64,000 nt of DNA from assembly GCA_020444245.1 (NCBI GenBank), contig JAHLLI010000010.1, positions 1 to 64,000 of the forward strand, read 5' to 3'. Positions 1 through 64,000 of this stretch are shown here, piece by piece. The number at the start of each line of letters is the position of its first letter. Position 1 is the stretch's first letter. Under the pieces are notes generated by a model that was not told the origin of the DNA, did not search any database, and saw only the letters and a program-made list of their open reading frames with translations. A program made the translations under genes and the position numbers. Source of the DNA: Actinomycetales bacterium. GTDB taxonomy: Bacteria > Actinomycetota > Actinomycetes > Actinomycetales > Cellulomonadaceae.

Positions 1-2
1 GC

Positions 3-80
3 GCGCCCTCGGGCGCCCGCCGCAACGCCGCCGTGGAGCTGTCGATGCGCGGCAACGCCGGGCGCCGGCGCTCGCGCTGA
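3..80 (+). CDS. C-terminal end of an unidentified protein (partial)
   Basis: An open frame enters from the left edge and stops at TGA 78-80. The 25 visible residues are rich in Ala, Arg and Gly and end in a basic tail. The gene lies tail to tail with the thiamine transporter ATPase, 12 bp away. Too little is visible to name a family, and the frame is chosen only because it is open to the edge and ends just before the next gene. Confidence 0.4.
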   Translation, partial: APSGARRNAAVELSMRGNAGRRRSR

Positions 81-92
81 GCCCGGCCGCCG

Positions 93-1136
93 TCAGCCGA
101 CGCGGGCGACACCGCCGGCCACCGGGCGCAGCCTCAGCGACGTACCCGGCCGCGGCAGGTCGCCGGCGCCGGAACGGCCGGCGGTCCGCTCGACCAGCGT
201 GACCTCGCCGACGCCTTCGACGTCGGCCGCCAGCTCGACCACCCCGCGACGGAACCCCGCCGCCCGGACCGTGGCGACCAGCGGCCCGTCGTCGGCCACC
301 TCGAGCGACGCCGGACCGACCGCGAGCAGCGGAGCCCCGCCACCGTCCCGCGCCACCCCGGCGGCGAGCGCCCGGGCCACCGGCCCGCCGTCGTCGGCGA
401 CGAACGCCTCGTAGCCCAGGAACTCCGCGACCCGCCGCGTCGCGGGCGACTGCCACAGCCGCGGCGGGGTGTCCACCTGCAGCAGCCGGCCCAGGTCCAT
501 CACCGCGATTCGGTCCGCCACGGCGAACGCCTCGTCGTGGTCGTGCGTGACGAAGAGCGCCGTCGTGCCGGTGGCGACCAGTGCCTCGCGCACCTCGTCG
601 GCCAACCGCTCGCGCAGCGCACGGTCCAGGGCGGACAGCGGCTCGTCGAGCAGCAGCAGCCGCGGGCGAGGCGCCAGCGACCGGGCCAGCGCCACGCGCT
701 GCCGCTCACCGCCGGACAGGGTCGACACCGCACGGTGGGCGAACCCGGCCAGGCCCACCAGGTCGAGCAGCTCGCGGGTCCGCTCGGCCCGCTCGCGCGC
801 CGGCACCCGCTGCATCTGCAGGCCGAACGCCACGTTGCCCGCCACGTCGCGGTGCCCGAACAGCTGCCCGTCCTGGAACATCAGCCCGAACCCGCGGCGG
901 TGCGCAGGCACGCCCGCGAGGTCCTCGCCGTCCCAGGTGATCCGCCCGGCCGCGGCCGGCTCCAGGCCTGCGACCGCGCGCAGCAGGCTGGACTTGCCCG
1001 AGCCGGACGGCCCGAGCAGCGCGACCACCTCGCCGGTCGCCACGTCCAGGTCCAGGTGGTCGACGGCGGTCGCGACGGACCCGTCGTCGTCCCGGTAGAG
1101 CACGACGAGGTCCCGCACCGCCAGGTCGCCGCTCAC
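93..1136 (-). CDS. thiQ: Thiamine-type ABC transporter ATP-binding protein
   Basis: A 347-residue ATPase that powers import of thiamine, its phosphates or a related precursor at the inner face of the membrane. Walker A (GPSGSGKSS), the signature LSGGERQR, Walker B (LLLLDEP) and the H-loop (VTHDHDE) are all present in the first two thirds. The last 100 or so residues form a small regulatory extension like those of the Fbp/Pot ATPases. The GTG start at 1136 overlaps the permease stop by 4 bp (GTGA), which implies translational coupling. Last gene of a three-gene operon behind a TPP riboswitch, so thiamine is the likely substrate. ThiQ proteins are usually shorter, so other iron/thiamine-type transporters cannot be excluded from the ATPase alone. 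Confidence 0.85.
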   Translation of the reverse strand: MSGDLAVRDLVVLYRDDDGSVATAVDHLDLDVATGEVVALLGPSGSGKSSLLRAVAGLEPAAAGRITWDGEDLAGVPAHRRGFGLMFQDGQLFGHRDVAGNVAFGLQMQRVPARERAERTRELLDLVGLAGFAHRAVSTLSGGERQRVALARSLAPRPRLLLLDEPLSALDRALRERLADEVREALVATGTTALFVTHDHDEAFAVADRIAVMDLGRLLQVDTPPRLWQSPATRRVAEFLGYEAFVADDGGPVARALAAGVARDGGGAPLLAVGPASLEVADDGPLVATVRAAGFRRGVVELAADVEGVGEVTLVERTAGRSGAGDLPRPGTSLRLRPVAGGVARVG

Positions 1137-2848
1137 ACGTCGCTCCCCTGCGTGCCGCGCAGCCGCTCGGCCAGCGCCATGACCACCGCGGTCAGCCCGG
1201 CGAGCAGCACCGACGCGGCCATCGCGGTGCCGAGGTTGTCGGCCCCGGGCCGCCCGATCAGCCGGTAGATGAGCACCGGCAGCGTCGGGCTCTCGGGTCG
1301 CACCAGGAACGACGTCGCGCCGAACTCGCCCAGGCTCACCGCGAAGGCCAGCCCCACCGCCAGCCCCAGGGACCGCGCCGCGACCGGCCAGTCCACGTGC
1401 CGCAGCACCCGGAACGGCGAGGCGCCCAGCACCGCGGCGGCCTCGTGCAGCCGGGTGTCGATCGCGCGCAGCACGGGCAGCACGGTACGCACCACGAGCG
1501 GCACCGCGACCACGGCCTGGGCGATCGGCAGCAGCATCGGCGAGGCCCGCAGGTCCAGGTCGAGCCCGAACGGCCGGTTCAGGGTGATCAGGATGCCGAA
1601 GCCGACCGTCACCGCGGACACCCCGAGCGGGAGCATCACCACCGCGTCCAGGGCCCCGACCGCGCGTCGCAGACCGCGCGTGCGCGGCCGCCGCGAGGCG
1701 ATCAGGGCGACCAGCCCGGCGACCACCACCGCGATCAGCGTCGCGTCGACCGCGACCCGCAGCGAGGTCGCCGCCGCCTCCCAGCCCGAGGCCCCGAGCC
1801 CGAACCCTCGCCGGTCCAGCGCCGCGTAGTTGCCCAGGCCCCAGCCGTCGCGGGTGTGCAGCGAGCGCACCACCAGCGAGGCCATGGGCAGCCCCAGCAG
1901 CACCACGATCACGGCTCCCGTGACACCCGCCGCCCACCGGTCCCCGGCCTTCGCCTGCGGGCCGCGCAGCGCGAGCGGCGGCACCGCCTCCGGCACGCGG
2001 GTCAGGGCCTGCTCGCGTCGCCGGCGCGCATGCCCGGCCACCCACAGCGCCGCGGTGACCACCACGAGCTGCACCACGGAGAGCACCGCCGCCGCGCGCA
2101 GGTCGAGGAACTGGGTGGTCTGCACCCAGATCTCGGTCTCGACCGTCCCGTACCCGACGCCACCGAGCACCAGCACCACCCCGAACGCGGTGGCGCAGAA
2201 CAGGAACACGATCGACGCCGCGGACGCGATCCCCGGCGCGAGGGCGGGCAGGGTCACCGACCAGAACGCCCGCGCCGGCGAGGCGCCCAGGGCACGCGCC
2301 GCCTGCTCGGTCCGCGGGTCGAGCCCGGCCCAGAACGCGCCGACCGTGCGCACCACGACGGTGTAGTTGAAGAACACCAGCGCCGCGACGACCCCCGCGA
2401 AGGTCCCGTCCCAGCCCAGGAACGCCAGCGGCCCGTTCCCGCCGAGCACCGACCGGAACGCCACGCCCACCACGACCGTCGGCAGCACGAACGGCACCGC
2501 CACCAGCCCGCGCAGCAACCCTTGGCCGCGGAACCGGGTCCGGTACAGCAGGTGCGCACCGGGCACGCCGAGCACCACTGCGACCGCGGTGCCCACCGTG
2601 GCCTGCCCCAGGGTGATGCCGATGACCCGCCAGGTGTGCGGGCGGCTCATCACGTCCGCGAACCCGGACAGGTCCAGCGCCCCGTCGGTCCAGAACCCTC
2701 GCGCCACCAGCCCGACGACCGGCAGCGCGAAGAACACCCCGAGGAACGCCAGTGGCACGGCAGCGGCCAGCCCCCACGCCGCCGCGCGGCCCGGACGCCA
2801 CCGCCCGGGCAGCGCGCGGCCGGGGCGCGGCCACGCCACCGCACTCAT
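1133..2848 (-). CDS. thiP: Thiamine-type ABC transporter permease (ThiP-like, two fused halves)
   Basis: A 571-residue inner-membrane permease with about twelve hydrophobic segments, made of two homologous halves as in ThiP and FbpB. Each half has an EAA loop that docks on the ATPase: one around EQAARALGASP and a second around HEAAAVLGASP. The ATG at 2848 lies 12 bp beyond the end of the binding-protein gene and the 3' end overlaps the ATPase start by 4 bp, so the three genes form one operon. The thiamine assignment rests on the upstream TPP riboswitch. The family also moves iron. Confidence 0.85.
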   Translation of the reverse strand: MSAVAWPRPGRALPGRWRPGRAAAWGLAAAVPLAFLGVFFALPVVGLVARGFWTDGALDLSGFADVMSRPHTWRVIGITLGQATVGTAVAVVLGVPGAHLLYRTRFRGQGLLRGLVAVPFVLPTVVVGVAFRSVLGGNGPLAFLGWDGTFAGVVAALVFFNYTVVVRTVGAFWAGLDPRTEQAARALGASPARAFWSVTLPALAPGIASAASIVFLFCATAFGVVLVLGGVGYGTVETEIWVQTTQFLDLRAAAVLSVVQLVVVTAALWVAGHARRRREQALTRVPEAVPPLALRGPQAKAGDRWAAGVTGAVIVVLLGLPMASLVVRSLHTRDGWGLGNYAALDRRGFGLGASGWEAAATSLRVAVDATLIAVVVAGLVALIASRRPRTRGLRRAVGALDAVVMLPLGVSAVTVGFGILITLNRPFGLDLDLRASPMLLPIAQAVVAVPLVVRTVLPVLRAIDTRLHEAAAVLGASPFRVLRHVDWPVAARSLGLAVGLAFAVSLGEFGATSFLVRPESPTLPVLIYRLIGRPGADNLGTAMAASVLLAGLTAVVMALAERLRGTQGSDV

Positions 2849-2860
2849 CGCAGGCTCACC

Positions 2861-3928
2861 TCAGCCGACCACCAGGTCCGTCCATGCCTTGAGCCAGGCG
2901 TCGCGGTTGGCGGCGATGTCGGCGGGGGCCACCGTGTAGGGCTTGTCGGCCATCGGCGCGAACTGCACCCACGACTCGGGCAGCTGCACCGAGGAGTCCA
3001 CCGGGTAGACGTACATGCTCTCGGGGATCGCGGCCTGGACGGCCGGCGACAGCAGCCAGTCGACGACCTTCTTCGCACCGTCGGGGTTCTTCGCGCCGGC
3101 CAGGACGCCCGCGTACTCGACCTGACGGAAGCAGGTGTCCAGCAGGGCCGTGGTGGGCGCCGTCTCCGCACCGTCCGGCACCTCGTACGGCGGGGACGAG
3201 GCGTAGGAGACCACCAGCGGCTTGTCGCCGTCGCTGGACGGGCCGGAGAAGTCGACGTAGTACGCGTCGGACCACGACGCGGCGACGTCCACCTTGTTGT
3301 CCACCAGCTTCTGCCAGTAGGCCTGCCAGCCATCGGCGCCGAACGCGCCGACGGTGGCCAGCATGAAGGCCAGCCCCGGTGAGGACGTCGCCGGGTTCTC
3401 CACCACCAGCAGGCCCTTGTACTCGGGCTTGGTCAGGTCCTCCAGGGTCTGGGGCACCGGCAGGTCGTGGTCGGCGAACCAGGTGACGTCCGCGTTGACG
3501 CACACGTCACCGACGTCGACCGGGCTCAGGTCGCCCGAGTCGCCCACCACGTACTGGTCGGCCCCGGCGGGCAGGGTCGCCCGGTACGGCGCGAGGACGC
3601 CGGCGTCGATCGCGCGCGACGCGAACGTGTTGTCGATACCGAACACGGCGTCGCCGATCGGCGCGTCCTTGGTCAGCACGAGCTGGTTGACCATCGAGCC
3701 GGCGTCACCCTGGGTCCGCACGTCCAGCGTCAGACCGGTGTCGGACTCGAACTGGCTGATGAGGTCGTCAGGGAGGGCGAACGAGTCGTGCGTGACGAGC
3801 ACGACGGTGCCCCCCGACGCGCTGTCCGACGCGCTGCCGCTGGGCGACGAGCTGGGCTGGGTCGTGGAACACCCGGCCAGGGCGAGGGCCCCGACGGCCA
3901 GGGCCGCGACGGTGATGCGGCGGTGCAT
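2861..3928 (-). CDS. thiB: Thiamine ABC transporter substrate-binding lipoprotein
   Basis: A 355-residue extracytoplasmic binding protein. The N-terminus is a lipoprotein signal with lipobox LAGC at residues 17-20, followed by a Ser-rich linker and then a periplasmic-binding-protein fold (start VVLVTHDSFALPDD, typical of ThiB). The ATG at 3928 is preferred over an upstream in-frame start because GGAGGAGA lies 3-10 bases before it and the signal peptide begins directly there. First gene of the operon, preceded by a TPP riboswitch about 75 bases upstream. It delivers thiamine or a phosphate ester to the permease. Confidence 0.88.
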   Translation of the reverse strand: MHRRITVAALAVGALALAGCSTTQPSSSPSGSASDSASGGTVVLVTHDSFALPDDLISQFESDTGLTLDVRTQGDAGSMVNQLVLTKDAPIGDAVFGIDNTFASRAIDAGVLAPYRATLPAGADQYVVGDSGDLSPVDVGDVCVNADVTWFADHDLPVPQTLEDLTKPEYKGLLVVENPATSSPGLAFMLATVGAFGADGWQAYWQKLVDNKVDVAASWSDAYYVDFSGPSSDGDKPLVVSYASSPPYEVPDGAETAPTTALLDTCFRQVEYAGVLAGAKNPDGAKKVVDWLLSPAVQAAIPESMYVYPVDSSVQLPESWVQFAPMADKPYTVAPADIAANRDAWLKAWTDLVVG

Positions 3929-4002
3929 GTCTCCTCCTCGGATGCAGGAGGGGCGCGCCGCTCGCCGCACGCCCGTGCGGGTCGCGACGCCTGAGAAATC
4001 CC

Positions 4003-4102
4003 GACTCCCTACGCCGGTACCAACCGGATCAGGTTCGAGGGTCTGCGGTCACCCGCACTCTCAGCGTCGGTGTCCGGCTCGCCGGACGACGCTCCCCTGT
4101 CG
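4003..4102 (-). promoter_or_regulatory. TPP riboswitch (THI element)
   Basis: Read on the minus strand the segment contains the conserved TPP aptamer parts in order: GGGGAGC, then GCTGAGAGTG, then GACCGCAGACCCTCGAACCTG, where the CTGAGA and GAACCTGATC boxes are diagnostic, and finally GGCGTAGGGAG closing the P1 region. A variable stem (GTCCGGCGAGCCGGAC) occupies the P3a position. It ends about 75 bases before the ATG of the binding-protein gene and would switch off the operon when thiamine pyrophosphate is plentiful, in high-GC bacteria usually by hiding the ribosome binding site. Confidence 0.95.
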
Positions 4103-4175
4103 TTCGGCGCCACCCTACCCCGATAGGCTCGTCGTGCCGCCACGGCGGCGGCGGGTGGGGACTCAGGGAGCACTC

Positions 4176-4616
4176 ATGGCACGGCGCGCTCAGCTGTTCG
4201 TCGCGACCCACGCCGGGGCCCTGGCCAGGGCGGACGCCCTGGACTCCGGCCAGCGGCCGCAGTCCGAGACCCCGCACGTGGAGCTGACCGACCTCGGCGC
4301 CCTGGACCTGGAGCTGCTGGGCGAGGAGGCCGCGCGGGCCGTCCGGTTCGGCCGCGGCGACCTCGAGCCGGCCGAGGTCGACCTCGCCCACGAGCTGCTG
4401 TTCAAGCTGCCGCCGTTCCTGGTCGAGGTGCTCGGCGAGCTGAGCCGGGTCGAGGACCCGGACCTGCCGCGCGAGGTGGCCGACGCGTGGTCCGCGTCCG
4501 CCGAGCGCGACCCGCACGAAGGCGACCCGCTGCCCGTGGTGCTGGGCATCGTGGGCGTGGTGGTCGCCGCCGAGCAGGTGGGCCGCGGCGTGTACCTGTG
4601 GGTGTCGCAGACCTGA
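4176..4616 (+). CDS. Conserved hypothetical protein
   Basis: A 146-residue soluble protein from ATG 4176, with a weak GGGAG about 5 bases upstream. It begins with a basic stretch (MARRAQLF), is then acidic, and has a hydrophobic C-terminal stretch (PVVLGIVGVVVAAEQ) that is too interrupted to be a clear membrane anchor. It is divergent from the thiamine operon, and the riboswitch lies between them. I do not recognise a family. Codon use matches its neighbours, so it is probably a real lineage-specific gene. Confidence 0.65.
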   Translation: MARRAQLFVATHAGALARADALDSGQRPQSETPHVELTDLGALDLELLGEEAARAVRFGRGDLEPAEVDLAHELLFKLPPFLVEVLGELSRVEDPDLPREVADAWSASAERDPHEGDPLPVVLGIVGVVVAAEQVGRGVYLWVSQT

Positions 4617-4714
4617 GCCCGGGCCCGCGCCGCGCGCGGCCACACCCGGGCTGTGCGCGCCGGCCACGGCGCCGCTAGCGTGGACGCGCACCACCGACCG
4701 ATCGAGGAGGACCC

Positions 4715-4999
4715 GTGGACGACCAGACCGACGGCCCGATCGAGACCATCACGGACGGCGACGGCGACTCCAGGGCCGCGATGATCGTCGGCCTGGTGGC
4801 CGCCGGTGGCGCCATGTGGCTCGCCCGCAAGCTCGTGGACGTGCTGTGGAAGAGGTTCTTCGGCCATGGGGTCCCCAAGGCGGACGACGAGGACGGCGTG
4901 CCGTTCCTGGAGATCCTGGCGGCGGCTGCCGTGTCCGGCGCGGTGGTCGGCGTCCTGCGCGCGAGCGCGACCCGCGGCGCCCGCAAGCTCGTCCACTGA
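4715..4999 (+). CDS. DUF4235-family small membrane protein
   Basis: A 94-residue protein starting at GTG 4715 with a strong GAGGAGGA 6-13 bases upstream. It has two hydrophobic segments (about residues 20-38 and 65-85) separated by an acidic loop. The second segment with AAAVSGAVVGVLRA followed by TRG-ARKL matches the layout of DUF4235 proteins, small actinobacterial membrane proteins of unknown role. It stands alone between 4176-4616 and a repeat-rich convergent intergenic region. Confidence 0.7.
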   Translation: MDDQTDGPIETITDGDGDSRAAMIVGLVAAGGAMWLARKLVDVLWKRFFGHGVPKADDEDGVPFLEILAAAAVSGAVVGVLRASATRGARKLVH

Positions 5000-5097
5000 C
5001 CCCCGCGCCCACCGCCCACCGCCCACCGCGCCCGCGCCCCCGCGCCCCCGCGCCCCCGCGCGCCGGCTCTCCGCGGTCGAGTTCGGTGGTCGGAGGC

Positions 5098-5125
5098 GAG
5101 TTCGGTGGTTGCGACCACCGAACTC
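5098..5125. repeat. Perfect 12-bp inverted repeat in a convergent intergenic region
   Basis: GAGTTCGGTGGT and ACCACCGAACTC form perfect arms around a TGCG loop. Two more partial copies of the same word flank it (5077-5091 and 5136-5149), so several alternative hairpins are possible. It lies between the ends of DUF4235 (+) and mnhG (-), a place for a two-way terminator, although there is no T-tract. Confidence 0.75.
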
Positions 5126-5157
5126 GACCGCCCACCACCGAACTCGACGAACCGGGC

Positions 5158-5232
5158 ACTCGGGGCCCGGGCACCTCGGGGGCGCGGGCACTCGGGGGCC
5201 CAGGCACCTCGGGGGCCCGGGCACCTCGGCGG
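5158..5232. repeat. Degenerate tandem repeat, about 18-bp unit
   Basis: The sequence alternates GGGCACTCGGGGGCC and GGGCACCTCGGGGGC words four to five times just before the mnhG stop. A second low-complexity tract (repeats of CGCGCCCC) lies at 5025-5062. No protein-like frame fits. The tract is prone to slippage. Confidence 0.7.
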
Positions 5233-5252
5233 GCGGGGCGCTGGCGCGTGGG

Positions 5253-5618
5253 TCAGTCCGTGAGGTCCTGCTCCTCGGCGGCGGCGTGCAGGTCGTCGGT
5301 GAGCTCGTCGACGACGAGCGCCCGGGAGTCGACCTTGCCGGTGCGGTAGCCGGCCCGGGTCACCATGTGCGCGGCGACGGGGGCGGTGACCATCTGGAAC
5401 AGTGCGACCAGCACCAGCATCCAGATCGCCGGGCCCCAGCGCAGCCGCAGCGCGACCCCGAGCAGCATCAGCAGCAGGCCCAGCACCTGCGGCTTGGTCG
5501 CCGCGTGCGACCGGGCCAGCAGGTCCGGGAAGCGCAGGAGCCCCAGGCCGGCGGCGAACGCCAGCGCCGAGCCGGCGAGCAGGCAGATCGCGGCGAGCAC
5601 GTCCAGCACCGTCGTCAT
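5253..5618 (-). CDS. mnhG: Mrp/Mnh Na+/H+ antiporter subunit G
   Basis: A 121-residue membrane protein with three hydrophobic segments and the family's core LLRFPDLLARSHAATKPQVLG-LLMLLGV (about residues 27-55). It is a small subunit of the multi-subunit cation/proton antiporter in the cell membrane. The acidic C-terminal tail is longer than in many homologues. The ATG at 5618 overlaps the mnhF stop by 4 bp. It is the last gene of the six-gene operon. Confidence 0.93.
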   Translation of the reverse strand: MTTVLDVLAAICLLAGSALAFAAGLGLLRFPDLLARSHAATKPQVLGLLLMLLGVALRLRWGPAIWMLVLVALFQMVTAPVAAHMVTRAGYRTGKVDSRALVVDELTDDLHAAAEEQDLTD

Positions 5619-6046
5619 CGGTCGCCCCCCTCGCCGCCGCCGTCCGGTTCCTCGACCCGCCGGACGTCGCCCTCGGCTCCGCCGCCGTGGTGCTCCGCGT
5701 CGGTGTCGCGGCGCTCGGCGTCCTCGGCGTCCATCCGGTCGAGCTCCAGGGCGGCGACCTCCTCGCGGGTCAGCACCCGGCCCTCGCCCTCGGGCTCGAC
5801 GGAGGCGAACCTGGCGATCGCGACCGACCCCACGAACCCGATCAGGGACAGCGCCACCAGCACCGGGACGGTGTCGGTGCGGCGGGTCCACGCCGCGTGC
5901 ACCGCGACCGCGCCCACGAGCACGGCGGTGAGCGTGTCCAGCGCGATCGTGCGGTCCAGCATCGACGGGCCGCGCTCGACCCTCACCAGGGCGAGCACCG
6001 CGGCAGCCGTCAGCAGCACCGCGCACAGCACAACGACGACGGTCAT
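5615..6046 (-). CDS. mnhF: Mrp/Mnh antiporter subunit F
   Basis: A 143-residue subunit with three membrane segments in residues 1-80 (VERGPSMLDRTIALDTLTA is the family signature). An acidic, His/Glu/Gly-rich tail of some 55 residues is not part of the usual 90-residue MnhF. ATGA overlaps couple it to mnhE and mnhG. The tail may be a lineage-specific cytoplasmic extension, and its role is unknown. Confidence 0.92.
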   Translation of the reverse strand: MTVVVVLCAVLLTAAAVLALVRVERGPSMLDRTIALDTLTAVLVGAVAVHAAWTRRTDTVPVLVALSLIGFVGSVAIARFASVEPEGEGRVLTREEVAALELDRMDAEDAERRDTDAEHHGGGAEGDVRRVEEPDGGGEGGDR

Positions 6047-6591
6047 CGGCGCACCTCCAACCCGGCGGCGGCCAGCTCCTCGTCCGAGCCGAGCGCCCGC
6101 AGCACGCGCTCCTCGATGCCCAGCACGTCGGCGTGCGCCACCGCCAGGTCACGGTCGGCGACGTCCAGCAGGTGCACGTACAGCACGCCGTCGTGCCGGT
6201 GCGCCTCGACCACCACGGAGCCCGGGATCAGCGAGCAGAGCTGTGCGGTCAGGGTCAGGTACAGGTCGGAGTGGGAGCGCAGCCGGACCCGGATCACCGC
6301 CGAGCGCGGCCTGCGGCCGTTGAGCGCCAGCCAGGCGACCTGCAGGCTCGCCACCACCAGGTCCCGGACGAAGTGCACCACCAGGCGCAGCAGGCCCAGC
6401 ACCCGCACCCGGCCGTGGAAGTCGATCGTCGGCATGGGCAGCGCACGCACCGCGACCACCGCGATCAGCAGACCGGCGAGCACGTTGGCCACCGACAGGT
6501 CGCCCCACAGCGCGACCCACACCGCGCTGAGCCACGCCACCGCCAGGATGTGGAAGCCGGCGCCCGGACGGCGCCGCGGGTGCAGGCTCAC
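6043..6591 (-). CDS. mnhE: Mrp/Mnh antiporter subunit E
   Basis: A 182-residue subunit with N-terminal membrane segments and a cytoplasmic C-terminal half containing TLTAQLCSLIPGSVVVEAHRHDG-LYVHLLD, the typical MnhE motif. The ATG at 6591 overlaps the end of mnhD by 4 bp. Required for assembly of the complex in characterised Mrp systems. Confidence 0.93.
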   Translation of the reverse strand: MSLHPRRRPGAGFHILAVAWLSAVWVALWGDLSVANVLAGLLIAVVAVRALPMPTIDFHGRVRVLGLLRLVVHFVRDLVVASLQVAWLALNGRRPRSAVIRVRLRSHSDLYLTLTAQLCSLIPGSVVVEAHRHDGVLYVHLLDVADRDLAVAHADVLGIEERVLRALGSDEELAAAGLEVRR

Positions 6592-8288
6592 GGCGCCACC
6601 GCCTCGGCGTCGGTCGCCAAGGTGTCGGTCGCCTCGGCGTCGGTCGCCAAGGTGTCGGTCGCCCCGGCGTCGGTCGCCAAGGTGTCGATCGCCCCGGTAT
6701 CGGCCGCCTCGACGACGTCGGCGCCCGGCTCACCCACCCCATCGGACGCGTCCTCGGTGACGTCGGCCGACTCGCCCTCGCCGCGTTGGCCGTCGGGCAG
6801 CACCGCGAGCACGTACTGCCCGCGGTCGCGCAGCAGCGCCGCGGCGCGCTCGGTGTAGCCGTACAGCGGGCCGGCGAACACCGCGATGATCACGCCGAAC
6901 GAGACCAGCACCGCGGTGGACCCGACCATCCGGCGCGGCAGGTGGACCGGGGGCAGGTTCTCCGGGACGGGCTGCCAGAACGCCTTGTTCCAGGCCTTGA
7001 CCAGGGCGTACAGGGTCAGCAGCGAGGTCACCACACCGCCGGCCACCAGGACGAGGGCCAACGGGCGCCCGTCGGCGACACCCGCCTCGATCAGACCGAC
7101 CTTGCCCAGGAAGCCCGAGAACGGCGGCACGCCGGCCAGGTTCATCGCGGGGATGAAGAACAGCACGGCGAGCACCGGTGCGACCTTGGCCAGCCCCCCG
7201 AGGTCGTTCAGGGACGTCGACCCACCCCGGCGTTCCACGAGGCCCACCACCAGGAACAGCGCGGTCTGCACCGTGATGTGGTGGGTGACGTAGAAGATCG
7301 CCGCACCGAGCCCCGCCTCGCTGGACAGCGAGATGCCGAAGAGCATGAAGCCGATGTGGCTGACCAGCGTGAAGGACACCAGACGCTTGATGTCGTTCTG
7401 CGCCACGGCGCCCAGGATCCCGACCAGCATCGTCGCCAGGGCCAGGCCCATCAGCCAGCCGTCGAGGAGTCCGCCGGGGAACAGCAGCGTCTGGGTCCGG
7501 ATGATCGCGTAGACGCCGACCTTGGTGAGCAGACCCGCGAACACCGCGGTGACCGGCGCGGGCGCGGTGGGGTAGGAGTCCGGCAGCCAGGCGGACAGCG
7601 GGAAGATCGCCGCCTTGATCGCGAACGCCAGGAGCAGCATCACCTGGAGCACCATGCGCAGCCCGGGGTCCAGCTCGGGGATCCGCAGCGCGAGCTGGGC
7701 GAGGTTGAGGGTCCCGGTCGCGGCGTACACCACACCGATCGCGGTGAGGAACAGCAGCGAGGACAGCAGCGAGACCACCACGTAGATGGTCCCGGCGCGG
7801 ATCCGTTCGCCCGTGCCGCCCAACGTGATGAGCACGTACGACGCCGCGAGCAGCACCTCGAACCCGACGAACAGGTTGAACAGGTCGCCGGTGAGGAACG
7901 CGTCGGCGACGCCTGCGGTCAGCACCAGGTACGTGGGGTGGAAGATCGCGACCGGGGTCTCGGCGTCGCCGTCCTCCACGCCCTGCGCCAGGGAGTACAC
8001 CAGCACGGCGAGCGTCACGGCGAAGGACACCGTGAGCATCAGGGTCGAGACGCGGTCGGCGACCAGGTTGATGCCGACCGGTGCGGCCCAGCTGCCCAGC
8101 TCGGTGACCAGCGGGCCGGAGTCGGCGGCCACCAGCATCGTCACCGACGCGGCCAGCGACAACGACAGGGCGATGACGCTGATCACGCCCTGCGCGCGCC
8201 CGTGCCGCCACAGGGCGAGCGCCAGCCCGGCGCCGAACAGCGGGAGCACCACGGGCAGGGGCAGCAGCCAGCTCAGGTCGGTGGTCAC
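6588..8288 (-). CDS. mnhD: Mrp/Mnh antiporter subunit D with a repetitive C-terminal tail
   Basis: A 566-residue NuoM/NuoN-like ion-translocating subunit with about fourteen membrane segments in residues 1-500 (Proton_antipo_M domain, with LLTKVGVYAIIRT and SHIGFMLFGISL visible). The start is GTG 8288, overlapping the mnhC stop by 4 bp. The final 60 or so residues are a hydrophilic tail of Ala-Thr-Asp-rich 10-residue repeats encoded by an exact 30-bp tandem repeat. This tail is not part of the family and lies after the last membrane helix. Confidence 0.93.
   Translation of the reverse strand: MTTDLSWLLPLPVVLPLFGAGLALALWRHGRAQGVISVIALSLSLAASVTMLVAADSGPLVTELGSWAAPVGINLVADRVSTLMLTVSFAVTLAVLVYSLAQGVEDGDAETPVAIFHPTYLVLTAGVADAFLTGDLFNLFVGFEVLLAASYVLITLGGTGERIRAGTIYVVVSLLSSLLFLTAIGVVYAATGTLNLAQLALRIPELDPGLRMVLQVMLLLAFAIKAAIFPLSAWLPDSYPTAPAPVTAVFAGLLTKVGVYAIIRTQTLLFPGGLLDGWLMGLALATMLVGILGAVAQNDIKRLVSFTLVSHIGFMLFGISLSSEAGLGAAIFYVTHHITVQTALFLVVGLVERRGGSTSLNDLGGLAKVAPVLAVLFFIPAMNLAGVPPFSGFLGKVGLIEAGVADGRPLALVLVAGGVVTSLLTLYALVKAWNKAFWQPVPENLPPVHLPRRMVGSTAVLVSFGVIIAVFAGPLYGYTERAAALLRDRGQYVLAVLPDGQRGEGESADVTEDASDGVGEPGADVVEAADTGAIDTLATDAGATDTLATDAEATDTLATDAEAVAP
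6601..6690. repeat. 30-bp tandem repeat inside mnhD
   Basis: Positions 6601-6630 and 6631-6660 are identical. The next unit (6661-6690) differs at a few bases and a partial fourth follows. Each unit encodes ten residues (ATDTLATDAE-like), so gain or loss of a unit keeps the frame. Confidence 0.95.
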
Positions 8289-8767
8289 TCGCGCCCCCCG
8301 ACGTCGCCGGTCTCGTCGTGCACCTCGGCGGCGGCCTCGTCCAGGGACTCCGGCTCGGTGCCGACGTCGGCGTCGGTGTAGGCGGCCCGGTCCAGCGCCG
8401 CGCGGCGGGCGACCCGGCGGTCCTCGAGGTCGTCCTGCACCTCGTCGTGCCCGTTGAGCTGCCAGGACCGGTAGGCCATGGCCAGCAGGAACGCCGTGAC
8501 GCCCAGCGTGATGACGATCGCGGTGAGCACCATCGCCTGCGGCAGCGGGTCGGACATCCGCTCGGGGTCGGTCATGCCGACGATCGGCGGCCCACCGGCA
8601 GCGCCGCCGGCGACCAGCAGCAGGAGGTTGACCCCGTTGCCGGTGAGGATCAGGCCGATGATCACGCGGGTGAGGCTGCGCTCGAGCAGCAGGTACACGC
8701 CGACCGCGATGAGCGCGGCGACGACGATCACCAGGGTCACGCTGGGGGCGGTCACGGGCGGGCTCAT
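8285..8767 (-). CDS. mnhC: Mrp/Mnh antiporter subunit C
   Basis: A 160-residue NuoK-like subunit with three membrane segments (residues about 8-110; ITLGVTAFLLAMAYRSW is the typical third helix) and a charged cytoplasmic tail of about 50 residues. ATGA overlaps on both sides place it between mnhA and mnhD in one operon. Confidence 0.93.
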   Translation of the reverse strand: MSPPVTAPSVTLVIVVAALIAVGVYLLLERSLTRVIIGLILTGNGVNLLLLVAGGAAGGPPIVGMTDPERMSDPLPQAMVLTAIVITLGVTAFLLAMAYRSWQLNGHDEVQDDLEDRRVARRAALDRAAYTDADVGTEPESLDEAAAEVHDETGDVGGRE

Positions 8768-11766
8768 CGCAGCGCCCCCGTCGCCTCGTCCGCGGGCCGG
8801 TCGGGTCCGCCGTCGTCGGACTCGATCTCGATGTGCCGGTCGATCTCCGCGCCGAGGCTGCGCAGCACGTCGAGCACCAGGCCGACGACCACGCCGAACA
8901 CCCCGATGTCGAAGAACAGCGAGGTGACCAGCTTGACGTGCCCCAGCACCGGCAGGTCGAACTGGAGGATCGTCGACTCGAGCACGGACTGGCCGAACAG
9001 CAGCGCGACCAGCCCCACACCGGCGGACAGGAACAGCCCCGAGCCCAGCAGCAGGCCGGGGTGCACCGGCGCGGCGTCACCCAGCTCGTAGCGCCCGCCG
9101 GCCAGGTAGCGCACTGCGAGCGCGATGCCCACGACCAACCCCGCGACGAACCCGCCGCCGGGCGAGTTGTGCCCGGCGAACAGCAGGAACACCGCGACCA
9201 CGACCATGGTGTGGAACAGCAGCCGGGTGGCGATCTCCATGATCACGCTGCGCCGCTGGGGGTCGAGCGTGGAGCTGCCGGACAGCCAGTCGCTGTGCAG
9301 TCGGGCCGGCCCGCCGGCCTCCACCGAGGCCTCCCACCTGGCCCTGGCCTTGGCGCGCAGCGGCGCCATGACGTCGGTGTCCTCGCGCCACACGGCGCGC
9401 TCGGCGGGGGCCCTGGCACCGGTGCGGTCCAGCTCGGCGCCGCGACGGCGCAGGAAGATCAACGACGCCACGCCGGTCGCCGCGACGAGCAGCACCGAGA
9501 TCTCGCCCATGGTGTCCCACGCGCGGATGTCGACGAGTGTCACGTTCACGACGTTCTTGCCGCCGCCGAACTCGTACGCCTCGTCCGGGAAGTCCACCGA
9601 GACCGGGGCCGCCGTCCTGGCCAGCGGCATCACGAGTGCCATGCCTGCGACGGTCACGCCCACGGCCACCCCGACCACCATCCGCACCCAGCGGCTGGCG
9701 GCGAGCGGACGCACCGAGAAGTACGGCGGCAGGCGCCGCAGCACCAGCACGAACACCACCAGCGTGATGGTCTCGACGAGCACCTGGGTGAGGCCGAGGT
9801 CGGGCGCCCCGTGCACCAGGAACAGCGTCGCGACGCCGAACCCGCTGACCCCGGCCAGCAGCACCGCCTTGAGCCGGCGTCTGGAGCGGGCGGCGAGGAT
9901 CGCCGCGACCACGGCCAGGGCGCCGGCGACGGCCTGGACGGGGGAGTCCCACAGCCGCAGGTCGGCGAGGCCCGGCAGCCGGGTCCCGCGCAGCAGGGTC
10001 CAGTCCACCGCGAGCACCATGACGACCATCACCGTGCCGAGGTACAGCGGCAGCGACCCGCGCTGGGTGGCACCAGTGACGTCCGCGGCGAGCCCGTCGA
10101 GCCGGCGCATCGAACGCCGGTAGACCAGGTCCACGTCCAGCGGCCACGGCCGGCGCGCCTGCCAGGCCTCGACAGCGGACCGCTGCCAGAACAGCAGCGC
10201 GCCGCCGGCGAGGATCCCCACCGTGAACAGCGCCCCGGTGACACCTGCCCAGAGCACCAGGTGGCCGGGCTCGCCGGGCACCTGGTCCGCGTAGGGGCTC
10301 AGCAGGTGCTCGCCGAGCCCGGGGTCCAGCCCGGTGACCAGACCGAGCGCGGCGAGCACCAGCGCCGGGCCGACCAGCAGCACCGACGGCCGGTGCTGCA
10401 CGTCGGCGACGGGGGCGTCGGCCCCGACCACCGGGCCGACGCCCGGGGCGGAGTCCTCGCCGGGCAGCACGCGCTTGGCGGCGAAGGCCCCCCACCAGAA
10501 CCGCAGGCCGTAGGCCACGGTGAGCACCGAGCCCACCACGAGCGCCGCCAGCACCGCCCGGCCCGACCACGACGCGTCGTGGCGCAGCGCCTCGATGGCG
10601 GCCTCCTTGCCCACATACCCGGCGAACGGCGGCACGCCGACCATCGACGCGGTGGCCAGACCCGCGGCCAGGGCGGTCATCGGCAGGGCGCGGCCGACCC
10701 CGTTCAGCCGGCGCAGGTCGCGGGTCCCGGTCGCGGCGTCGACCACACCGACGGACAGGAACAGCGCGGACTTGAACATCGCGTGCGCGCCGAGCATCGC
10801 CGCCCCGGCCAGCGCCGCCTCCCGCGTGCCGTACCCGACGAGCATCACGAGCAGGCCCAGCTGGCTCACGGTGCCGAACGCGAGCACGAGCTTGAGGTCG
10901 TACTGCCTCAGCGCGCGGTAGCCACCGACCAGCAGCGTCCCGGCGCCGAGCGACAGGACGGTCACCTGCCACACCGCGAGGTCGGCGAACGCCGGGGCGA
11001 ACCGCGCCACCAGGTAGACACCGGCCTTGACCATCGCCGCCGCGTGCAGGTACGCGGACACCGGCGTCGGCGCGGCCATCGCGGCCGGCAGCCAGAAGTG
11101 GAACGGGACCAGCGCGGACTTGGTCACCGCGCCGACCAGCAGCAGGCCGACCGCGACCACCACAGCGGTGCCCGACGGCGGCGAGGCGACGATCTGCGAG
11201 ATCCGGTACGTGCCCGCCGCGTTGCCGAGCAGCACGATCCCGACGAGCATCGCCAGGCCGCCCGAGGTGGTGACGATGATCGCCTGCATCGCCGCGCGCC
11301 GGGACGTCTTGCGGTCCGCGTAGTGCCCGATGAGCAGGTACGACGTGACCGTCGTCAGCTCCCAGAACACGTAGAGCAGCAGCAGGTTGTCAGTGGTGAC
11401 CAGGCCCAGCATCGACCCGGCGAACGCGGTCAGGGTGCCCGCGAACCGCCCGAGGCCGGTCGCGTCGGCCTTGAAGTAGACCGAGGAGTAGACCATCACC
11501 GCGGCGCCGACCCCGCCGACCAGCACGACCATCAGCCAGGACAGCGTGTCGACCCGCAGATCGATCGCCATGCCCAGGTGCGGGACCCACTCGGTGTGCG
11601 ACGTCGGGATGTCGCCCGCGGCGATCGAGCCGGCGTGCGCCAGGGCCCACACCAGCGCCGAGCCGGGGACCAGGGCGAGCAGCCAGAACGCGCGCCGCCC
11701 GGCCACACGCACCATGACGGGCGCGGCGAGGGCCGCGACGAGGTGCAGGCCGAGCAGCAGCAACAA
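8764..11766 (-). CDS. mnhA: Mrp/Mnh antiporter subunit A fused to subunit B
   Basis: A 1,000-residue protein with, in order, a NuoL-like antiporter domain, a DUF4040-type region, and a C-terminal MnhB domain (FHTMVVVAVFLLFAGHNSPGGG begins it). It forms the large ion channel of the antiporter. There is no separate mnhB, as the fusion replaces it. The TTG start at 11766 is chosen because the first membrane helix (LLLLLGLHLVAALAAP) begins there and GGACGGAG precedes it. No ATG fits. The stop overlaps mnhC by 4 bp. First gene of the operon, divergent from the Fe-S protein gene across 129 bp. Confidence 0.9.
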   Translation of the reverse strand: MLLLLGLHLVAALAAPVMVRVAGRRAFWLLALVPGSALVWALAHAGSIAAGDIPTSHTEWVPHLGMAIDLRVDTLSWLMVVLVGGVGAAVMVYSSVYFKADATGLGRFAGTLTAFAGSMLGLVTTDNLLLLYVFWELTTVTSYLLIGHYADRKTSRRAAMQAIIVTTSGGLAMLVGIVLLGNAAGTYRISQIVASPPSGTAVVVAVGLLLVGAVTKSALVPFHFWLPAAMAAPTPVSAYLHAAAMVKAGVYLVARFAPAFADLAVWQVTVLSLGAGTLLVGGYRALRQYDLKLVLAFGTVSQLGLLVMLVGYGTREAALAGAAMLGAHAMFKSALFLSVGVVDAATGTRDLRRLNGVGRALPMTALAAGLATASMVGVPPFAGYVGKEAAIEALRHDASWSGRAVLAALVVGSVLTVAYGLRFWWGAFAAKRVLPGEDSAPGVGPVVGADAPVADVQHRPSVLLVGPALVLAALGLVTGLDPGLGEHLLSPYADQVPGEPGHLVLWAGVTGALFTVGILAGGALLFWQRSAVEAWQARRPWPLDVDLVYRRSMRRLDGLAADVTGATQRGSLPLYLGTVMVVMVLAVDWTLLRGTRLPGLADLRLWDSPVQAVAGALAVVAAILAARSRRRLKAVLLAGVSGFGVATLFLVHGAPDLGLTQVLVETITLVVFVLVLRRLPPYFSVRPLAASRWVRMVVGVAVGVTVAGMALVMPLARTAAPVSVDFPDEAYEFGGGKNVVNVTLVDIRAWDTMGEISVLLVAATGVASLIFLRRRGAELDRTGARAPAERAVWREDTDVMAPLRAKARARWEASVEAGGPARLHSDWLSGSSTLDPQRRSVIMEIATRLLFHTMVVVAVFLLFAGHNSPGGGFVAGLVVGIALAVRYLAGGRYELGDAAPVHPGLLLGSGLFLSAGVGLVALLFGQSVLESTILQFDLPVLGHVKLVTSLFFDIGVFGVVVGLVLDVLRSLGAEIDRHIEIESDDGGPDRPADEATGALR

Positions 11767-11895
11767 CGTCCGCTCCGTCCGTCGAGGGGCGAGGGCGGGA
11801 AGTCGCCCCAGCCTACCCGGGCACCCTCCGCGCCGTCCCTCCCGTCGACGTCCCGCCTCCGCGGGCGCGGTGGGGGCAGCGGCTAGCGTGGGCGC

Positions 11896-14256
11896 GTGTC
11901 CGGACTCCAGGTGGTCGCGCTCGTGCTCGCGGTGGGTGCGACGGCGGTCGGCCTCCTCATGTTCGGCCGGGGCGCGGCGGCGATCGTCCGGATGGTGCGC
12001 CGCGGCGGGCCCGCGCCGGACCGCACCCGTGGCCCCGGGCAGCGCACCTGGCGCGCGCTCAGCGAGATCCTGGGGCACGAGCGCTTCGCGCAACGGCCGG
12101 GGGTGCGCGCGGCGCACTGGGTGGTGATGCTCGGGTTCCCGCTGCTGTTCCTGACCCTGGTCACCGGGTACGGGCAGATCGTCGACCCGCGGTACGTGCT
12201 GCCGGTGGTCGGCACGTGGGCGCCGTACGGCTGGCTGGTCGACCTGTTCGCCTGGGGCGGTCTGGTGGGGATCGTGACGCTGATCGTCCAGCGCCAGCGC
12301 CACCACCCGCGACGGGGTGCGGCGGCGGTCGCGGACGAGTCGGCGGCACGCCGGGGCGCGGACGGGGCACTGCTCGGCCCGGAGGGCGCGCGGGCGTCGC
12401 GGTTCTTCGGCTCGAACGCCGGGCAGGCGTACCTGGTCGAGGGCGTCATCCTCGCCGTGGTGGTCGCCGTGATCGGCCTGCGCGCACTCGAGTACGCGCT
12501 GGGAGCGGGGCGTGGGCTGTGGTGGGTCGTGTTCTCCGGTACGAGCCCGCTCAGCGACCAGCCGCTCAACCTCCTGGGCGCGCCGTGGTGGGGCGCCACC
12601 ACCGGGCCGCTACCCGCCTTCGACGCCCACTACCCCCTCACCGCGTGGCTGGGATCGCTGCTCGTCCGGTTCCCGATCGGGGCCCTGGCCACCGCCGTCG
12701 TCGTGCTCGCGACCGTCAAGATCGTGGTGTCGATGGCGTGGATGGTCGCGGTGGGCCGGCGTCCGGCGATGGGCGTGGCCTGGCACCGGTTCGTGGCCGT
12801 GGTGAACGTGTGGGCCCGGCGGCGGCCGGAGGGCGGGCCGGCGCTCGGGGCCGCGGCCCCGCTGCGCGCGGCGGACGGCACGCCGCTGGACCTCACGACG
12901 CTCGACGATCTCCCGGAGGACCTCGCGCTGGGCGTCGGCAAGGTCGAGGACTTCACCTGGAAGGGCCTGCTGGACCTGGCGAGCTGCACCGAGTGCGGCC
13001 GCTGCACCGAGCAGTGCCCGGCGTGGAACACCGGCAAGCCGCTGTCGCCCAAGCTCGTCGTCACCGCGCTGCGCGACCACGCCTACGCGACGACGCCGTG
13101 GCTGGTGCCCGGCTCGAACCAGCCCACCGAGCCGACCGGCGGGACGTCCGGCACCGGCGTCGTGCCCGTGGTCCCCGGCGGAGGCGGCTCGCACGCCGAC
13201 GTCGACGTGCTCTCGCTGGTCGGCGACGTGGTCACGCCCGAGGCGCTGTGGGACTGCACGATGTGCGGCGCGTGCGTGCAGCAGTGCCCGGTGGACATCG
13301 AGCACGTCGACCACCTGCTCGACCTGCGCCGCAACCAGGTGCTGCTCGCCGGGGCGTTCCCCGCCGAGCTCGGCCAGATGTTCACCAAGCTCGAGCGGCG
13401 CGGCAACCCGTGGGGCATGCCCGGTCGCAAGCGGATGGCCTGGGCGGAGCCGCTGGACTTCCCGGTGCCGGTGATCGGCGAGGACGTCGAGGACGCGAGC
13501 GGCGTGGACTGCCTGTTCTGGGTGGGCTGCGCGGGCGCGTACGACGAGCGCGGCCAGCAGGTCGCGCGTGCGGTCGCCGAGCTGCTGCACACCGCGGGGG
13601 TGAGCTTCGCGGTGCTCGGCAACGCCGAGGGCTGCTCGGGCGACCCGGCTCGCCGGGCCGGCAACGAGGCGCTGTTCCAGGCCCTCGCGCACCAGACCAT
13701 CGAGACGTTCGACGCGGCGAAGGTGACCACGGTCGTCACCACGTGCGCGCACTGCTTCAACACGATCGCCCACGAGTACCCCGAGCTCGGCGGGACGTAC
13801 ACCGTGCTGCACCACACCGAGCTGCTCGAGACGCTCGTCGCCGAGGGTCGCCTGACGCCGGTCCACCGCTCGGACCAGCAGGTCACCTACCACGACCCGT
13901 GCTACCTGGGCCGGCACAACCAGGTGTACTCCCCGCCGCGGGCCCTGCTGGGTGCCGCCGGCGCGACGCTCACCGAGATGCCGCGGTCCGGCGAGCGGTC
14001 GTTCTGCTGCGGCGGCGGCGGCGCCCGCGTCTGGATGGAGGAGACCTCGGGTCGGCGGATCGCCGGCGACCGGGTCGACGAGGCCGCGGGGACGGGCGCC
14101 GACGTGGTCGCCACGGCCTGCCCGTTCTGCACCGTGATGCTCACCGACGCCGCCCGGTCCGCCGGGTCGGCGCCCGCGGTGCGCGACGTGGCCGAGGTGC
14201 TGCTGGACGCGGTGCGCCCCGGGGGCGCCGAGGCGCCAGGCGGCGGCCCCGGCTAG
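11896..14256 (+). CDS. Membrane-bound iron-sulfur oxidoreductase (HdrD/GlpC/FadF-like)
   Basis: A 786-residue protein. The N-terminal 300 residues have about five membrane helices. A ferredoxin-like pair of 4Fe-4S motifs follows (CTECGRCTEQCP and CTMCGACVQQCP), then two CCG domains with the Cys clusters ending in CYLGRHN and SFCCGGGG-RVWMEE. Such proteins pass electrons between a soluble donor, often electron-transfer flavoprotein from fatty-acid oxidation, and membrane quinone. The start is GTG 11896. It stands alone and its stop overlaps that of the convergent gene. The exact electron donor is not shown by the sequence. Confidence 0.85.
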   Translation: MSGLQVVALVLAVGATAVGLLMFGRGAAAIVRMVRRGGPAPDRTRGPGQRTWRALSEILGHERFAQRPGVRAAHWVVMLGFPLLFLTLVTGYGQIVDPRYVLPVVGTWAPYGWLVDLFAWGGLVGIVTLIVQRQRHHPRRGAAAVADESAARRGADGALLGPEGARASRFFGSNAGQAYLVEGVILAVVVAVIGLRALEYALGAGRGLWWVVFSGTSPLSDQPLNLLGAPWWGATTGPLPAFDAHYPLTAWLGSLLVRFPIGALATAVVVLATVKIVVSMAWMVAVGRRPAMGVAWHRFVAVVNVWARRRPEGGPALGAAAPLRAADGTPLDLTTLDDLPEDLALGVGKVEDFTWKGLLDLASCTECGRCTEQCPAWNTGKPLSPKLVVTALRDHAYATTPWLVPGSNQPTEPTGGTSGTGVVPVVPGGGGSHADVDVLSLVGDVVTPEALWDCTMCGACVQQCPVDIEHVDHLLDLRRNQVLLAGAFPAELGQMFTKLERRGNPWGMPGRKRMAWAEPLDFPVPVIGEDVEDASGVDCLFWVGCAGAYDERGQQVARAVAELLHTAGVSFAVLGNAEGCSGDPARRAGNEALFQALAHQTIETFDAAKVTTVVTTCAHCFNTIAHEYPELGGTYTVLHHTELLETLVAEGRLTPVHRSDQQVTYHDPCYLGRHNQVYSPPRALLGAAGATLTEMPRSGERSFCCGGGGARVWMEETSGRRIAGDRVDEAAGTGADVVATACPFCTVMLTDAARSAGSAPAVRDVAEVLLDAVRPGGAEAPGGGPG

Positions 14257-15281
14257 AGGTCGGCGGGGTCGACCACGAAGTCCATCATGTCGGTGACCTC
14301 GCCGCCGACGGCGCGGTGCAGCGCCCGGGCGACGGCGTTGACCAGCGGCGCCGTCCGGCCGCGTGCCACCCGGTGATCCGTGCCGGGCCGCTCGGCGCGC
14401 AGCTCCGACAGGTCGTCGGGGACCCAGCTGACCCGGTAGGCGATGACGCCCTGGCCGGCCCACGGCACGCCGGCGAGCACGGTCGGCACCTCGTCCGCAC
14501 CGCCCACCTCGACGGCGAGTGTGCCGTCGAGGTCCAGGTCGGCCAGCAGGCCGAACGCGCTGCGTGGCTCGGGGTCCAGGAGCACCTGGAGGTCGTGCTC
14601 CTCGGCGGCGGCGTGCAGCGCCGCACGCTCGGCCGGGTCCATGTCGTCCGTGCCGCGCACCGCGACGCGACCGATCCCCGGTGGCGGCCCGGCCCAGTCC
14701 CGGCCCAGGTCGAGGCGGGCCCGCGGGACCGCCTGGCGCACCACGGCCAGGCACGCCTCCGGGTCGAGCCAGATGTCGCTCCACACCGTGAGGTCCACGG
14801 CCGCCGCGGGGTCCGGGACGAGCACCGCCCCGCTCCCCGCGATCCACACGGCGCCGCCCAGCCGGCGCGCGGCGGCGACCAGCCAGGTGACGGACCGCAG
14901 CTCGTCGCGCACGGGGAGCCCTCTGGGGAAGGCGCGGGCCAGCCCGTCGCGGTCCGCCGTCCCTGGCCAGGCCTCGTCACCGCGCTCGTGCGGGGCGCGC
15001 AACAGGTACCCCTGCGAGCCGGCGGGCGGCACCCCGAGCCGGCCGCGCACCTCGCGCTCGATCCGGTACGGGCCCTTCAGCGTCGAGTGCCGCGACAGCC
15101 GGAGCAGGCCGAGGACGGTGCGCCGGCGGTTGCGCGGATCGGGCGCCTCGGGGGTCTGCTCCCAGCGCGCGGCCGCGAAACGGCTGGTGGCGAGCACCTC
15201 GAGCTCCTCGGGGAGCACGTCCTCGGGGAGCACGAGCAGGTGCGCCTCGGCGAGGTCGCCGAGTGCGAGCGGGACGGGCAT
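14253..15281 (-). CDS. Conserved hypothetical protein
   Basis: A 342-residue soluble protein starting at ATG 15281 (MPVPLALGDLAEAHLL), chosen over an upstream in-frame start whose extra residues look non-coding. It has alternating alpha/beta character, no membrane helix and no motif I recognise. The stop codon overlaps the convergent oxidoreductase gene by 4 bp. Composition matches the chromosome. Confidence 0.7.
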   Translation of the reverse strand: MPVPLALGDLAEAHLLVLPEDVLPEELEVLATSRFAAARWEQTPEAPDPRNRRRTVLGLLRLSRHSTLKGPYRIEREVRGRLGVPPAGSQGYLLRAPHERGDEAWPGTADRDGLARAFPRGLPVRDELRSVTWLVAAARRLGGAVWIAGSGAVLVPDPAAAVDLTVWSDIWLDPEACLAVVRQAVPRARLDLGRDWAGPPPGIGRVAVRGTDDMDPAERAALHAAAEEHDLQVLLDPEPRSAFGLLADLDLDGTLAVEVGGADEVPTVLAGVPWAGQGVIAYRVSWVPDDLSELRAERPGTDHRVARGRTAPLVNAVARALHRAVGGEVTDMMDFVVDPADL

Positions 15282-15393
15282 GGCCCGATCGTAGGTCGCG
15301 GTTGTTGCCGGGGCGCTACGCCTCAGCCGATCCACACGCGACCTGCACGACCGGCGCCGCGCCGGGTCCGCGAAGCGTCCCCGGGACCGCCGC

Positions 15394-16242
15394 TCACCGC
15401 CGGGTGTCCCGGGCCGGGGGCACCGACCTCGGGTCGAAGCCGTAGGGCAGCTCGAGCCGGTGGGCGGCCATCAGGTCCGCGTCGGCGAGCAGGTCGGCGG
15501 TCGGCCCGTCCGCCACGACCACCCCGTCGTCGAGCACCACGGCGCGCGGGCACAGCTGGAGCGCGAACGGCAGGTCGTGGGTCGCCACCAGCAGCGCGGC
15601 GTCCAGGCCGTCGAGGATCTCGCCCAGCTCGCGGCGCCCCGCGGGGTCGAGGTTCGACGTCGGCTCGTCGAGCACCAGGACGTCGGGGCGCATCGCGAGC
15701 ACGGTGGCGATCGCGACGCGACGGCGCTGGCCGAAGGAGAGGTGGTGCGGGACGCGTTCGGCGTGCTCGGCCATCCCGACGGCCGTCAGCGCCTCGGCGA
15801 CCCGGGCGTCGAGCTCGGCGCCGCGTAGGCCCAGGTTGGCCGGGCCGAACGCCACGTCGTCGCGCACGGTGGGGCTGAACAGCTGGTCGTCGGGGTCCTG
15901 GAACACCAGCTGCACGCGCCGACGCACCTCGCGCAGGGTGGTCGGGCCCACCTCGAGGCCGCCCACCCGGACGGTGCCCGCCGACGCCCGCAGGATGCCG
16001 TCCAGGTGCAGGGCGAGGGTGGTCTTGCCCGCGCCGTTGGGTCCCAGGAGTGCGACCCGCTCGCCGGGCTCGACGCGCAGGTCGACGCCGTGCAGGGCGC
16101 GGCGGCCGTCGGGGTAGGCGAACGTCAGGCCACGCACGTCGAGAGCGGCCGGGTCGGCCTCGGACGGGGTGGCCGGGTCGGCTCCAGACACGGCCGCAGC
16201 CTGCCACCCGACCGCCGGGCCCGTCGCCCCGGGCGCGCTCAC
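15394..16242 (-). CDS. cbiO: ECF transporter ATPase for nickel or cobalt
   Basis: A 282-residue ATP-binding subunit: Walker A GPNGAGKTT, the Q-loop FQDPDDQLFSPTV that is typical of CbiO/EcfA, signature LSFGQRRRVAIA in place of LSGGQ, and Walker B VLVLDEPTSNLDP. GTG 16242 overlaps the cbiQ stop by 4 bp. It powers metal uptake with CbiQ and CbiM encoded just upstream. The Nur-like box before cbiM makes nickel at least as likely as cobalt. Confidence 0.9.
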   Translation of the reverse strand: MSAPGATGPAVGWQAAAVSGADPATPSEADPAALDVRGLTFAYPDGRRALHGVDLRVEPGERVALLGPNGAGKTTLALHLDGILRASAGTVRVGGLEVGPTTLREVRRRVQLVFQDPDDQLFSPTVRDDVAFGPANLGLRGAELDARVAEALTAVGMAEHAERVPHHLSFGQRRRVAIATVLAMRPDVLVLDEPTSNLDPAGRRELGEILDGLDAALLVATHDLPFALQLCPRAVVLDDGVVVADGPTADLLADADLMAAHRLELPYGFDPRSVPPARDTRR

Positions 16243-17006
16243 GGCAGCCGCCCGGCGACCGCGGCGGCCACCAGCACGGCGAGTGCCGCGGCGGGGAGGC
16301 TGAGCGCGACGGCCCACTGACCCACCGTCGCACCGCCGTCGGCGAACGCGGGCATCCGGCCGGTGTACCCGCGCGCCAGCATCGCCTGCTGGACGCGCTC
16401 GCCGCGCTCGTAGGTCCGGACGAACCGCGTCCCGACACCGCCGGCCACCGCCGCGAGCCGGTCCCGCGGCCCACCGCCGCCGCGGGCCTCGCGGGCCAGG
16501 CGCGTGCGATGCAGCTCCTCGGCGATCACCACGACGTACCGGAGCATGAAGGACAGGATCGCGACGAGCACCACCGGCAGCCGCAGCCGCTCGAGGCCGG
16601 CCAGCAACGCCCTGGCCTCGGTGGTCGCGGCGAGCACCACAGCGGCGAGCACGCCGACGGTCGCCTTGACCAGCAGGGTCGCCCCGCCGAGCAGCCCGGC
16701 CTGGGAGACCGTGACCGGGCCGAGCTGCGTCGTCGGCCCGGTGGCGACGAACGGCATGAGCAGCGCGAACACCACGAACGGCGCCTCGACGGCCATCCGG
16801 CGCAGCACGAGCCCGGCCGGCAGGCGCGCGAGGCCGGCCACCAGCACCACCGACGCGGCTTGCACGCCCAGCACCGCCCACGCCCCGGCAGGCGTCAGCA
16901 CCACGGCCAGCACCACGAGCACCACGGCGACGACCTTGGTCTGCGCCGGCAGCCGGTGGACCGGGCTGTCGGCCACCACCAGCAGGCCGTCGACGGGGTG
17001 CGGCAC
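16239..17006 (-). CDS. cbiQ: ECF transporter transmembrane subunit for nickel or cobalt
   Basis: A 255-residue membrane protein with about five or six helices. Coupling motifs of the family are visible (ARG-GGGPRDRL and the YERGERVQQAMLARGYTG region, which contains the second Ala-Arg-Gly). It links CbiO to the metal-binding CbiM. It starts 6 bp after cbiM and overlaps cbiO by 4 bp. Confidence 0.9.
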   Translation of the reverse strand: MPHPVDGLLVVADSPVHRLPAQTKVVAVVLVVLAVVLTPAGAWAVLGVQAASVVLVAGLARLPAGLVLRRMAVEAPFVVFALLMPFVATGPTTQLGPVTVSQAGLLGGATLLVKATVGVLAAVVLAATTEARALLAGLERLRLPVVLVAILSFMLRYVVVIAEELHRTRLAREARGGGGPRDRLAAVAGGVGTRFVRTYERGERVQQAMLARGYTGRMPAFADGGATVGQWAVALSLPAAALAVLVAAAVAGRLP

Positions 17007-17012
17007 GGCGCC

Positions 17013-18053
17013 TCAGTCCAGGGCGGCGGCCCGTGCCACGCGGGCACCGCGCAGCCGTCGGGCCACCAGGGCGAGCAGCAGTCCGAGCGCCACGGTCACC
17101 AGCGCGCCGACCACGCCGGCGATCGCGCCGGAGACCCACGGGTTGGCCAGGCCGCTGACCGCGTAGTCCGCGAGCGGGCTGCCTGCGACCGCCGAGTCGC
17201 GAGCGGCACCGACGAAGCCCATCGACTCGGCGACGTACTCCAGCCCGTCGGGGTTCGCGCTGGCCAGCAGGCTCACCGCACCGGCCACGACGAGCGTGGC
17301 GACCCCGCCGATCGCGAGCGTCCGGCGACCGAGACGAACCGGCTGCCGTGCGCCGGGGGCGGGCGAGTCGACGGCACCCTCGGCAGCGGCCTCGGGAGCG
17401 GCCGTCGGCAGGTGCCGGGCGAGGTGGACCAGGTCGGGCCGGGTGGCCATCACGGCGCCGAGCACCGCGGCGGTGATGAGCGCCTCGCCGATCCCGATGA
17501 CCAGGTGCCAGCCGACCATCGCGGTCGCGAGCCGTCCGAGTGGGATGTCGACGGTGCCGCCGATCGCGTACAGCGCGGTGAACGCCAGTGCGGCGGCGGG
17601 GACGGACACGAACGCGCCGATCGCCGCCGCAGGGACCACGCTGCGCGAGCGCGCCGGGAGCAGGCGCAGCACCAGGCGCGCCACCAGGTACCCGACCACC
17701 ACGCCGACGACGGCCATCGTGAGGACGTTGGTGCCCAGGGCCGTCAGCCCGCCGTCGGCGAACAGCAGCCCCTGGACCAGCAGGACCGCAGTGAGCACCA
17801 CCACCGCCGTCCACGGCCCGACGAGCGCGGCGGCCAGGGCGCCGCCCAGCAGGTGCCCGCTGGTGCCGGCGCCGACCGGGAAGTTGACCATCTGCGCGGC
17901 GAACACGAACGCGGCGGTCAGGCCGGGCAGCGCCGGGCCGGTCTCGGCGATCTCGCGTTCGGCGCGCCGCAGGGCGGTGCCGACCACGGCGACCGCGACC
18001 ACGCCGGTGGCGACGGAGGTGGGGACGTCCAGGAAACCGTCAGGTACGTGCAT
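17013..18053 (-). CDS. cbiM: Nickel/cobalt-binding ECF component CbiM with fused CbiN-like end
   Basis: A 346-residue membrane protein. ATG 18053 gives the diagnostic N-terminus MHVPDGFLD, whose His2 is a metal ligand in the family; the open frame continues upstream but without this mark. About seven helices form the CbiM core (residues 1-215). After a linker, a C-terminal pair of helices resembles CbiN, as in NikMN/CbiMN fusions. First gene of cbiMQO. A Nur-like box and hairpin lie within 70 bases upstream. Confidence 0.88.
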   Translation of the reverse strand: MHVPDGFLDVPTSVATGVVAVAVVGTALRRAEREIAETGPALPGLTAAFVFAAQMVNFPVGAGTSGHLLGGALAAALVGPWTAVVVLTAVLLVQGLLFADGGLTALGTNVLTMAVVGVVVGYLVARLVLRLLPARSRSVVPAAAIGAFVSVPAAALAFTALYAIGGTVDIPLGRLATAMVGWHLVIGIGEALITAAVLGAVMATRPDLVHLARHLPTAAPEAAAEGAVDSPAPGARQPVRLGRRTLAIGGVATLVVAGAVSLLASANPDGLEYVAESMGFVGAARDSAVAGSPLADYAVSGLANPWVSGAIAGVVGALVTVALGLLLALVARRLRGARVARAAALD

Positions 18054-18070
18054 GCGCCGATCATGCCGTC

Positions 18071-18087
18071 TTGCACATGACTTGCAA
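18071..18087 (-). promoter_or_regulatory. Nur-like operator upstream of cbiM
   Basis: TTGCAC-N5-TTGCAA matches the published Streptomyces Nur box pattern tTGCaa-N5-ttGCAA (nickel uptake regulator). It sits 18 bases before the cbiM start. A larger imperfect inverted repeat (arms 18075-18096 and 18100-18117, CACATGAC...CAAGAGGG) covers the same region. A Fur-family gene is encoded 1 kb away at 18988-19533. Confidence 0.55.
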
Positions 18088-18106
18088 GAGGGACCCAGGT
18101 CCCCTC

Positions 18107-18136
18107 TTGTCATGTGACCAAATAGTCACATATGCT
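18107..18136 (+). promoter_or_regulatory. Promoter with ArsR-type operator in its spacer
   Basis: -35 TTGTCA (18107-18112) and -10 TATGCT (18131-18136) are 18 bp apart. The spacer is almost wholly a perfect palindrome ATGTGAC-N6-GTCACAT (18112-18131). The GTG of the regulator follows the -10 by 6 bases with no ribosome binding site, so the transcript is probably leaderless and the regulator probably represses itself. Confidence 0.6.
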
Positions 18137-18142
18137 CGACGC

Positions 18143-18466
18143 GTGGTCGATGACGAGGACGCGGTGTTCAAGGCCCTGGCCGATCCCACCCGCCGTCGTC
18201 TGCTCGACCTGCTCTTCGAGGCCGGCGGACGGACCCAGACGGACCTGGAGAGCCACATCGAGATGAGCCGGTACGGGGTGGCCAAGCACCTCAAGGTGCT
18301 CGAGGAGGCCGGCCTCGTCGTCACACGCCGCAACGGCCGGGAGAAGCTCCACCACCTGAACCCGGTACCGATCCAGCTGATCCACGAGCGCTGGATCGAC
18401 AAGTACACGCAGGGCCGCGCGGCCGCCCTGATCGAGCTGAAGCACGAGCTGGAGGACGAGCGATGA
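18143..18466 (+). CDS. ArsR-family transcriptional regulator
   Basis: A 107-residue winged-helix repressor (FKALADPTRRRLLDLL, then the recognition helix around MSRYGVAKHLKVLEEAGLV). It has no clear Cys or His metal site, and its partner is a SRPBCC protein, which matches the non-metal ArsR subgroup paired with AHSA1-like proteins. GTG 18143 is preferred because the promoter and operator lie immediately upstream and overlap the earlier in-frame start. The stop overlaps the next ATG by 4 bp. Confidence 0.88.
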   Translation: MVDDEDAVFKALADPTRRRLLDLLFEAGGRTQTDLESHIEMSRYGVAKHLKVLEEAGLVVTRRNGREKLHHLNPVPIQLIHERWIDKYTQGRAAALIELKHELEDER

Positions 18467-18966
18467 GCACCGAGGACGCGACACCCGAACCCACGAGCAC
18501 CGGACCCACGGCGCCCGACCCGACGAGGCCGCAGGTCTACCAAATCTTCATCCGGGCCACCCCGGAGGCGATCTGGGAGGCGATCACCCGACCGGAGTTC
18601 ACGACCCGCTACTTCCACGGCGCGCGGGTCGAGACCACGGGGGAGGTCGGCACCCCGTTCCGGTACCTCTCGCCCGACGGCACGGCGGTCTGGGGCGACG
18701 AGACGGTCCTGGAGGCCGAGCCCGGCCGCCGGCTCGTGGTGGGCTGGCGCTCGCTGTACGACCCGAGGTTCGCCGCCGAGCCGGCCAGCCGGGTCACCTG
18801 GGAGATCGACCCGCAGGATGGCGGGTACTGCCTGCTGACGGTGGTCCACGACCGCCTCGAGAGCTCGCCTGCGACGGCCGCGAACGTGCAGGGGCCCGGC
18901 TGGATGATGGTGCTCAGCGGGCTCAAGACCCTCCTGGAGACCGGGGAGCCGCTGGTCGCGCGGTGA
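18463..18966 (+). CDS. SRPBCC/AHSA1-domain protein
   Basis: A 167-residue soluble protein of the START-like SRPBCC fold, beginning after a Pro/Thr-rich leader (residues 1-24). The family pattern IFIRATPEAIWEAITRPEFT and the late RVTWEI and LLTVVHDR strands are visible. Such proteins bind hydrophobic ligands, and the ArsR pairing is common. The ligand is unknown. Coupled to the regulator by an ATGA overlap. Confidence 0.85.
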   Translation: MSTEDATPEPTSTGPTAPDPTRPQVYQIFIRATPEAIWEAITRPEFTTRYFHGARVETTGEVGTPFRYLSPDGTAVWGDETVLEAEPGRRLVVGWRSLYDPRFAAEPASRVTWEIDPQDGGYCLLTVVHDRLESSPATAANVQGPGWMMVLSGLKTLLETGEPLVAR

Positions 18967-18987
18967 GGCCGGGCGGTCGGACCTCGG

Positions 18988-19533
18988 TCAGCCGCGGGCC
19001 GCACAGGCAGCGCAGCGACCGACCACGGTGACCTGGACGTGCTCGACGTCGAACCCGTCGGGCACCTGCGCGGCCCAGACCTCGGCCGACGGCCCGGCCA
19101 GGTCCCACAGCGACCCGCACACCCGGCAGTACAGGTGGGCGTGCGGCGGGTGGGTGCCCAGGTGGTACGTCCGCCCGACGTCGGGGACCTGCGTCGCCCA
19201 GACCAGCCCGGCCTGCTCGAGCGACTCCAGCGTCCGGTACACCGTGGTGAGGGCGACGCCGTCGTCGGCCATCTCGCGGTGCAGCGCCTCGGCGGTGAGG
19301 TGGTCGCGCTCGGCCATCACGCCGAGCAGCCGAAGCCGCGGTGCGGTGGCGCGCAGACCGTGCGCGCGCAGCAGGGCGCGCGGGTCGTCGGGATGGGCGT
19401 GCGGCTCGGAGAGCGCGGTGTGCCGGTGCACGTGCGCGCCGCCGTCCGCGTGCGGGTGGGCGTGGTCGAGCGCGTCGTCGTGCGGATGGGCGTGGTCGTG
19501 CGCGTGGTCGTGACCGTGCCCGCCCGCGCTCAC
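18988..19533 (-). CDS. Fur-family metal-dependent repressor with His-rich N-terminus
   Basis: A 181-residue regulator. Residues 1-45 are exceptionally His-rich (HGHDHAHDHAHPHDD and further repeats), then comes the Fur winged helix (LTTVYRTLESLEQAGLV), the metal site region THPPHAHLYCRVCG and a C-terminal CAAC. The two CxxC pairs suggest a structural zinc. It could be Zur or Nur. The Nur-like box before cbiM favours a nickel role, while the His tail favours a metal buffer or sensor. The subtype is not decided by sequence alone. Confidence 0.85.
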   Translation of the reverse strand: MSAGGHGHDHAHDHAHPHDDALDHAHPHADGGAHVHRHTALSEPHAHPDDPRALLRAHGLRATAPRLRLLGVMAERDHLTAEALHREMADDGVALTTVYRTLESLEQAGLVWATQVPDVGRTYHLGTHPPHAHLYCRVCGSLWDLAGPSAEVWAAQVPDGFDVEHVQVTVVGRCAACAARG

Positions 19534-19564
19534 CGGCCCGTCCCCGCCCTGCCCACGGCCGGCC

Positions 19565-20140
19565 TCAGATCCTGGTGCGGTGGAAGTTCTGGAACGAGCG
19601 GGAGGCGGTCGGCCCGCGCTGGCCCTGGTAGCGCGAGCCGTGGGCGCCCGAGCCGTACGGGTGCTCGGCGGGAGACGAGAGCCGGAAGAAGCACAGCTGG
19701 CCGATCTTCATGCCGGGCCACAGCTTGATCGGCAGCGTCGCGACGTTGGACAGCTCGAGCGTGACGTGCCCGGTGAAGCCCGGGTCGATGAAGCCCGCCG
19801 TCGAGTGCGTGAGCAGTCCCAGCCGGCCCAGGGAGGACTTGCCCTCCAGGCGCGCGGCGACGTCGTCGGGCAGCGTGACGGCCTCGTAGGTCGAGCCGAG
19901 CGCGAACTCGCCGGGGTGCAGCACGAACGGGTCGTCGCCGTCGGGCTCCACGAGGCGGGTCAGGTCCGGCTGGTCCTCGGCCGGGTCGATCACCGCGTAC
20001 TTGTGGTTGTCGAACAGCCGGAAGAACCGGTCCAGCCGCACGTCGATGCTGGACGGCTGGATCATCACCGGCTCGTACGGGTCGAGCGTGATGCGCCCGG
20101 AGTCGAGCTCGGCCTTGATGTCACGGTCGGAGAGCAGCAC
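19565..20140 (-). CDS. dcd: dCTP deaminase
   Basis: A 191-residue enzyme of the dUTPase/Dcd fold that makes dUTP (or dUMP if bifunctional) from dCTP for thymidylate synthesis. The start is GTG 20140, giving the usual [15 protein letters not shown] and the usual family length. The conserved core [24 protein letters not shown] carries the catalytic Glu and nucleotide-binding residues. The mycobacterial Dcd is bifunctional, and the same length here makes that possible. Confidence 0.95.
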
Positions 20141-20207
20141 GGGGTCACGGTAGCGGCTGGGCGCCGCACATGGCCGTGGCGCGGGCCGCTCCGCCGAACC
20201 CGGGGCC

Positions 20208-20267
20208 TTGTCGCCATCGGTGTTAGTAGCTAACATCGGCACCGTGGAGCAAACGTTAGCGACTAAC
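20208..20267 (+). promoter_or_regulatory. Leaderless promoter flanked by twin TetR operators
   Basis: -35 TTGTCG (20208-20213) and -10 TAACAT (20231-20236) are 17 bp apart, and GTG 20244 follows 7 bases later. Two operators of the same design, GTTAGTAGCTAAC (20222-20234) and GTTAGCGACTAAC (20255-20267), lie 33 bp centre to centre: one covers the -10 and the other lies just inside the gene. This is about three DNA turns, suiting cooperative binding. Confidence 0.7.
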
Positions 20268-20879
20268 ACCGGCGCTCCGGCTCCCCGGCCGGAGAGCGAC
20301 CGCGCCGCGCGGACCCGGGCCCGCCTGCAGGCCGTCGCGCTCGACCTCTTCGTGCGGCAGGGCTTCGAGGAGACCACCGTCGAGCAGATCGCGGCCGCAG
20401 CCGGGGTCTCGCACATGACCTTCTTCCGCTACTTCCCCACCAAGGAGTCCGTGGCGGTGGAGGACCCCTACGACCCGCTGCTCGCCGAGGCCGTCGCCGC
20501 CCAGCCGGCGAGCCTGTCCGCCTTCGAGCGGGTGCGCCGCGGGACGCGTGATGCGATGGCGGCCGCCCCGCCGTCGGTGGACCTGGAGACCGCCGCGCGG
20601 ATCGGACTGATGTCGCTGACCCCCGCGTTGCGGGCCCGCGCGTGGGAGAACACCAACGAGACGCAGCGCGTGATCATCGACGCCCTGGTCACCACCGGCA
20701 GCCCACGGGCCGACGCGGTGGTCGCCACCGGCGCGTGCGTCGGCGCGGTGATGACCGCGCTGCTCGACTGGGGCGCCCAGGCCGATCCGCGCCCGTCACT
20801 CGGCGAGTGCGTGGTCGACGCACTCGACCGTCTGGACCCGCGGCGACTGCTCGCCGCGGCCGAGGAGGAGACGTCATGA
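20244..20879 (+). CDS. TetR-family regulator of the adjacent ABC exporter
   Basis: A 211-residue repressor. The N-terminal helix-turn-helix ([36 protein letters not shown]) is followed by a helical ligand domain. GTG 20244 is chosen because it sits at the expected transcription start of a good promoter. The ABC ATPase follows with a 4-bp overlap, so it is autoregulated and controls the exporter. Confidence 0.9.
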
Positions 20880-21673
20880 CCCCGACCCCCGTCGTGCGGC
20901 TGCGTGCCACCGGTGTGGCCAGGGCGTTCGGCACCGAGCAGGCGCTGGCCGGCGTCGACCTGGACCTGCACGCCGGCGAGGTGCACGCCCTGGTCGGCCT
21001 CAACGGCGCCGGCAAGACCACGCTCATGCGCCTGGCGCTGGGCATGCTGCGCCCCGACACGGGGACCGTGCGCGTCGACGTCGGCAACGGTCCGGTGGAC
21101 CCGGTGGGTGCACCGTCCGCCACGTGGCGCCACGTCGGCCACCTGATCGAGACGCCGTTCACCTACCCCGAGCTCACGGTCCGCGAGACGGTGCGCAGCG
21201 CCGCGCGGCTGCGCGGGCTCGACCGCGCCGCGGCGACCGCCGCGACCAGCCAGGTGCTGGCCGAGCTGGCGCTGGACCACTGGGCCGAGCGGCGCGCCCG
21301 CACCCTCTCGCTGGGCAACCGCCAACGCGTCGGCCTGGCCTGCGCGGTGGTGCACGACCCGCAGGTCATGGTGCTCGACGAGCCGTCGAACGCCCTCGAC
21401 CCGGCCGGCGTGGTGCGGGTGCGCCGGCGGCTGGCCGACGCTGCTCACCGCGGCGCCGCCGTGCTCGTGTCCAGCCACCACCTGGACGAGATGGCCCGCG
21501 TCGCGCACCGGATCACTGTCCTGCACCGGGGCAGGGTGCTGGGCACGCTGGACCCGGCCGGCGCCGACCTCGAGCGCCAGTTCTTCGACATGGTCTACGA
21601 GGAGGAGGACGCCGTGGCCGACGCCCCGACGGCCCGCGAGACCGCACCGACGTCCCCGAGGAGCGCCGCATGA
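20876..21673 (+). CDS. ABC exporter ATPase
   Basis: A 265-residue ATP-binding protein: Walker A GLNGAGKTT, Walker B VMVLDEPSNALDP, H-loop VSSHHLDE. The signature is LSLGNRQRVGLA, as in many drug or lantibiotic exporters of the ABC-2 type. It has a short acidic C-terminal tail. ATG 20876 has GAGGAGGAG upstream. It works with the permease at 21670. The substrate is unknown; a toxic small molecule or peptide is inferred from the TetR control. Confidence 0.9.
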   Translation: MTPTPVVRLRATGVARAFGTEQALAGVDLDLHAGEVHALVGLNGAGKTTLMRLALGMLRPDTGTVRVDVGNGPVDPVGAPSATWRHVGHLIETPFTYPELTVRETVRSAARLRGLDRAAATAATSQVLAELALDHWAERRARTLSLGNRQRVGLACAVVHDPQVMVLDEPSNALDPAGVVRVRRRLADAAHRGAAVLVSSHHLDEMARVAHRITVLHRGRVLGTLDPAGADLERQFFDMVYEEEDAVADAPTARETAPTSPRSAA

Positions 21674-22437
21674 ACGCGGCCCTTGGCGTCGAGGCCCTCA
21701 AGCTCTACCGCGCCCCGGCCGCCCGGGTGGCCACGGCGGTGCTCGTGCTGGTGCTCCCGGCGGTCAGCGCTGCGATGGTCGCGGTGGCACGCTCGGGCTC
21801 CGACAGCCCGCTGGCCGCCAAGGCCCGCCCGATGCTGATCGGCACCGGCTGGGACGCCTACCTCGGGATGCTCGCGGAGATCGTGTCCGTCGCGATGCTG
21901 CTGGCGGTGGGGATCGTGCTGAGCTGGGTGGTGGGCCGCGAGTTCGCCGAGGGCACGGTGGGCGCCCTGCTCGCGCTGCCGACGTCCCCGCGCCAGGTCC
22001 TGCGGGCGAAGCTCGTGGTCACGTTGGTCTGGGCGCTGGGCTGCGGACTGGTCGCGGCGGTGGTCGCGATCCCGGGCGGGCTGGCGATCGGGCTGGGCGC
22101 GCCCGACGCGGGTGCACTGCGGGCGACCGGACGGCTGCTGGTGGTGGCCGTGCTGATGACGCTGCTCGCCCTGCCGCTGGCCTGGGTCGCGACGGTGCTG
22201 CGCGGGTACCTGTCGGGGATCTCGACGCTGCTGGGGATCGTCGTGATCACGCAGATCGTCACGGCGGCGGGCGCCGGCGGGTGGTTCCCGTACGCCGCAC
22301 CGTCGCTGTGGGCCGGGATGGGCGGGGCGGACGCGGCCGCTGCGATCACTCCGGTGCAGCTGCTGCTCGCGGTTCCGGTGGGTCTGGTCGGCGCGTGGGC
22401 CGCCGCACACCGCTGGCAGACCGCCGAGCTGGTCTGA
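21670..22437 (+). CDS. ABC-2 type exporter permease
   Basis: A 255-residue membrane protein with six hydrophobic segments and the ABC-2 pattern VVGREFAEGTVGALLALPTSPRQVLRAKLVV between helices two and three. It overlaps the ATPase gene by 4 bp. The two are expected to form a homodimeric exporter. Confidence 0.88.
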   Translation: MNAALGVEALKLYRAPAARVATAVLVLVLPAVSAAMVAVARSGSDSPLAAKARPMLIGTGWDAYLGMLAEIVSVAMLLAVGIVLSWVVGREFAEGTVGALLALPTSPRQVLRAKLVVTLVWALGCGLVAAVVAIPGGLAIGLGAPDAGALRATGRLLVVAVLMTLLALPLAWVATVLRGYLSGISTLLGIVVITQIVTAAGAGGWFPYAAPSLWAGMGGADAAAAITPVQLLLAVPVGLVGAWAAAHRWQTAELV

Positions 22438-22511
22438 CCTGCGACCTCGCAGCCGAAGCGGCCGCCGGAAGCGGCACCACGACCGTCGCACACCACGTAG
22501 GGTCGAGAGCC

Positions 22512-22805
22512 GTGAGCACCCACACCGAGGACATCCAGGTCGCCTACGACGCCGACGCGAACGGCTACGTCCTGACCGTCGACGGCGAGGTCGCCGGAGT
22601 GGCCGAGGTGCTGCGCGGCGACGGCGTGATGATCTTCACGCACACCGAGATAGCGCCGGAGTTCGGCGGACGCGGCCTGGCCAAGGTCCTGCTCTCCCGC
22701 GCCCTGGCCGACGTGGCGGCGCAGGACCTGACGGTCGAGGCGCGATGCCACTTCGTCGCGGCGTACCTGATGAAGAACCCCGACGCAGCGCGCCGCACCG
22801 ACTGA
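22512..22805 (+). CDS. Small GNAT-type N-acetyltransferase (YidJ/GTL3-like)
   Basis: A 97-residue protein with the compact acetyltransferase motif HTEIAPEFGGRGLAKVLLSRALADV, where the R/GxGxxK-like loop binds acetyl-CoA, and the end VEARCHFVAAYLMKNPD seen in small GCN5-related proteins. The start is GTG 22512; a weak site precedes it. It stands alone and is followed by a clear terminator. The substrate is unknown. Confidence 0.85.
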   Translation: MSTHTEDIQVAYDADANGYVLTVDGEVAGVAEVLRGDGVMIFTHTEIAPEFGGRGLAKVLLSRALADVAAQDLTVEARCHFVAAYLMKNPDAARRTD

Positions 22806-22862
22806 TCCGCCGCGCCCCTGAGCCCACGGCACCGCAGGTCCGTCCGGACCCGGACAGCACGA

Positions 22863-22891
22863 AGGCCCTCGGAGTAAGCGTCCGAGGGCCT
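22863..22891 (+). terminator. Hairpin terminator
   Basis: AGGCCCTCGGA and TCCGAGGGCCT are perfect 11-bp arms around a 7-base loop, 57 bases after the acetyltransferase stop. No T-run follows, which is common for terminators in high-GC genomes. Confidence 0.8.
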
Positions 22892-23446
22892 CGCGCGATC
22901 GTCGGACGACAGGTCCGAGAACCCCCCGCCCCGCCCCGGCGTGGCGCCGAGTCGACGAGCGCGTTGCCGCAGCTCGCCAGCCGGTGACGATCAGCCTTCC
23001 GGTCCGTATGGACATTCGCGACGCCGGTCGCCGCCCTCCCGGGTCGCCCCGAGCGAGCCGTCCACCGTTCTCCGGTCGGCCCAGCAACTCCACCGAACGC
23101 TGTTCCAGGTCGCCCCTTCGCGCCGTCTGGCGGTGCCGCCGATGGAGACCGTTCTAGTCCCCCGGGCGGGCGCCTCGCAAGGGTCTCCGGGACCGGTTTC
23201 CACAGCGCTTGCCCTCCACAGCACTATCCACAGATCGGCGTTCGCCGTGCGTGTGAGCGCGCACAGGCCTGTGGACAGAATCTGTGGATGGCCAATCCAG
23301 CACTCGGTCGAGCCCGACGCGCTGCCTGGGTCCGCCAGCGCCGCACCCAGGGCGCCGGAACCCGCGACGATGGCACCACCCGTGGACGCTCGGGAGCCGG
23401 TCGGGGAGGAGTTCTCGGCGATGCCCGGCCGCCGCGCTGCGCCGGG
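22892..23446. other. Gene-free stretch before the tRNA gene
   Basis: No protein-like frame with a start signal is visible. Long open frames here on both strands have random composition. The stretch contains a cluster of DnaA-box-like words at 23206-23291, described separately. Confidence 0.6.
23206..23291. promoter_or_regulatory. Cluster of DnaA-box-like sequences
   Basis: Within 86 bases are CTATCCACA (23224-23232, one mismatch to TTATCCACA), CTGTCCACA on the minus strand (23270-23278, one mismatch to TTGTCCACA), CCATCCACA on the minus strand (23283-23291) and GTTTCCACA (around 23206). Clusters of this kind mark origins or DnaA-titration sites. No origin genes lie nearby. Confidence 0.45.
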
Positions 23447-23452
23447 TATGAT
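23447..23452 (+). promoter_or_regulatory. Probable -10 element of the tRNA promoter
   Basis: TATGAT lies 30 bases before the tRNA-Gly gene. The -35 region is GC-rich and not clear. Confidence 0.45.
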
Positions 23453-23482
23453 CGTTCGCGCGCGCCCGCCGAGCGGGCGTCT

Positions 23483-23553
23483 GCGGGTGTAGTTCAGTGG
23501 CAGAACTTCAGCTTCCCAAGCTGATAGCGCGGGTTCGATTCCCGTCACCCGCT
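23483..23553 (+). tRNA. tRNA-Gly (CCC anticodon)
   Basis: Acceptor arms GCGGGTG and CACCCGC pair perfectly. The anticodon stem TCAGC/GCTGA encloses loop TTCCCAA (anticodon CCC), and the T arm is GCGGG-TTCGATT-CCCGT. CCA is not encoded. The integrase gene starts 112 bases downstream, so the 3' half of this gene is the likely attachment site of the element that follows. Confidence 0.95.
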
Positions 23554-23664
23554 CCGATACATCGCCGCAGGTCATCCGCCACTTCCCCACCTGGGGTCAG
23601 TCGTCGCGTACCCTCGGAGAGGTCCGCACGCTCCATTACGCTCCATAACCGGGTGGGTGCACAC

Positions 23665-25017
23665 GTGGCGAACCGCAGGGGACACCGCCAATTCGGGTCG
23701 ATCCGCAAGGAGCGCTCCGGGCGCTGGATGGCGCGGGTTCCGATCACCGACAGCGGCGGCAAGTCCCGGTCGATCGGCACCTTCGCCACGCGGCGTGAGG
23801 CCGAGGACGCCCTCGCCCTCGAGCGCTCCGCGATGGTCACCGGCACCTGGGTCGACCCGGATCGCGGCAACCAGACGCTCGCCGACTTCGCGGCGGCGTT
23901 CATCGAGACGAACGGGTACCGAGAGCGCTCGAGGGCGCTGAACGCGCGACTCTTGGCCGAGTGGATTGCCGCGCGGCTCATCGCTGAGGTGCGCGGGCGC
24001 CAGCTTCCGATTGACCTCGGGTCCAGGCCGCTGCGGTCGATCGAGCCGCAGGACGTGCGGCTCTGGTTCTCGGCGGTCAGGGCGGAGTCGCGCCGCCGCG
24101 CCGTCGAGCGGCACACCCGGGTCGCTACAAGTACCAAGACCGTCAACGCGGCGATCCGCGCGTGGGCGCGCACCGCACGGGTGCCGGTCGCCAGCACCGG
24201 GCGCATCCCCGCCGTGGTCCGTCAGGCGTGGGAAGACGCGGGTGGACCGGCCACATTGGTGCGCGACGTGCGCCCGACCGCCGGCGCGACCGAGGCGGCG
24301 CAGGCCTACCGCCTGCTCCACGCGGTCCTGGAGCGGGCACGGGTTGACGGCTTGATCCGCACCAACCCGGCAGCGATCGAGCGCGCGGGCTCGGTTGCGA
24401 CCCTCGAGCGCAGACCGGCGACTGTCGCCGAGCTACGCACGGCAGCCGAGGCCATGCCCGACCGCTACCAGGCCGCGGTGTGGGTCGCGGCCATGACATC
24501 CGTCCGCAGCGGAGAGCTGTTCGCGCTGCGACGCCGCGACTACGACCCAAACCGCCGGACGCTGAGGATCGAGCGAGCGGTCGAGCTCGAGGGCTCTGCC
24601 GAGGCCTTCGGCCAGGTCAAGGCGTCCTCTTCGCTGCGCGAGGTGGTGGTGCCCCAAGTCGCAGCGAACGCTCTCGAGGCCCACCTCAAGCGCTTCACCG
24701 GCCGAGGCCCGGACTCCCTGATCTTCACCACCTCTACGGGCGGCGTGGTCTACCCGGCCAGGATCGGCCCGCACTGGGCCAAGGCACGCGCGCAGGCCGG
24801 CCGGGACGACCTACGCTGGCACGACCTGCGCCATACCGGCCAGAGCCTTGCTGCGGCCGCTGGCGCGGGCATCAAGGAGCTACAGGCCAGGGCCGGCCAC
24901 TCCACCACCACCGCCGCCGTCAGGTACCTGCATCGCGTCCAGGACGACGACCGCCGCCTGGCCGCGGCGATGGACGAGCTCGTCGAGCGCGACGCGAACT
25001 CACACGGCGGGTCGTAG
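23665..25017 (+). CDS. int: Tyrosine-type site-specific integrase
   Basis: A 450-residue phage-type integrase. It has an N-terminal arm-binding domain (FGSIRKERSGRWMARVPITD, AP2-like), a SAM-like core-binding domain in the middle, and a catalytic domain with Arg in TSVRSGELFALRR, the box WHDLRHTG and the nucleophile in VRYLHR. It inserts DNA at the tRNA-Gly gene next to it. GTG 23665 is chosen because conserved sequence begins there; an in-frame GTG at 23653 is possible. The 3' end overlaps the convergent excisionase gene by 18 bp. Confidence 0.93.
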   Translation: MANRRGHRQFGSIRKERSGRWMARVPITDSGGKSRSIGTFATRREAEDALALERSAMVTGTWVDPDRGNQTLADFAAAFIETNGYRERSRALNARLLAEWIAARLIAEVRGRQLPIDLGSRPLRSIEPQDVRLWFSAVRAESRRRAVERHTRVATSTKTVNAAIRAWARTARVPVASTGRIPAVVRQAWEDAGGPATLVRDVRPTAGATEAAQAYRLLHAVLERARVDGLIRTNPAAIERAGSVATLERRPATVAELRTAAEAMPDRYQAAVWVAAMTSVRSGELFALRRRDYDPNRRTLRIERAVELEGSAEAFGQVKASSSLREVVVPQVAANALEAHLKRFTGRGPDSLIFTTSTGGVVYPARIGPHWAKARAQAGRDDLRWHDLRHTGQSLAAAAGAGIKELQARAGHSTTTAAVRYLHRVQDDDRRLAAAMDELVERDANSHGGS

Positions 25018-25305
25018 CCACTTCTCCCGGCCAAGCGAGTCCGTCGCCACCGGTCGCGTCGCCGGGCTCGTGCAGGCGGCGATCAGCCTCTCCGCTGTCG
25101 AGCGGCGCACCCGAAGCACCTTGCCGATCGCCACGATATCGATCCGCCGCTGCTCCATGAGCTGGCGCGCGTGCCGCTCCGTGATACCGAGATACGCCGC
25201 GAGCTGCGCGCGGTCGAGCAGCGGATCGGAGTTCGCAGCGGCCCCCATGTCGAGCGTGGGCTCGCCGCCGGGGTCAGTCCATGCCTGTGCGCTCTGCGCG
25301 TCCAT
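25000..25305 (-). CDS. xis: Excisionase-like helix-turn-helix protein
   Basis: A 101-residue protein whose core, LLDRAQLAAYLGITERHARQLMEQRRIDIVAIGKVLRVRRS, is a MerR/excisionase-type HTH_17 domain. ATG 25305 has GGAGG six bases upstream. It sits tail to tail with the integrase, as recombination-directionality factors often do. It could also act as a transcription factor. Confidence 0.75.
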   Translation of the reverse strand: MDAQSAQAWTDPGGEPTLDMGAAANSDPLLDRAQLAAYLGITERHARQLMEQRRIDIVAIGKVLRVRRSTAERLIAACTSPATRPVATDSLGREKWLRPAV

Positions 25306-25661
25306 GTCAGCCTCCGCTCCGGGGTTCACCACCATCCAGATGCCGCCAGGGAGACTCACGTGGCCATTGAGTTCGAAGGAACCTTCACGAGCGATCGGAC
25401 CGTCGCGCGCTCTTGATTGCACCGCTCGAGCACCCGCGACCAAGAGCGGAATCCCGCACCAGGTACCGAGCCCAGTCCGCTCGTCGCCCGCCACGGGGCG
25501 AGAGCCGTCAGTGGCCGCGGCGCTGCCATGCCGTACGTCGCAGTTAAGCAACCCGGCGCGCCTCCGCCCTCACCCGAGCTTACATACGTGCAGGTCAGAG
25601 CCCTAAGCGACGAGGAGCCGCGCGCAAGAAGGACCGTGGGACGGCACCGTACGGCTGCCGG
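25306..25661. other. Intergenic stretch, nothing recognised
   Basis: A short frame at 25417-25665 has no ribosome binding site and no protein-like composition. The stretch holds the upstream region of the excisionase gene and the 3' side of the AlbA_2 gene. Confidence 0.5.
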
Positions 25662-27134
25662 TTAAGGAACCCGCGATGACGCCCAGAAGGGCACGTACTG
25701 CCGGTTGCGGTAGCCGGACGTTGGGTCGTAGAGCTCGATGAGGCCCTGGTCCAGGGCCTCGTTCAGCAGACGCGAGGCCTGCGGGCTGTTCGAGTTCGGG
25801 ATACCGAACCGCTTCCGAATCGACGCGTTGGTCGTGCGCTCACCGGTGACATGCTTGAGGCAGGCATGGAGGTAGACAGCCCGTACGCGGTCCTCCCGAG
25901 CCATCTGCGTGAGCGTCCTCGGAGCGAGCAGCACGGCCTTCGTGTGGTCAGACGTGACCTCGATGTATGGAGCGGGGAGCTGGTAGAGCTCAGCTTGCGC
26001 CGCGACCTTGTCCCACCCCGTACCGCGCTCCTCACAGATCCCGGCGCGTCGAAGCATCGATGCAAGCGCCTCGTTGCGCGACTGAGGTGGGTGATCGACA
26101 AACCGGAGCGCATCGATGATGGGCTCCCCCGGGTTCGCGATCTCCATACGGTTGGTGAAGATCTCGATCATCGGACCCGCGCCGGTGATCGAGAAGTCCT
26201 GGTGCACGAGCATGTTCGCGACGAGCTCCCGTACCGCGAGCTCCGGATACAGAGCCTGTTCCGAGCGCAGGGCCTGGCCAATGATCTCGTTCTTTGGCAG
26301 CAGCCCGTTGACGAAGCCGATCAAGCCCTCGAATCCAGATGCGTAGCCGCGATCACCCTGCTGCTCCCTCACCGTCTCCACTCGGTTATTGCCGCGGTAC
26401 TGGACAACGCGTACATGCTTGCGAGCGACGGTGTCGAAGTCGGCCAGGCTACGGGCGAACAAGATGGCGCCGAGGTTCGTGACCGCCCATCCCACCCGCG
26501 AGCGCCCTATGAGCTTGTCGCGACTGAGGCTCTCCAGGATGCCGTCGCGGTTCTCGGGTAGTGGCGCATTGAGGAGCTGGAAGTACGACGGGTAGTCGAG
26601 CAACGTGAAGACTTCCTCGGTGCGTACCCGATCCCGGGCCACCCCGGTCTCGAACACCTCACGCTCGAACGCGCGCCAAAGGCGCCGCTCGTACTCGGGA
26701 TTGCTACGCAACGGCTTCTTGTAGGAGCCGACTCGGATGTACTCCTGACCATAGAAGCCAACCGGCCGCTCGCGAGCGGCAGCGATGTCGAGGATGACCA
26801 CGGGCGAGGAGCCGGCCACGGCCGAGATGAAAGAGACCGTGACCTGCGGATCGAGGCCCCGTGTCAGCCACGGCACGAGGTCCTCGTTGCCGACCTTCGT
26901 CGCCTCGGGCACGAAGTTCGTCCCCACGATCTGGTGGCCTGTATCGCGCACACCCCACACGATGTAGGCGCGTGCCCGCCCGGCAAGGACCGCCGCGTTC
27001 GAAAGGGCGGAGATGTACTCGCCGATCTCCTGCGGGTCTGCCTTGTTCTCCTTGAACTCAAGCCAAGGAGTCTCCCGCGGCTCGCGGCACAGGTCCGCGA
27101 GCAGTGCTAGCACTTCGTCGGAATTGAGTGCCAC
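25662..27134 (-). CDS. Schlafen/AlbA_2-domain protein with C-terminal ATPase-like and winged-helix parts
   Basis: A 490-residue protein of the COG2865 type. The N-terminal AlbA_2 domain shows WLEFKENKADPQEIGEYISALSNAA and YIVWGVRDTGHQIVGT. The central part has a GHKL-like HATPase segment (ELVANMLVHQDFSITGAGPMIEIF, EERGTGWDKV). The C-terminus is helix-rich and probably binds DNA. GTG 27134 has GGAGAT upstream. Its GC content is visibly lower than its neighbours. Proteins of this class act as regulators or as anti-phage genes on mobile elements. Which applies is not shown here. Confidence 0.85.
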   Translation of the reverse strand: MALNSDEVLALLADLCREPRETPWLEFKENKADPQEIGEYISALSNAAVLAGRARAYIVWGVRDTGHQIVGTNFVPEATKVGNEDLVPWLTRGLDPQVTVSFISAVAGSSPVVILDIAAARERPVGFYGQEYIRVGSYKKPLRSNPEYERRLWRAFEREVFETGVARDRVRTEEVFTLLDYPSYFQLLNAPLPENRDGILESLSRDKLIGRSRVGWAVTNLGAILFARSLADFDTVARKHVRVVQYRGNNRVETVREQQGDRGYASGFEGLIGFVNGLLPKNEIIGQALRSEQALYPELAVRELVANMLVHQDFSITGAGPMIEIFTNRMEIANPGEPIIDALRFVDHPPQSRNEALASMLRRAGICEERGTGWDKVAAQAELYQLPAPYIEVTSDHTKAVLLAPRTLTQMAREDRVRAVYLHACLKHVTGERTTNASIRKRFGIPNSNSPQASRLLNEALDQGLIELYDPTSGYRNRQYVPFWASSRVP

Positions 27135-27247
27135 ATCATCTCCGTCGTCTCGCCTCGATCGTAGGCGACGAGAACGCGGCCGCGGCCTCTGCACTGGCGC
27201 GTTCGTCGACACGCGCGGACAGGGAGGAACCCGGGTCGTGAGCCGAC

Positions 27248-28687
27248 CTACCGCTCGCAACCGAAGCCCGACACGATCGCGCCCGTGACCGGCACGTGTC
27301 GCTCCTCATGAGCGCGCCCGCCCACCGTGACCGCGGCCGACACCCCGCCGGCCAGGCGACTGACATTCACCGCGTCACCCACCGAGTCCAGCGTCGCCGC
27401 GGCCGCAATGATCGCCTCCGCGTGTGCGGCCAGCGCCACCCGGGCGGCCTGCGGAAGCGGCAGGTCCCGACCGTCGCGCACGGCAGCGCTGTCCACCGGT
27501 GGACCAGAGACGCCCAGCGCCCGGTACAGGTCCGATGCACCCCTGGCCGGCACGCTCCACTCCGCCTCGTCAAGCGCGTCCATCAGCTGGTGGGCGACCT
27601 CGACTCCTGCCCCCATGCCACGTTGCAGCGACCGGCCCGCCGCGAGCAGATCGGTGCGCCCAGCCATGACCTCGGGTGAGGCGATCGCTGCGCCGTCGTG
27701 CGTCACCTCGCGAAGCGCGGCGCTGAGTTCGTTCGCGGCCAGAGCGAGGCCGCCGTCGGCCCGCTGCCAACGCGACAAGAGGACTATGTCGCGGTCCATC
27801 TGGGCCCAGGCTCGGGTGAGGTTGACCAGCGCGGGGCGGGTGCGGTCGACGAACGCCTCTCGGTCCGACAGTCCGAGCTCGACCGCGGAGCGGGTGATGA
27901 GCTCTGCGGCGAGGGCCCGCTGACGCTCGACCATCGCGACGAACCCCAGGTCGGCCGCGGACGGCGAACCCACGAGCACCCGACCGACGCGCACCTCCCA
28001 TCCCGCTGCCGCCTGTTCGAGGCGTCCCGGAACCGGATCCCGATGCTCGCCGCCGAGTGCCGTCGGCCACCGCCCTCGCAGGTATGAGTTGCTCAGCTGC
28101 TCGATCGGCGCGGTCCGTCGAAGCACGTGGGCCGAGCAGGAAAAGGACTCGCCGGCGGGAACCCGCTCGCGTCGGTCGCGGAAGCGCTCGAGGTCCCGCA
28201 CGTAGCGGGCGAGCGATCGGCGCATGGCGTGGGTCGCGACGCCGACCACGTGCATGACGCGGGTGCGGGTCGCCTCGGAGTCCAGGTGGCCCGCTTCGCT
28301 GAGCCGGGCCGTCGGGTGCCGGCGCGCCGCCACCAGCTCCGCCGCGCGGGCCAGGTCGCTCGCTGCTCGCCGCAGGTGCGCATCGCCGGCCCCGTCCGCA
28401 GGCCAACCCAAGCGGTCCTGCGTTCGCTGTGTTCCGTCGGCGATCCGGGCGACACGGGCCATCGTCGGGTCCCCGGCCCGGTCGGGGATCGCCGACCAGA
28501 GGCGTTCGGCCGCGTCGATGAGTTCGTGCCACGACCGCAGCTGCTCCTTCGCGGCTGTGCGGCCCGCGTCCCACAGCGCCTCCCTCGTGGCGAGGTCGGC
28601 GTCCAGGATCAGCTCGCCAACGGTCCGTTCGTCGACGGCCTCGGGCTCGCTGGCTCTGCGCGTAGGGATCTCGGTCACCGTGGGCAC
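27248..28687 (-). CDS. Unrecognised helical protein of the mobile element
   Basis: A 479-residue, Ala/Arg-rich, probably all-helical soluble protein with no motif I recognise. ATG 28687 overlaps the preceding small gene by 13 bp, so the two are co-transcribed. Cysteines are few (one pair near residue 183 in SFSCSAHVL). It may be structural or take part in DNA transfer, but nothing in the sequence decides this. Confidence 0.7.
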   Translation of the reverse strand: MPTVTEIPTRRASEPEAVDERTVGELILDADLATREALWDAGRTAAKEQLRSWHELIDAAERLWSAIPDRAGDPTMARVARIADGTQRTQDRLGWPADGAGDAHLRRAASDLARAAELVAARRHPTARLSEAGHLDSEATRTRVMHVVGVATHAMRRSLARYVRDLERFRDRRERVPAGESFSCSAHVLRRTAPIEQLSNSYLRGRWPTALGGEHRDPVPGRLEQAAAGWEVRVGRVLVGSPSAADLGFVAMVERQRALAAELITRSAVELGLSDREAFVDRTRPALVNLTRAWAQMDRDIVLLSRWQRADGGLALAANELSAALREVTHDGAAIASPEVMAGRTDLLAAGRSLQRGMGAGVEVAHQLMDALDEAEWSVPARGASDLYRALGVSGPPVDSAAVRDGRDLPLPQAARVALAAHAEAIIAAAATLDSVGDAVNVSRLAGGVSAAVTVGGRAHEERHVPVTGAIVSGFGCER

Positions 28688-29016
28688 TCGTTCACCAGGT
28701 CGCCGAGCGCGATGACCACCTGCGAGAAGCCCGCGGGCAGCTGCTCGATCGGGTGCCTGCGGCTCGCGGCCTCCGCGGCGAAGATCAGACCTATCTGGTC
28801 CAAGCCGACGGGCTTGGGCTCGAAGTCATCCAGGGGCGGGAGCTCGTCCGGCAGGAGCTCCAGCACGCGCGAGGCGACGAGTTGGGCACGAACGGACAGG
28901 GTGTGCTGGGCGAGGTCGGCGTCGAGGTTCGCGCGGCCTCTGCTGGCGGCGAGGGTCAGCAGTGCTGCCATCTCGGTCAAGGTGGCGCGCATGTCGGGAC
29001 TCATGGTCGTGGTCAT
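28675..29016 (-). CDS. Unrecognised small helical protein
   Basis: A 113-residue acidic helical protein. ATG 29016 follows GGAAGGGAG by a few bases and gives MTTTMSPDMRATL. The 13-bp overlap with the 27248-28687 gene suggests joint translation. It may form a complex with that protein. No family recognised. Confidence 0.65.
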   Translation of the reverse strand: MTTTMSPDMRATLTEMAALLTLAASRGRANLDADLAQHTLSVRAQLVASRVLELLPDELPPLDDFEPKPVGLDQIGLIFAAEAASRRHPIEQLPAGFSQVVIALGDLVNECPR

Positions 29017-29228
29017 CGGGCTGCTCCCTTCCTGAGCGGTTCCGGCCATCCACCCACCCGGGCGGCGCGCGCGGTTGAGCCCGGGTGCGCGCCTGTGGAC
29101 GGCTGGCGTGTCGGTGGAGCGGTGGAAAGTGATGCCACACGGTCCGAAGGCGCCCGCAGGGCCGGCGATGGTCAGGGCTTCGGCGATCCGGCGCCACTCG
29201 CACTAGCGCAGTGGAGGGAGGTGGCGAT

Positions 29229-30089
29229 GTGCCCCACTGGGTGATCAAGGCGTGTGCGATCGGCCCCGGGCTCGTCGTCTCGGCGGTGGCGGTCGGTCTC
29301 GTCGTCGCTCTGCTGCCGCCACTCGTCGGGCTCGCCGCGCTCGGCGCGTCGGGCCTTGCCGCAATCTCCCTGGCCACAGGCCGCGCGGAGGCTGCCGCGA
29401 CCGCGCTGCTGCTCGGCGCCCGGCGCGCGCAAAGGGCCGACCTCGACGCCCTGGCGCCGGCGATGACTGCGCCGTGCCGCGTCCGCCTCGGCCCGCCCCT
29501 GATCGAGGTCCGCGTCCGCCGGGGCTCGCCTGTCGCGGCGGCTGGCGTAGGTCGGCGGACCGTCGTGGTCACCTCCGGGCTGATCGACGCCCTGGCGGAT
29601 GGCGCCCTACCGCCGGGCCAGGCGGCGGCGGTCATCGGCCACGCGGTCGCGGTCGTGCGCTCGGGTCTGGTGCGCAGTGATCCGCTGCTGGCGGCCTGGT
29701 CTGCGCCGTGGCTCCTCCTGGCGCGACTCGTCCGCGGCATCACGAGGGCGGGACGCCGATTCCCCTTCGTGGCGGCGGGATGGCGCCTGCGTGGCGTCGT
29801 GATCGCCGTCGCCGTGGCTCAGGCCTTGCACGCCGGGCACGTCGGACTCGGGCTCGGCCTGGTCGTCGTGGGTGCGTGCAGCTACCTGCTTCCCGTCGCG
29901 GGGCGGCGATGGCAGAACGAACTACTGACGGCCGGGGACCGCGGCCTGGTGGCGGCCGGGCTCGGGGAGCACATGGCGGCCTACCTGCGACGTTGCCCGC
30001 AGAGCGCCACTGTCCGGGCCCGCATCCACGCGCTCGATCCTTCGCCCCGCCAGCGGCCCCGGATCGGCCTCGTCGCGGCTCCCCGGTGA
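29229..30089 (+). CDS. M48-peptidase-like membrane protein lacking the zinc motif
   Basis: A 286-residue protein with two N-terminal membrane helices and a later hydrophobic pair (residues about 190-225), laid out like small actinobacterial M48 proteases. Where HExxH should stand, after VVTSGLIDALADG, the sequence reads VIGHAVAVVRSG: the first His is kept but Glu and the second His are gone. GTG 29229 follows GGAGG by 8 bases. It is divergent from the preceding unknown genes. A non-catalytic pseudo-enzyme is inferred. Confidence 0.65.
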   Translation: MPHWVIKACAIGPGLVVSAVAVGLVVALLPPLVGLAALGASGLAAISLATGRAEAAATALLLGARRAQRADLDALAPAMTAPCRVRLGPPLIEVRVRRGSPVAAAGVGRRTVVVTSGLIDALADGALPPGQAAAVIGHAVAVVRSGLVRSDPLLAAWSAPWLLLARLVRGITRAGRRFPFVAAGWRLRGVVIAVAVAQALHAGHVGLGLGLVVVGACSYLLPVAGRRWQNELLTAGDRGLVAAGLGEHMAAYLRRCPQSATVRARIHALDPSPRQRPRIGLVAAPR

Positions 30090-30160
30090 TCCTCGGGCGG
30101 TTGAAAGCCGCGCTGGGCGACGCATCAACGCCGACTCACGCCCGGCGTGGGGACCGATGC

Positions 30161-30838
30161 TCAACGACGCACAGCGACCGCGGTTGTGTCGACGGGGGAG
30201 CACTGCCGCCGCTGCTCGGCGGCCAGCCGCTCTCGCGCCCCTGCCTCCGGCCCGGCGATTCCGGGCTCCCGCGAGAGCTCACGGCATGCCTCCGTCGCGC
30301 TCTGCAGACCCGTGCGGGCGGCGTGGCTGGCCGCGTCCTGAGCGTCGATCACTCGGTCGAGCCCCTCCATCTGCGACCGCAGCGCTCCCGCCCCGGGGCC
30401 GGCCTCCATGCCGCGAGCGCCGTCGACCTCAGCCCGGACCGCCTCGATCCGACGCCGGGCGGTCGCGAGGCGTCGCTGCGCCTCGCCGGCCACCTCGTCG
30501 GCCAACCCGCATAGCCGCCCGAGGACGGCGCCGTCGCCGCGGATCTCGGCCGGCCATGCGCCGGCGGACCGTGCCGCCGCTGCAACGTCACCGACGGTCG
30601 CCCGAGCAGCGGACGCGTAGGCGGCGGCGTGATCGACGGCCCGCTGGGCGTAGGTCGCCTGACTCACCGCGGCGTCCCGTGCTGCGCCCGCGCGCTCGGA
30701 CACCCACGTCGGGCCGTCAACGTCGCGGGCGGGCAGCACGTCGTCCACTCGTGCCGTGCTCGCCCGAGCGGAGGCCTCGAGCGCGTCGAGCAAGTGCTGG
30801 TCGACGAACACCAGCTGCGCCTCGTCGTGTGCGTCCAC
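30161..30838 (-). CDS. Unrecognised coiled-coil protein
   Basis: A 225-residue helical protein rich in Ala, Arg and Glu with heptad-like spacing over most of its length, so a coiled coil is likely. The start is GTG 30838 with GGGGAGG about 8 bases upstream. It is convergent with the M48-like gene. No enzyme motif is seen. Confidence 0.65.
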   Translation of the reverse strand: MDAHDEAQLVFVDQHLLDALEASARASTARVDDVLPARDVDGPTWVSERAGAARDAAVSQATYAQRAVDHAAAYASAARATVGDVAAAARSAGAWPAEIRGDGAVLGRLCGLADEVAGEAQRRLATARRRIEAVRAEVDGARGMEAGPGAGALRSQMEGLDRVIDAQDAASHAARTGLQSATEACRELSREPGIAGPEAGARERLAAEQRRQCSPVDTTAVAVRR

Positions 30839-31085
30839 GTCGGCCTCCCCGGGGCTTGCGTATGTGCCTACCCCCGGAAGCCGGGCGCGGCGCCCTGGAG
30901 GTCAATGCTCCGAGGCCGCTATCCCAGCTTGGTGGGCCGGTTCACCAGCCGTGCACCCAGTGGCAGGTACGGCAGGGTCCCGCCGGCGCGCCGCTCCCGT
31001 CTGAGACAGACTCTCGAGCAGGGCCCCTGCCGGCTTCCGTCCGGCCGCTCGACGGCGCGCAAGGGCGACCGGCCGAGGTGATGGG

Positions 31086-32384
31086 TCATGTCGGGTCGGC
31101 GGAGCCGCCGTCGTCGGGCGCCCGCACGCCCTTGCTGCGGTTGCAGGACCAGTGGGTCAGCTGGGTGTTGTCACGCGTGTGGTCGCCGCTGTCCGAGATC
31201 GGGTGCACGTGATCCAGCGTCGCTGCGCGGTCATTGGGCCACAGCGCGCCGGGATCGACCGGATGGTGGCACAGACGGCAGACCCACTGATCGCGCAGGT
31301 AGATCTCGACCGGGTCGAACAGGTCGACGTGTGCGGGGGTGCGGCCCAGGGCACTGATGCGGGCCAGGTAGCTGCGCCGGGCCTCCAGGGCCCGAGTGCG
31401 CGCCGCGGCCAGCGCTCGGAGGCGGGCGCTGGTGCGACTCGCGACCTGCTCCGTGCTGAAGACCGGACGGTCGAACACGGCTGCGGCACCATCGGCATCC
31501 ACCTCGTAGGTGCGGTCGATCGTGGCGTAGGCCGTGCGGTCGTCGGTGATGGGCACACCGAGGTCGCGCCTGATGCGCCCGACGGTCGCGAACCCGTCGT
31601 AGACCCAGCCGTCGACCGGCGCGCTCACGCCCTTGTCCTGGTTGCACCAAGCGAACCAGAGCCCCGTGCCCTCGAGCGTGGCGGCGAGGGTGGGCACGTT
31701 GGCGCCTAGGTGTGAGCGCAGCGCCGAGACTGACTGGGTGCGGCGCCACGGGACATGGTCGAGCGGGACGTAGGCCGTGGTGAGCTCGTCAGTCACGACC
31801 CGGTCGCCGACGCGCGGGGTGAGATCAACCGGCGGTCCGGCGAGCGTCGGCAGATGTGGGAAGTTGGTCAAGTCGATGGTCGCGCTGCCAATCCTGCGCG
31901 GCACGGGGTGCCAGGCAACGCTGGCTGGCGCTGTGTCGGTGAAGGGTGCGGCGGCAGGCGGCTCGAACATGCGGATGCGCGCCGGGTAGCGCAGCACCCT
32001 CCCGTGGGTGACGGCCAGGTCGGTCAGGTCGGCGTGAGCGGGTTCCTCGAACGACATGTCGATCCACACTCGGGGGGCGCCGTCGTTGTGCTCCTGCACC
32101 CAGCCGTACTCGAGCCAGCCGGGTAGCCCGACGTGCTGACCGGTCAGCTCGTGCAGCGTTGCCACCAGGTGCCCGTGCCTGCCGAAGAGGACACCGATCT
32201 GCTGGTCGAGGTCATCGGGCTCGGCGTCCGGGCACAGTGCGATGACCTCGGAGCCGGCGTGCACGAGGGGAAGCACGACCGGGATGAGGTCTGCGGGGTC
32301 GACGTCATCGACGGGTCGGCCCGTGGGCCAGGCTTCGGCCCAGCTGAACGACCCGGTCAGTGCTCGCTCCCGTGGCGGTGGCAC
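31086..32384 (-). CDS. HNH endonuclease-domain protein
   Basis: The last 60 of at least 432 residues form an HNH domain: CRLC, then DHVHPISDSGDHTRDN, then HWSCNRSKG, with both zinc-type Cys pairs and the catalytic His. The first 350 residues are unrecognised and alpha/beta in character. The earliest ordinary start is GTG 32384, which has a poor ribosome site, and the frame stays open and protein-like for about 60 codons further upstream without ATG, GTG or TTG. The true start may be a rare codon. A nicking or defence role is possible. Confidence 0.75.
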   Translation of the reverse strand: MPPPRERALTGSFSWAEAWPTGRPVDDVDPADLIPVVLPLVHAGSEVIALCPDAEPDDLDQQIGVLFGRHGHLVATLHELTGQHVGLPGWLEYGWVQEHNDGAPRVWIDMSFEEPAHADLTDLAVTHGRVLRYPARIRMFEPPAAAPFTDTAPASVAWHPVPRRIGSATIDLTNFPHLPTLAGPPVDLTPRVGDRVVTDELTTAYVPLDHVPWRRTQSVSALRSHLGANVPTLAATLEGTGLWFAWCNQDKGVSAPVDGWVYDGFATVGRIRRDLGVPITDDRTAYATIDRTYEVDADGAAAVFDRPVFSTEQVASRTSARLRALAAARTRALEARRSYLARISALGRTPAHVDLFDPVEIYLRDQWVCRLCHHPVDPGALWPNDRAATLDHVHPISDSGDHTRDNTQLTHWSCNRSKGVRAPDDGGSADPT

Positions 32385-32835
32385 CCCAAGGAGGTGGGCC
32401 GCCCGCTGCCGGTCCTGGCCAGTCTGCGCAATCGTCCCGGGCGCCCCGGTGCGGTGGGAGTACAGCCACAGGCCCGTAAGGGCATCCCAGCAGATCGTGG
32501 TGCACCCCCTAGTCGCGCGCGGGTGGCGCCAACCGGCCCATCGCCGGGTCGTGCTGCGCAGGCGACCCGCTGCACCACAGGAATGTGCCGGACCCGCCGA
32601 GAATCAAGCCTACGACGCCGGTGGCCCTGAACGGTTGCTCCTCGAGGCCCACGGCCGGCCCCTTCAGCGATCATGAGCGGCCGGGAGCCGCGTCCTCACC
32701 GCCCCTGCGTCCAGAACGGGTTGAGACTGACCCTGGCGACAGGGATTGGAGGGTCAGTCACAAAGCGCCTTCGCCCAGAACCGGGCCACGACGTGCGGCG
32801 TCGAGATCGCGCAGTCGAGCGCAACCGAGCCGGCG
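32385..32835. other. Stretch without a firm gene
   Basis: The HNH frame continues open into this stretch on the minus strand. A second possible small minus-strand frame (about 32508-32654, GTG start) would encode some 48 residues with one hydrophobic segment. It has no clear ribosome site and is not called. The rest shows nothing. Confidence 0.4.
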
Positions 32836-33174
32836 TCATCTAGCCGCACCACGACCGTCTCCCGCTGGCATCGCACCCGGGTCGCTCGCCAGCTGGCGCA
32901 GCCGCGTCGCCTCCCGCACTGTCAACTCCGGCACCGCGCAGCGCTCCACCGCCTCCGGCAGCGACAGCCCCTCGGTGTCGGTGAGCTTCACCAACGCCGC
33001 CGCTGCGCGCGCTTCGCACGCGGCCACGAGCGCGTCGCGCTCGGCGAGTGCGACCGCGACGTCCACCCCCAGCGCATCCCACCGCTTCTCCTTGATCGCC
33101 CGCGCCCGCCGCGCCTTGGCCTGCGCGTCCACCGCCGCCCGCCGGGCCCGCTGCCGTGCCGTCTGATCTGCCAT
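32836..33174 (-). CDS. Small basic helical protein next to the relaxase gene
   Basis: A 112-residue protein. ATG 33174 has AAGGAGC about 5 bases upstream. Residues 1-30 are strongly basic (ARQRARRAAVDAQAKARRARAIKEKR) and could bind DNA, and the rest is helical. It is divergent from the MobF relaxase gene with 262 bp between, which is the usual place for oriT and a relaxosome accessory protein. That role is inferred. Confidence 0.65.
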   Translation of the reverse strand: MADQTARQRARRAAVDAQAKARRARAIKEKRWDALGVDVAVALAERDALVAACEARAAAALVKLTDTEGLSLPEAVERCAVPELTVREATRLRQLASDPGAMPAGDGRGAAR

Positions 33175-33436
33175 CGCTGCTCCTTCATCACGTCCGGTCG
33201 ACCACCGAAAGGCGCGCCCCAGCCTCACGCGGCCATCCGTCGCGACTTCGCCCGCCTCGTCCGAAGCCCGAGGCCGCACCCGACGTCCCCCCGGCATCCC
33301 GCGCGCATCCGCGCCGTCGACCGCAACCCCTCGAAACGGCACCCCGCACTGCCCCACACACCTCATGCATTCCGGCTAGTTGACCCCTCAACTACTGGCC
33401 GCCGGGGGCGGGCGCGGCGCCTTCGGAGTCGTGACC

Positions 33437-36400
33437 ATGTCGATCCACAAGCTGACGGCCGGGAGCGGGTACGACTACCTGACCCGCCAGGTCGCGGCCC
33501 AGGACGTCACCGAGAAGGGGCACACCAGCCTCGCCTCGTACTACTCGGCCAAGGGCGAGGAGCCGGGCCAGTGGCTCGGCTCGGGCCTGGCCGGCATCGA
33601 CGGCCTGTCGTCGGGGGACGAGGTCACCGCCGATCAGATGCGCAACCTGTTCGGCGCCGGTCGTCACCCCCTGGCCGAGCAGCTGCGGCTGGCGGCCGCA
33701 TTCGACGGGCAGGACGAGCATCAGCAGGATCTGGCGTCCAGGCTCGGCACACCGTTCAAGGTCCACGCGCGCGACGTGTCCGAGTTCCGGCTCGAGGTCG
33801 CCCGCAGGGTCGAGGCGTTCAACACCGCGCAGGGACAGCATCCCGAGGCGGCCGTGCAGCTGGCCGAGCGCGCCCGGATCCGCACCGAGGTCGGCGTCGA
33901 GCTGTTCCGGCGCGAGTTCGGCAGGGACCCCGCCGACGCGCGCGAGCTCGCCGCGACGATCGCCAAGCACTCCAGGCCCCGCACCAACGCCGTCGCCGGG
34001 TTCGACCTGACGGTCTCCCCGGTGAAGTCGGTCTCGACGCTGTGGGCCGTCGCCGATCGCCCGACCGCCGCGGCGATCGAACGCGCCCACGACGCAGCCG
34101 TCGGCGACGCCCTGGCCTTCCTGGAGAGCACGGCGCTCTTCACCCGCGAAGGCACCAACGGAGTACGTCAGGTGGAGACCCGCGGGTTGGTCGCTGTGGC
34201 GTTCACTCACCGCGACTCGCGCGCCGGGGACCCTGACCTGCACACCCATGTTGCCGTGGCCAACAAGGTCCAGACCCGCCGTGACGGTCGCTGGTTGGCC
34301 ATCGATGGCCGTGTTCTGTTCGCCGCGAACGTGGCCGCGTCCGAGACGTACAACACCTCCCTCGAGCGCCACCTCACCGACGCCCTCGGGGTTCGGTTCG
34401 AAGCCCGACCCGAGGCCGACTCCCGCAAGCGACCGGTCCGCGAGATCACCGGCGTCGACCCGGCCTTGGCCCAGCGGTGGTCTTCCCGCCGGGCCACCAT
34501 CGACGAGCGTCGCGCGGAGCTGGCGCGCCTGTTCCAGGCCACCCACTCCCGCCCACCGACGCCGGTCGAGTCGATCCAGCTCGCCCAGCAGGCGACGCTG
34601 GAGACCCGCGAGGCCAAGCACGAGCCGCGTAGCCTCGCCGAGCAGCGCCAGGCCTGGGCCGCCGAAGCACGCGAGACGCTGGGGGGCGACGCGGCGGTGC
34701 GCGCCATGGTCGACCGGGCCCTGCGCTCTGCTACCGCCCCAGCCCGGCAGGTCGACGCGGCCTGGGTCGAGGCGACGGCCACGTTGATTCGCGACGAGGT
34801 CCAGGCACGCCGTGCGACCTGGCGGCGCTGGCACGTCCAGGCCGAGGCGCTACGCCAGGTGCGCGGGATAGATGTGCCCACCGCGGACGTCCCCCGGGTC
34901 GTGGACCTGCTCGTCGATGAGGTGCTGACCCGCCGCTCGGTAGCCATCCCGACCGCCGACGACGACGTCGACCTCCCTGCTGTGCTGCGCCGCAGCGACG
35001 GCTCCTCCGTCTATACCGTGGCCGGCTCGGCCCTGTTCACCTCAGCGCAGCTCCTGGCAGCCGAGCAGCGCATCGTCGCCCAGGCGGGGCGCGCGGACGG
35101 CTCGCGCGCGCAGGACCAGGCCGTCGACCAGGCGATGCGCGCCTCGGCGGCCGAGGGTCTGCCACTGAACGCCGGGCAGGCGACTCTGGTTCGCGAGATG
35201 GCGACCTCGGGCCGTCGCGTCCAGCTGGCGATCGCGCCGGCGGGAGCCGGCAAGACCACCGCCATGCGAGCCCTGGCCACGGCGTGGACGCACAGCGGGG
35301 GCGACGTGGTGGGCCTGGCCCCGTCCGCGGCGGCCGCCGCGATCCTCGGCGAGCACATCGCCACCCGCGCCGACACCCTGGCCAAGCTCGTGTGGCACAT
35401 CGACCACGACGACCTGCCCGGGTGGGCAGAGCAGATCGGCCCGCGCACGCTCGTCGTGGTCGACGAGGCCGGGATGGCAGACACGCTGTCCCTGGACACG
35501 GTTGTGGGGTTCGTCACGGCCCGCGGTGGCTCGGTGCGCCTCGTCGGCGACGACCAGCAGCTGGCCTCCGTGGGAGCCGGCGGGGTGCTGCGGGACATCC
35601 GGGCGACGCACGGTTGCCTGCACCTGAGCGAGTTGATGCGGTTCGCCGACCCTGCTGAGGGCGCCGCTTCGCTCGCGCTGCGCGAAGGTCTTCCCGAGTC
35701 CCTCGGCTTCTACCTGGACCGGCAGCGGGTGCATGTCGGGGACCTGTCCACGATCACCGACTCGGTGTTCGAGGCCTGGCGGACCGACCGGCACTCAGGG
35801 CGCGACTCCGTGATGCTCGCCCCGACCCGCGACCTGGTCCACCAGCTCAACCAGCGCGCCCAGGCCTGGCGGCTGGCCGGTCAACGCCCAGAGCGCACCG
35901 CAGCGCTGGCCGACGGCAGCACTGCCTCGACCGGCGACGTGGTCATCACCCGGCTCAACGAACGGCGGCTGCGCACCGGCGCCACGGACTGGGTCAAGAA
36001 CGGTGATCGCTGGCAGGTTGTCGACGTCCACGACGACGGCTCCGTCAAGGCTCGGCACACCACCTCCGGCCGCACGGTCACGCTGCCCCACACCTACGTC
36101 GCGGCCTACGTCGAGCTCGGCTACGCCTCAACGATCCACACCGCCCAGGGCGTGACGGCCGATACCAGCCACACCGTGCTGACGGGCAACGAGTCGCGCC
36201 AGCTTGCCTACACCGCGTCCACGAGAGGCCGACACGCCAACCACCTCTACCTCGAGGTCGTCGACGACGGCGATCCCCACAACCTCATCCGGCCCGACCA
36301 CATCCACCCACTGACCGCGGTCGACATCCTCGAACGCATCCTCGCCAGCGACGGCTCCGCGGTGTCGGCGACCACCACCGCACGCGACGCCCAGGACCCC

Positions 36401-38980
36401 GCTGGCCAACTCACCCACGCCACCGCTCGCTACCTAGACTCCCTCTACGTCGGAGCCGAGCAGCTCCTCGGCGCAGAGCAGGTGGCCCGCCTGGACACCA
36501 CCGCCGACCACGTCGTGCCCGGCCTGACCGGCGCGCCCGCGTGGCCAACCCTGCGCGCCCACCTCATCGTGGCGTCCGCCCAGCACGGCACCGACCCCCT
36601 CGGCCACCTGCACGCCGCGGCGAACACCAGGGAGATCGATTCAGCCGCCGACCCGGCGGCGGTCCTGGACTGGCGTCTGGACGCCACGGGGCTCCGCAAC
36701 GCCGGAGCCGGGCCCCTGCAGTGGCTGCCCGGCATCCCCCACCGGCTCGCCGAGGACGGCGAGTGGGGGCCCTACCTGGCGATGCGGGCCGCGCAGGTCC
36801 GTGCCCTGACCGCCGACGTCGCCGAGCAGGTCCGGGACGCGACGACAACTCCTGCGTGGGCACGTGAGGGGCAGCGTCTGCCCGACGCGGACCTGCTCGT
36901 CGACGTCGCGGTGTGGCGGGCGGCGACCGGCGTGCGGACCGCGGATCGGCGCCCGACCGGTCCCGCCCAGCTCGCGGCGGCACCCGCAAAGTGGCAGAGC
37001 AACCTGAACGCTCGCCTCGCTCTGGCCCACGCGCCCGCACTGGCCGAGTGGTCGGCCCTGCTCCACACGGTCCTCGTCGACCCCGGGCGCGACGAGTTCG
37101 CCCCGGTTCTCGCCGAACGCCTGGCGGCCCTGAGCCGGGCGGGGATCGACGCCCCGGCCCTGGTCCGCGGGGCCGCGGGCCTCGGGTCGCTCCCTGACGA
37201 CCACGCCGCGGCCGCGCTGTGGTGGCGGATCGCCGGACGACTCACACCCGCCGTCGCCGCCCAGGTCGAAGCCGGCACCGCCCTGACGACCACCTGGGAC
37301 GAGCGCCTTCCCGACATCGTCGGTGCCGACCAGGCCGATGCACTGCACACCAGCCCCTGGTGGCCCGCCCTGGTCACCGTCGTCGACCACGCCATCGCCC
37401 GCGGCACTCCCATCGACGAGCTGCTTGCCGACTACGAGCGCGTCGGCGCCCAGGACCTCGACCCCTGCCAGGCGATGGTCTGGCGGATCTCCCTGCTCAC
37501 CGACCCGGCACCCGACCCCGACGACCCGCTCGTGCACGCGCCGGCCGCCGGCCCCAACGAGCCCGAACCGAATCCGTTCGACACCGACGCGATCGACCCC
37601 AACGCCAGCGCGCCGACGCCCGGGGAGTGGGCCGGCCTGCGCCCCGTCGACGCGACTGACGAACCACCCGCCGAAGTGGTCGACGACGCTCCCGAACCGC
37701 ATCAGGACGACGACGCCACCGAACCGCTCCTCACTCTCGCCGCGGCCGCGCGCCGGCTCGCCGGCCCACTACCCCCGACCGACCGGCAGATCGACGCCCG
37801 CAGCGCACGCGAGTTCGACGCCGCCCACGGGCCGGTCCCGCCCGGCCGCATCCTCGAGCTCAACCGCCTCGCCGCCGACTTCTACGCCAGTAGGTTCCCC
37901 GGCTCCTGGGCCCAAACCCACCTCGTCGAACGTCTCGGGGTCGATCTCGCCGGAGACGTCCACGTGCAACCCGGGTACGCCCCTCGCGGGTGGACGATCC
38001 TCGTCGACCACCTGCGCGCCGGCGGCGCTACCGACGTCGAGCTCACCGAGTCCGGACTGGCCAGCGTCGCCCGCACCGGCAGGCTCATCGACCGATTCCG
38101 CGACCGCCTCGTCCTACCGATCACGCGCACCGGGCCCGACGGCCAACTGGAGACCATCGGGTTCGTCGGCCGACGCCACCCCGACGCCGACGACAGCACG
38201 GCCGGCCCCAAGTACCTCAACACCCCCGAAACCCCCGTGTTCTCCAAGGGCGCCCAGTTCTTCACCATCCGTGCCGACCTGCTCGCGTCCGGAGCGACAC
38301 CGGTGCTCGTCGAGGGGCCGATGGACGCTCTCGCGGTCTCCCTCGCCAGCGGCGGGGACTTCGTCGGACTCGCCCCTCTCGGGACCGCCCTGACCGAGGA
38401 CCAAGCCCTCGAACTCGCCACCGCTGCGCACGAGCACGGCACCACGCCCATCGTGGCCACCGACGCCGACGCCGCCGGCGATCTCGCCGCCCAACGCGAC
38501 TACTGGCTGCTGGCCCAGCACGCGATCGCCCCGAACACCGTGGCCATGCGCCCGGGCAGCGACCCCGCTGACCTCCTGGCGCAATCCGGCCGAGTCGCGC
38601 TGCGCGAGACGCTCCGTGGCACCCGCCCGCTGAGCGAACGGCTCATCGCCGAACGCCTCGAGCACCTGCGCGGACTCGCGGCGGTGCGCGCCGCCAGCAA
38701 CGTCGCTGCGGCCGCCAACCCCGACCTCTGGGACGCCGAGTCCCGGCGGATCGCAGACACCGCCGGAATACCGCTCGGCTTTGTGCGCCGAGAGCTTGCC
38801 ACTGCGCTTGAACGTTGGGACCACGACCCGCGCGACGCTGCCACCGAGGAGGTCCGCGACATGCCCAGCGTTCGGGCACGTTCGGCGGAAGCCCGCACGC
38901 TCGCGGCCGGGCCGTCTCGTCCCGCGCCAACCGCAGGACGAGGCGTCTCCGACGATCGCTCGCCGGCCCCGAGGGTGTAG
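33437..38980 (+). CDS. traA: MobF relaxase-helicase with C-terminal DnaG/TOPRIM primase-like region
   Basis: An 1,847-residue conjugal transfer protein. The TrwC relaxase domain has Tyr12 and Tyr14 in GSGYDYLTRQ and the three-His metal site H258, H269, H271 (HTH), with the 11 and 2 spacing of TrwC. A RecD/TraI-type helicase follows with Walker A GAGKTT (K606) and DEAG (D676). After a long unassigned middle, residues about 1480-1760 look like a DnaG core: Toprim_N (RFRDRLVLPITR), TOPRIM Glu1626 in VEGPMDA and DAD at 1676-1678. ATG 33437 has CGGAG upstream. It would nick, unwind and perhaps prime the transferred strand. No coupling protein gene follows. Confidence 0.92.
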   Translation: MSIHKLTAGSGYDYLTRQVAAQDVTEKGHTSLASYYSAKGEEPGQWLGSGLAGIDGLSSGDEVTADQMRNLFGAGRHPLAEQLRLAAAFDGQDEHQQDLASRLGTPFKVHARDVSEFRLEVARRVEAFNTAQGQHPEAAVQLAERARIRTEVGVELFRREFGRDPADARELAATIAKHSRPRTNAVAGFDLTVSPVKSVSTLWAVADRPTAAAIERAHDAAVGDALAFLESTALFTREGTNGVRQVETRGLVAVAFTHRDSRAGDPDLHTHVAVANKVQTRRDGRWLAIDGRVLFAANVAASETYNTSLERHLTDALGVRFEARPEADSRKRPVREITGVDPALAQRWSSRRATIDERRAELARLFQATHSRPPTPVESIQLAQQATLETREAKHEPRSLAEQRQAWAAEARETLGGDAAVRAMVDRALRSATAPARQVDAAWVEATATLIRDEVQARRATWRRWHVQAEALRQVRGIDVPTADVPRVVDLLVDEVLTRRSVAIPTADDDVDLPAVLRRSDGSSVYTVAGSALFTSAQLLAAEQRIVAQAGRADGSRAQDQAVDQAMRASAAEGLPLNAGQATLVREMATSGRRVQLAIAPAGAGKTTAMRALATAWTHSGGDVVGLAPSAAAAAILGEHIATRADTLAKLVWHIDHDDLPGWAEQIGPRTLVVVDEAGMADTLSLDTVVGFVTARGGSVRLVGDDQQLASVGAGGVLRDIRATHGCLHLSELMRFADPAEGAASLALREGLPESLGFYLDRQRVHVGDLSTITDSVFEAWRTDRHSGRDSVMLAPTRDLVHQLNQRAQAWRLAGQRPERTAALADGSTASTGDVVITRLNERRLRTGATDWVKNGDRWQVVDVHDDGSVKARHTTSGRTVTLPHTYVAAYVELGYASTIHTAQGVTADTSHTVLTGNESRQLAYTASTRGRHANHLYLEVVDDGDPHNLIRPDHIHPLTAVDILERILASDGSAVSATTTARDAQDPAGQLTHATARYLDSLYVGAEQLLGAEQVARLDTTADHVVPGLTGAPAWPTLRAHLIVASAQHGTDPLGHLHAAANTREIDSAADPAAVLDWRLDATGLRNAGAGPLQWLPGIPHRLAEDGEWGPYLAMRAAQVRALTADVAEQVRDATTTPAWAREGQRLPDADLLVDVAVWRAATGVRTADRRPTGPAQLAAAPAKWQSNLNARLALAHAPALAEWSALLHTVLVDPGRDEFAPVLAERLAALSRAGIDAPALVRGAAGLGSLPDDHAAAALWWRIAGRLTPAVAAQVEAGTALTTTWDERLPDIVGADQADALHTSPWWPALVTVVDHAIARGTPIDELLADYERVGAQDLDPCQAMVWRISLLTDPAPDPDDPLVHAPAAGPNEPEPNPFDTDAIDPNASAPTPGEWAGLRPVDATDEPPAEVVDDAPEPHQDDDATEPLLTLAAAARRLAGPLPPTDRQIDARSAREFDAAHGPVPPGRILELNRLAADFYASRFPGSWAQTHLVERLGVDLAGDVHVQPGYAPRGWTILVDHLRAGGATDVELTESGLASVARTGRLIDRFRDRLVLPITRTGPDGQLETIGFVGRRHPDADDSTAGPKYLNTPETPVFSKGAQFFTIRADLLASGATPVLVEGPMDALAVSLASGGDFVGLAPLGTALTEDQALELATAAHEHGTTPIVATDADAAGDLAAQRDYWLLAQHAIAPNTVAMRPGSDPADLLAQSGRVALRETLRGTRPLSERLIAERLEHLRGLAAVRAASNVAAAANPDLWDAESRRIADTAGIPLGFVRRELATALERWDHDPRDAATEEVRDMPSVRARSAEARTLAAGPSRPAPTAGRGVSDDRSPAPRV

Positions 38981-39263
38981 GTCCGCGCCGTCGAAGGCAA
39001 CCCCTCGGCCTGGGAGGTGCTCAGCGAACTCGCGCCACCGAGCCAGCTTCGATCCCGACCATCGTCAGCAGCTGAGGGGGGCCCGATCAAGCCCCTTCGC
39101 CGGGTGGCGCGTGTAGCGACAGTGCCCGACACCGCGCAGCTACGCAGCGGCCTTCGAGGGGGCGGGCAGCAGCCAAGCTTCCCTTGAGCCAGAGAATGAC
39201 AGCCAGACGGCTAGGGCGTACTGATCAAGTGGTTCTGGCTGCTGCTGGGTGATGATCGGGTGC

Positions 39264-39378
39264 GTGAGCAGGCAGGAGATCTCTGATCCGGTGTGGGCGG
39301 TGCTGGAGCCGTTGATGCCGGTGCCAGCCGGGCGGTCGCGGCCGTGGTCCGATCACCGTCTGGCCGTGGAGGGGATCC
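39264..39378 (+). pseudogene. IS5-family transposase N-terminal fragment
   Basis: The frame from GTG 39264 encodes SRQEISDPVWAVLEPLMP and then WSDHRLAVEGI, matching the start of IS5-type (IS1031/ISL2-like) transposases. It stops matching at GGATCC 39373-39378, where a fragment of a different insertion sequence begins in the opposite direction. Confidence 0.75.
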
Positions 39379-39535
39379 GCGAAGAAGGCCGAGGCCCTCC
39401 TCAACAAGTCGTTGGCCCGCCGCAGCTCCCGGTTCTCCTGCTCCAGGTCCCGGATCCGCTTGGCCTCCGCGCTGGTCACCCCGGGCTCGACGCCTCGTCG
39501 ACAGGCGGTTCAGTCCCAGTTCCTGGCGACTGCCG
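39379..39535 (-). pseudogene. IS3-family OrfA C-terminal fragment
   Basis: On the minus strand the frame reads TSAEAKRIRDLEQENRELRR and then ASAFFA, the leucine-zipper end of IS3-family OrfA. The preceding part (RNW...) is interrupted by a stop, and the OrfB partner is missing. It abuts the IS5 fragment. Confidence 0.8.
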
Positions 39536-39590
39536 AAATCACCCCGACAAATGACGCTCATCTGTCGAACCGCTGACATATGGTCGTGCC

Positions 39591-41117
39591 GTGTCGTCAC
39601 CCGGCTCGGATTGTCCCGACGGGACCACCCCCGGCGCCGAGGCTGATCCGCCCTTGGGCGTCAGGTCCCAGCCCAGCGAGGACCGTCCGTCGAGAACCTG
39701 GGACGACGGGACGTCGGCCGTGGGCGCACAGCCGGTCGCGTCAAGGTTGCGGCGCGCGATGCGGCGCAAGCCGATCTTGCTTGGCGCGATCGCTATTCTC
39801 ATCCTGGCCCTTTCCGGTGGTACCTGGGCGATCGTCGAGGCGCGCAAGGTTGTGGTGCCCGATCTCGCCGGTCTCCCGCTGACGGGCGTTGACGGGGCTG
39901 CCGGCGGGCTCGATTTGGTCTTGGCTCGGCAGGGCTCTGCTCCGGACGACGCTCTGGCCGGCCTGACGACGATCACTGGGCAAGACCCCCAGCCCGGGAC
40001 GCGCGTGTGGCTCGGGTCAACGGTGACCTACACGTTCGAACTCGTTGACGTCGAGGTTCCCGACGTGCGCGGGGTATCACTTCGCCGAGCCATGGAGCAG
40101 CTGACCGAGGCCGGACTCACCGGCCGGGCGGTGGCGGCGACGGTCCCGATCGTCGCCGAGGGTTCCGGTGGCAGCGGCATCCTGGCCGGGACTGATCCCA
40201 CCGCCATCACCAGAGCGGTTGCGGATCTCGGGCTGGCCGGGCCGGTCGACGTGACCGGTGCTCCGTTTGCCCTTCGAGGGGATCCTTCTGAGGACTGGAG
40301 CGTGGTCGACGTCGTGCCTGCGCCTGACTCGGCTGTTGAGGCGGGGTCGATCGTGAACCTGACCCTGGTCTTGCCGCTGGGCCAGATGCCCGACGTGGTG
40401 GGCACGCCATACCCCGACGCGGCCAACGCACTTGGGCTCGCGGGCGCGTACGCGCACGTGGACGCAACGCCGCACTTCGACGGTGTCGTACCCGAGGGCT
40501 TCCCGTTCGACGTCAACGAACTCGCCTACTCGTGGTGGGGAGGAGCGGAGAAGGACGCGCTGAAGCAGAAGACAGGCGAGCCTGAGCAGTGGGTCGTCTA
40601 CTCCCAGCCGGTGCCAGCCGGTCAGGTGTTCGTCCGCGGGCAGACAGTCGCCCTGGTCGTCCAGTGGCCCGAGGCCACCGTCCCAGACATCACCGGTCTG
40701 GACCTGGAAGCCGCTCGGAAGGCCCTGAACGACGCCGGGCTGGCCGCCCATGAGATATACGGCTCAGGCACCGTGCGCAGCCAGACCTATCCGCCTGGAA
40801 CGGTCCTGCCGATGGGCGCGAGTGTCGACGCCGAACTGAGCCACGAGGTCACCTTCCGGGTGACGAGTTCGGGCGCGCGGGGCACTGTCACCTGGGCCGC
40901 GCCCGGATCGTTCTCAATTCAGCAGGCCGTCGGGACTCGGCTCCCGTGGAGCCAGACGTGGCACCCGGCGGCCGAACCGGGGAGGTATGACCGAGGTAAC
41001 CTCAGCGCCCAGATGACGGCGGAATCGGGCTCAATCACCTGCGAGATCATCGTTGACGGTGACGTTGTCGAGTCGAACACCTCCACGGGCGCGTACGCCG
41101 TTGTCTCCTGCGGGTAG
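39591..41117 (+). CDS. PASTA-repeat protein with C-terminal MmpS-like domain
   Basis: A 508-residue membrane-anchored protein. A 60-residue cytoplasmic lead precedes one helix (PILLGAIAILILALSGGTWAIV, about 60-81). The outside part has four PASTA-like units, recognisable by VPDLAG, VPDVRG, MPDVVG and VPDITG. The last 90 residues resemble MmpS (VTWAAPGS, LPWSQTW, ITCEIIVDGDVVESN, AVVSCG), a small mycobacterial lipid-export partner. There is no kinase domain. PASTA units bind muropeptides. GTG 39591 has no strong ribosome site. A cell-envelope role is inferred. Confidence 0.75.
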   Translation: MSSPGSDCPDGTTPGAEADPPLGVRSQPSEDRPSRTWDDGTSAVGAQPVASRLRRAMRRKPILLGAIAILILALSGGTWAIVEARKVVVPDLAGLPLTGVDGAAGGLDLVLARQGSAPDDALAGLTTITGQDPQPGTRVWLGSTVTYTFELVDVEVPDVRGVSLRRAMEQLTEAGLTGRAVAATVPIVAEGSGGSGILAGTDPTAITRAVADLGLAGPVDVTGAPFALRGDPSEDWSVVDVVPAPDSAVEAGSIVNLTLVLPLGQMPDVVGTPYPDAANALGLAGAYAHVDATPHFDGVVPEGFPFDVNELAYSWWGGAEKDALKQKTGEPEQWVVYSQPVPAGQVFVRGQTVALVVQWPEATVPDITGLDLEAARKALNDAGLAAHEIYGSGTVRSQTYPPGTVLPMGASVDAELSHEVTFRVTSSGARGTVTWAAPGSFSIQQAVGTRLPWSQTWHPAAEPGRYDRGNLSAQMTAESGSITCEIIVDGDVVESNTSTGAYAVVSCG

Positions 41118-41262
41118 CCCGACGACGGTCGACGACCGCACCGAAGGCTGGAATCCGAGTCGCTTTGGTGTCGTGTCCGCGATCAACGCCGCGCACGAGG
41201 CCAAGGTCGTCCCGTTCCACCCGGTGGACCTGACCGTGGACCCGACCGTCGCCGGCGGGTGA

Positions 41263-41976
41263 TCACAGCCACCAGCGCGGATCGGTGAAGTCCAGCGCCG
41301 CGTCCAGGGTACGCACCGCCTCGGTGAGGTTTCCGAGCCGGTTCGCCCGCAAGGGGCCCGGGAACCGTTCCCCGCCACCGGGCGGGGCGTTCAGGGCTTC
41401 GACGGCGCGGCGCACCCGGTCGGCCGCGGGCACCCAGTCGGCCGCGCCGGGGTGCACGTCCGCCTGGTGTGCGGTGCGCCGCAGTACCCGCTCGGCACCC
41501 TCGGCCTCCCCGGCCGGCCACGACCACGCGTCCTGGCCCGAGGCGGGCAGGCGCAGCCGGTCCACCGTCTCCCGGGTCCCCCTGGGTCCCCTGGGCCCGC
41601 TCTCGCGGTCCCCGTCCGCCCGCATCTGATCGGCCATGCGCGGGGCTGGGAAGTCCTCGACCGCCTTGCCGAGCCACCACGCGATCACCCGCAGGTCGTC
41701 GCAGGTGGCCCTGGCGCCCTCGAGCGTCGAGGCCGCGAGCCGCCGGGAACGCAGCGTCTCCACGACTCCGCCGACCAGGACCACCGACACGGGGATCCCC
41801 ACCAGGGCGGAGGCGAACGAGGACGCCACGTTGGTCAGGAACGGGCGGGCTACCCACCAGCCGGTCGCGTCCAGGTAGACGCCGACCCCGATGAGCGCGA
41901 CCCCGATGGTCAGCATGCCTAGCGCGGTCCAGCGCGCCCACCGGGGCAGCCACGGCAGTGCACGCATGGCCCGCAT
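41263..41976 (-). CDS. Membrane protein of unknown function
   Basis: A 237-residue protein with two membrane helices near the N-terminus (ALGMLTIGVALIGVGVYL and ALVGIPVSVVLVGGVV) and a soluble C-terminal part of about 150 residues with no known motif. ATG 41976 is one of two close in-frame starts (the other at 41967). Its 5' end abuts a HAD-hydrolase remnant, so the gene may have been brought in or cut by rearrangement. Confidence 0.55.
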   Translation of the reverse strand: MRAMRALPWLPRWARWTALGMLTIGVALIGVGVYLDATGWWVARPFLTNVASSFASALVGIPVSVVLVGGVVETLRSRRLAASTLEGARATCDDLRVIAWWLGKAVEDFPAPRMADQMRADGDRESGPRGPRGTRETVDRLRLPASGQDAWSWPAGEAEGAERVLRRTAHQADVHPGAADWVPAADRVRRAVEALNAPPGGGERFPGPLRANRLGNLTEAVRTLDAALDFTDPRWWL

Positions 41977-41984
41977 GGTGCCAC

Positions 41985-42100
41985 GCGTCGCCCACGTCCC
42001 ACGCACCGCGGTCGCCGACCATGAGGACCTCCTGCGGGTCCAGGCCCAGGCGATCGAGGGCGGACCGGAAGATCGACGACCCAGCTCCCACCCTGCGGCG
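41985..42100 (-). pseudogene. HAD-superfamily hydrolase remnant
   Basis: A short minus-strand frame encodes SIFRSALDRLGLDPQEVLMV followed by GDRGAWDVGDA, the motif III/IV region of HAD phosphatases. The nucleophile motif DxDGT is missing upstream and the frame runs into unrelated sequence on both sides. Confidence 0.65.
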
Positions 42101-42248
42101 ACCTCGGCTGCACGACCATGAGCGCCCCAGGCTGACACCCATCGGGTGGCTGTCGCGGCGTTGCACGAGCAGCGGGGCTTCGGCGTGGTCGAGACGCTCG
42201 AGCAGGCGTGGGTGTGACGCCTCGTGGGCGAAGCCCGGGTCGACGCAA

Positions 42249-42528
42249 TGGACCCGCTCCGAATCCGCCCAGTTCTGGAGCCGCTGCTGCCGGCGGTGAA
42301 AACCAGGGGGCGGCCGTGGACCGATCACCGGCTCGCGGTGGAGGCAATGGTCTGGAAGTACCGGACCGGTGCGCCGTGGCGCGATGTGCCTGAGCGGTTC
42401 GGGAAGTGGAACTCGATCTACAAGCGGTTCGATCGGTGGGCGGGCGACGGCACCTGGGACCGGCTGTTGGCTGCGGTGCAAACGCTCGCCGACGCCGACG
42501 GCGAGATGGACTGGGTGGTCTCGACGGC
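42249..42528 (+). pseudogene. IS5-family transposase fragment
   Basis: From ATG 42249 the frame matches the IS5-type N-terminal half: LEPLLPAVKTRGRPW, DHRLAVEAMVWKYRTGAPWR, FGKWNSIYKRFDRW. It ends at ADADGEMDWVVS, just before the first catalytic Asp, where sequence belonging to the upstream part of the next gene begins. A relative of the fragment at 39264, but not the same copy. Confidence 0.85.
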
Positions 42529-42569
42529 CACTCGCGCGTCGACAGGTAATTCGACGCTACCGTCGGTTC

Positions 42570-43460
42570 ATGGCAGGCGAACTGGACATTTCGCAGATCG
42601 ACCTCCACTGCCTCGAAGCCCTGTACGACGCGGCCGCCGACAGCGACCGAATCCAAGCCATGTCGGTCCTCGAAGGCGCCGGGCTCGAGTTCCACCAAGC
42701 ACAGGAATGGCTCATCGATGCCCGCGACCGCGGGTTGGTCGCCGACCTGTACCCAACCCTCGTGCCGTCGGACCGGCCAACCCCGGCTGGGCGCGGGATC
42801 GTTGAGGAGGCTCGGCGGCGACGGTCGAGCCGTTCGTTCCTTCGCCGTGTGGCTCAGGATCGCCTGCTGGCATGGGCAGACGACACAGCTGGCGGCAACG
42901 TCGCAGGATTCATGGCGACCGACTACGCGTGGGTCTACGGCCACACGTTGACGCTGAAGGAGACCGCCGACGCCGCGCGTGCCCTCCACGACGACGGGCT
43001 CGTCAAGGCGAGGCTGATTGGTGCGTGGGGTGAGGACGTCATCCGAGCGGACGTGACTATCCGGCCGCGGGGTCGCGACGTGGTCGACCAGTACGACGGT
43101 GACGTCGCAGCGTGGAGGGCGAGCCGCAGCGGGTCGCAGTCGACGATCAGCATCGGGCACAACGAGGGTCCGATCGCCGTCGGGGACGACGGCTCGAACG
43201 TGCAGGCGTCAGTCTCGACGGGCATCGACCCTGAGGCGCTCGCGCAACTTGTGGACGCGCTCGTCGCCGCTCGGGGCGCGCTCGGACTCGACGTCGGCGA
43301 CGCGCGCGAGTACGAGCACAACCTCGCTGAACTCCAGCACGGCGACCCAGGTCGGGCCCGAGGCGCCCTGACGTGGTTCGGACGACTCGGGACCGCGATC
43401 GGTACGAACGCGCTCGGCACCATCCTCGGGACGCAGGCTCTGGCAATGTTGGGGAGCTAG
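42570..43460 (+). CDS. Unrecognised protein with Gly/Asn-rich RHIM-like motif
   Basis: A 296-residue protein. ATG 42570 is chosen because protein-like composition starts there; the upstream frame is transposase shadow. The N-terminal half has a winged-helix-like pattern and charged helices. Around residues 190-215 the motif TISIGHNEGPIAVGDDGSN followed by VQASV resembles bacterial RHIM-like amyloid motifs. The C-terminal 35 residues are hydrophobic and Gly-rich (GTAIGTNALGTILGTQALAML). This recalls signal adaptors in bacterial conflict systems, but the similarity is judged by eye only. Confidence 0.6.
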   Translation: MAGELDISQIDLHCLEALYDAAADSDRIQAMSVLEGAGLEFHQAQEWLIDARDRGLVADLYPTLVPSDRPTPAGRGIVEEARRRRSSRSFLRRVAQDRLLAWADDTAGGNVAGFMATDYAWVYGHTLTLKETADAARALHDDGLVKARLIGAWGEDVIRADVTIRPRGRDVVDQYDGDVAAWRASRSGSQSTISIGHNEGPIAVGDDGSNVQASVSTGIDPEALAQLVDALVAARGALGLDVGDAREYEHNLAELQHGDPGRARGALTWFGRLGTAIGTNALGTILGTQALAMLGS

Positions 43461-43805
43461 GTCGGCAAGACGTTGCTGACCGTTGGCTGGGTCGGGGCGG
43501 ACACGAGACGCTTGCGAGGCATGCAGAGTTGGGTGCCGGGAGCCGCCGTCCGGCAGTGGCGGCTTCGCGCTCTCGAGGCCGGCGGCACTCGCCCGCAGAG
43601 CCACGTCCAGGTCCGGCTGCGTCGGCGACGGCCCGAACACGGTCGACGATCTCACTGTCGGCGTCGGGACTAGACGATCGGTCCAGCGAAGATCCGAATC
43701 CTGCCGAGCAGCAGCGGAGGGCGCCGAACGCCCGCCGAAGTGCTGCCCGGACGCACTGACGTCAGCGGCGCCCCCGGCCAACGAGTGCGCGACGGCCCGG
43801 CCGGT
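43461..43805. other. Gene-free stretch, nothing recognised
   Basis: Open frames on both strands are short or overlap the neighbouring genes and have no ribosome sites. No repeat or hairpin stands out. Confidence 0.5.
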
Positions 43806-44456
43806 TCACTCCACCGGCAGATCGGCGGCTCGCCACTGCAGGATGCCGTCGGCCAGGCGGCGTGTGGGCAGGCCGTGCTCGCGCAGTAGCCGCACGGCGG
43901 CGTAGGACAGCGCGCAGTAGGGGCCGCGGCAGTAGGCGACGACCTCGGTGCCGGCCGGCAGCTCGGAGAGCCGGTCCGCTAGCTGGCTCAGCGGGATCGA
44001 CACGGCGCCCGGCAGGTGCCCGGAGGCGTACTCCTCGGCGGGTCGCACGTCGATCACGGTGACGGTGCCCTGCTCGGCGCGGTGCCATAGCTCCTCCCGG
44101 CCGATCTCCTCGACGTCGTCCGGGCCGAGGTACGCCTCGGCGGCGTCGGGAAGCTCGGGAAGGCTCTGCTCGGCCGCGCGCAGCAGGGCGAGGTACAGCT
44201 CGGCCACGGCGGGCCCGGCCAGCCGGTAGTAGATCCTGGTGGCCTCGCGGCGGGTGGTGACCAGGTGCGCCCGGCGCAGCGCCTGCAGGTGGGCTGAGAC
44301 GGTGGTCAGGTTCACCCCGGTCACCTGGGCCAGCGCGTCGACCGAGCGTTCACCCTGAGCGAGGACGTCGACCAGTTCGACGCGCTTGGCCGACCCGAGC
44401 GCCTTGCCCAGACGCGCGAACTGCTCGAACAGCGCCTCCTTGGCCTCTCGCCCCAC
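43806..44456 (-). CDS. ArsR-type regulator fused to a rhodanese domain
   Basis: A 216-residue protein: winged helix at residues 10-95 (VNLTTVSAHLQALRRAHLVTTRR) and a rhodanese domain at 115-213 (VIDVRPAEEYASGHLPGAVSIPL) with active Cys in AYCRGPYCALSYAA. Such fusions sense persulfide or reactive sulfur through the rhodanese Cys. GTG 44456 has GGGAGG upstream. It follows the DsrE-like gene by 37 bp in one operon and faces a cysteine desulfurase gene across an AT-rich palindrome. Confidence 0.9.
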   Translation of the reverse strand: MGREAKEALFEQFARLGKALGSAKRVELVDVLAQGERSVDALAQVTGVNLTTVSAHLQALRRAHLVTTRREATRIYYRLAGPAVAELYLALLRAAEQSLPELPDAAEAYLGPDDVEEIGREELWHRAEQGTVTVIDVRPAEEYASGHLPGAVSIPLSQLADRLSELPAGTEVVAYCRGPYCALSYAAVRLLREHGLPTRRLADGILQWRAADLPVE

Positions 44457-44493
44457 CAGACCTCCCGGGTCGTCGCGTGCCGGTCCGATCGGG

Positions 44494-44844
44494 TCAGAAC
44501 ACCAGGACCTTGTCGGCCTCGATTGTCAAGGTCGCCAGGTTCTCCATGGTCGATCGCGGCGCGCCGTCGATCAGCCGGTCGTCGGTCAGACCGCGGGCGT
44601 CCAGGCAGGTCCCGCAGCAGCCGATATCGCCGCCGTTGCGCACGAAGCCCTTCAGCATCCGGTCGAGGGTGTAGTAGCCGTCGGCGGTCTTCTGGCCCGC
44701 GACCGCGCAGGTCACCGCGTCGCCCATCAGGAACATCCGGATCTGCACGCCGTCGCGCTTGCTGAGCGCCACCGCCAGGCGGATCGCGTTGTACGTCTCG
44801 TCCGAGCCGTAGGCCGGACCGTTGATGATGAGCAGGACGTTCAC
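44494..44844 (-). CDS. DsrE/DsrF-like sulfur-relay protein
   Basis: A 116-residue DsrE-fold protein (MNVLLIINGPAYGSDETYNAIRLA) with conserved Cys in GDIGCCGTCLDARG, where the second or third Cys would carry persulfide, plus Cys48 in VTCAVAGQ. GTG 44844 has a strong AGGAGGGAGG just upstream. First gene of the operon with the ArsR-rhodanese regulator. It acts as a soluble sulfur carrier in the cytoplasm. Confidence 0.88.
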   Translation of the reverse strand: MNVLLIINGPAYGSDETYNAIRLAVALSKRDGVQIRMFLMGDAVTCAVAGQKTADGYYTLDRMLKGFVRNGGDIGCCGTCLDARGLTDDRLIDGAPRSTMENLATLTIEADKVLVF

Positions 44845-44898
44845 TCCTGCCTCCCTCCTGGATCGGGTCCCGGCTCGCGCCGACTGTCACGCGCAGGA

Positions 44899-44920
44899 TA
44901 TTCTATTTATCATTGGAATA
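44899..44920. promoter_or_regulatory. AT-rich palindromic operator between divergent sulfur genes
   Basis: TATTC-N12-GAATA in an AT-rich island within GC-rich DNA. On the minus strand a promoter fits: -35 TCGACA, 16 bp, -10 TAGAAT (44900-44905), about 55 bases before the DsrE start. The palindrome covers the -10 and spacer, as expected for repression by the ArsR-rhodanese protein. It could also control the desulfurase gene. Confidence 0.6.
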
Positions 44921-44975
44921 CTGTCGAATGGTGGCCTCGGCGACCGGAGGCCGGTTGCGGGAGAGGATCGATGCC

Positions 44976-46139
44976 GTGAGGTCCCACCCAGACCTGCCAG
45001 CCCGGCCCATCTACCTGGACCACAACGCGACCACGCCGGTGGACCCGCGGGTGGTCGAGGCGATGCTCCCGGCCCTCCGAGCGGACTTCGCGAACCCGTC
45101 CTCATCGCACGCGTTGGCCACCGGCCCGGCCCGCATGGTCGCGACCGCCCGCACCCAGGTCGCCGCCCTGATCGGCGCCGACGCCGACGAGGTCGTGTTC
45201 ACCGGATCGGGGTCCGAGGCGGACGCCCTGGCGATTCGCGGCGCGGTGCTGGCGGCCGCGACCCCCGGGGTGCGCCCGCACGTCGTCACGCAGGCCACCG
45301 AGCACCCGGCGGTGCTCGCGGCGGTCGAGGAGCTGCGCGCCGTGCACGACGCCACTGTCAGCGTGGTCGGCGTGGACGGCCGTGGCCGCGTGGACCCGGC
45401 GCAGGTCGCCGAGGCGATCACCGACGCGACGGTCCTCGTGTCGGTGATGCACGCCAACAACGAGACCGGGACCCTGCAACCGATCGCCGAGATCGCCCAG
45501 GCCGCTCACGACCGGGGCGTCCTGGTGCACACCGACGCCGCGCAGAGCGTAGGCAAGGTCCCGGTCGACGTCCGCGAGCTCGGCGTGGACCTGCTCACCC
45601 TGGTCGGCCACAAGATGTACGCGCCGAAGGGCATCGCCGCGCTGTACGTGCGCCGGGGCGTCGGGCTCCACCCGCTGATCGGCGGCGGCGGCCAGGAACG
45701 CGGCCTTCGCGCAGGCACCGAGAACGTGCCCTACATCGCCGCGCTCGGCGCCGCGGCCGCAATCGCCGCCCGCGCTCTGGCCGACGACGAGCCCACCCGG
45801 CTCACGACATTGCGCGACCGCCTCGTCGAACGCCTGTCCGCGCGCCTCGCCGGGCGCGTTCACCTGCACGGCCACCCGACCGAGCGACTCCCGGGCGCGG
45901 CGAACCTGCACATCGACGACACCATCGGGCATCTCCTGCTCGACGCCACTCCGGACGTCGCGGCCTCGACCGGGTCCGCGTGCCACTCCGGCAACCACAC
46001 GCCCTCGCCCGTCCTGACAGCCATGGGCCTGGATCCATCCGCCGCCATGGCGACCGTGCGCCTGTCGGTGGGGCGGTGGACCACCAAGGCGGACGTCGAC
46101 GCCGCCGCCGACCTGCTCGCCGCCGGCGCGCTCACCTGA
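44976..46139 (+). CDS. Cysteine desulfurase
   Basis: A 387-residue NifS/IscS-type PLP enzyme that releases sulfur from cysteine as an enzyme-bound persulfide. PLP Lys is in LVGHKMYAPKGI, the active Cys in ASTGSACHSG, and the fold start YLDHNATTPVDP is typical. GTG 44976 has GAGAGGA about 9 bases upstream; ATG 44928 in the same frame is an alternative. It lies divergent from the persulfide regulator, so it likely feeds the DsrE-like carrier. Confidence 0.88.
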   Translation: MRSHPDLPARPIYLDHNATTPVDPRVVEAMLPALRADFANPSSSHALATGPARMVATARTQVAALIGADADEVVFTGSGSEADALAIRGAVLAAATPGVRPHVVTQATEHPAVLAAVEELRAVHDATVSVVGVDGRGRVDPAQVAEAITDATVLVSVMHANNETGTLQPIAEIAQAAHDRGVLVHTDAAQSVGKVPVDVRELGVDLLTLVGHKMYAPKGIAALYVRRGVGLHPLIGGGGQERGLRAGTENVPYIAALGAAAAIAARALADDEPTRLTTLRDRLVERLSARLAGRVHLHGHPTERLPGAANLHIDDTIGHLLLDATPDVAASTGSACHSGNHTPSPVLTAMGLDPSAAMATVRLSVGRWTTKADVDAAADLLAAGALT

Positions 46140-46180
46140 CGTCCGAAAGGGTGGGCCTTGACCCGGGGGCCGCCCAGCGA

Positions 46181-46790
46181 TCAGTGCCGGTCCGGGCTCG
46201 GGCAGCACCCGTCGGTGCACCCTGGAGCGCCCTGGCCCGGCGCCACCGTGGCGGGCGCGCAGCAGGCGTCGCCGCGCCAGGCGACCAGCCCGACCAGCAG
46301 GGCTCCTGACAGGCAGGTGCACAGCGGGGTCTGCTTGGAGTCGGCCACCGCCGGGGCCGAGCCCAGCTCACGGCCGGTACGCCGCTCGGCCCAGGACAGC
46401 ACCGGCATCACCACCAGGCTCACCGCCGCCAGCACGATCCCCGCGCCCGAGTGGTCCGGCTCCGCGGCGCCCAGCAGCGTACGCACCGACACCACGATCA
46501 CGAACGCGGCCAACCCGAAGAACGCTCACGCGATCACCCGCAGCGCGACGCGCTCGCGCGTCTCGGAGTCCGGGGCCGCGAACTGCCAGGCGATCGCCGC
46601 CGCGGAGAGCACCTCGACCACCGAGTCCAGACCGAACCCGACCAGCGCTGCCGAGGACGCGGCCCGCCCCGCCCAGATCGCCACGGCCGCCTCCACGACG
46701 TTGTAGCCGATCGTCGCCGCGACCAGGAGCTGGACCCGGCGCTGCAGGCGCCAGCCGGCGTCCCGGTGCCGTAAGGTCCAGGGCGGTCAT
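46181..46790 (-). pseudogene. Cation diffusion facilitator-like transporter, broken
   Basis: The gene starts in frame at ATG 46790, overlapping the ArsR stop, but the transporter sequence (RHRDAGWRLQRRVQLLVAAT, then VGFGLDSVVEVLSAAAIAWQ) runs in another frame, so a frameshift lies within the first ten codons. An in-frame TGA follows RERVALRVIA, where relatives have Phe. After SKQTPLCTCLSGALLVGLV the sequence jumps to AWRGDACC, apparently skipping about 30 residues (the last helices). Three lesions make function very unlikely. The Cys-rich tail (CTDGCC) is still visible. Confidence 0.8.
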
Positions 46791-47119
46791 GCGCAGTCAC
46801 ACCCCCCGGCCGCGCAGCACGACGGGTCGACCGTGACCACCAGCCGCACCAGCTCCCCCAACGCGGGGGCCAGGTGCGGGTCGGCCAGCCGGTACCACAC
46901 GTGCCTGCCCTCCGGGACGGCCTCGACCAGCCCGCACCCACGCAGGCAGGACAACTGGTTCGACATCACCTGACGCGAGACCCCGACCGCTTCGGACAGG
47001 TCCGACGGGAACGCCGGCGCCTCCCGCAGGGCAAGCAGGATCCGGGCCCGGGTGTCGTCGGACAGGGCGTGGCCCAGGCGGGCCAGGGCCTCCAGATGAC
47101 TGGGTGCGATCGTGGTCAC
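46787..47119 (-). CDS. CmtR/CadC-like ArsR metal sensor
   Basis: A 110-residue winged-helix repressor (ALSDDTRARILLALREAPAFPSDLSEAVGVSRQVMSNQL) with CLRGCGLV, the Cys pair used by CmtR to bind Cd/Pb, and a Cys-rich end CCAAGGCDCA. GTG 47119 gives the usual N-terminus; the frame is open further to 47149. It would have regulated the cation-efflux gene whose start overlaps its stop by 4 bp, which is now a pseudogene. Confidence 0.85.
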   Translation of the reverse strand: MTTIAPSHLEALARLGHALSDDTRARILLALREAPAFPSDLSEAVGVSRQVMSNQLSCLRGCGLVEAVPEGRHVWYRLADPHLAPALGELVRLVVTVDPSCCAAGGCDCA

Positions 47120-47269
47120 CTCGCGACGATACAGGCAAGCGTGTACCAAAAGGCACCCGTTCTATCCCACGGGCGCCGTCCCGGTGACCACAGGGGATGC
47201 GGGGCTCTGGCGCGCGGTGGATCCAGCGCGCATGATCGTCGCCTCAGATCGCGCCCGAGGAGGACTGCG

Positions 47270-47530
47270 CTGGCACCCGACACCGAGCCCGGACGCCCCG
47301 GGGCGCACGCGCTGGCCGCGGGGATCGCGGCCATCTTCGGGCTGTTCGTCCCGGGCATCGGCGAGTTCATCACCGTGCCCGCTTCGGCTGCCGCCCTCGT
47401 CCTGGGACTCGTCGGCCTCCGACGGTACGAGAACGGGCGCGCACGTGCCGGCCCTCCCGCCGTCGGCGCGGTCCTCGGGGCCGTCGCCCTCCTGGCAGTC
47501 GTCGTCATCGCCCTCGCGGCCGAGACGTGA
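47270..47530 (+). CDS. Small two-helix membrane protein
   Basis: About 86 residues with two clear membrane helices (ALAAGIAAIFGLFVPGIG...LVLGLVGL and AVGAVLGAVALLAVVVIAL) separated by a basic loop, like DUF4190 proteins. GAGGAGGA lies 6-12 bases before CTG 47270, the only start position that fits; the upstream frame overlaps the ArsR gene. The start is therefore uncertain. Function unknown. Confidence 0.55.
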   Translation: MAPDTEPGRPGAHALAAGIAAIFGLFVPGIGEFITVPASAAALVLGLVGLRRYENGRARAGPPAVGAVLGAVALLAVVVIALAAET

Positions 47531-47602
47531 CACGCACAGCGCAGTTCGCGGGCCCGCGGGCGAGGACCGATGCCGTGTCGTTGGGTGTGAGCCGGACGTA
47601 CC

Positions 47603-48229
47603 TCAGGTGACGACGAGCAGGGTGTACATCCCTGCCGCGTAGTGGCCGGCGATGTTGCAGACCAGCTCGTAGCGGCCCGGCGCGAGGTCAAGGGTGACCC
47701 AGCCCGCGGCGCCCGGCGCGACGCCCTCGCCCTCGCCCTCGGCGTCGGAGGCGGAGGCCTCGCCGAGGCTGGTCGACTCGTCGACCTGCCCGTCGGCGCG
47801 GACGGCGCGCTGCCCGATCCGCTGACCGTCGGTGAGCGGGAGCACGACGAGCTCGTGGTCGACACTGCCGTCGTTCGTCACGCGCAGCGTGACGGTTCCG
47901 GCCGGGACGGCGGTCCGGTCGGACCGCAGGAACATGTCGCCGCCGGTCCAGGTCGAGCCCGACCAGCCACCCATCATCCCGCGCCCGCCCATCATGGCTC
48001 CCATGTCCAAGGCGGCCACGTCGACGACGGCGCCCGGCAGCGTCTGCGCACCGCCCGACCCGCCCGCTGCGCTCCCCGACCGGCCGAAGAGCATCCACCC
48101 CGGCCCGACCTGGGCGTTCGCCGGACCGCCGGACACCCCGCCGCCGACCGCCCAGGCCACCGAGGCAACCAGAACCGCGACCGCTGCCACCAGCGAGACA
48201 ATCGTCCAGCCGCGCGCCCGCCTGGTCAC
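47603..48229 (-). CDS. Secreted cupredoxin-like copper protein (copy A)
   Basis: A 208-residue protein with one N-terminal membrane helix (signal anchor), a Gly/Met-rich linker (GAMMGGRGMMGG) and a C-terminal cupredoxin domain with a complete type-1 copper set: His125 in DHELVV, Cys191, His196 and Met201 in CNIAGHYAAGM. It is expected outside the membrane as an electron carrier or copper binder. GTG 48229 overlaps the SHOCT gene stop by 4 bp. Copy B lies at 56652-57279. Confidence 0.88.
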   Translation of the reverse strand: MTRRARGWTIVSLVAAVAVLVASVAWAVGGGVSGGPANAQVGPGWMLFGRSGSAAGGSGGAQTLPGAVVDVAALDMGAMMGGRGMMGGWSGSTWTGGDMFLRSDRTAVPAGTVTLRVTNDGSVDHELVVLPLTDGQRIGQRAVRADGQVDESTSLGEASASDAEGEGEGVAPGAAGWVTLDLAPGRYELVCNIAGHYAAGMYTLLVVT

Positions 48230-48528
48230 CGTGCGCCGCCCCTGCTCTGGAGGATGGCCGCCCTGATGGTCCGGTAGGTCTCGACGTCGACCTCGCCGCG
48301 CGCCAGACGGTGGTCGAGGATCTCCAGCGCAGGTCCGGCCGGCACGTCGTCCTGCGGCCCGCCGCCGGTCGGCGGAACGACCGGAGGCGCCGCGCTCGGC
48401 GTCTGCTGGGCCCGGCCTGGCAGCAGGCGCACCACCAGCCACACGATCACCCCGATGAGGACCAGCCAGAACAGGCCCATGCCCATCCAGCCGAACCCAC
48501 CCATCCCTGTGCCATACCAACCCATCAT
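48226..48528 (-). CDS. SHOCT-domain small membrane protein (copy A)
   Basis: A 100-residue protein with a Met/Gly-rich N-terminus (MMGWYGTGMGGFGWMGMG), one membrane helix (FWLVLIGVIVWLVVRLL), a Pro-rich linker and a SHOCT motif (ALEILDHRLARGEVDVETYRTIRAAIL). First gene of a two-gene operon with the cupredoxin. SHOCT units are thought to mediate oligomerisation. A repeated regulatory box lies 70-90 bases upstream. Confidence 0.9.
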   Translation of the reverse strand: MMGWYGTGMGGFGWMGMGLFWLVLIGVIVWLVVRLLPGRAQQTPSAAPPVVPPTGGGPQDDVPAGPALEILDHRLARGEVDVETYRTIRAAILQSRGGAR

Positions 48529-48597
48529 GATCGTGCCCTCTCTGCTCGGTTCTGGTACCAGCCTGCGACGCCCAGATGTGAGGCCGCCGGTGAGAAC

Positions 48598-48617
48598 GAC
48601 GAGGAAACCATCAAGAA
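48598..48617 (-). promoter_or_regulatory. Direct-repeat box upstream of SHOCT/cupredoxin operon A
   Basis: On the minus strand TTCTTGATG-GT-TTCCTCGTC: two 9-base half-sites 11 bp apart, same design as four other sites in this window. It points at the SHOCT-A start 70 bases away. A period of 11 bp suits a winged-helix response regulator. Confidence 0.6.
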
Positions 48618-48665
48618 GGCGGCGCGCCCCCGGACACCTGCGGAGCCCCGCGCGCCCGCCGGCGG

Positions 48666-48685
48666 TTCTTCATCACTTCTTCATC
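48666..48685 (+). promoter_or_regulatory. Direct-repeat box, plus-strand copy (cassette A)
   Basis: TTCTTCATC-AC-TTCTTCATC, two identical half-sites 11 bp apart. In the second cassette the matching box (57686) precedes the VKOR gene. Here the gene that should follow is missing. Confidence 0.65.
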
Positions 48686-48929
48686 GCGACTCGACGCGTT
48701 CTCCGGGTGCGCTGCCAATGGTGATCCCACCGAGACCCGAGAACCACCCTCCATATCGGGCCGATGACCAGTGGACGCACCAGGTCCTCGCGGACGAACT
48801 CAAGCAGGGCGCGGGCGGTGCCCCCTCCCAGCCCTCTTGGTTGATCACGACCAGCGTCTCGCGAAGGCGCTCGTGGTCACGCAGCTTCGCGCGGGTCCGG
48901 ACCGCCCGGATCTCCTCAGTGGTGTACAT
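48681..48929 (-). CDS. Short ORF, probably a truncated gene
   Basis: Eighty-two codons. ATG 48929 has GGGAG six bases upstream, and the first 40 residues (TEEIRAVRTRAKLRDHERLR, then ETLVVINQEGWEG) look protein-like. After that the frame runs into the duplicated regulatory region of cassette A and loses protein character. A real start with a lost 3' part is the best reading. Family unknown. Confidence 0.4.
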   Translation of the reverse strand: MYTTEEIRAVRTRAKLRDHERLRETLVVINQEGWEGAPPAPCLSSSARTWCVHWSSARYGGWFSGLGGITIGSAPGERVESR

Positions 48930-48974
48930 CGCCGTCTCCCGTCTCGCTCGGTTGGGGAGACGGTGCGCGGGGGT

Positions 48975-49146
48975 GGTTGCTAGAACGCTGACCGGGCAGG
49001 TGCAGGTCAGGAGCGCAGCGGGCCGCTGGTCTTGATGCAGGTGTCAGCGTTCTGGCAACCCCATGCCGGTACTCGCGCGCGAGCGGTCAGCAGCCTGGCA
49101 ACGCGGCGGCGGCCGCCCTCGACACGCTGTCACCGTTCTGGCAATC
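48975..49146. repeat. Iteron-like array with 43-bp period
   Basis: Three direct copies of GTCAGCGTTCTGGCAAC-like words start at 49043, 49086 (GTCAGCAGCCTGGCAACG) and 49129 (GTCACCGTTCTGGCAATC), exactly 43 bp apart. A fourth in inverted orientation (GGTTGCTAGAACGCTGAC) ends at 48992. The array lies directly upstream of a small helix-turn-helix gene. Confidence 0.85.
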
Positions 49147-49190
49147 GGCTCCGCGGCCGATGGCGGTCCCATCACCGAGGAGGAGCTGAC

Positions 49191-49472
49191 ATGAGCACCG
49201 TGACATCGACCACCGTCGAACTCGTCCCGCGTCGCCGGCGGCCCGAGGGCACGTCCGGTCGGCAGGCCCGGGTGGTGAACGTCACCGTCCGCCCCGACCC
49301 GCGCGCCCTGCTCTCCGTCGAGGACGCCGCCGAGCGCCTCGACATCGGCTGCACGATGCTGTGCGAGCTCATCGCTGCCGGCGAGATCGCCACGATCACC
49401 GTTGGTCGGCTTCGGAAGGTGCCTCTCTCGGCGATTACCGAGTTCGTCGAGCGCCGACGGCAATGTCAATAG
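49191..49472 (+). CDS. Excisionase-type helix-turn-helix protein
   Basis: A 93-residue protein with a basic N-terminal arm (VPRRRRPEGTSGRQARV) and an HTH_17/MerR-like domain (LLSVEDAAERLDIGCTMLCE, then IGEIATITVGRLRKVPLSA-type ending). ATG 49191 has GAGGAGGAG eight bases upstream. It lies 45 bp after an iteron-like array, which it probably binds. It could be a directionality factor, a replication or partition protein, or a repressor. Confidence 0.75.
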   Translation: MSTVTSTTVELVPRRRRPEGTSGRQARVVNVTVRPDPRALLSVEDAAERLDIGCTMLCELIAAGEIATITVGRLRKVPLSAITEFVERRRQCQ

Positions 49473-49840
49473 CGCGGCATCCGAGGCACGGTCCAGCAAC
49501 CCGTCCTCGCGCCATCGCTCAAGCCGCGACACGCGCCCCGCTGCCAGTCTGGCGCCCCCGACACCACCGCTCTCAGTAGCCACCAGGAGCACCGGACGGT
49601 GGCGCCACCCGGCTGTCCCCGACGCTGAATCGGTCCTGCGAGACTCCCTCGCCGCCTTGGGCGAGGAAGATGATGAACGTGCCACTTGGCGAGGGGGTCT
49701 TGTCCGAGCAACGGTGTAAGTGCCGTCTGGCCGGACACTCCGGACGCTACGGCCAAGGGCGCCACCTATGGCGGCCGGAACCGCCCGGCGCCATCGTCCT
49801 CGACGTGAAGGTGCCGCGACCAGCCGAGCGACCCCCCGTC
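49473..49840. other. Gene-free stretch, nothing recognised
   Basis: Frames on both strands are short, overlap poorly and lack ribosome sites. A minus-strand frame (49466-49765) was considered and not called. The stretch separates the HTH gene from the end of pspA. Confidence 0.45.
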
Positions 49841-50560
49841 TCAGGCGCCCGGGTTCTTGAGTGCGGCGAGCCGCGCCTCTACCTCCACCGCCGCGCTGGA
49901 CGCCTCGAGCTCCTCGAACTGCGCGTCGAGCGAGGATGCTGCGACCTCTGCCTGCCCGGCGGCCTTGGCCTCCTCGCGCCGCACCTTGTCCTCGAAGCGG
50001 GAGAGCTCGCTCGTCGGGTCGAGCACGTGGGTCGCCGACAGTGCGCCCTGGACCTTGGACTGGGCCTCGGCGCTCTTCTGCCGGGCGACCAGCGCGTCTC
50101 GGCGGGTCTTGAGGTCGACCAGCTTGTCCTTCATCGCGTCGAGTCCGGACTTGAGCTTCTCGACGACCTCGGTCTGCGAGGCGACCATCGGCTCGACCGC
50201 GGTGGCCTCCTGCTCGGCGGTGATCTGCTTGCCGATCGCGACCTTGGCGAGGTTGTCGAACTTGTCGGCGTCCGCCGGGTTGCCCGCGGCCCGCAACTCG
50301 TCCGCACGGCTCGACGCGGCGAGCGCCTTGCGCCCCCAGTCCGCCGCCGCCGCGACGTCGGCGGCATGGTCCTGCTCGGCCAGACGCAGGTTCCCGATGG
50401 TCTGGGCGACGGCGTCTTGGGCCTCGGCGATGCTGTTCGTGTAGTCGCGGATCAGTTGGTCGATCATCTTGCCCGGGTCCTCCGCGCGGTCCAGCAGCGA
50501 GTTGATGTTCGCCTTCGCGAGCTGGGTGATACGACCGAGCACCGTCTGCTTGTCTGCCAT
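49841..50560 (-). CDS. pspA: PspA/IM30-family membrane-stress protein
   Basis: A 239-residue coiled-coil protein with the family start (LGRITQLAKANINSLLDRAE, then DPGKMIDQLIRDYTNSIAEA) and the amphipathic N-terminal helix that binds stressed membranes. Long Ala/Glu helices fill residues 25-220. ATG 50560 has GAGAGGAAC upstream. Its first 97 bases overlap the end of the preceding gene in another frame. Confidence 0.92.
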   Translation of the reverse strand: MADKQTVLGRITQLAKANINSLLDRAEDPGKMIDQLIRDYTNSIAEAQDAVAQTIGNLRLAEQDHAADVAAAADWGRKALAASSRADELRAAGNPADADKFDNLAKVAIGKQITAEQEATAVEPMVASQTEVVEKLKSGLDAMKDKLVDLKTRRDALVARQKSAEAQSKVQGALSATHVLDPTSELSRFEDKVRREEAKAAGQAEVAASSLDAQFEELEASSAAVEVEARLAALKNPGA

Positions 50561-52074
50561 CTTCGTTCCTCTCGTAGGTGGTGCTGTCGTCCCGCGATGA
50601 GCATCGGGACGGGGAAGTGGGTGTGGGGCCAGCAGCCCCGTCCGCCAAGACCGCGACCTCGGCCTCGGCCTCGCAGGATCTGGTCGACGAGGATCCCGCC
50701 GAGCATCACTTCCGCGCTCCCGGAGGCGCCGGGTGGGGCTCCACCGGGACCTCGCGGTCTTTGCCCCCTGGGAGGCGCTACGTCGTGTTCCGCCAGGACC
50801 CGGGCCTGCTGGACGAGCCGGGCGGCGCTGTTCGCCTCCGTGAACGCGTCCTCGACCTCATCGCTCGCCTGAAGCTGTGCCCGTTCGGCGTGGCGCACGG
50901 CATCGGCCAGCCGCGTGCGAGCCTCCGCGCCGACGGCGGCTCGGTGCGTGTCGATGTAGGAGCTCACTGCGCCGATCCGGGCATTCGTCTGGTCAAGGAG
51001 CTCGGTGAGCCGCGCGCGAGCCTTCTCGGCTTTCGCCGCGTGCTCGCGCAGCGGCGCCAGGGCGGCTGCGAGCTCGGTGGGGCGCTGCGTCAGGACGCGC
51101 AGCGCCCCGAGGGGACCACCGTCCGTGGTGGCGTCCTGCGCGGCTGCGAGCGCGGCGGTCGCGGCGGACGCCGCGGAGCCGAGCGCGGGATCCCCGGGCG
51201 CAAGCCGCTCGGCCTGGGCGATCTCCTCGCGCAACGCTGTGACAGCTGCGCCCAGGTGGCTCTCGGCGGCCTGGAGCTGCGCGGGGAGCTGGTCGACCTC
51301 GTCGAGAAGCCCGGCCGCCCGGTCGACGGCTGACTGTGCGGCCCGGGCTGCCGCGACCGCTGCAGCTCGGTCCGCCTGGGCGAGTGCTGCGCGACCCGTC
51401 GCGACACTCGCGGCCGCCTCACCCGCAACGGTGCCGACCAGATCGGGATGGGCGTTGACCTGGGCTAGCGAGACGCTGGCGTACGAGTGCGCCAGCACCT
51501 CGAGGGTCCTTCGGGCAGCAGCGCTGCGCGCACGGAGCAGTTCCTCCCGCCCGGCGAGTTCGTCGAGCAAGGCCGGGGCCCGGGCCTGGGCGGCGCGCTC
51601 GGAGTCGAAGTCGTGCGCGTGGGCTTCGAGCCCGCGCGTGACCTCACGGCAGATCCGGATGATCTCGGTCGAGACCGCCCGGGCCCGAAGTTCGCTCGAC
51701 GCCGCAGCGCCATCAAGCTCGCCCCGCAGGGCGAAGGCGCGCGCGACGCTCACCTTGGCGGCGGCGACGGCCGACTCCAGCGGGGCAGCCGCCCGGGAGC
51801 CGAACTGCGCCTGGGCGAAGCCGAGCTCCTGCTCCCGGTTCTTGAGCGCGTCGTCGATCGCGACGAGTGAAGCGTTCGCACGACTGCGAAGCGAAGCCGT
51901 CGACTCCGCTTCGAGCTCGGCGCTAGCGCGGTCACTTGCACCGCTGGGCAACTCCCTGCGCCGACGTCGGGCGTCCCGGCGCCCGACGGCCACGAGGATC
52001 CCGACCAGCACGCCAAGGATGGCCAACAGCACGCCGGTACCGATCACCGCGATCGTGCCGAACTGACCGCTCAT
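50464..52074 (-). CDS. Coiled-coil membrane protein, TPM-family relative lacking the TPM domain
   Basis: A 536-codon frame. ATG 52074 follows GAAGGGAAAG. A single N-terminal helix (IAVIGTGVLLAILGVLVGILVAV) precedes about 380 residues of Ala-rich coiled coil typical of the middle of actinobacterial TPM-domain proteins, but the TPM domain is absent. The C-terminus starts the usual Gly-rich tail (GGILVDQILRGRGRGRGLGG) and then reads through unrelated sequence 97 bp into pspA, as if its own stop had been deleted. It may anchor PspA at the membrane. Confidence 0.7.
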   Translation of the reverse strand: MSGQFGTIAVIGTGVLLAILGVLVGILVAVGRRDARRRRRELPSGASDRASAELEAESTASLRSRANASLVAIDDALKNREQELGFAQAQFGSRAAAPLESAVAAAKVSVARAFALRGELDGAAASSELRARAVSTEIIRICREVTRGLEAHAHDFDSERAAQARAPALLDELAGREELLRARSAAARRTLEVLAHSYASVSLAQVNAHPDLVGTVAGEAAASVATGRAALAQADRAAAVAAARAAQSAVDRAAGLLDEVDQLPAQLQAAESHLGAAVTALREEIAQAERLAPGDPALGSAASAATAALAAAQDATTDGGPLGALRVLTQRPTELAAALAPLREHAAKAEKARARLTELLDQTNARIGAVSSYIDTHRAAVGAEARTRLADAVRHAERAQLQASDEVEDAFTEANSAARLVQQARVLAEHDVAPPRGQRPRGPGGAPPGASGSAEVMLGGILVDQILRGRGRGRGLGGRGCWPHTHFPVPMLIAGRQHHLREERRWQTSRRCSVVSPSSRRRTSTRCWTARRTRAR

Positions 52075-53120
52075 GTGTCTTTCCCTTCTTGCGATTCGTT
52101 CCTGAGCGCGGCAGAGTTCGCCCTCGGACCCGCTGCGAGGGGTGCCCCGGGCCTAGGAGAGCGGCAGGTGTCGACAACCTCCCTGGACGCCACGGGTTGC
52201 CGCTCCCGAACGCCCACGCGCAAGTCCCCCCGAGGTAGGACCCCGCCGCGATGAAGGCGGCGAGCATCGAGTCCAGCGTTCTCGGGGTCATCGGGCGTGG
52301 TGCCGCACGTCCGTGCGCCCCCACAGCCTTGACGGCCAGCCACTGGCGCAACGATGAGTGCGATCCGGTCGAACCCGAACGTGCCCGAGCCCATGCGGTC
52401 GAGTTCGGCTGTTCCGCCGCGGTACCTGCCTGTGATGATCGCGCCCCTTCTTTCGGCTTCTCGACTCCATCGTGCGGCCCGCGGCTGTGTGCTAGGCCGC
52501 GGAAGTGGCGAAGGATCGATGAAGAACGCCCACGCCCACCCGGTGAGGACGCGTCAGCCCGCTCGGCCGGCCTCGACCTCCACCTTGTCGACCTGCTGCA
52601 CGTGACCGTGCGGGAGCGCGCGCAAGACGCGCCCGACGGCGCCCGCACCCGTCCACGACCCGGGCCATGGCCCCGGCGCGCAGCAGGTCCAGGGCCTCGT
52701 TGCTGTCCGCGGCGGCCAGAACCCCGGCGATCACGCTGCGCGCCTCCGCGGCCGCATGCGGTCTGGGCACGCTCAGGTCCCCGCCCAGCAGGTCGCTCAC
52801 CCCAACCGTCGCGGCCAGCTGAAGGACCGGAACCGGGCCGCGAGAGGCTTCCACCTACGAGATGCCCTTCGGGAGCGGGCCGGACTGGACGTCGCAAGCC
52901 ACACCCTCCCTGCCCAGGAAGGCGTTCGCGCTCTCCCCCACGCACCACGACCCACCTCACACCGATGCGGATCAGGGCTCAGCGACGCTGAAACCATGAA
53001 GACTCGATCAAGGCATTGCCGGACCCGCTCTCCCGAGTGTCCCGACGTGTATCGGTGGCGCATGGTGGAAACACGTCGCCGGCTCGTGGTGGGCCGGCCG
53101 ACCCCGACCAGGAGGAACTG
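52075..53120. other. Long stretch without an intact gene
   Basis: No frame has both a start signal and protein character throughout. A degenerate copy of the direct-repeat box is at 52507-52526. A minus-strand frame (52492-52854) begins with protein-like sequence (PVLQLAATVGVSDLLGGDLS and EARSVIAGVLAAADSNEALD) but ends in random composition, so a gene remnant is likely. The minus strand at 52394 reads MGSGTFGFDRIALIVA, possibly a decayed SHOCT-like start. Confidence 0.45.
52507..52526 (-). promoter_or_regulatory. Degenerate copy of the direct-repeat box
   Basis: TTCTTCATC-GA-TCCTTCGCC on the minus strand. The first half-site is perfect and the second has two differences from TTCTTCGTC, with the same 11-bp spacing as the other boxes. 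No intact gene follows. Confidence 0.4.
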
Positions 53121-53513
53121 ATGGATTTCCAGCGCACCGCACAGGTCGACCTGCCCTTCGCCGAGGCGGTGACCCGGACCCGCGAGGCGCTCGGCGCGCA
53201 CGGCTTCGGCATCATCACCGAGATCGACATGCAGGCGACCCTCCTGGCCAAGCGCGGCGCCCAGATCGAGCCCTACATCATCCTCGGAGCGTGCAACCCG
53301 GCCCTGGCCGAGGGCGCGCTCGCCGCCGACCCCCGGATCGGCGTGCTGCTGCCGTGCAGCGTCGTGGTGCGGTCGACCGGGCCCGACCAGAGCGAGGTCC
53401 ACGTCTTCGACCCCGATCTCATCCCCGCCGTCACCGGCAACGAAGCGCTGACCGGCTACGCCGACGATGCCGGGTCCCGGCTCGCCGAGGCGCTCGACGA
53501 CCTCGGCTCGTAG
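53121..53513 (+). CDS. DUF302-family protein
   Basis: A 130-residue protein of the DUF302 fold (TREALGAHGFGIITEIDMQA, then YIILGACNPALAEGALAADP, then LLPCSVVVR and the late DPDLIPAVTGNEAL). ATG 53121 has AGGAGGAAC four bases upstream. These proteins are often linked to redox and metal stress and some may bind heme or metal. The two Cys (GACNP and LLPCS) are family positions. Confidence 0.88.
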   Translation: MDFQRTAQVDLPFAEAVTRTREALGAHGFGIITEIDMQATLLAKRGAQIEPYIILGACNPALAEGALAADPRIGVLLPCSVVVRSTGPDQSEVHVFDPDLIPAVTGNEALTGYADDAGSRLAEALDDLGS

Positions 53514-53986
53514 TCCATGCCGGGCAGGCGCCTGGACCGGCCCGGAGCACCACCGCCGCGCCCCTACATCAATCTCGGCGCCTGCGACCCGACCCGGTGC
53601 ATGGGCGCTGGAGATCGACTGCGGCATGGGATGCCGCTTCCGTGTCGCCGCGTGGGCCGGCAACCGGGTGCGAGGTCCACGGCGTTGGTGCCGGACCCGC
53701 GGATCATGAGTTGCCACCCGCGGCCGGCGAGGCGTCGATTCGGCTCCAGGCTGGTCCGAACGACGTCCCGGTCGACGCCGCGACCGGCCTTGACCACCGA
53801 CGAGCTGCGCGCCGCGCTGGACCACCAGGTCTCGGACGGGGCTAGTGCTATCGGCCACTGGCGCCGAGTCGGGCTCGGGTGCCTCGCCTGTCCGACGCCG
53901 GGTGGTCACCGGCCAGTGCTCGCCCGGCCAGTGCTGGCTGACAGAGCGGCGCAGGCCCGGCGTCGGCAATCGGGAGGAGAGCAGTG
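53514..53986. other. Stretch with a DUF302 remnant
   Basis: At 53565-53595 the plus strand reads YINLGACDPTR, like the centre of the DUF302 gene just upstream (YIILGACNP), but the surrounding frame is open only briefly. Further on a frame reads LTTDELRAALDHQVSDGASA with no start. Both are probably decayed copies. Confidence 0.4.
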
Positions 53987-54265
53987 ATGGCAGGGATTCT
54001 GGAAGGCGCTCTCGCGGCCAGCACCTTGGAGGCGGCAGGTACCAGCCTGGTGAACGTCGGTGCTGGATGGTCGAGCCTCACGGCCTGGCTGGTCGCGGCC
54101 ACGGCTCTCGCCGTGCTGGCCGGTGTGGCCTGGTGGATAGCAGATCCTTCTCGACGGCGGAGTCGTCCAGGGAGCGCACAGGGGCACAGGTATGGGCCCG
54201 GGGTCGAACGGCGACCGCGGCCGGGCAAGCGTCCGGGCGAGCATCACCGTTCCGAAGTGCGCTGA
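53987..54265 (+). CDS. Small membrane protein
   Basis: Ninety-two residues. ATG 53987 has GGGAGGAGAG about 7 bases upstream. One membrane helix (LTAWLVAATALAVLAGVAWWIA) is followed by a basic, low-complexity tail. The end may be random sequence. Function unknown. Confidence 0.45.
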   Translation: MAGILEGALAASTLEAAGTSLVNVGAGWSSLTAWLVAATALAVLAGVAWWIADPSRRRSRPGSAQGHRYGPGVERRPRPGKRPGEHHRSEVR

Positions 54266-54626
54266 GCCCAAATCCGAGCCGTGTGTCCGACTTCCCCGAG
54301 CAGTTGTGCGCCGAGCCTAACCTGGCGTGGCGGCCATGCCTTCGCAGCGGCGCCGATGCACCTCAGCCACCCCGCGGTGGCTCGGACCCCTAGAGCCGAG
54401 CGAGCTGCGGCTACCGTGGGACGGCATGCCCCGCGTCGGAGATCGGCATGGCGGGACGGCGCTTGGCGCCCGCGGCGCCCGTGCGCCCCACGGGATGCGA
54501 ACCCCCAGGTGGGCGGCCCTGAGGACGGCTGCCGAGCGGTCGACGGTCGTCCACGCGAGCGCCTGCCCGCGAGGCGGCGGAGTGATCGGCGTTTGGGTAG
54601 ATGCTCCTGGGCGTGCGACCCGGCGG
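54266..54626. other. Gene-free stretch, nothing recognised
   Basis: Several overlapping frames exist on both strands, none with a ribosome site or recognisable product. Confidence 0.45.
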
Positions 54627-55211
54627 TCATCGGGGGTTGCGCTCGATGAGGCTGTCGGTCGCCCGGTCGACGATGCGTGTGGCCAGGGCGTCGTCGAGGG
54701 GTAGTCCGGTGAGGTAACGGCGGTGGAACAGGGGGCCGGCGAGGGCGTCCAGGAGGTCGTCGGGGTCGATGTCGGGGACCGGTTCACCGCGCTCCCGCGC
54801 GTGATCGAGGACTTCGCGGACGGCGTTGTGGCGGCGGGCAGCTTCTTGGTGGTGCAGTCCGGCGAAGGCGGGGTCGCGCTCGGCGGCGTCGATCAGGGCG
54901 GGCATCAGTGTGGCGGCCGGGTTGTCGGTCAGCGCTCGGGACAGGCCGGTGACCAGGGCCAGCAGATCGGAGCGCAGGCTGCCGGTGTCGGGGGTGGGCG
55001 GGGTCGGGAGGACACTGGCGAAGGCGTCCAGGATGAGCGGGTGCTGGTGGGCCCAGCGCCGGCAAATGGTGGTCTTGGCCACCCCTGACCGGTCGGCGAC
55101 CGCCTCGATCGTGGTGGCTGCCACTCCCCGCTCGGTGAGCAGTTCGACGGTCGCGGCGAGGACCGCTGCCCGTGACCGCAGGACCCGCGGGTCGACCCGC
55201 TCGGCCGACAT
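54627..55211 (-). CDS. TetR-family regulator
   Basis: A 194-residue repressor with HTH VELLTERGVAATTIEAVADRSGVAKTTICRRW (residues 22-53) and a C-terminal TetR_C_33-like domain (DDLLDALAGPLFHRRYLTG). It ends the operon with the NmrA-like and nitroreductase genes and starts 3 bp after the NmrA-like stop. A palindrome upstream of the operon is its probable operator. Confidence 0.9.
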   Translation of the reverse strand: MSAERVDPRVLRSRAAVLAATVELLTERGVAATTIEAVADRSGVAKTTICRRWAHQHPLILDAFASVLPTPPTPDTGSLRSDLLALVTGLSRALTDNPAATLMPALIDAAERDPAFAGLHHQEAARRHNAVREVLDHARERGEPVPDIDPDDLLDALAGPLFHRRYLTGLPLDDALATRIVDRATDSLIERNPR

Positions 55212-55214
55212 CGC

Positions 55215-56090
55215 TCAGGCCCCGGCCGGCGCCGGGGCACGCCACAGGTGCCGGTGGTCGTGCACGTAGTCCCGCACGGTGCGCCCGGGGCGACCCAGCA
55301 GCCGGGCAAGGGTGGGATCGACGTCGGCGGCCTGCCCCCGGCGCAGGCCCGTGTGCAGCACGGTCTGGACCACGACCTGTGCCAGTGGCATGCCGTGGCG
55401 GCGCAGGTGGGCGGCGTAGCCCAGCACCCCCGCGGGCCGGTAGGTCACCGTGCGGCCGAGCTCGGCGGTCAAGATCTCGGCGACCTCGGTGAAGTCCAGC
55501 GCCTCGGGGCCGGTCAGGGTGTACCCGGCCCCCCGGTGGGCGGCCGGGTCGGCGAAGACCGTGGCGGCGACGTCCCCCAGGTCGCGGGTGTCGATGAACG
55601 CCGCCCGCCCCGCCCCGGCCGGCAGGTAGAGGCGGTCGTCCCCGACGATGTCGTCGCGGTAGGCGTCGGCCAGGTTCTGCGCGAAGAACCCGGGGCGCAG
55701 GATGGTCCACGACGCGCACGCGCGGACGCGCGTCTCGACGCGGTGGTGGGGAACCGCCGGGTTGGTGTCAGCGCCAGTGACCGAGGAGAAGACCACGTGG
55801 CCCACCCCCGCCTCGCGGGCCGCGTCGATCAGCGCGCCCAGGGTCGGGCCGACCCGCGTGATCGCCGGGGGCCGCACCAGGAACAGCCCCTCGGCGCCGC
55901 GCACCGCCGCACCGAAGGTCGTCGGGTCGTGCAGGTCCAGCCGGACCGTGTCCACGCCGGGCAACCTGGCCGCGAGCCGGCCGGGGTCGGTGCCCGCCGC
56001 TCGCACCGGCAGCCCGGCGGCCAGCAGCGAGGCAACCGCCGCACTGCCCACGTTGCCCGAGGCGCCGATCACCAGAACAGGACCGTTCAC
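55215..56090 (-). CDS. NmrA-like NAD(P)-binding epimerase/reductase
   Basis: A 291-residue Rossmann protein with VLVIGASGNVGSAAVASLLAAGL at the N-terminus (GxxGxxG), then TVRLDLHDP, and FSSVTGAD. The TyrxxxLys catalytic pair is not evident, as in many NmrA proteins. The start is GTG 56090, overlapping the upstream stop by 4 bp. It may act as quinone reductase or redox sensor. Confidence 0.88.
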   Translation of the reverse strand: MNGPVLVIGASGNVGSAAVASLLAAGLPVRAAGTDPGRLAARLPGVDTVRLDLHDPTTFGAAVRGAEGLFLVRPPAITRVGPTLGALIDAAREAGVGHVVFSSVTGADTNPAVPHHRVETRVRACASWTILRPGFFAQNLADAYRDDIVGDDRLYLPAGAGRAAFIDTRDLGDVAATVFADPAAHRGAGYTLTGPEALDFTEVAEILTAELGRTVTYRPAGVLGYAAHLRRHGMPLAQVVVQTVLHTGLRRGQAADVDPTLARLLGRPGRTVRDYVHDHRHLWRAPAPAGA

Positions 56091-56527
56091 GAGCCGGCGA
56101 CCTTCAGGTAGATCAGCGAGAGGCCGTCTCGGCGGGCTGCGTCCGCGAGCTCGTCGAGGCTGGGAACGCGGTCCAGGTTGATCCGGATACTCATCCGACG
56201 GCCCGCACGTTCGAACCCCACCTCCTCGACCAGTGATCGGTATCCCACGGCGACCGCCTCGGGGTCCTCGACCAGGTCTACCACCGCTGGGACCCGCACC
56301 CCGCGCAGCGTCACCGCCACCGGCACCGCCCCACCGCGAAGGTTGACCCGCCAGGTCGCGCTGGTCAGCACCAGCAACCGGCCGTCGCCGGTCGGCCGGT
56401 GGGCGACAGGCACGGTGATCTCGCGACCGCTCTTGCGTCCCGTCACATGCAGCAGCATCAGCTGCTCGCCGACCCGCCCCGAACGCCGGGGGCTGGACAG
56501 GGCCCACCGCATCACCGGGTTGACCAC
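56087..56527 (-). CDS. Deazaflavin (F420)-dependent nitroreductase-family protein
   Basis: About 146 residues of the Ddn/DUF385 split-barrel family: LMLLHVTGRKSGREITVPV, then LLVLTSATWRVNLRGG, and a C-terminal FERAGRRMSIRINLD. These enzymes reduce quinones or activated alkenes with F420H2. The start is uncertain: GTG 56527 and ATG 56512 both fit and neither has a strong ribosome site. First gene of the TetR operon. Confidence 0.8.
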   Translation of the reverse strand: MVNPVMRWALSSPRRSGRVGEQLMLLHVTGRKSGREITVPVAHRPTGDGRLLVLTSATWRVNLRGGAVPVAVTLRGVRVPAVVDLVEDPEAVAVGYRSLVEEVGFERAGRRMSIRINLDRVPSLDELADAARRDGLSLIYLKVAGS

Positions 56528-56607
56528 CCGATAGGGCGCCTTGGGCGGATCCGGAGCCTGGACCGCGGAACGCCCAGCGCGCGGGACGTAGCCACGGCCA
56601 GAGTCTA

Positions 56608-56625
56608 CGCTACGGATGCGTAGCG
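56608..56625. promoter_or_regulatory. Palindrome, probable TetR operator
   Basis: CGCTACG-GATG-CGTAGCG, perfect 7-bp arms, upstream of the nitroreductase-NmrA-TetR operon. A TAGACT word on the minus strand overlaps its edge and could be the -10. Confidence 0.55.
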
Positions 56626-56651
56626 AAACGAGCAGGGGCCGAGCCGTGGGT

Positions 56652-57279
56652 TCAGGTGACGACGAGCAGGGCATACATCCCGGCGGCGTAGTGGCCGGCG
56701 ATGTTGCAGACGAGCTCGTAGCGGCCCGGGGCGAGGTCGAGGGTGACCCAGCCACTGGTGGCCGGGGCGATGCCGTCGCCGGCGCCTTCGGTGCCGGACG
56801 CCGAAGCCTCGCCCAGGCTGGCCGACTCGTCGACCGCGCCGTCGGGCCCGACGGTGCGCTGCCCGACTTGCTGCCCGTCGGCGAGCGGTAGCACGACGAG
56901 CTCGTGGTCGACGCTGCCGTCGTTCGTCAGGCGCAACGTGACCGTTCCTGCGGCGACGGTGGTCCGGTCGGCCTCGAGGAACATCTCCCCACCGGTCCAA
57001 GTCGAACCCGCCCAGGAGCCCATCATCCCGCGGCCGCCCATCATGGCGCCCATGTCGGCGGAGATCAGGTCGACGACGGTGCCGGGCAGCGCCCGGGAGC
57101 TGCCCGCCCCGCTCCCGGAGGTTCCCGCCAGGCCGGTCAGCATCCGGCCGGGACCGGCCTGCGCCACCGCCGAACCGCCGGTCAGCCCGCCGCCGGCCGC
57201 CCAGGCGGCCGAGGCAACCAGCAGTGCGACCGCCGCGACCAAATGAGGCGACCGTCCAGCCACGTGCGCGCCTCGTCAC
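56652..57279 (-). pseudogene. Secreted cupredoxin-like protein (copy B), frameshifted at the 5' end
   Basis: Very similar to the protein at 47603-48229, with the same copper ligands (DHELVV and CNIAGHYAAGM). GTG 57279, overlapping the SHOCT-B stop, reads TRRARGWTVAS, after which one extra T in ATTTGG shifts the frame compared with copy A. The rest (LVAAVALLVASAAWAAGGG onward, 200 residues) is intact from an internal GTG at 57263. It could be made from that start with a shortened anchor, so it may be damaged rather than dead. Confidence 0.7.
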
Positions 57280-57578
57280 CTCGCGCCGCCGCGGCTGTCG
57301 AGGATGGTCGCCTTGATGCTCTGGTAGGTCTCGACGTCGACCTCACCGCGGGCCAGGCGCTGGTCGAGGATCTCCAACGCCGGACCGGCTGCGACGTCGT
57401 CCCGCGGCCCGGCGCCGGTTGGTGGAACGACCGGGGGCCTCGGGATCGGGGGCTGCTGGGTGCGGCCGGGCAGCAGGCGGACCACCAGCCACACGATCAG
57501 CCCGATGAGCGCCAGCCAGAACAGACCCATGCCTATCAAGCCGAACCCACCCATCCCGGTGCCGTACCAACCCATCAT
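57276..57578 (-). CDS. SHOCT-domain small membrane protein (copy B)
   Basis: A 100-residue near twin of the protein at 48226-48528 (MMGWYGTGMGGFGLIGMG, one helix, Pro-rich linker, ALEILDQRLARGEVDVETYQ). First gene of cassette B, with its regulatory box 40-60 bases upstream. Confidence 0.92.
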   Translation of the reverse strand: MMGWYGTGMGGFGLIGMGLFWLALIGLIVWLVVRLLPGRTQQPPIPRPPVVPPTGAGPRDDVAAGPALEILDQRLARGEVDVETYQSIKATILDSRGGAR

Positions 57579-57617
57579 GATCGTGCGTCACGGAGATGTG
57601 AGGCCACCGGTGAGAAC

Positions 57618-57637
57618 GACGAAGAAACCATCAAGAA
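57618..57637 (-). promoter_or_regulatory. Direct-repeat box upstream of SHOCT/cupredoxin operon B
   Basis: TTCTTGATG-GT-TTCTTCGTC on the minus strand, aligned with the box of cassette A and 40 bases before SHOCT-B. Confidence 0.62.
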
Positions 57638-57685
57638 GCGGGCGCACACGCGCTCGCCGTGGCGCCGTCGCAGGCCGGGGGGCGG

Positions 57686-57705
57686 TTCTTCATCGCTTCT
57701 TCATC
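57686..57705 (+). promoter_or_regulatory. Direct-repeat box upstream of the VKOR gene
   Basis: TTCTTCATC-GC-TTCTTCATC, two identical half-sites 11 bp apart, 68 bases before the VKOR start. The divergent pair of boxes could let one regulator switch both operons. Confidence 0.65.
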
Positions 57706-57772
57706 GCCCCTCGACGAGTTCTACGGGCACGGTGCCGATGGTGACCCCACCAAGACCTCGAGGAGCGCCGCG

Positions 57773-58456
57773 ATGAGCCTGGACACCGCAGCACCACCGC
57801 CCGTGCAGCCCGACGACCTGGACCACCTGGCCCCGTCCGGCGACCTGTGGGCCCGCGTGCACCGGATCCGTCACCACAACAGGTTCATCTTCGTGACCAT
57901 GCTCGCCTCGGCCTGCGTGAGCCTGATCGCCTCGTTCGTCCTGTCGATCGACGCGCTGCGCCTGGCGGCGGACCCCGGCGTCCAGCTCGCCTGCGACATC
58001 TCCAGCACGCTGAGCTGCGGCACGGTCGCCCAGGCCTGGCAGGCCCAGCTGTTCGGCTTTCCCAACGCCTTCCTGGGTCTGGTCGCCGAGCCGGTCGTCA
58101 TCACGATCGCCGTAGCGTCGCTCGGCGGGGTGCGGTTCCCCCGCTGGTTCATGCTCTCCGCGCAGACCGTCTACACGCTCGGGCTTGTCTTCGCCTACTG
58201 GCTGTTCACGCAGTCGATGTTCGTCATCCACGCGCTGTGCCCGTGGTGCCTGCTGGTCACGGTGTCGACGACGCTGGTCTTCACCTCGCTCACCCACGTC
58301 AACATCCGCGACGGCAACCTGCCCCTCCCGCCCCGGGCGCTCGCCAAGGCCAGGGCGCTGATCGCCGCCGACGTCGACGCCATCGGTGTCGCTGCCTGGC
58401 TGGTGTTCCTGGCCGCGGCTATCATCGCCACGTACGGACCCGGCCTGTTCGGCTGA
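57773..58456 (+). CDS. Vitamin K epoxide reductase-family disulfide-forming protein
   Basis: A 227-residue membrane protein with five hydrophobic segments. It has the quinone-site motif ALCPWCLLVTV (CPWC) and the loop pair CDISSTLSCGTVAQ, so all four catalytic Cys are present. It reoxidises periplasmic thiol oxidases with menaquinone. ATG 57773 has GAGGAGCG 7 bases upstream; the open frame before it covers the regulatory box. A thioredoxin-like gene lies just downstream on the other strand. Confidence 0.93.
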   Translation: MSLDTAAPPPVQPDDLDHLAPSGDLWARVHRIRHHNRFIFVTMLASACVSLIASFVLSIDALRLAADPGVQLACDISSTLSCGTVAQAWQAQLFGFPNAFLGLVAEPVVITIAVASLGGVRFPRWFMLSAQTVYTLGLVFAYWLFTQSMFVIHALCPWCLLVTVSTTLVFTSLTHVNIRDGNLPLPPRALAKARALIAADVDAIGVAAWLVFLAAAIIATYGPGLFG

Positions 58457-58496
58457 TCCGCAGGGCGAGGCGCGCCGAGCGGAACCCGCGGCGCGG

Positions 58497-58799
58497 TCAG
58501 CGCCCGGAGAGCACCTCGACGAGCTGCCCGACGGTGGGCGAACCGGCGCTGCCACCGGGCGTGGGGTAGAGCCGGCACGACAGGCCGACCGGGGCACCGG
58601 CATGTGGGAACAGGTCCACGCCGTCCACCACGATCGACGGCGATCCGTGGAAGCCCCGCGCCGCTGCCTGCTCCGGAGTCCGAATCAGCACGCGCTCTAC
58701 CTCAACCTCGGCCCCGACGGTCCGCAGGGCTCGGCGTAGGCGCTCGTCAGCCAGCTGCCAACTCGGACAGTCGGCAATGTGGAGCAGCTGCACACGCAC
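58497..58799 (-). CDS. Small thioredoxin-like protein
   Basis: A 100-residue thioredoxin-fold protein (VQLLHIADCPSWQLADERLR, then GFHGSPSIVVDGVDLFP and LSCRLYPT). Only one Cys stands at the active-site position (DCPSW), with a second conserved Cys in LSCRLY. GTG 58799 has GGAGGAGGA upstream. Last of the group with the [2Fe-2S] protein and DUF3105 genes, 40 bp after the former. It may handle mercury, copper or thiols. Confidence 0.75.
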   Translation of the reverse strand: MRVQLLHIADCPSWQLADERLRRALRTVGAEVEVERVLIRTPEQAAARGFHGSPSIVVDGVDLFPHAGAPVGLSCRLYPTPGGSAGSPTVGQLVEVLSGR

Positions 58800-58839
58800 C
58801 AGTCCATCCTCCTCCCTGACGGGCACCGTGCTCGGGGGG

Positions 58840-59211
58840 TCACCCCGCGGCGAGTCCGCCGTTACCAGGTGGCGGCACGGCATGCGTTGCGAGGACGTCG
58901 GGGAGCTCGGCCGCACCGGGCCCTCCTGCGGCGAGCCAGCCGCGCAGCGCGGCGGTGGCGTTGGGTGCGGTCGCCCCCGCGAGCCACACCGATCCTGTGG
59001 AGCGCCGCTGGGCACGAGCCGGCCGGACGACGATGGCGTCACCGCGGCCGCACTGGTCGAGGCAGTCGACCGTGGACAACCGCACCAGGCCGTCGGCTGC
59101 GAGGGCGCGGTAGCCCTCGAGCTGGGCCACCCATCCCTCCGCGCGACGGGCCGAGCGTTCACCCGCGCAGCTCCGGCAGACGGTCAGGCCGGGGATCGCA
59201 GACGAGTTCAC
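58840..59211 (-). CDS. Thioredoxin-like [2Fe-2S] ferredoxin
   Basis: A 123-residue protein with VCRSCAGE near the N-terminus and VDCLDQCGRGDAIVV in the middle, the Cys pattern of Shethna-type [2Fe-2S] ferredoxins. The start is GTG 59211, overlapping the DUF3105 stop by 4 bp. It probably carries electrons in the cytoplasm. Confidence 0.78.
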   Translation of the reverse strand: MNSSAIPGLTVCRSCAGERSARRAEGWVAQLEGYRALAADGLVRLSTVDCLDQCGRGDAIVVRPARAQRRSTGSVWLAGATAPNATAALRGWLAAGGPGAAELPDVLATHAVPPPGNGGLAAG

Positions 59212-59864
59212 GCGGGGGTCCCGACGCCGCCGCTGCACGGCGCGCCGGGCTCCGGGGTCTGGGGGCCCTGGACGTACTTGACGAGGAACTCCTCGACCCG
59301 CGGGTCGCTCGCGTCGGCGACCTCGAGCTGGACCCCCCACGCCGTGAGCACGATCGGAGCGCGCAGGTCCGCGAAGGGGCTGAGCAGGATGTAGCCGTTG
59401 CCCTGCGCGAGCGTGGTCAGCGTGGCGACCTGCGAGGCTTCCAGGCCCGGCTGGTAGGTGATCCAGACCGCGCCGTGCTCGAGGGAGTGCACCGCATTCG
59501 AGGTCGCGACCGGGGCCGTGTACACGCCGCAGTTCTGTGGGACGGGGTCGTGGTCACCGCCCATCGGTGGCAGAAGCGTGCCGCCTGAGGTACTCGGGGT
59601 CGGTTCGGGCAGAGCGGTCACGTGCTGCGCCGGGAGCCCGGTCTCGGTCTCGACCCCGGGGATCGGTGAGGCAGCCGCGGCCTGGACAGCGGCGTTGTGC
59701 CGACTGGCCTGGAGGATGATCCCGCCCGCGACGGCGATGAGGCCCACGACCACAACGACGACCGACGAGGTGATCACGATACGTCGCCTGCGCTCTGCGG
59801 CTGCCTGTGCAGCACGGATCCGCGCGAGCTCGGCGGCACGCCCGTCAGCCTTCTTCTTCGGCAC
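59208..59864 (-). CDS. DUF3105 membrane-anchored protein
   Basis: A 218-residue protein: basic N-terminus, one helix (IVITSSVVVVVVGLIAVAGGIIL), a linker, then a DUF3105 domain with GGDHDPVPQNCGVYTAPV, NAVHSLEHGAVWITY and HGxxW-like His/Cys residues that could bind metal. ATG 59864. First gene of a three-gene operon. Family function unknown; often found near copper and redox genes. Confidence 0.88.
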   Translation of the reverse strand: MPKKKADGRAAELARIRAAQAAAERRRRIVITSSVVVVVVGLIAVAGGIILQASRHNAAVQAAAASPIPGVETETGLPAQHVTALPEPTPSTSGGTLLPPMGGDHDPVPQNCGVYTAPVATSNAVHSLEHGAVWITYQPGLEASQVATLTTLAQGNGYILLSPFADLRAPIVLTAWGVQLEVADASDPRVEEFLVKYVQGPQTPEPGAPCSGGVGTPA

Positions 59865-59990
59865 GGATGTCTCCTCACGTGGGTCGCCGGTGGGCAGCGC
59901 TGAATCATAGGCACGGGCGATTCCGGGAGAGACGGTCCTTCATCGAAACTTGACCGGACCTGGGCGAACTCTCCGGCCGGCGGCGCAGCC

Positions 59991-61448
59991 CTACTGGGCG
60001 GCGATGACCCCCATCATCCCGAGGTCTTCGTGGTCGAGGATGTGGCAGTGGTACACCGTGCTGCCGGCGTAGCGCGAGAACGCGACGCGGACCACCGTCT
60101 GCCCGCCGGGAGGAACGTCGACCACGTCGCGGACCTCGACCGCGTCCACACGCGCACCGGACGTCTCGACGACCTGCATCGGCCAGACGTGCAGGTGGAA
60201 CGGGTGGTTCATCATCGTGGAATTCCGGATGGTCCACTCCTCGACCGTCCCGAGCCGCACCTGCTGGTCGACGCGTTCCGGGTCGAAGGCCTGCCCGTCG
60301 ATGAGGAACTGCATGCCCTGCATGCCGCCCATGCCCATGCTGAAGGTCAGGGTTCGCGAGCGCGTGACCTCGGCGTCGCGCAGGTCGGTCGGCGCGGACC
60401 GCGCAGCGCTCGGGGCCGACGACACCTGGTCGCCACCGGTTGTCAGGGTCAGGATCGTGGCGTCCGAGCCGGCGAGTGAGCCGCCGCCCATCATGCCCAT
60501 CCCGGCGGCTCCACGGTCGTAGGCGTGCGCGAGGAGCGTGGTGCTGCCCGCGGGGACCTCGACCCCGAGATCGGCGCGCCCGCCGGGTGGGAGGACCACG
60601 CGGGTCCGGGTGGGTGGCGGTGAGAGCGCGCCGGAGTCCAGCCCGTACAGCCGCAGCTGGTGTCCGACGTGCTCCAGGTCGAGGTAGCGGCTGGTGCACG
60701 CGTTGATGACCAGCAGGCGCTGGGTGGACCCCTCCGGGGCAGTGAGGGCGGGCGAGATGAGCCCGTTGGTCAGCACGGTCCGGCCCGTCCGGCCCTGCAT
60801 GCGGTCCATGCCCGAGGCCTGAGCGACCCGTCCGGAGGAGATCGTCGTGTCCGAGACCACGACGACGCGCGGAGGTGAGGCCGTCCAGTCGGCGTCGTCG
60901 ACCACGATCGCCCCGTACAGACCGGCGAAGACCTGGTCCGCGACGAGACCGTGATGGTGGGGGTGGTACCAGAAGATGCCCTGGGGGTGGTCGTCGGGCA
61001 GCTCGATGGCGTAGTCGAAGGACTCGCCGGGGCCGACCCGCACGAAGGGGTTGTCGCTGTTGCCGGCAGGCGAGACGAGCAGCCCGTGGGTGTGCAGGTT
61101 CGTCGCCTCGTCCAGGTCGTTGACGAGGTGGACGCGCAGCAGGTCACCGGGACGCAGGTGGAGGGTCGGGCCGGGGACCGTGCCGTTGTACGTGAGCATC
61201 GTGGCCATCTGGTCCCCGATCTGCACCTGGGTCGGGGCGAGCCGGAGCTCGACGTCGAGGACGCCCTGAGCGGAGGTGAGGACCGCCGGCTCGGCCCAGG
61301 TCGCGGAGGGTCCTTCTGTCCGGTTCGTCGAGGGGGTGCCGGACGGTGGCCACCCGCGGGCCCCGAGACCGGCGACGCCGACGGCGAGGCTTCCGGCGCC
61401 GGCCAGACCGAGCGCGAGTGCTTGGCGGCGCGAGATGTCCTTGCTCAT
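59991..61448 (-). CDS. CueO-like multicopper oxidase, Tat-exported
   Basis: A 485-residue oxidase. The Tat signal is SRRQALALGLAGAGSLAVG. All four copper motifs are present: HTH at 119-121, WYHPHHHG at 160-167, HPFHLH at 415-420 and YHCHILDHEDLGMM at 466-479 with T1 Cys468 and Met478/479. A Met-rich insert (GMGMMGGG, later MGMGGMQGMQF) resembles the Cu(I) site of CueO. ATG 61448 has GGAGGGA upstream and overlaps the SHOCT-C stop by 4 bp. It oxidises Cu(I) outside the membrane. Confidence 0.93.
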   Translation of the reverse strand: MSKDISRRQALALGLAGAGSLAVGVAGLGARGWPPSGTPSTNRTEGPSATWAEPAVLTSAQGVLDVELRLAPTQVQIGDQMATMLTYNGTVPGPTLHLRPGDLLRVHLVNDLDEATNLHTHGLLVSPAGNSDNPFVRVGPGESFDYAIELPDDHPQGIFWYHPHHHGLVADQVFAGLYGAIVVDDADWTASPPRVVVVSDTTISSGRVAQASGMDRMQGRTGRTVLTNGLISPALTAPEGSTQRLLVINACTSRYLDLEHVGHQLRLYGLDSGALSPPPTRTRVVLPPGGRADLGVEVPAGSTTLLAHAYDRGAAGMGMMGGGSLAGSDATILTLTTGGDQVSSAPSAARSAPTDLRDAEVTRSRTLTFSMGMGGMQGMQFLIDGQAFDPERVDQQVRLGTVEEWTIRNSTMMNHPFHLHVWPMQVVETSGARVDAVEVRDVVDVPPGGQTVVRVAFSRYAGSTVYHCHILDHEDLGMMGVIAAQ

Positions 61449-61714
61449 CGTCCCTCCAGCGCCTGCAGGCGGGCCGCGAACTCCTCGACGTCGATCTCCC
61501 CTCGGGCCAGCCGCTGCTCGAGGATCTCCCGCGGGTCCGAGACCGGAGAAGGTTCCGTGCCCGGCGGGCGCGCCGACGGCGCAGAGAACCGCCGCCTGCT
61601 GGCCCGCGCGAGGAGGCGAACCACGACGTAGACCAAGAGGCCCGCTCCTACCACTACTAGGCCCCACAGCGCCCACGTCCACACGCTCGCTCCGACATCG
61701 GCGAGATCCGTCAT
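61445..61714 (-). CDS. SHOCT-domain small membrane protein (copy C)
   Basis: An 89-residue protein with one helix (WTWALWGLVVVGAGLLVYVVVRLL) and a SHOCT motif (PREILEQRLARGEIDVEEFAARLQAL). Same layout as copies A and B but without the Met/Gly-rich start. ATG 61714 has AAGGAG 11 bases upstream; GTG 61726 is possible. It is coupled to the oxidase as copies A and B are to cupredoxins. Confidence 0.85.
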   Translation of the reverse strand: MTDLADVGASVWTWALWGLVVVGAGLLVYVVVRLLARASRRRFSAPSARPPGTEPSPVSDPREILEQRLARGEIDVEEFAARLQALEGR

Positions 61715-61797
61715 CGCCGCTACCACTCCTTCCGCTCGTCGGTGTGCTGGACCCGCTCCACCCTTGCGCGGCGACCTGAAAGGCGCGCGCCGGGGTC

Positions 61798-61817
61798 GAT
61801 GAAGAAACGACGAAGAA
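61798..61817 (-). promoter_or_regulatory. Direct-repeat box upstream of the SHOCT-C/oxidase operon
   Basis: TTCTTCGTC-GT-TTCTTCATC on the minus strand, 84 bases before the SHOCT-C start. Same half-sites and spacing as the boxes at 48.6, 57.6 and 57.7 kb. Confidence 0.62.
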
Positions 61818-61924
61818 CCGGACGGGCCGCGGTCTCGCCGTGCCGACCCGGTGGGTGATCAGTAGCGTCGGGCGGGTCCGAAGCCCCATGCCCGGCCTCG
61901 ACCGGGTGGCGGAGGGGGATCGTC

Positions 61925-62275
61925 GTGACCGGTTGGATGGGGATCGCGGTGGCGCTGGCCGCGGCGCTCGCGCTCGTGTGCCTGGCACGGTTCGTCGCGC
62001 GTGCTCGTGGACCCCGCCGCGACCCGGTGACCGTCCTGCCCTTCCAGTCGGGCCACGCGCCGGTCGAGCACGCGATGTCCCGCTACCACGCTCGCTGGTA
62101 CCCGCTCACGCTGCTGTTCCTCGCCTTCGACGTGGAGATGCTGTTCATGTACCCCTGGGCCGTCGTGGTCGCGGCGATAGGGACGGCGGCGATCGTGGAG
62201 ATGTTCGCCTTCCTCGGCGTGCTCCTGGCGGGCGTGGTGTGGGCCTGGCGCGAGGGGGTCATGCGATGGGTGTGA
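61925..62275 (+). CDS. nuoA: NuoA-like complex I subunit
   Basis: A 116-residue membrane protein with three helices and the NuoA pattern: LPFQSGHAP (matching the YECG/SGxxP loop region), RYHARWYPLTLLFLAFDVEMLFMYPWAV with the conserved FDxExxF acidic pair. GTG 61925. First visible gene of a complex-I-like operon, divergent from the copper oxidase operon, with a 10-bp overlap to the next gene. Confidence 0.9.
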   Translation: MTGWMGIAVALAAALALVCLARFVARARGPRRDPVTVLPFQSGHAPVEHAMSRYHARWYPLTLLFLAFDVEMLFMYPWAVVVAAIGTAAIVEMFAFLGVLLAGVVWAWREGVMRWV

Positions 62276-63378
62276 CCCGCATCCGCCGTGGCGTGCACGT
62301 GTTGACCTCCACCGCCGCTGACGGCGTCCTGGTACGCCTGGCGGCCGAGCGCGCGGTGCGGACGCTCGGGTGGGTCCTGGCGTGGTCGCCGGCCGATGCC
62401 GACGTGCTGGTGGTGTGCGGCACGCCGGAAGGCGCCGAGGCGGACGCCGTCGAGCGGGTGTGGCAGCAGTTGCCGGGACCGCGGGCCCGTGTTCGGCTCG
62501 ACGACCCCCAGGACGTCTCCGACGCTCTGGTGGCGGCCGCGGCAGCACTCGAGGACCGGGCCGCCCAGGAGGGGCTCGCGCACGACGCCGACATGGTTGC
62601 GCAGATGAGCACCCAGGGCGGCGAGGACATGGACCACGCAGGGATGGACCACGAGGACATGGACCACGGCGACATGGACCACAGCGGGATGAACCACGAC
62701 CAGATGGACCACAGCCACATGGACCACGGCGGGATGTCCACGGGAGGTCCGGCCGGGATCCCGTTGGCGGAGGGCGCGAGCAAAGACCGGGACGACCTGG
62801 AGATGGATGCGTGGCACGTCGTGCTCGGCCAAGGCCTCCCGGGCTGGCCGGCGGGTCTGGTCCTCCGGGTCGAGCTGCACGGGGACGTCGTGACGGACCT
62901 GCTCGTGCTCGCCGAGCCGACCCCGCACGGGCGGCGCGACACCCCCGTGCAGGCGGCGCTCCTGCTCGACGCCGCGGCGAGCGTGCTGGACCTGGCCGGG
63001 TGGTCGCTGGCCGCGTCCGCATCGCGTCGCGCTCGGGACGACGTGATGGAGGGACGTGACCCCGCTGAGGTCGCTCCCCGGGTCGAGCGTCTCGCCCGGC
63101 GCATGCGGCGCTCGGTGCTGCTGCGCTGGTCGCTGGAAGGGCCCCGCCGCCGCACCACAGGCGACGCGCCCTCAGCCGGCCACCTCGTCCGTTCGCGCGC
63201 GATCGGCCTCCTTGAGGCGGCCGGGTCGATGCTGACGGCACCCGAGCGCGGCGCGCCGGCGCAGCGCCCCTACGACCTGGATGACCTGCCCGCACTCGCG
63301 GTCGGGCAGGAGCTGGCGACACTGCGCCTGCTGGTGGCCGGCCTGGCCCTGGACGCGCGGGTGGCGGCCGATGTCTGA
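62266..63378 (+). CDS. NuoB/NuoD-like fusion without Fe-S cysteines, carrying MDH repeats
   Basis: A 370-residue soluble protein. Residues 30-85 recall NuoB (DADVLVVCGTPEGAEADAVE followed by VWQQLPGPRA), but the four cluster Cys of NuoB are absent; Cys51 is the only Cys. Residues 122-156 are seven Met-Asp-His-x-x repeats. Residues about 178-260 recall NuoD (DAWHVVLGQGLPGWPAGLVL, then RVELHGDVVTDLLV). The rest is helical. ATG 62266. It sits between NuoA and NuoH, where NuoB-C-D normally lie. The resemblance is by eye. Confidence 0.55.
   Translation: MGVTRIRRGVHVLTSTAADGVLVRLAAERAVRTLGWVLAWSPADADVLVVCGTPEGAEADAVERVWQQLPGPRARVRLDDPQDVSDALVAAAAALEDRAAQEGLAHDADMVAQMSTQGGEDMDHAGMDHEDMDHGDMDHSGMNHDQMDHSHMDHGGMSTGGPAGIPLAEGASKDRDDLEMDAWHVVLGQGLPGWPAGLVLRVELHGDVVTDLLVLAEPTPHGRRDTPVQAALLLDAAASVLDLAGWSLAASASRRARDDVMEGRDPAEVAPRVERLARRMRRSVLLRWSLEGPRRRTTGDAPSAGHLVRSRAIGLLEAAGSMLTAPERGAPAQRPYDLDDLPALAVGQELATLRLLVAGLALDARVAADV
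62629..62733. repeat. 15-bp tandem repeat coding Met-Asp-His units
   Basis: Seven units of ATGGACCAC plus six variable bases (one has AAC for GAC). They encode MDHAG, MDHED, MDHGD, MDHSG, MNHDQ, MDHSH, MDHGG. Met and His in this rhythm suggest copper, silver or nickel binding. Confidence 0.95.
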
Positions 63379-64000
63379 GGTGACCGAGGCCGGACCGCTC
63401 TGGGCCGCGCTCGCTCCGGTCGCACTCCTCGCACTGGCCACGGTGGGCGCTGCCGTGGCGCACACCCAGGCCGCACGGGCCCGCGGCGAGGCGGCGCTGA
63501 GCGGTGTCGGGCTCCCGTTCGTGGAGAGTGCGCGGCTGCTGCGTCAACGGCGGCGGGTGACGGTCGCGGCCGACCGGGTGCTGTGGCAGGTGGCCATCGG
63601 CGGCCTGCCCGTGGTGGCCGTCCTGATGGCCGTGGTGGTGCCCGTCGGTCCCGTGGTGCTGGTCGACAGCCCGGTCGGCGTCGTGTGGTTCAACGCGATG
63701 GACGTCATGCTGTGGGCGCTGTGGTGGTTGGCCGGCTGGGGACCGAACAGCGCGCACTCGCTCATGGCCGGCCACCGGTTCCTGGGACTCGCCCTGGCCT
63801 ACGAGCTGCCCCTCATGTTCGCGCTGACCTCCCCCGCGATCGCTGCGCACAGCCTGCGCGTGGCAGACCTGGCCGCGGCCCAGCAGGGCCTGTGGTTCGC
63901 GGTGTGGATGCCGGTCGCGTTCCTGGTCTTCCTCGGGGCCGCCGTGGCGTTCGCCTCCTGGGGGCCGTTCGCGGTCGCCGCGCACGCGGACCTGGCCGGC
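63371..64000 (+). CDS. nuoH: NuoH-like complex I subunit (partial)
   Basis: The first 210 residues of a membrane protein that runs off the right edge. It has about six helices and the NuoH landmarks VESARLLRQRR, GWGPNSAHSLMAGHRFLGLALAYELPL (compare GWxSNSKYxxxGxxRxxxxxxSYE of NuoH). ATG 63371 overlaps the preceding stop by 8 bp. NuoH joins the membrane arm to the quinone-binding subunits. Confidence 0.82.
   Translation, partial: MSEVTEAGPLWAALAPVALLALATVGAAVAHTQAARARGEAALSGVGLPFVESARLLRQRRRVTVAADRVLWQVAIGGLPVVAVLMAVVVPVGPVVLVDSPVGVVWFNAMDVMLWALWWLAGWGPNSAHSLMAGHRFLGLALAYELPLMFALTSPAIAAHSLRVADLAAAQQGLWFAVWMPVAFLVFLGAAVAFASWGPFAVAAHADLAG

What the first reader, a model, noticed from the sequence alone, without database searches (positions are those of the whole stretch)
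61925..64000. Complex-I-like operon with a cysteine-free NuoB/NuoD fusion and a Met-Asp-His repeat
Between good NuoA and NuoH genes lies one protein that recalls NuoB and NuoD in fused form but lacks all cluster cysteines, and carries seven MDHxx units. Without N2 it could not pass electrons to quinone in the usual way. Next door is a copper oxidase operon. An ion-pumping module with an altered or metal-binding connector is inferred. I know of no described complex of this make-up.
Basis: partly seen in the sequence, partly recalled or inferred. Interest (0 to 1): 0.72.

Follow-up and report, generated by a model that had tools for sequence, protein, structure and literature searches.

The report
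Complex I relative rebuilt for copper
A mobile set of eight genes encodes a relative of the respiratory proton pump complex I that has lost its electron-carrying parts and gained metal-binding ones, which suggests that bacteria turned a respiratory machine into a copper-moving one.

Summary
Window 61925-64000 begins an eight-gene operon, nuoA-X-nuoH-J-K-L-M-N. X (370 aa, 62266-63378) is a NuoB-like plus NuoD-like fusion by profile comparison and predicted fold. It lacks the N2 cysteines and the quinone histidine motif; a disordered linker with six MDH units and one MNH joins its halves. A separate ordinary nuo operon exists in the genome.

The operon is a family: 26 of 30 first-round loci, all actinobacterial by origin or inference, keep the order, and 8 of 398 Pseudomonadota genomes have it too; plasmids often carry it. 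Papers describe it as a "partial NDH-1 operon" for salt adaptation and leave X as hypothetical.

Three findings point to copper: (1) one proteobacterial group has two or three HMBD heavy-metal domains at X's junction; (2) 15 of 46 family-specific fixed residues in the membrane subunits are methionine, 11 in NuoJ; (3) copper genes lie near 12 of 25 whole-genome family loci, against 0 of 24 ordinary nuo loci and 0 of 20 other windows.

Best explanation: a proton-driven Cu(I)-translocating complex, probably an exporter. Transport is inferred; nothing here shows it biochemically.

The parts
61925..62275 (+). nuoA-like gene (116 aa), first gene of the operon
   Evidence: Pfam PF00507 2.6e-26; E. 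coli D79 kept as Asp or Glu and E81 kept in 35 of 35 family members
62266..63378 (+). gene X (370 aa): NuoB-like + linker + NuoD-like fusion without redox ligands
62287..62580 (+). NuoB-like N-terminal domain of X (aa 8-105), no cluster cysteines
   Evidence: hhalign 92.0 to NuoB; model pLDDT 88; NuoB chains head the structural list, but unrelated Rossmann-like chains are close behind
62581..62802 (+). disordered linker of X (aa 106-179), 9 His
   Evidence: pLDDT mostly under 50; His count; position of HMBD domains in L100, L102, L103
62629..62733 (+). six MDHxx and one MNHxx units
62803..63363 (+). NuoD-like C-terminal domain of X (aa 180-366); quinone His motif absent
63371..64000 (+). nuoH-like gene, continues past the window to contig position 64309; then nuoJ, nuoK, nuoL, nuoM, nuoN to 69970
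   Evidence: PF00146 3.2e-21
61727..61924 (.). intergenic region between nuoA and the divergent gene side; may hold the operon promoter
   Evidence: position only; no promoter test made
59991..61448 (-). multicopper oxidase, divergent neighbour (start codon inferred)
   Evidence: PF07732 1.7e-28, PF07731 3.4e-26; start position

Best explanation
The operon encodes a member of the complex I / Mrp superfamily that no longer transfers electrons and instead moves a soft metal ion, most likely Cu(I), powered by protons. X caps the cytoplasmic side where NuoB and NuoD normally sit and collects metal through its His/Met/Asp-rich linker, or through HMBD domains in one group of proteobacterial relatives. 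The ion then passes along methionines of NuoJ and NuoK, at the place where the related Mrp antiporter is proposed to pass Na+. Protons entering through NuoL, NuoM and NuoN drive it, most likely outwards (export). Shown here: gene content, loss of redox and quinone residues, kept charged residues, metal-binding domains in relatives, the methionines, and the copper neighbourhood. Inferred: metal identity, transport itself, direction and coupling.
For: HMBD domains (PF19335, E 3.5e-44, 2.8e-28, 1.7e-31; three, two and two copies) sit between the NuoB-like and NuoD-like parts of X in L102, L103 and L100; the L103 linker also matches solved copper ATPases such as 3rfu. Of 46 positions fixed in at least 95% of 40 family members and present in at most 5% of 27-29 ordinary ones, 15 are Met: NuoJ 11, NuoK 3, NuoA 1, none in H, L, M, N; Met is 2.5% of family ORF letters. 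NuoJ Y59 is Met in 40 of 40; its Mrp equivalent E706 lies on the proposed Na+ path (PMC7419157, passages). A DNA pattern made from that Met stretch occurs in 18 of 296 and 8 of 398 genomes, once each, and nowhere outside family operons; the reversed control pattern has no hit. Copper markers: 12 of 25 loci against 0 of 24 and 0 of 20. Clustering of neighbours without chosen queries gives multicopper oxidase (10 of 34 loci) and P1B ATPase (8 of 34) first.
Against: 13 of 25 whole-genome loci and 8 of 17 other loci have no copper marker in the stretch read. The Halomonas-type X has no His-rich linker. Linker His is low (2-3) in 5 of 26 actinobacterial X. Some antiporter-site residues changed: NuoM E144 is Asp in 30 of 35 and Arg in one, NuoN E133 is lost in 40 of 40, NuoN H305 is Gln in 35 of 35. 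The seven Met of NuoJ positions 58-76 are not on one helix face more than chance (5.7% of random sets; five lie within 80 degrees). Family members share descent, so residues fixed once in an ancestor are not independent. The Met pattern was built from family sequences, so its presence in them is by construction; only its absence elsewhere informs. No expression, binding or transport data exist here.
Confidence: 0.55

Rival explanations
1. An H+/Na+ translocating module for salt or osmotic adaptation, as the marine-adaptation papers propose; X is only a structural cap and the metal-binding linker is incidental.
For: Published proposal from distribution in marine actinomycetes (passages). Most charged residues of L, M, N are kept.
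Against: Does not explain HMBD domains, the Met positions or the copper neighbourhood. The Streptomyces paper itself notes a carrier strain from copper-rich mine fluid.
Confidence: 0.16
2. The complex handles copper but imports it or loads it into proteins such as the neighbouring multicopper oxidase, rather than exporting it.
For: Multicopper oxidases are the commonest recurrent neighbour (10 of 34 loci) and need copper.
Against: Neighbours also include P1B ATPase, CsoR, CopZ and CueR types (annotations), which go with detoxification (recalled knowledge). Most loci have no oxidase above the score limit: 6 of 25 and 5 of 17 do.
Confidence: 0.15
3. Copper replaces N2 as redox centre: the complex is a Cu(I):quinone oxidoreductase or the reverse.
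For: The metal-binding linker lies where the redox module sits; NuoH, the quinone-chamber subunit, is kept.
Against: The NuoD histidine motif is lost; NuoH residues E216 and E218 are changed or lost. The linker is predicted disordered, a poor electron path.
Confidence: 0.08
4. A decayed, non-functional remnant of complex I.
For: Some copies are broken: L045, L046, L073; G235 keeps only a piece of X (L062).
Against: Same gene order in 26 of 30 first-round loci and fixed residues across two phyla.
Confidence: 0.02

Closest known systems
Respiratory complex I (NDH-1)
   Same: Subunits A, H, J, K, L, M, N and degenerate B and D; most key charged residues of the membrane arm.
   Different: No N2, no quinone histidine motif, no NuoC, E, F, G, I in the operon; B and D fused around a metal-binding-type linker; Met-rich NuoJ.
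Mrp Na+/H+ antiporter
   Same: Superfamily membrane module without electron transfer; cation path proposed at the NuoJ/NuoK/NuoN-like junction (PMC7419157, passages).
   Different: Here NuoH, A and X are present, with three antiporter-like subunits; the MrpA E706 position (NuoJ Y59) is Met instead of Glu.
'Partial NDH-1 operon' (nuoAHJKLMN) of Salinispora, Kocuria, Streptomyces
   Same: By description the same operon; the Streptomyces paper names nuoA, a hypothetical protein, then nuoH, J, K, L, M, N. I did not compare the sequences of those strains.
   Different: Those papers assign marine, salt or osmotic adaptation; the passages I read give no account of X, metal domains, Met or copper genes beside the operon.
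Membrane-bound hydrogenase / sulfane reductase / formate hydrogenlyase
   Same: Large subunits are among the fold matches to the C half of X; 6cfw_L is the best sequence match to L103 X (1.7e-12).
   Different: The window X has no Cys in its NuoD-like half, so no cysteine-held metal site of that kind.
Cu(I) transporters with Met-lined paths (CusA, CTR1) and HMBD-bearing CopA
   Same: Met-rich membrane stretch; HMBD domain in some relatives (likeness to CusA and CTR1 is recalled).
   Different: Unrelated proteins; here the module belongs to the complex I superfamily.

Membership tests
Respiratory complex I (NDH-1) | N2 cluster cysteines in NuoB | tested here: not met
   X has one Cys (C51), outside any cluster position
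Respiratory complex I (NDH-1) | Quinone histidine motif of NuoD (E. coli GPNHPSAHG) | tested here: not met
   Aligned segment reads GPFFMAFPPG in Halomonas; the matching stretch of the window X (LGQGLPGWPAG) has no His
Respiratory complex I (NDH-1) | NuoB, C, D, E, F, G, I encoded with it | tested here: not met
   None found in contig positions 60001-80000, and none in 43 family loci except X itself and two NuoG-like hits (one annotated formate dehydrogenase); all six queries hit four ordinary operons; complete set on contig C7 (L108)
Respiratory complex I (NDH-1) | Membrane arm A, H, J, K, L, M, N | tested here: met
Complex I / Mrp superfamily ion-translocating module | Conserved charged residues of antiporter-like subunits and NuoK | tested here: met
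   NuoL E144, D178, K229, H254, H338, K342, K399 in 35 of 35; NuoM K234, K265, E407 35 of 35; NuoN K158, K247, K395 35 of 35; NuoK E36 35, E72 34. Exceptions: NuoM E144 Asp in 30, NuoN E133 lost, H305 Gln, K217 Glu in 3
Mrp antiporter | No NuoH; MrpE, F, G present | tested here: not met
   NuoH present; the eight contiguous genes are A, X, H, J, K, L, M, N; Mrp lacks NuoH (PMC7419157). MrpE, F, G were not searched for separately
Group 4 [NiFe] hydrogenase-type complexes | NiFe-binding cysteines in the large subunit | tested here: not met
   No Cys in the NuoD-like half of the window X
Copper-transport system | Known metal-binding domain on the complex | tested here: inconclusive
   HMBD found in three proteobacterial relatives, not in the window X, which has MDH repeats of untested affinity
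Copper-transport system | Measured Cu(I) binding or transport | not testable with these tools
   No biochemistry possible

The most novel reading that the evidence does not exclude
A new class of metal pump: the complex I membrane arm converted into a proton-driven Cu(I) (perhaps Ag(I)) exporter, with the redox module replaced by a metal-collecting cap and the E-channel region replumbed as a methionine path, spread by plasmids across two phyla.
Probability: 0.45. Interest if true: 0.95.

Novelty: new variant of a known kind. Interest (0 to 1): 0.85.

Why it matters
If this operon moves copper, it gives, beside Mrp, a second natural system in which the complex I membrane arm works without electrons, and so a way to ask how the arm couples an event near the quinone side to proton movement. 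It would add a kind of copper handling that annotation now hides under 'NADH-quinone oxidoreductase' and 'hypothetical protein', and would correct a published reading of these genes as salt-adaptation proton pumps. The operon sits on plasmids of soil, marine and mycobacterial hosts, so its real function bears on which genes are counted as metal resistance.

Tried and rejected

Errors corrected: one search counted two family loci (L045, L097) as ordinary; one search replaces it. The tree held a spurious row (L046); one search replaces it. may still carry L046 as one 'ordinary' row in some subunits, which can only weaken the contrast. In one search the linker end of the window X was misread; one search gives 9 His. 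A note in the notebook (entry 2) says the linker is His-rich in all 26; 21 of 26 with at least five His is the correct count.

Full report
What is there. The window is positions 1-64000 of a 168-kb contig in a genome of 4.4 Mb in 44 contigs. Its names are withheld; the closest X found, 59% identical, is from Actinotalea lenta, so I take it for an actinobacterium. The operon starts at nuoA 61925 and runs past the window: X 62266-63378, nuoH 63371-64309, nuoJ 64306-64866, nuoK 64863-65165, nuoL 65162-67054, nuoM 67054-68541, nuoN 68567-69970 (starts of J to N inferred). E. coli NuoB, CD, E, F, G and I used as queries found nothing in contig positions 60001-80000, while all six hit each of four ordinary operons; across 43 family loci the only hits were X itself (L100, L101) and two NuoG-like ones in L070 and L096, of which that in L070 is annotated formate dehydrogenase. 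A complete ordinary nuo operon lies on another contig, C7 (L108). The flanks hold a multicopper oxidase, and downstream a two-component pair and a P-type ATPase with a heavy-metal HMA domain at 71847-74150.

A widespread family. X was found in 34 of 296 genomes of the class at E 0.001; I accept 19 of these (E under 1e-10). Fourteen plasmid records match X, seven over at least 80% of its length. Of 30 loci first read for gene order (the ordinary operon L004 not counted), 26 have A-X-H-J-K-L-M-N in order; all had been found through X. L045 and L046 are broken, L062 is an isolated piece of X, L065 a false hit. NuoH of the family led to Halomonas and Roseivivax plasmids with the same order. With the Halomonas NuoH as query on 398 Pseudomonadota genomes (the phylum of a gammaproteobacterial genome), I read eleven top candidates: eight have the operon and three are ordinary nuo operons. 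Trees of NuoH, NuoL and NuoM put 35 family members and 27-28 ordinary ones on opposite sides of a branch with 100, 98 and 100 support. This allows one origin but does not prove it: no other superfamily branch was included and the root is not known.

The connector. In 26 actinobacterial X sequences the linker, counted from residue 96 to the DRD motif, is 44-182 residues long; 21 of 26 have at least five His, five have two or three, and 12 of 26 have at least one MDH. In L100, L102 and L103 the same junction carries two, three and two HMBD heavy-metal-binding domains (E 1.7e-31, 3.5e-44, 2.8e-28) with His-rich repeats, and these proteins also hit NuoD's Pfam family above its cut-off. The L103 protein matches NuoD-type, NuoB-type and copper-ATPase chains in the PDB by sequence alone. 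The Halomonas-type X has neither; it has a GEGMMGGVPYGRPMAM-like stretch. Different relatives thus have different metal-binding-type material at one junction, and one group has none that I recognise.

The membrane arm. Most key charged residues are kept in 35 family members: NuoL seven of the eight positions checked in 35 of 35; NuoM K234, K265, E407 in all; NuoN K158, K247, K395 in all; NuoK E36 in all and E72 in 34; NuoA E81 in all. Changed: NuoM E144 is Asp in 30 and Arg in one, NuoN H305 is Gln in all, NuoN K217 is Glu in three, NuoH E157 is lost in the proteobacterial forms and in one of 26 actinobacterial ones, NuoH E216 and E218 are changed or lost. In a larger set of 40, NuoN E133 is Leu, Val or Phe in 40 and NuoJ Y59 is Met in 40. 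Of 46 positions fixed in the family and rare in ordinary subunits, 15 are Met: NuoJ 11 (seven at E. coli positions 58, 59, 63, 66, 70, 74, 76, which I place in TM3), NuoK 3 (30, 69, 73), NuoA 1 (82), H, L, M, N none. Met is 2.5% of family ORF letters, so about one would be expected; relatedness makes a formal p-value misleading. Positions 59, 63, 66, 70 and 74 lie within 80 degrees of a helical wheel, but all seven together are not significantly one-sided (5.7%). In Mrp, MrpA E706 corresponds to NuoJ Y59 and lies on the proposed Na+ path, which goes on between MrpD TMH5, MrpC TMH3 and MrpA TMH21, that is NuoN/M-, NuoK- and NuoJ-type helices (PMC7419157, passages). A DNA pattern for the NuoJ Met stretch hits 18 of 296 genomes of the class, each once; all 18 are among the 19 accepted X genomes (the 19th, G235, has only the isolated piece of X). 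It hits 8 of 398 Pseudomonadota genomes, the eight with the operon. The reversed control pattern hits none. The pattern was written from family sequences, so what it adds is its absence from everything else in these genomes, including other NuoJ.

Neighbourhood. With score limits set in the script for CopA, multicopper oxidase, DUF305, CsoR, CopZ and CopB, 12 of 25 whole-genome loci of 20 kb and 9 of 17 other loci have at least one marker, against 0 of 24 ordinary nuo loci and 0 of 20 windows at a fixed fraction of contigs in 20 of these genomes (nominal Fisher p 9e-5 and 3e-4). Some queries came from family loci, so these hit themselves: one of the 25 (the window's own locus) and five of the 17. 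Without the window's own locus the count is 11 of 24. The ordinary operon is longer, so its flanks are shorter; the 20 other windows answer that. I also clustered flanking ORFs of 34 loci without choosing queries: multicopper oxidase (10 loci) and P1B ATPase (8) came first, then a response regulator (7), CsoR (6), DUF305 (6) and CopZ (5); the names are mine from the earlier queries and annotations. In Arthrobacter FB24 the oxidase, and in Curtobacterium C1 the heavy-metal ATPase, end within 90 bases of nuoA on the same strand.

How it most likely works. The arm keeps most of what moves protons and loses what takes electrons and quinone. What is new is a metal-binding-type cap and methionines in the subunits that join the quinone side to the antiporter-like subunits. 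The simplest reading is proton-driven movement of Cu(I). Export fits the detoxification neighbours and the cytoplasmic cap. Four protons at 180 mV would give about 69 kJ/mol, enough for a gradient near 10^12 (arithmetic; the stoichiometry is assumed). Metal identity, direction and coupling are inference.

What is known. Penn and Jensen 2012 (PMC3314556, passages) called the seven genes a second partial NDH-1 operon and marine adaptation genes; the Kocuria flava S43 paper (PMC6002675, passages) and the Streptomyces SM17/SM18 paper (PMC6676996, passages) followed. The last lists the hypothetical gene between nuoA and nuoH and notes that strain SM254, from copper-rich mine fluids, carries the operon; it explains this by osmotic stress. 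In nine searches of this library I saw no paper that ties the operon to copper; most results were seen as listings only, and the library lacks most subscription journals.

Noticed in passing
L070:18433-20705, also L097 and L098: Genes annotated egtB and egtD (ergothioneine) follow nuoN in L070; similar ORFs lie beside the operon in L097 and L098. Ergothioneine is a thione that can bind copper (recalled).
   Followed up: no
L096, L097, L098 (NuoJ C-terminus); L041, L055 (NuoJ C-terminus): NuoJ ends in natural His-rich tails (such as HHHHH) in Halomonas-type and some actinobacterial copies.
   Followed up: no
L044, L073, L042: Insertion sequences flank or enter the operon: IS3 on both sides in Rhodococcus pyridinivorans, IS3 between the parts of X in Pseudarthrobacter defluvii, ISMav6 and an integrase beside it in M. 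avium pHP17a. Described only.
   Followed up: partly
L045, L046: Broken plasmid copies: many frame breaks in Ornithinimicrobium INDO-MA30-4, large loss in Rhodococcus oxybenzonivorans.
   Followed up: no
G494 (L103): This genome shows only the family NuoH and no ordinary NuoH match, unlike the other 23 of 24 genomes tested; the draft may be incomplete.
   Followed up: no
L057:6132-6572: A small Cys-rich protein near the operon, recurring in L054 and L060, looks like a copper storage (Csp) type protein (recalled likeness).
   Followed up: no
window 57659-58456, 59208-59864, 61445-61726: VKOR-family, DUF3105 and SHOCT proteins lie in the same neighbourhood as the copper oxidase.
   Followed up: no
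G257:C15:233089, G028:C9:56927, G301:C8:76247 and others: Several genomes of the class carry a third NuoH type at about 37-40% identity to the ordinary one, perhaps the other 'partial' nuo operon of the Salinispora paper.
   Followed up: no
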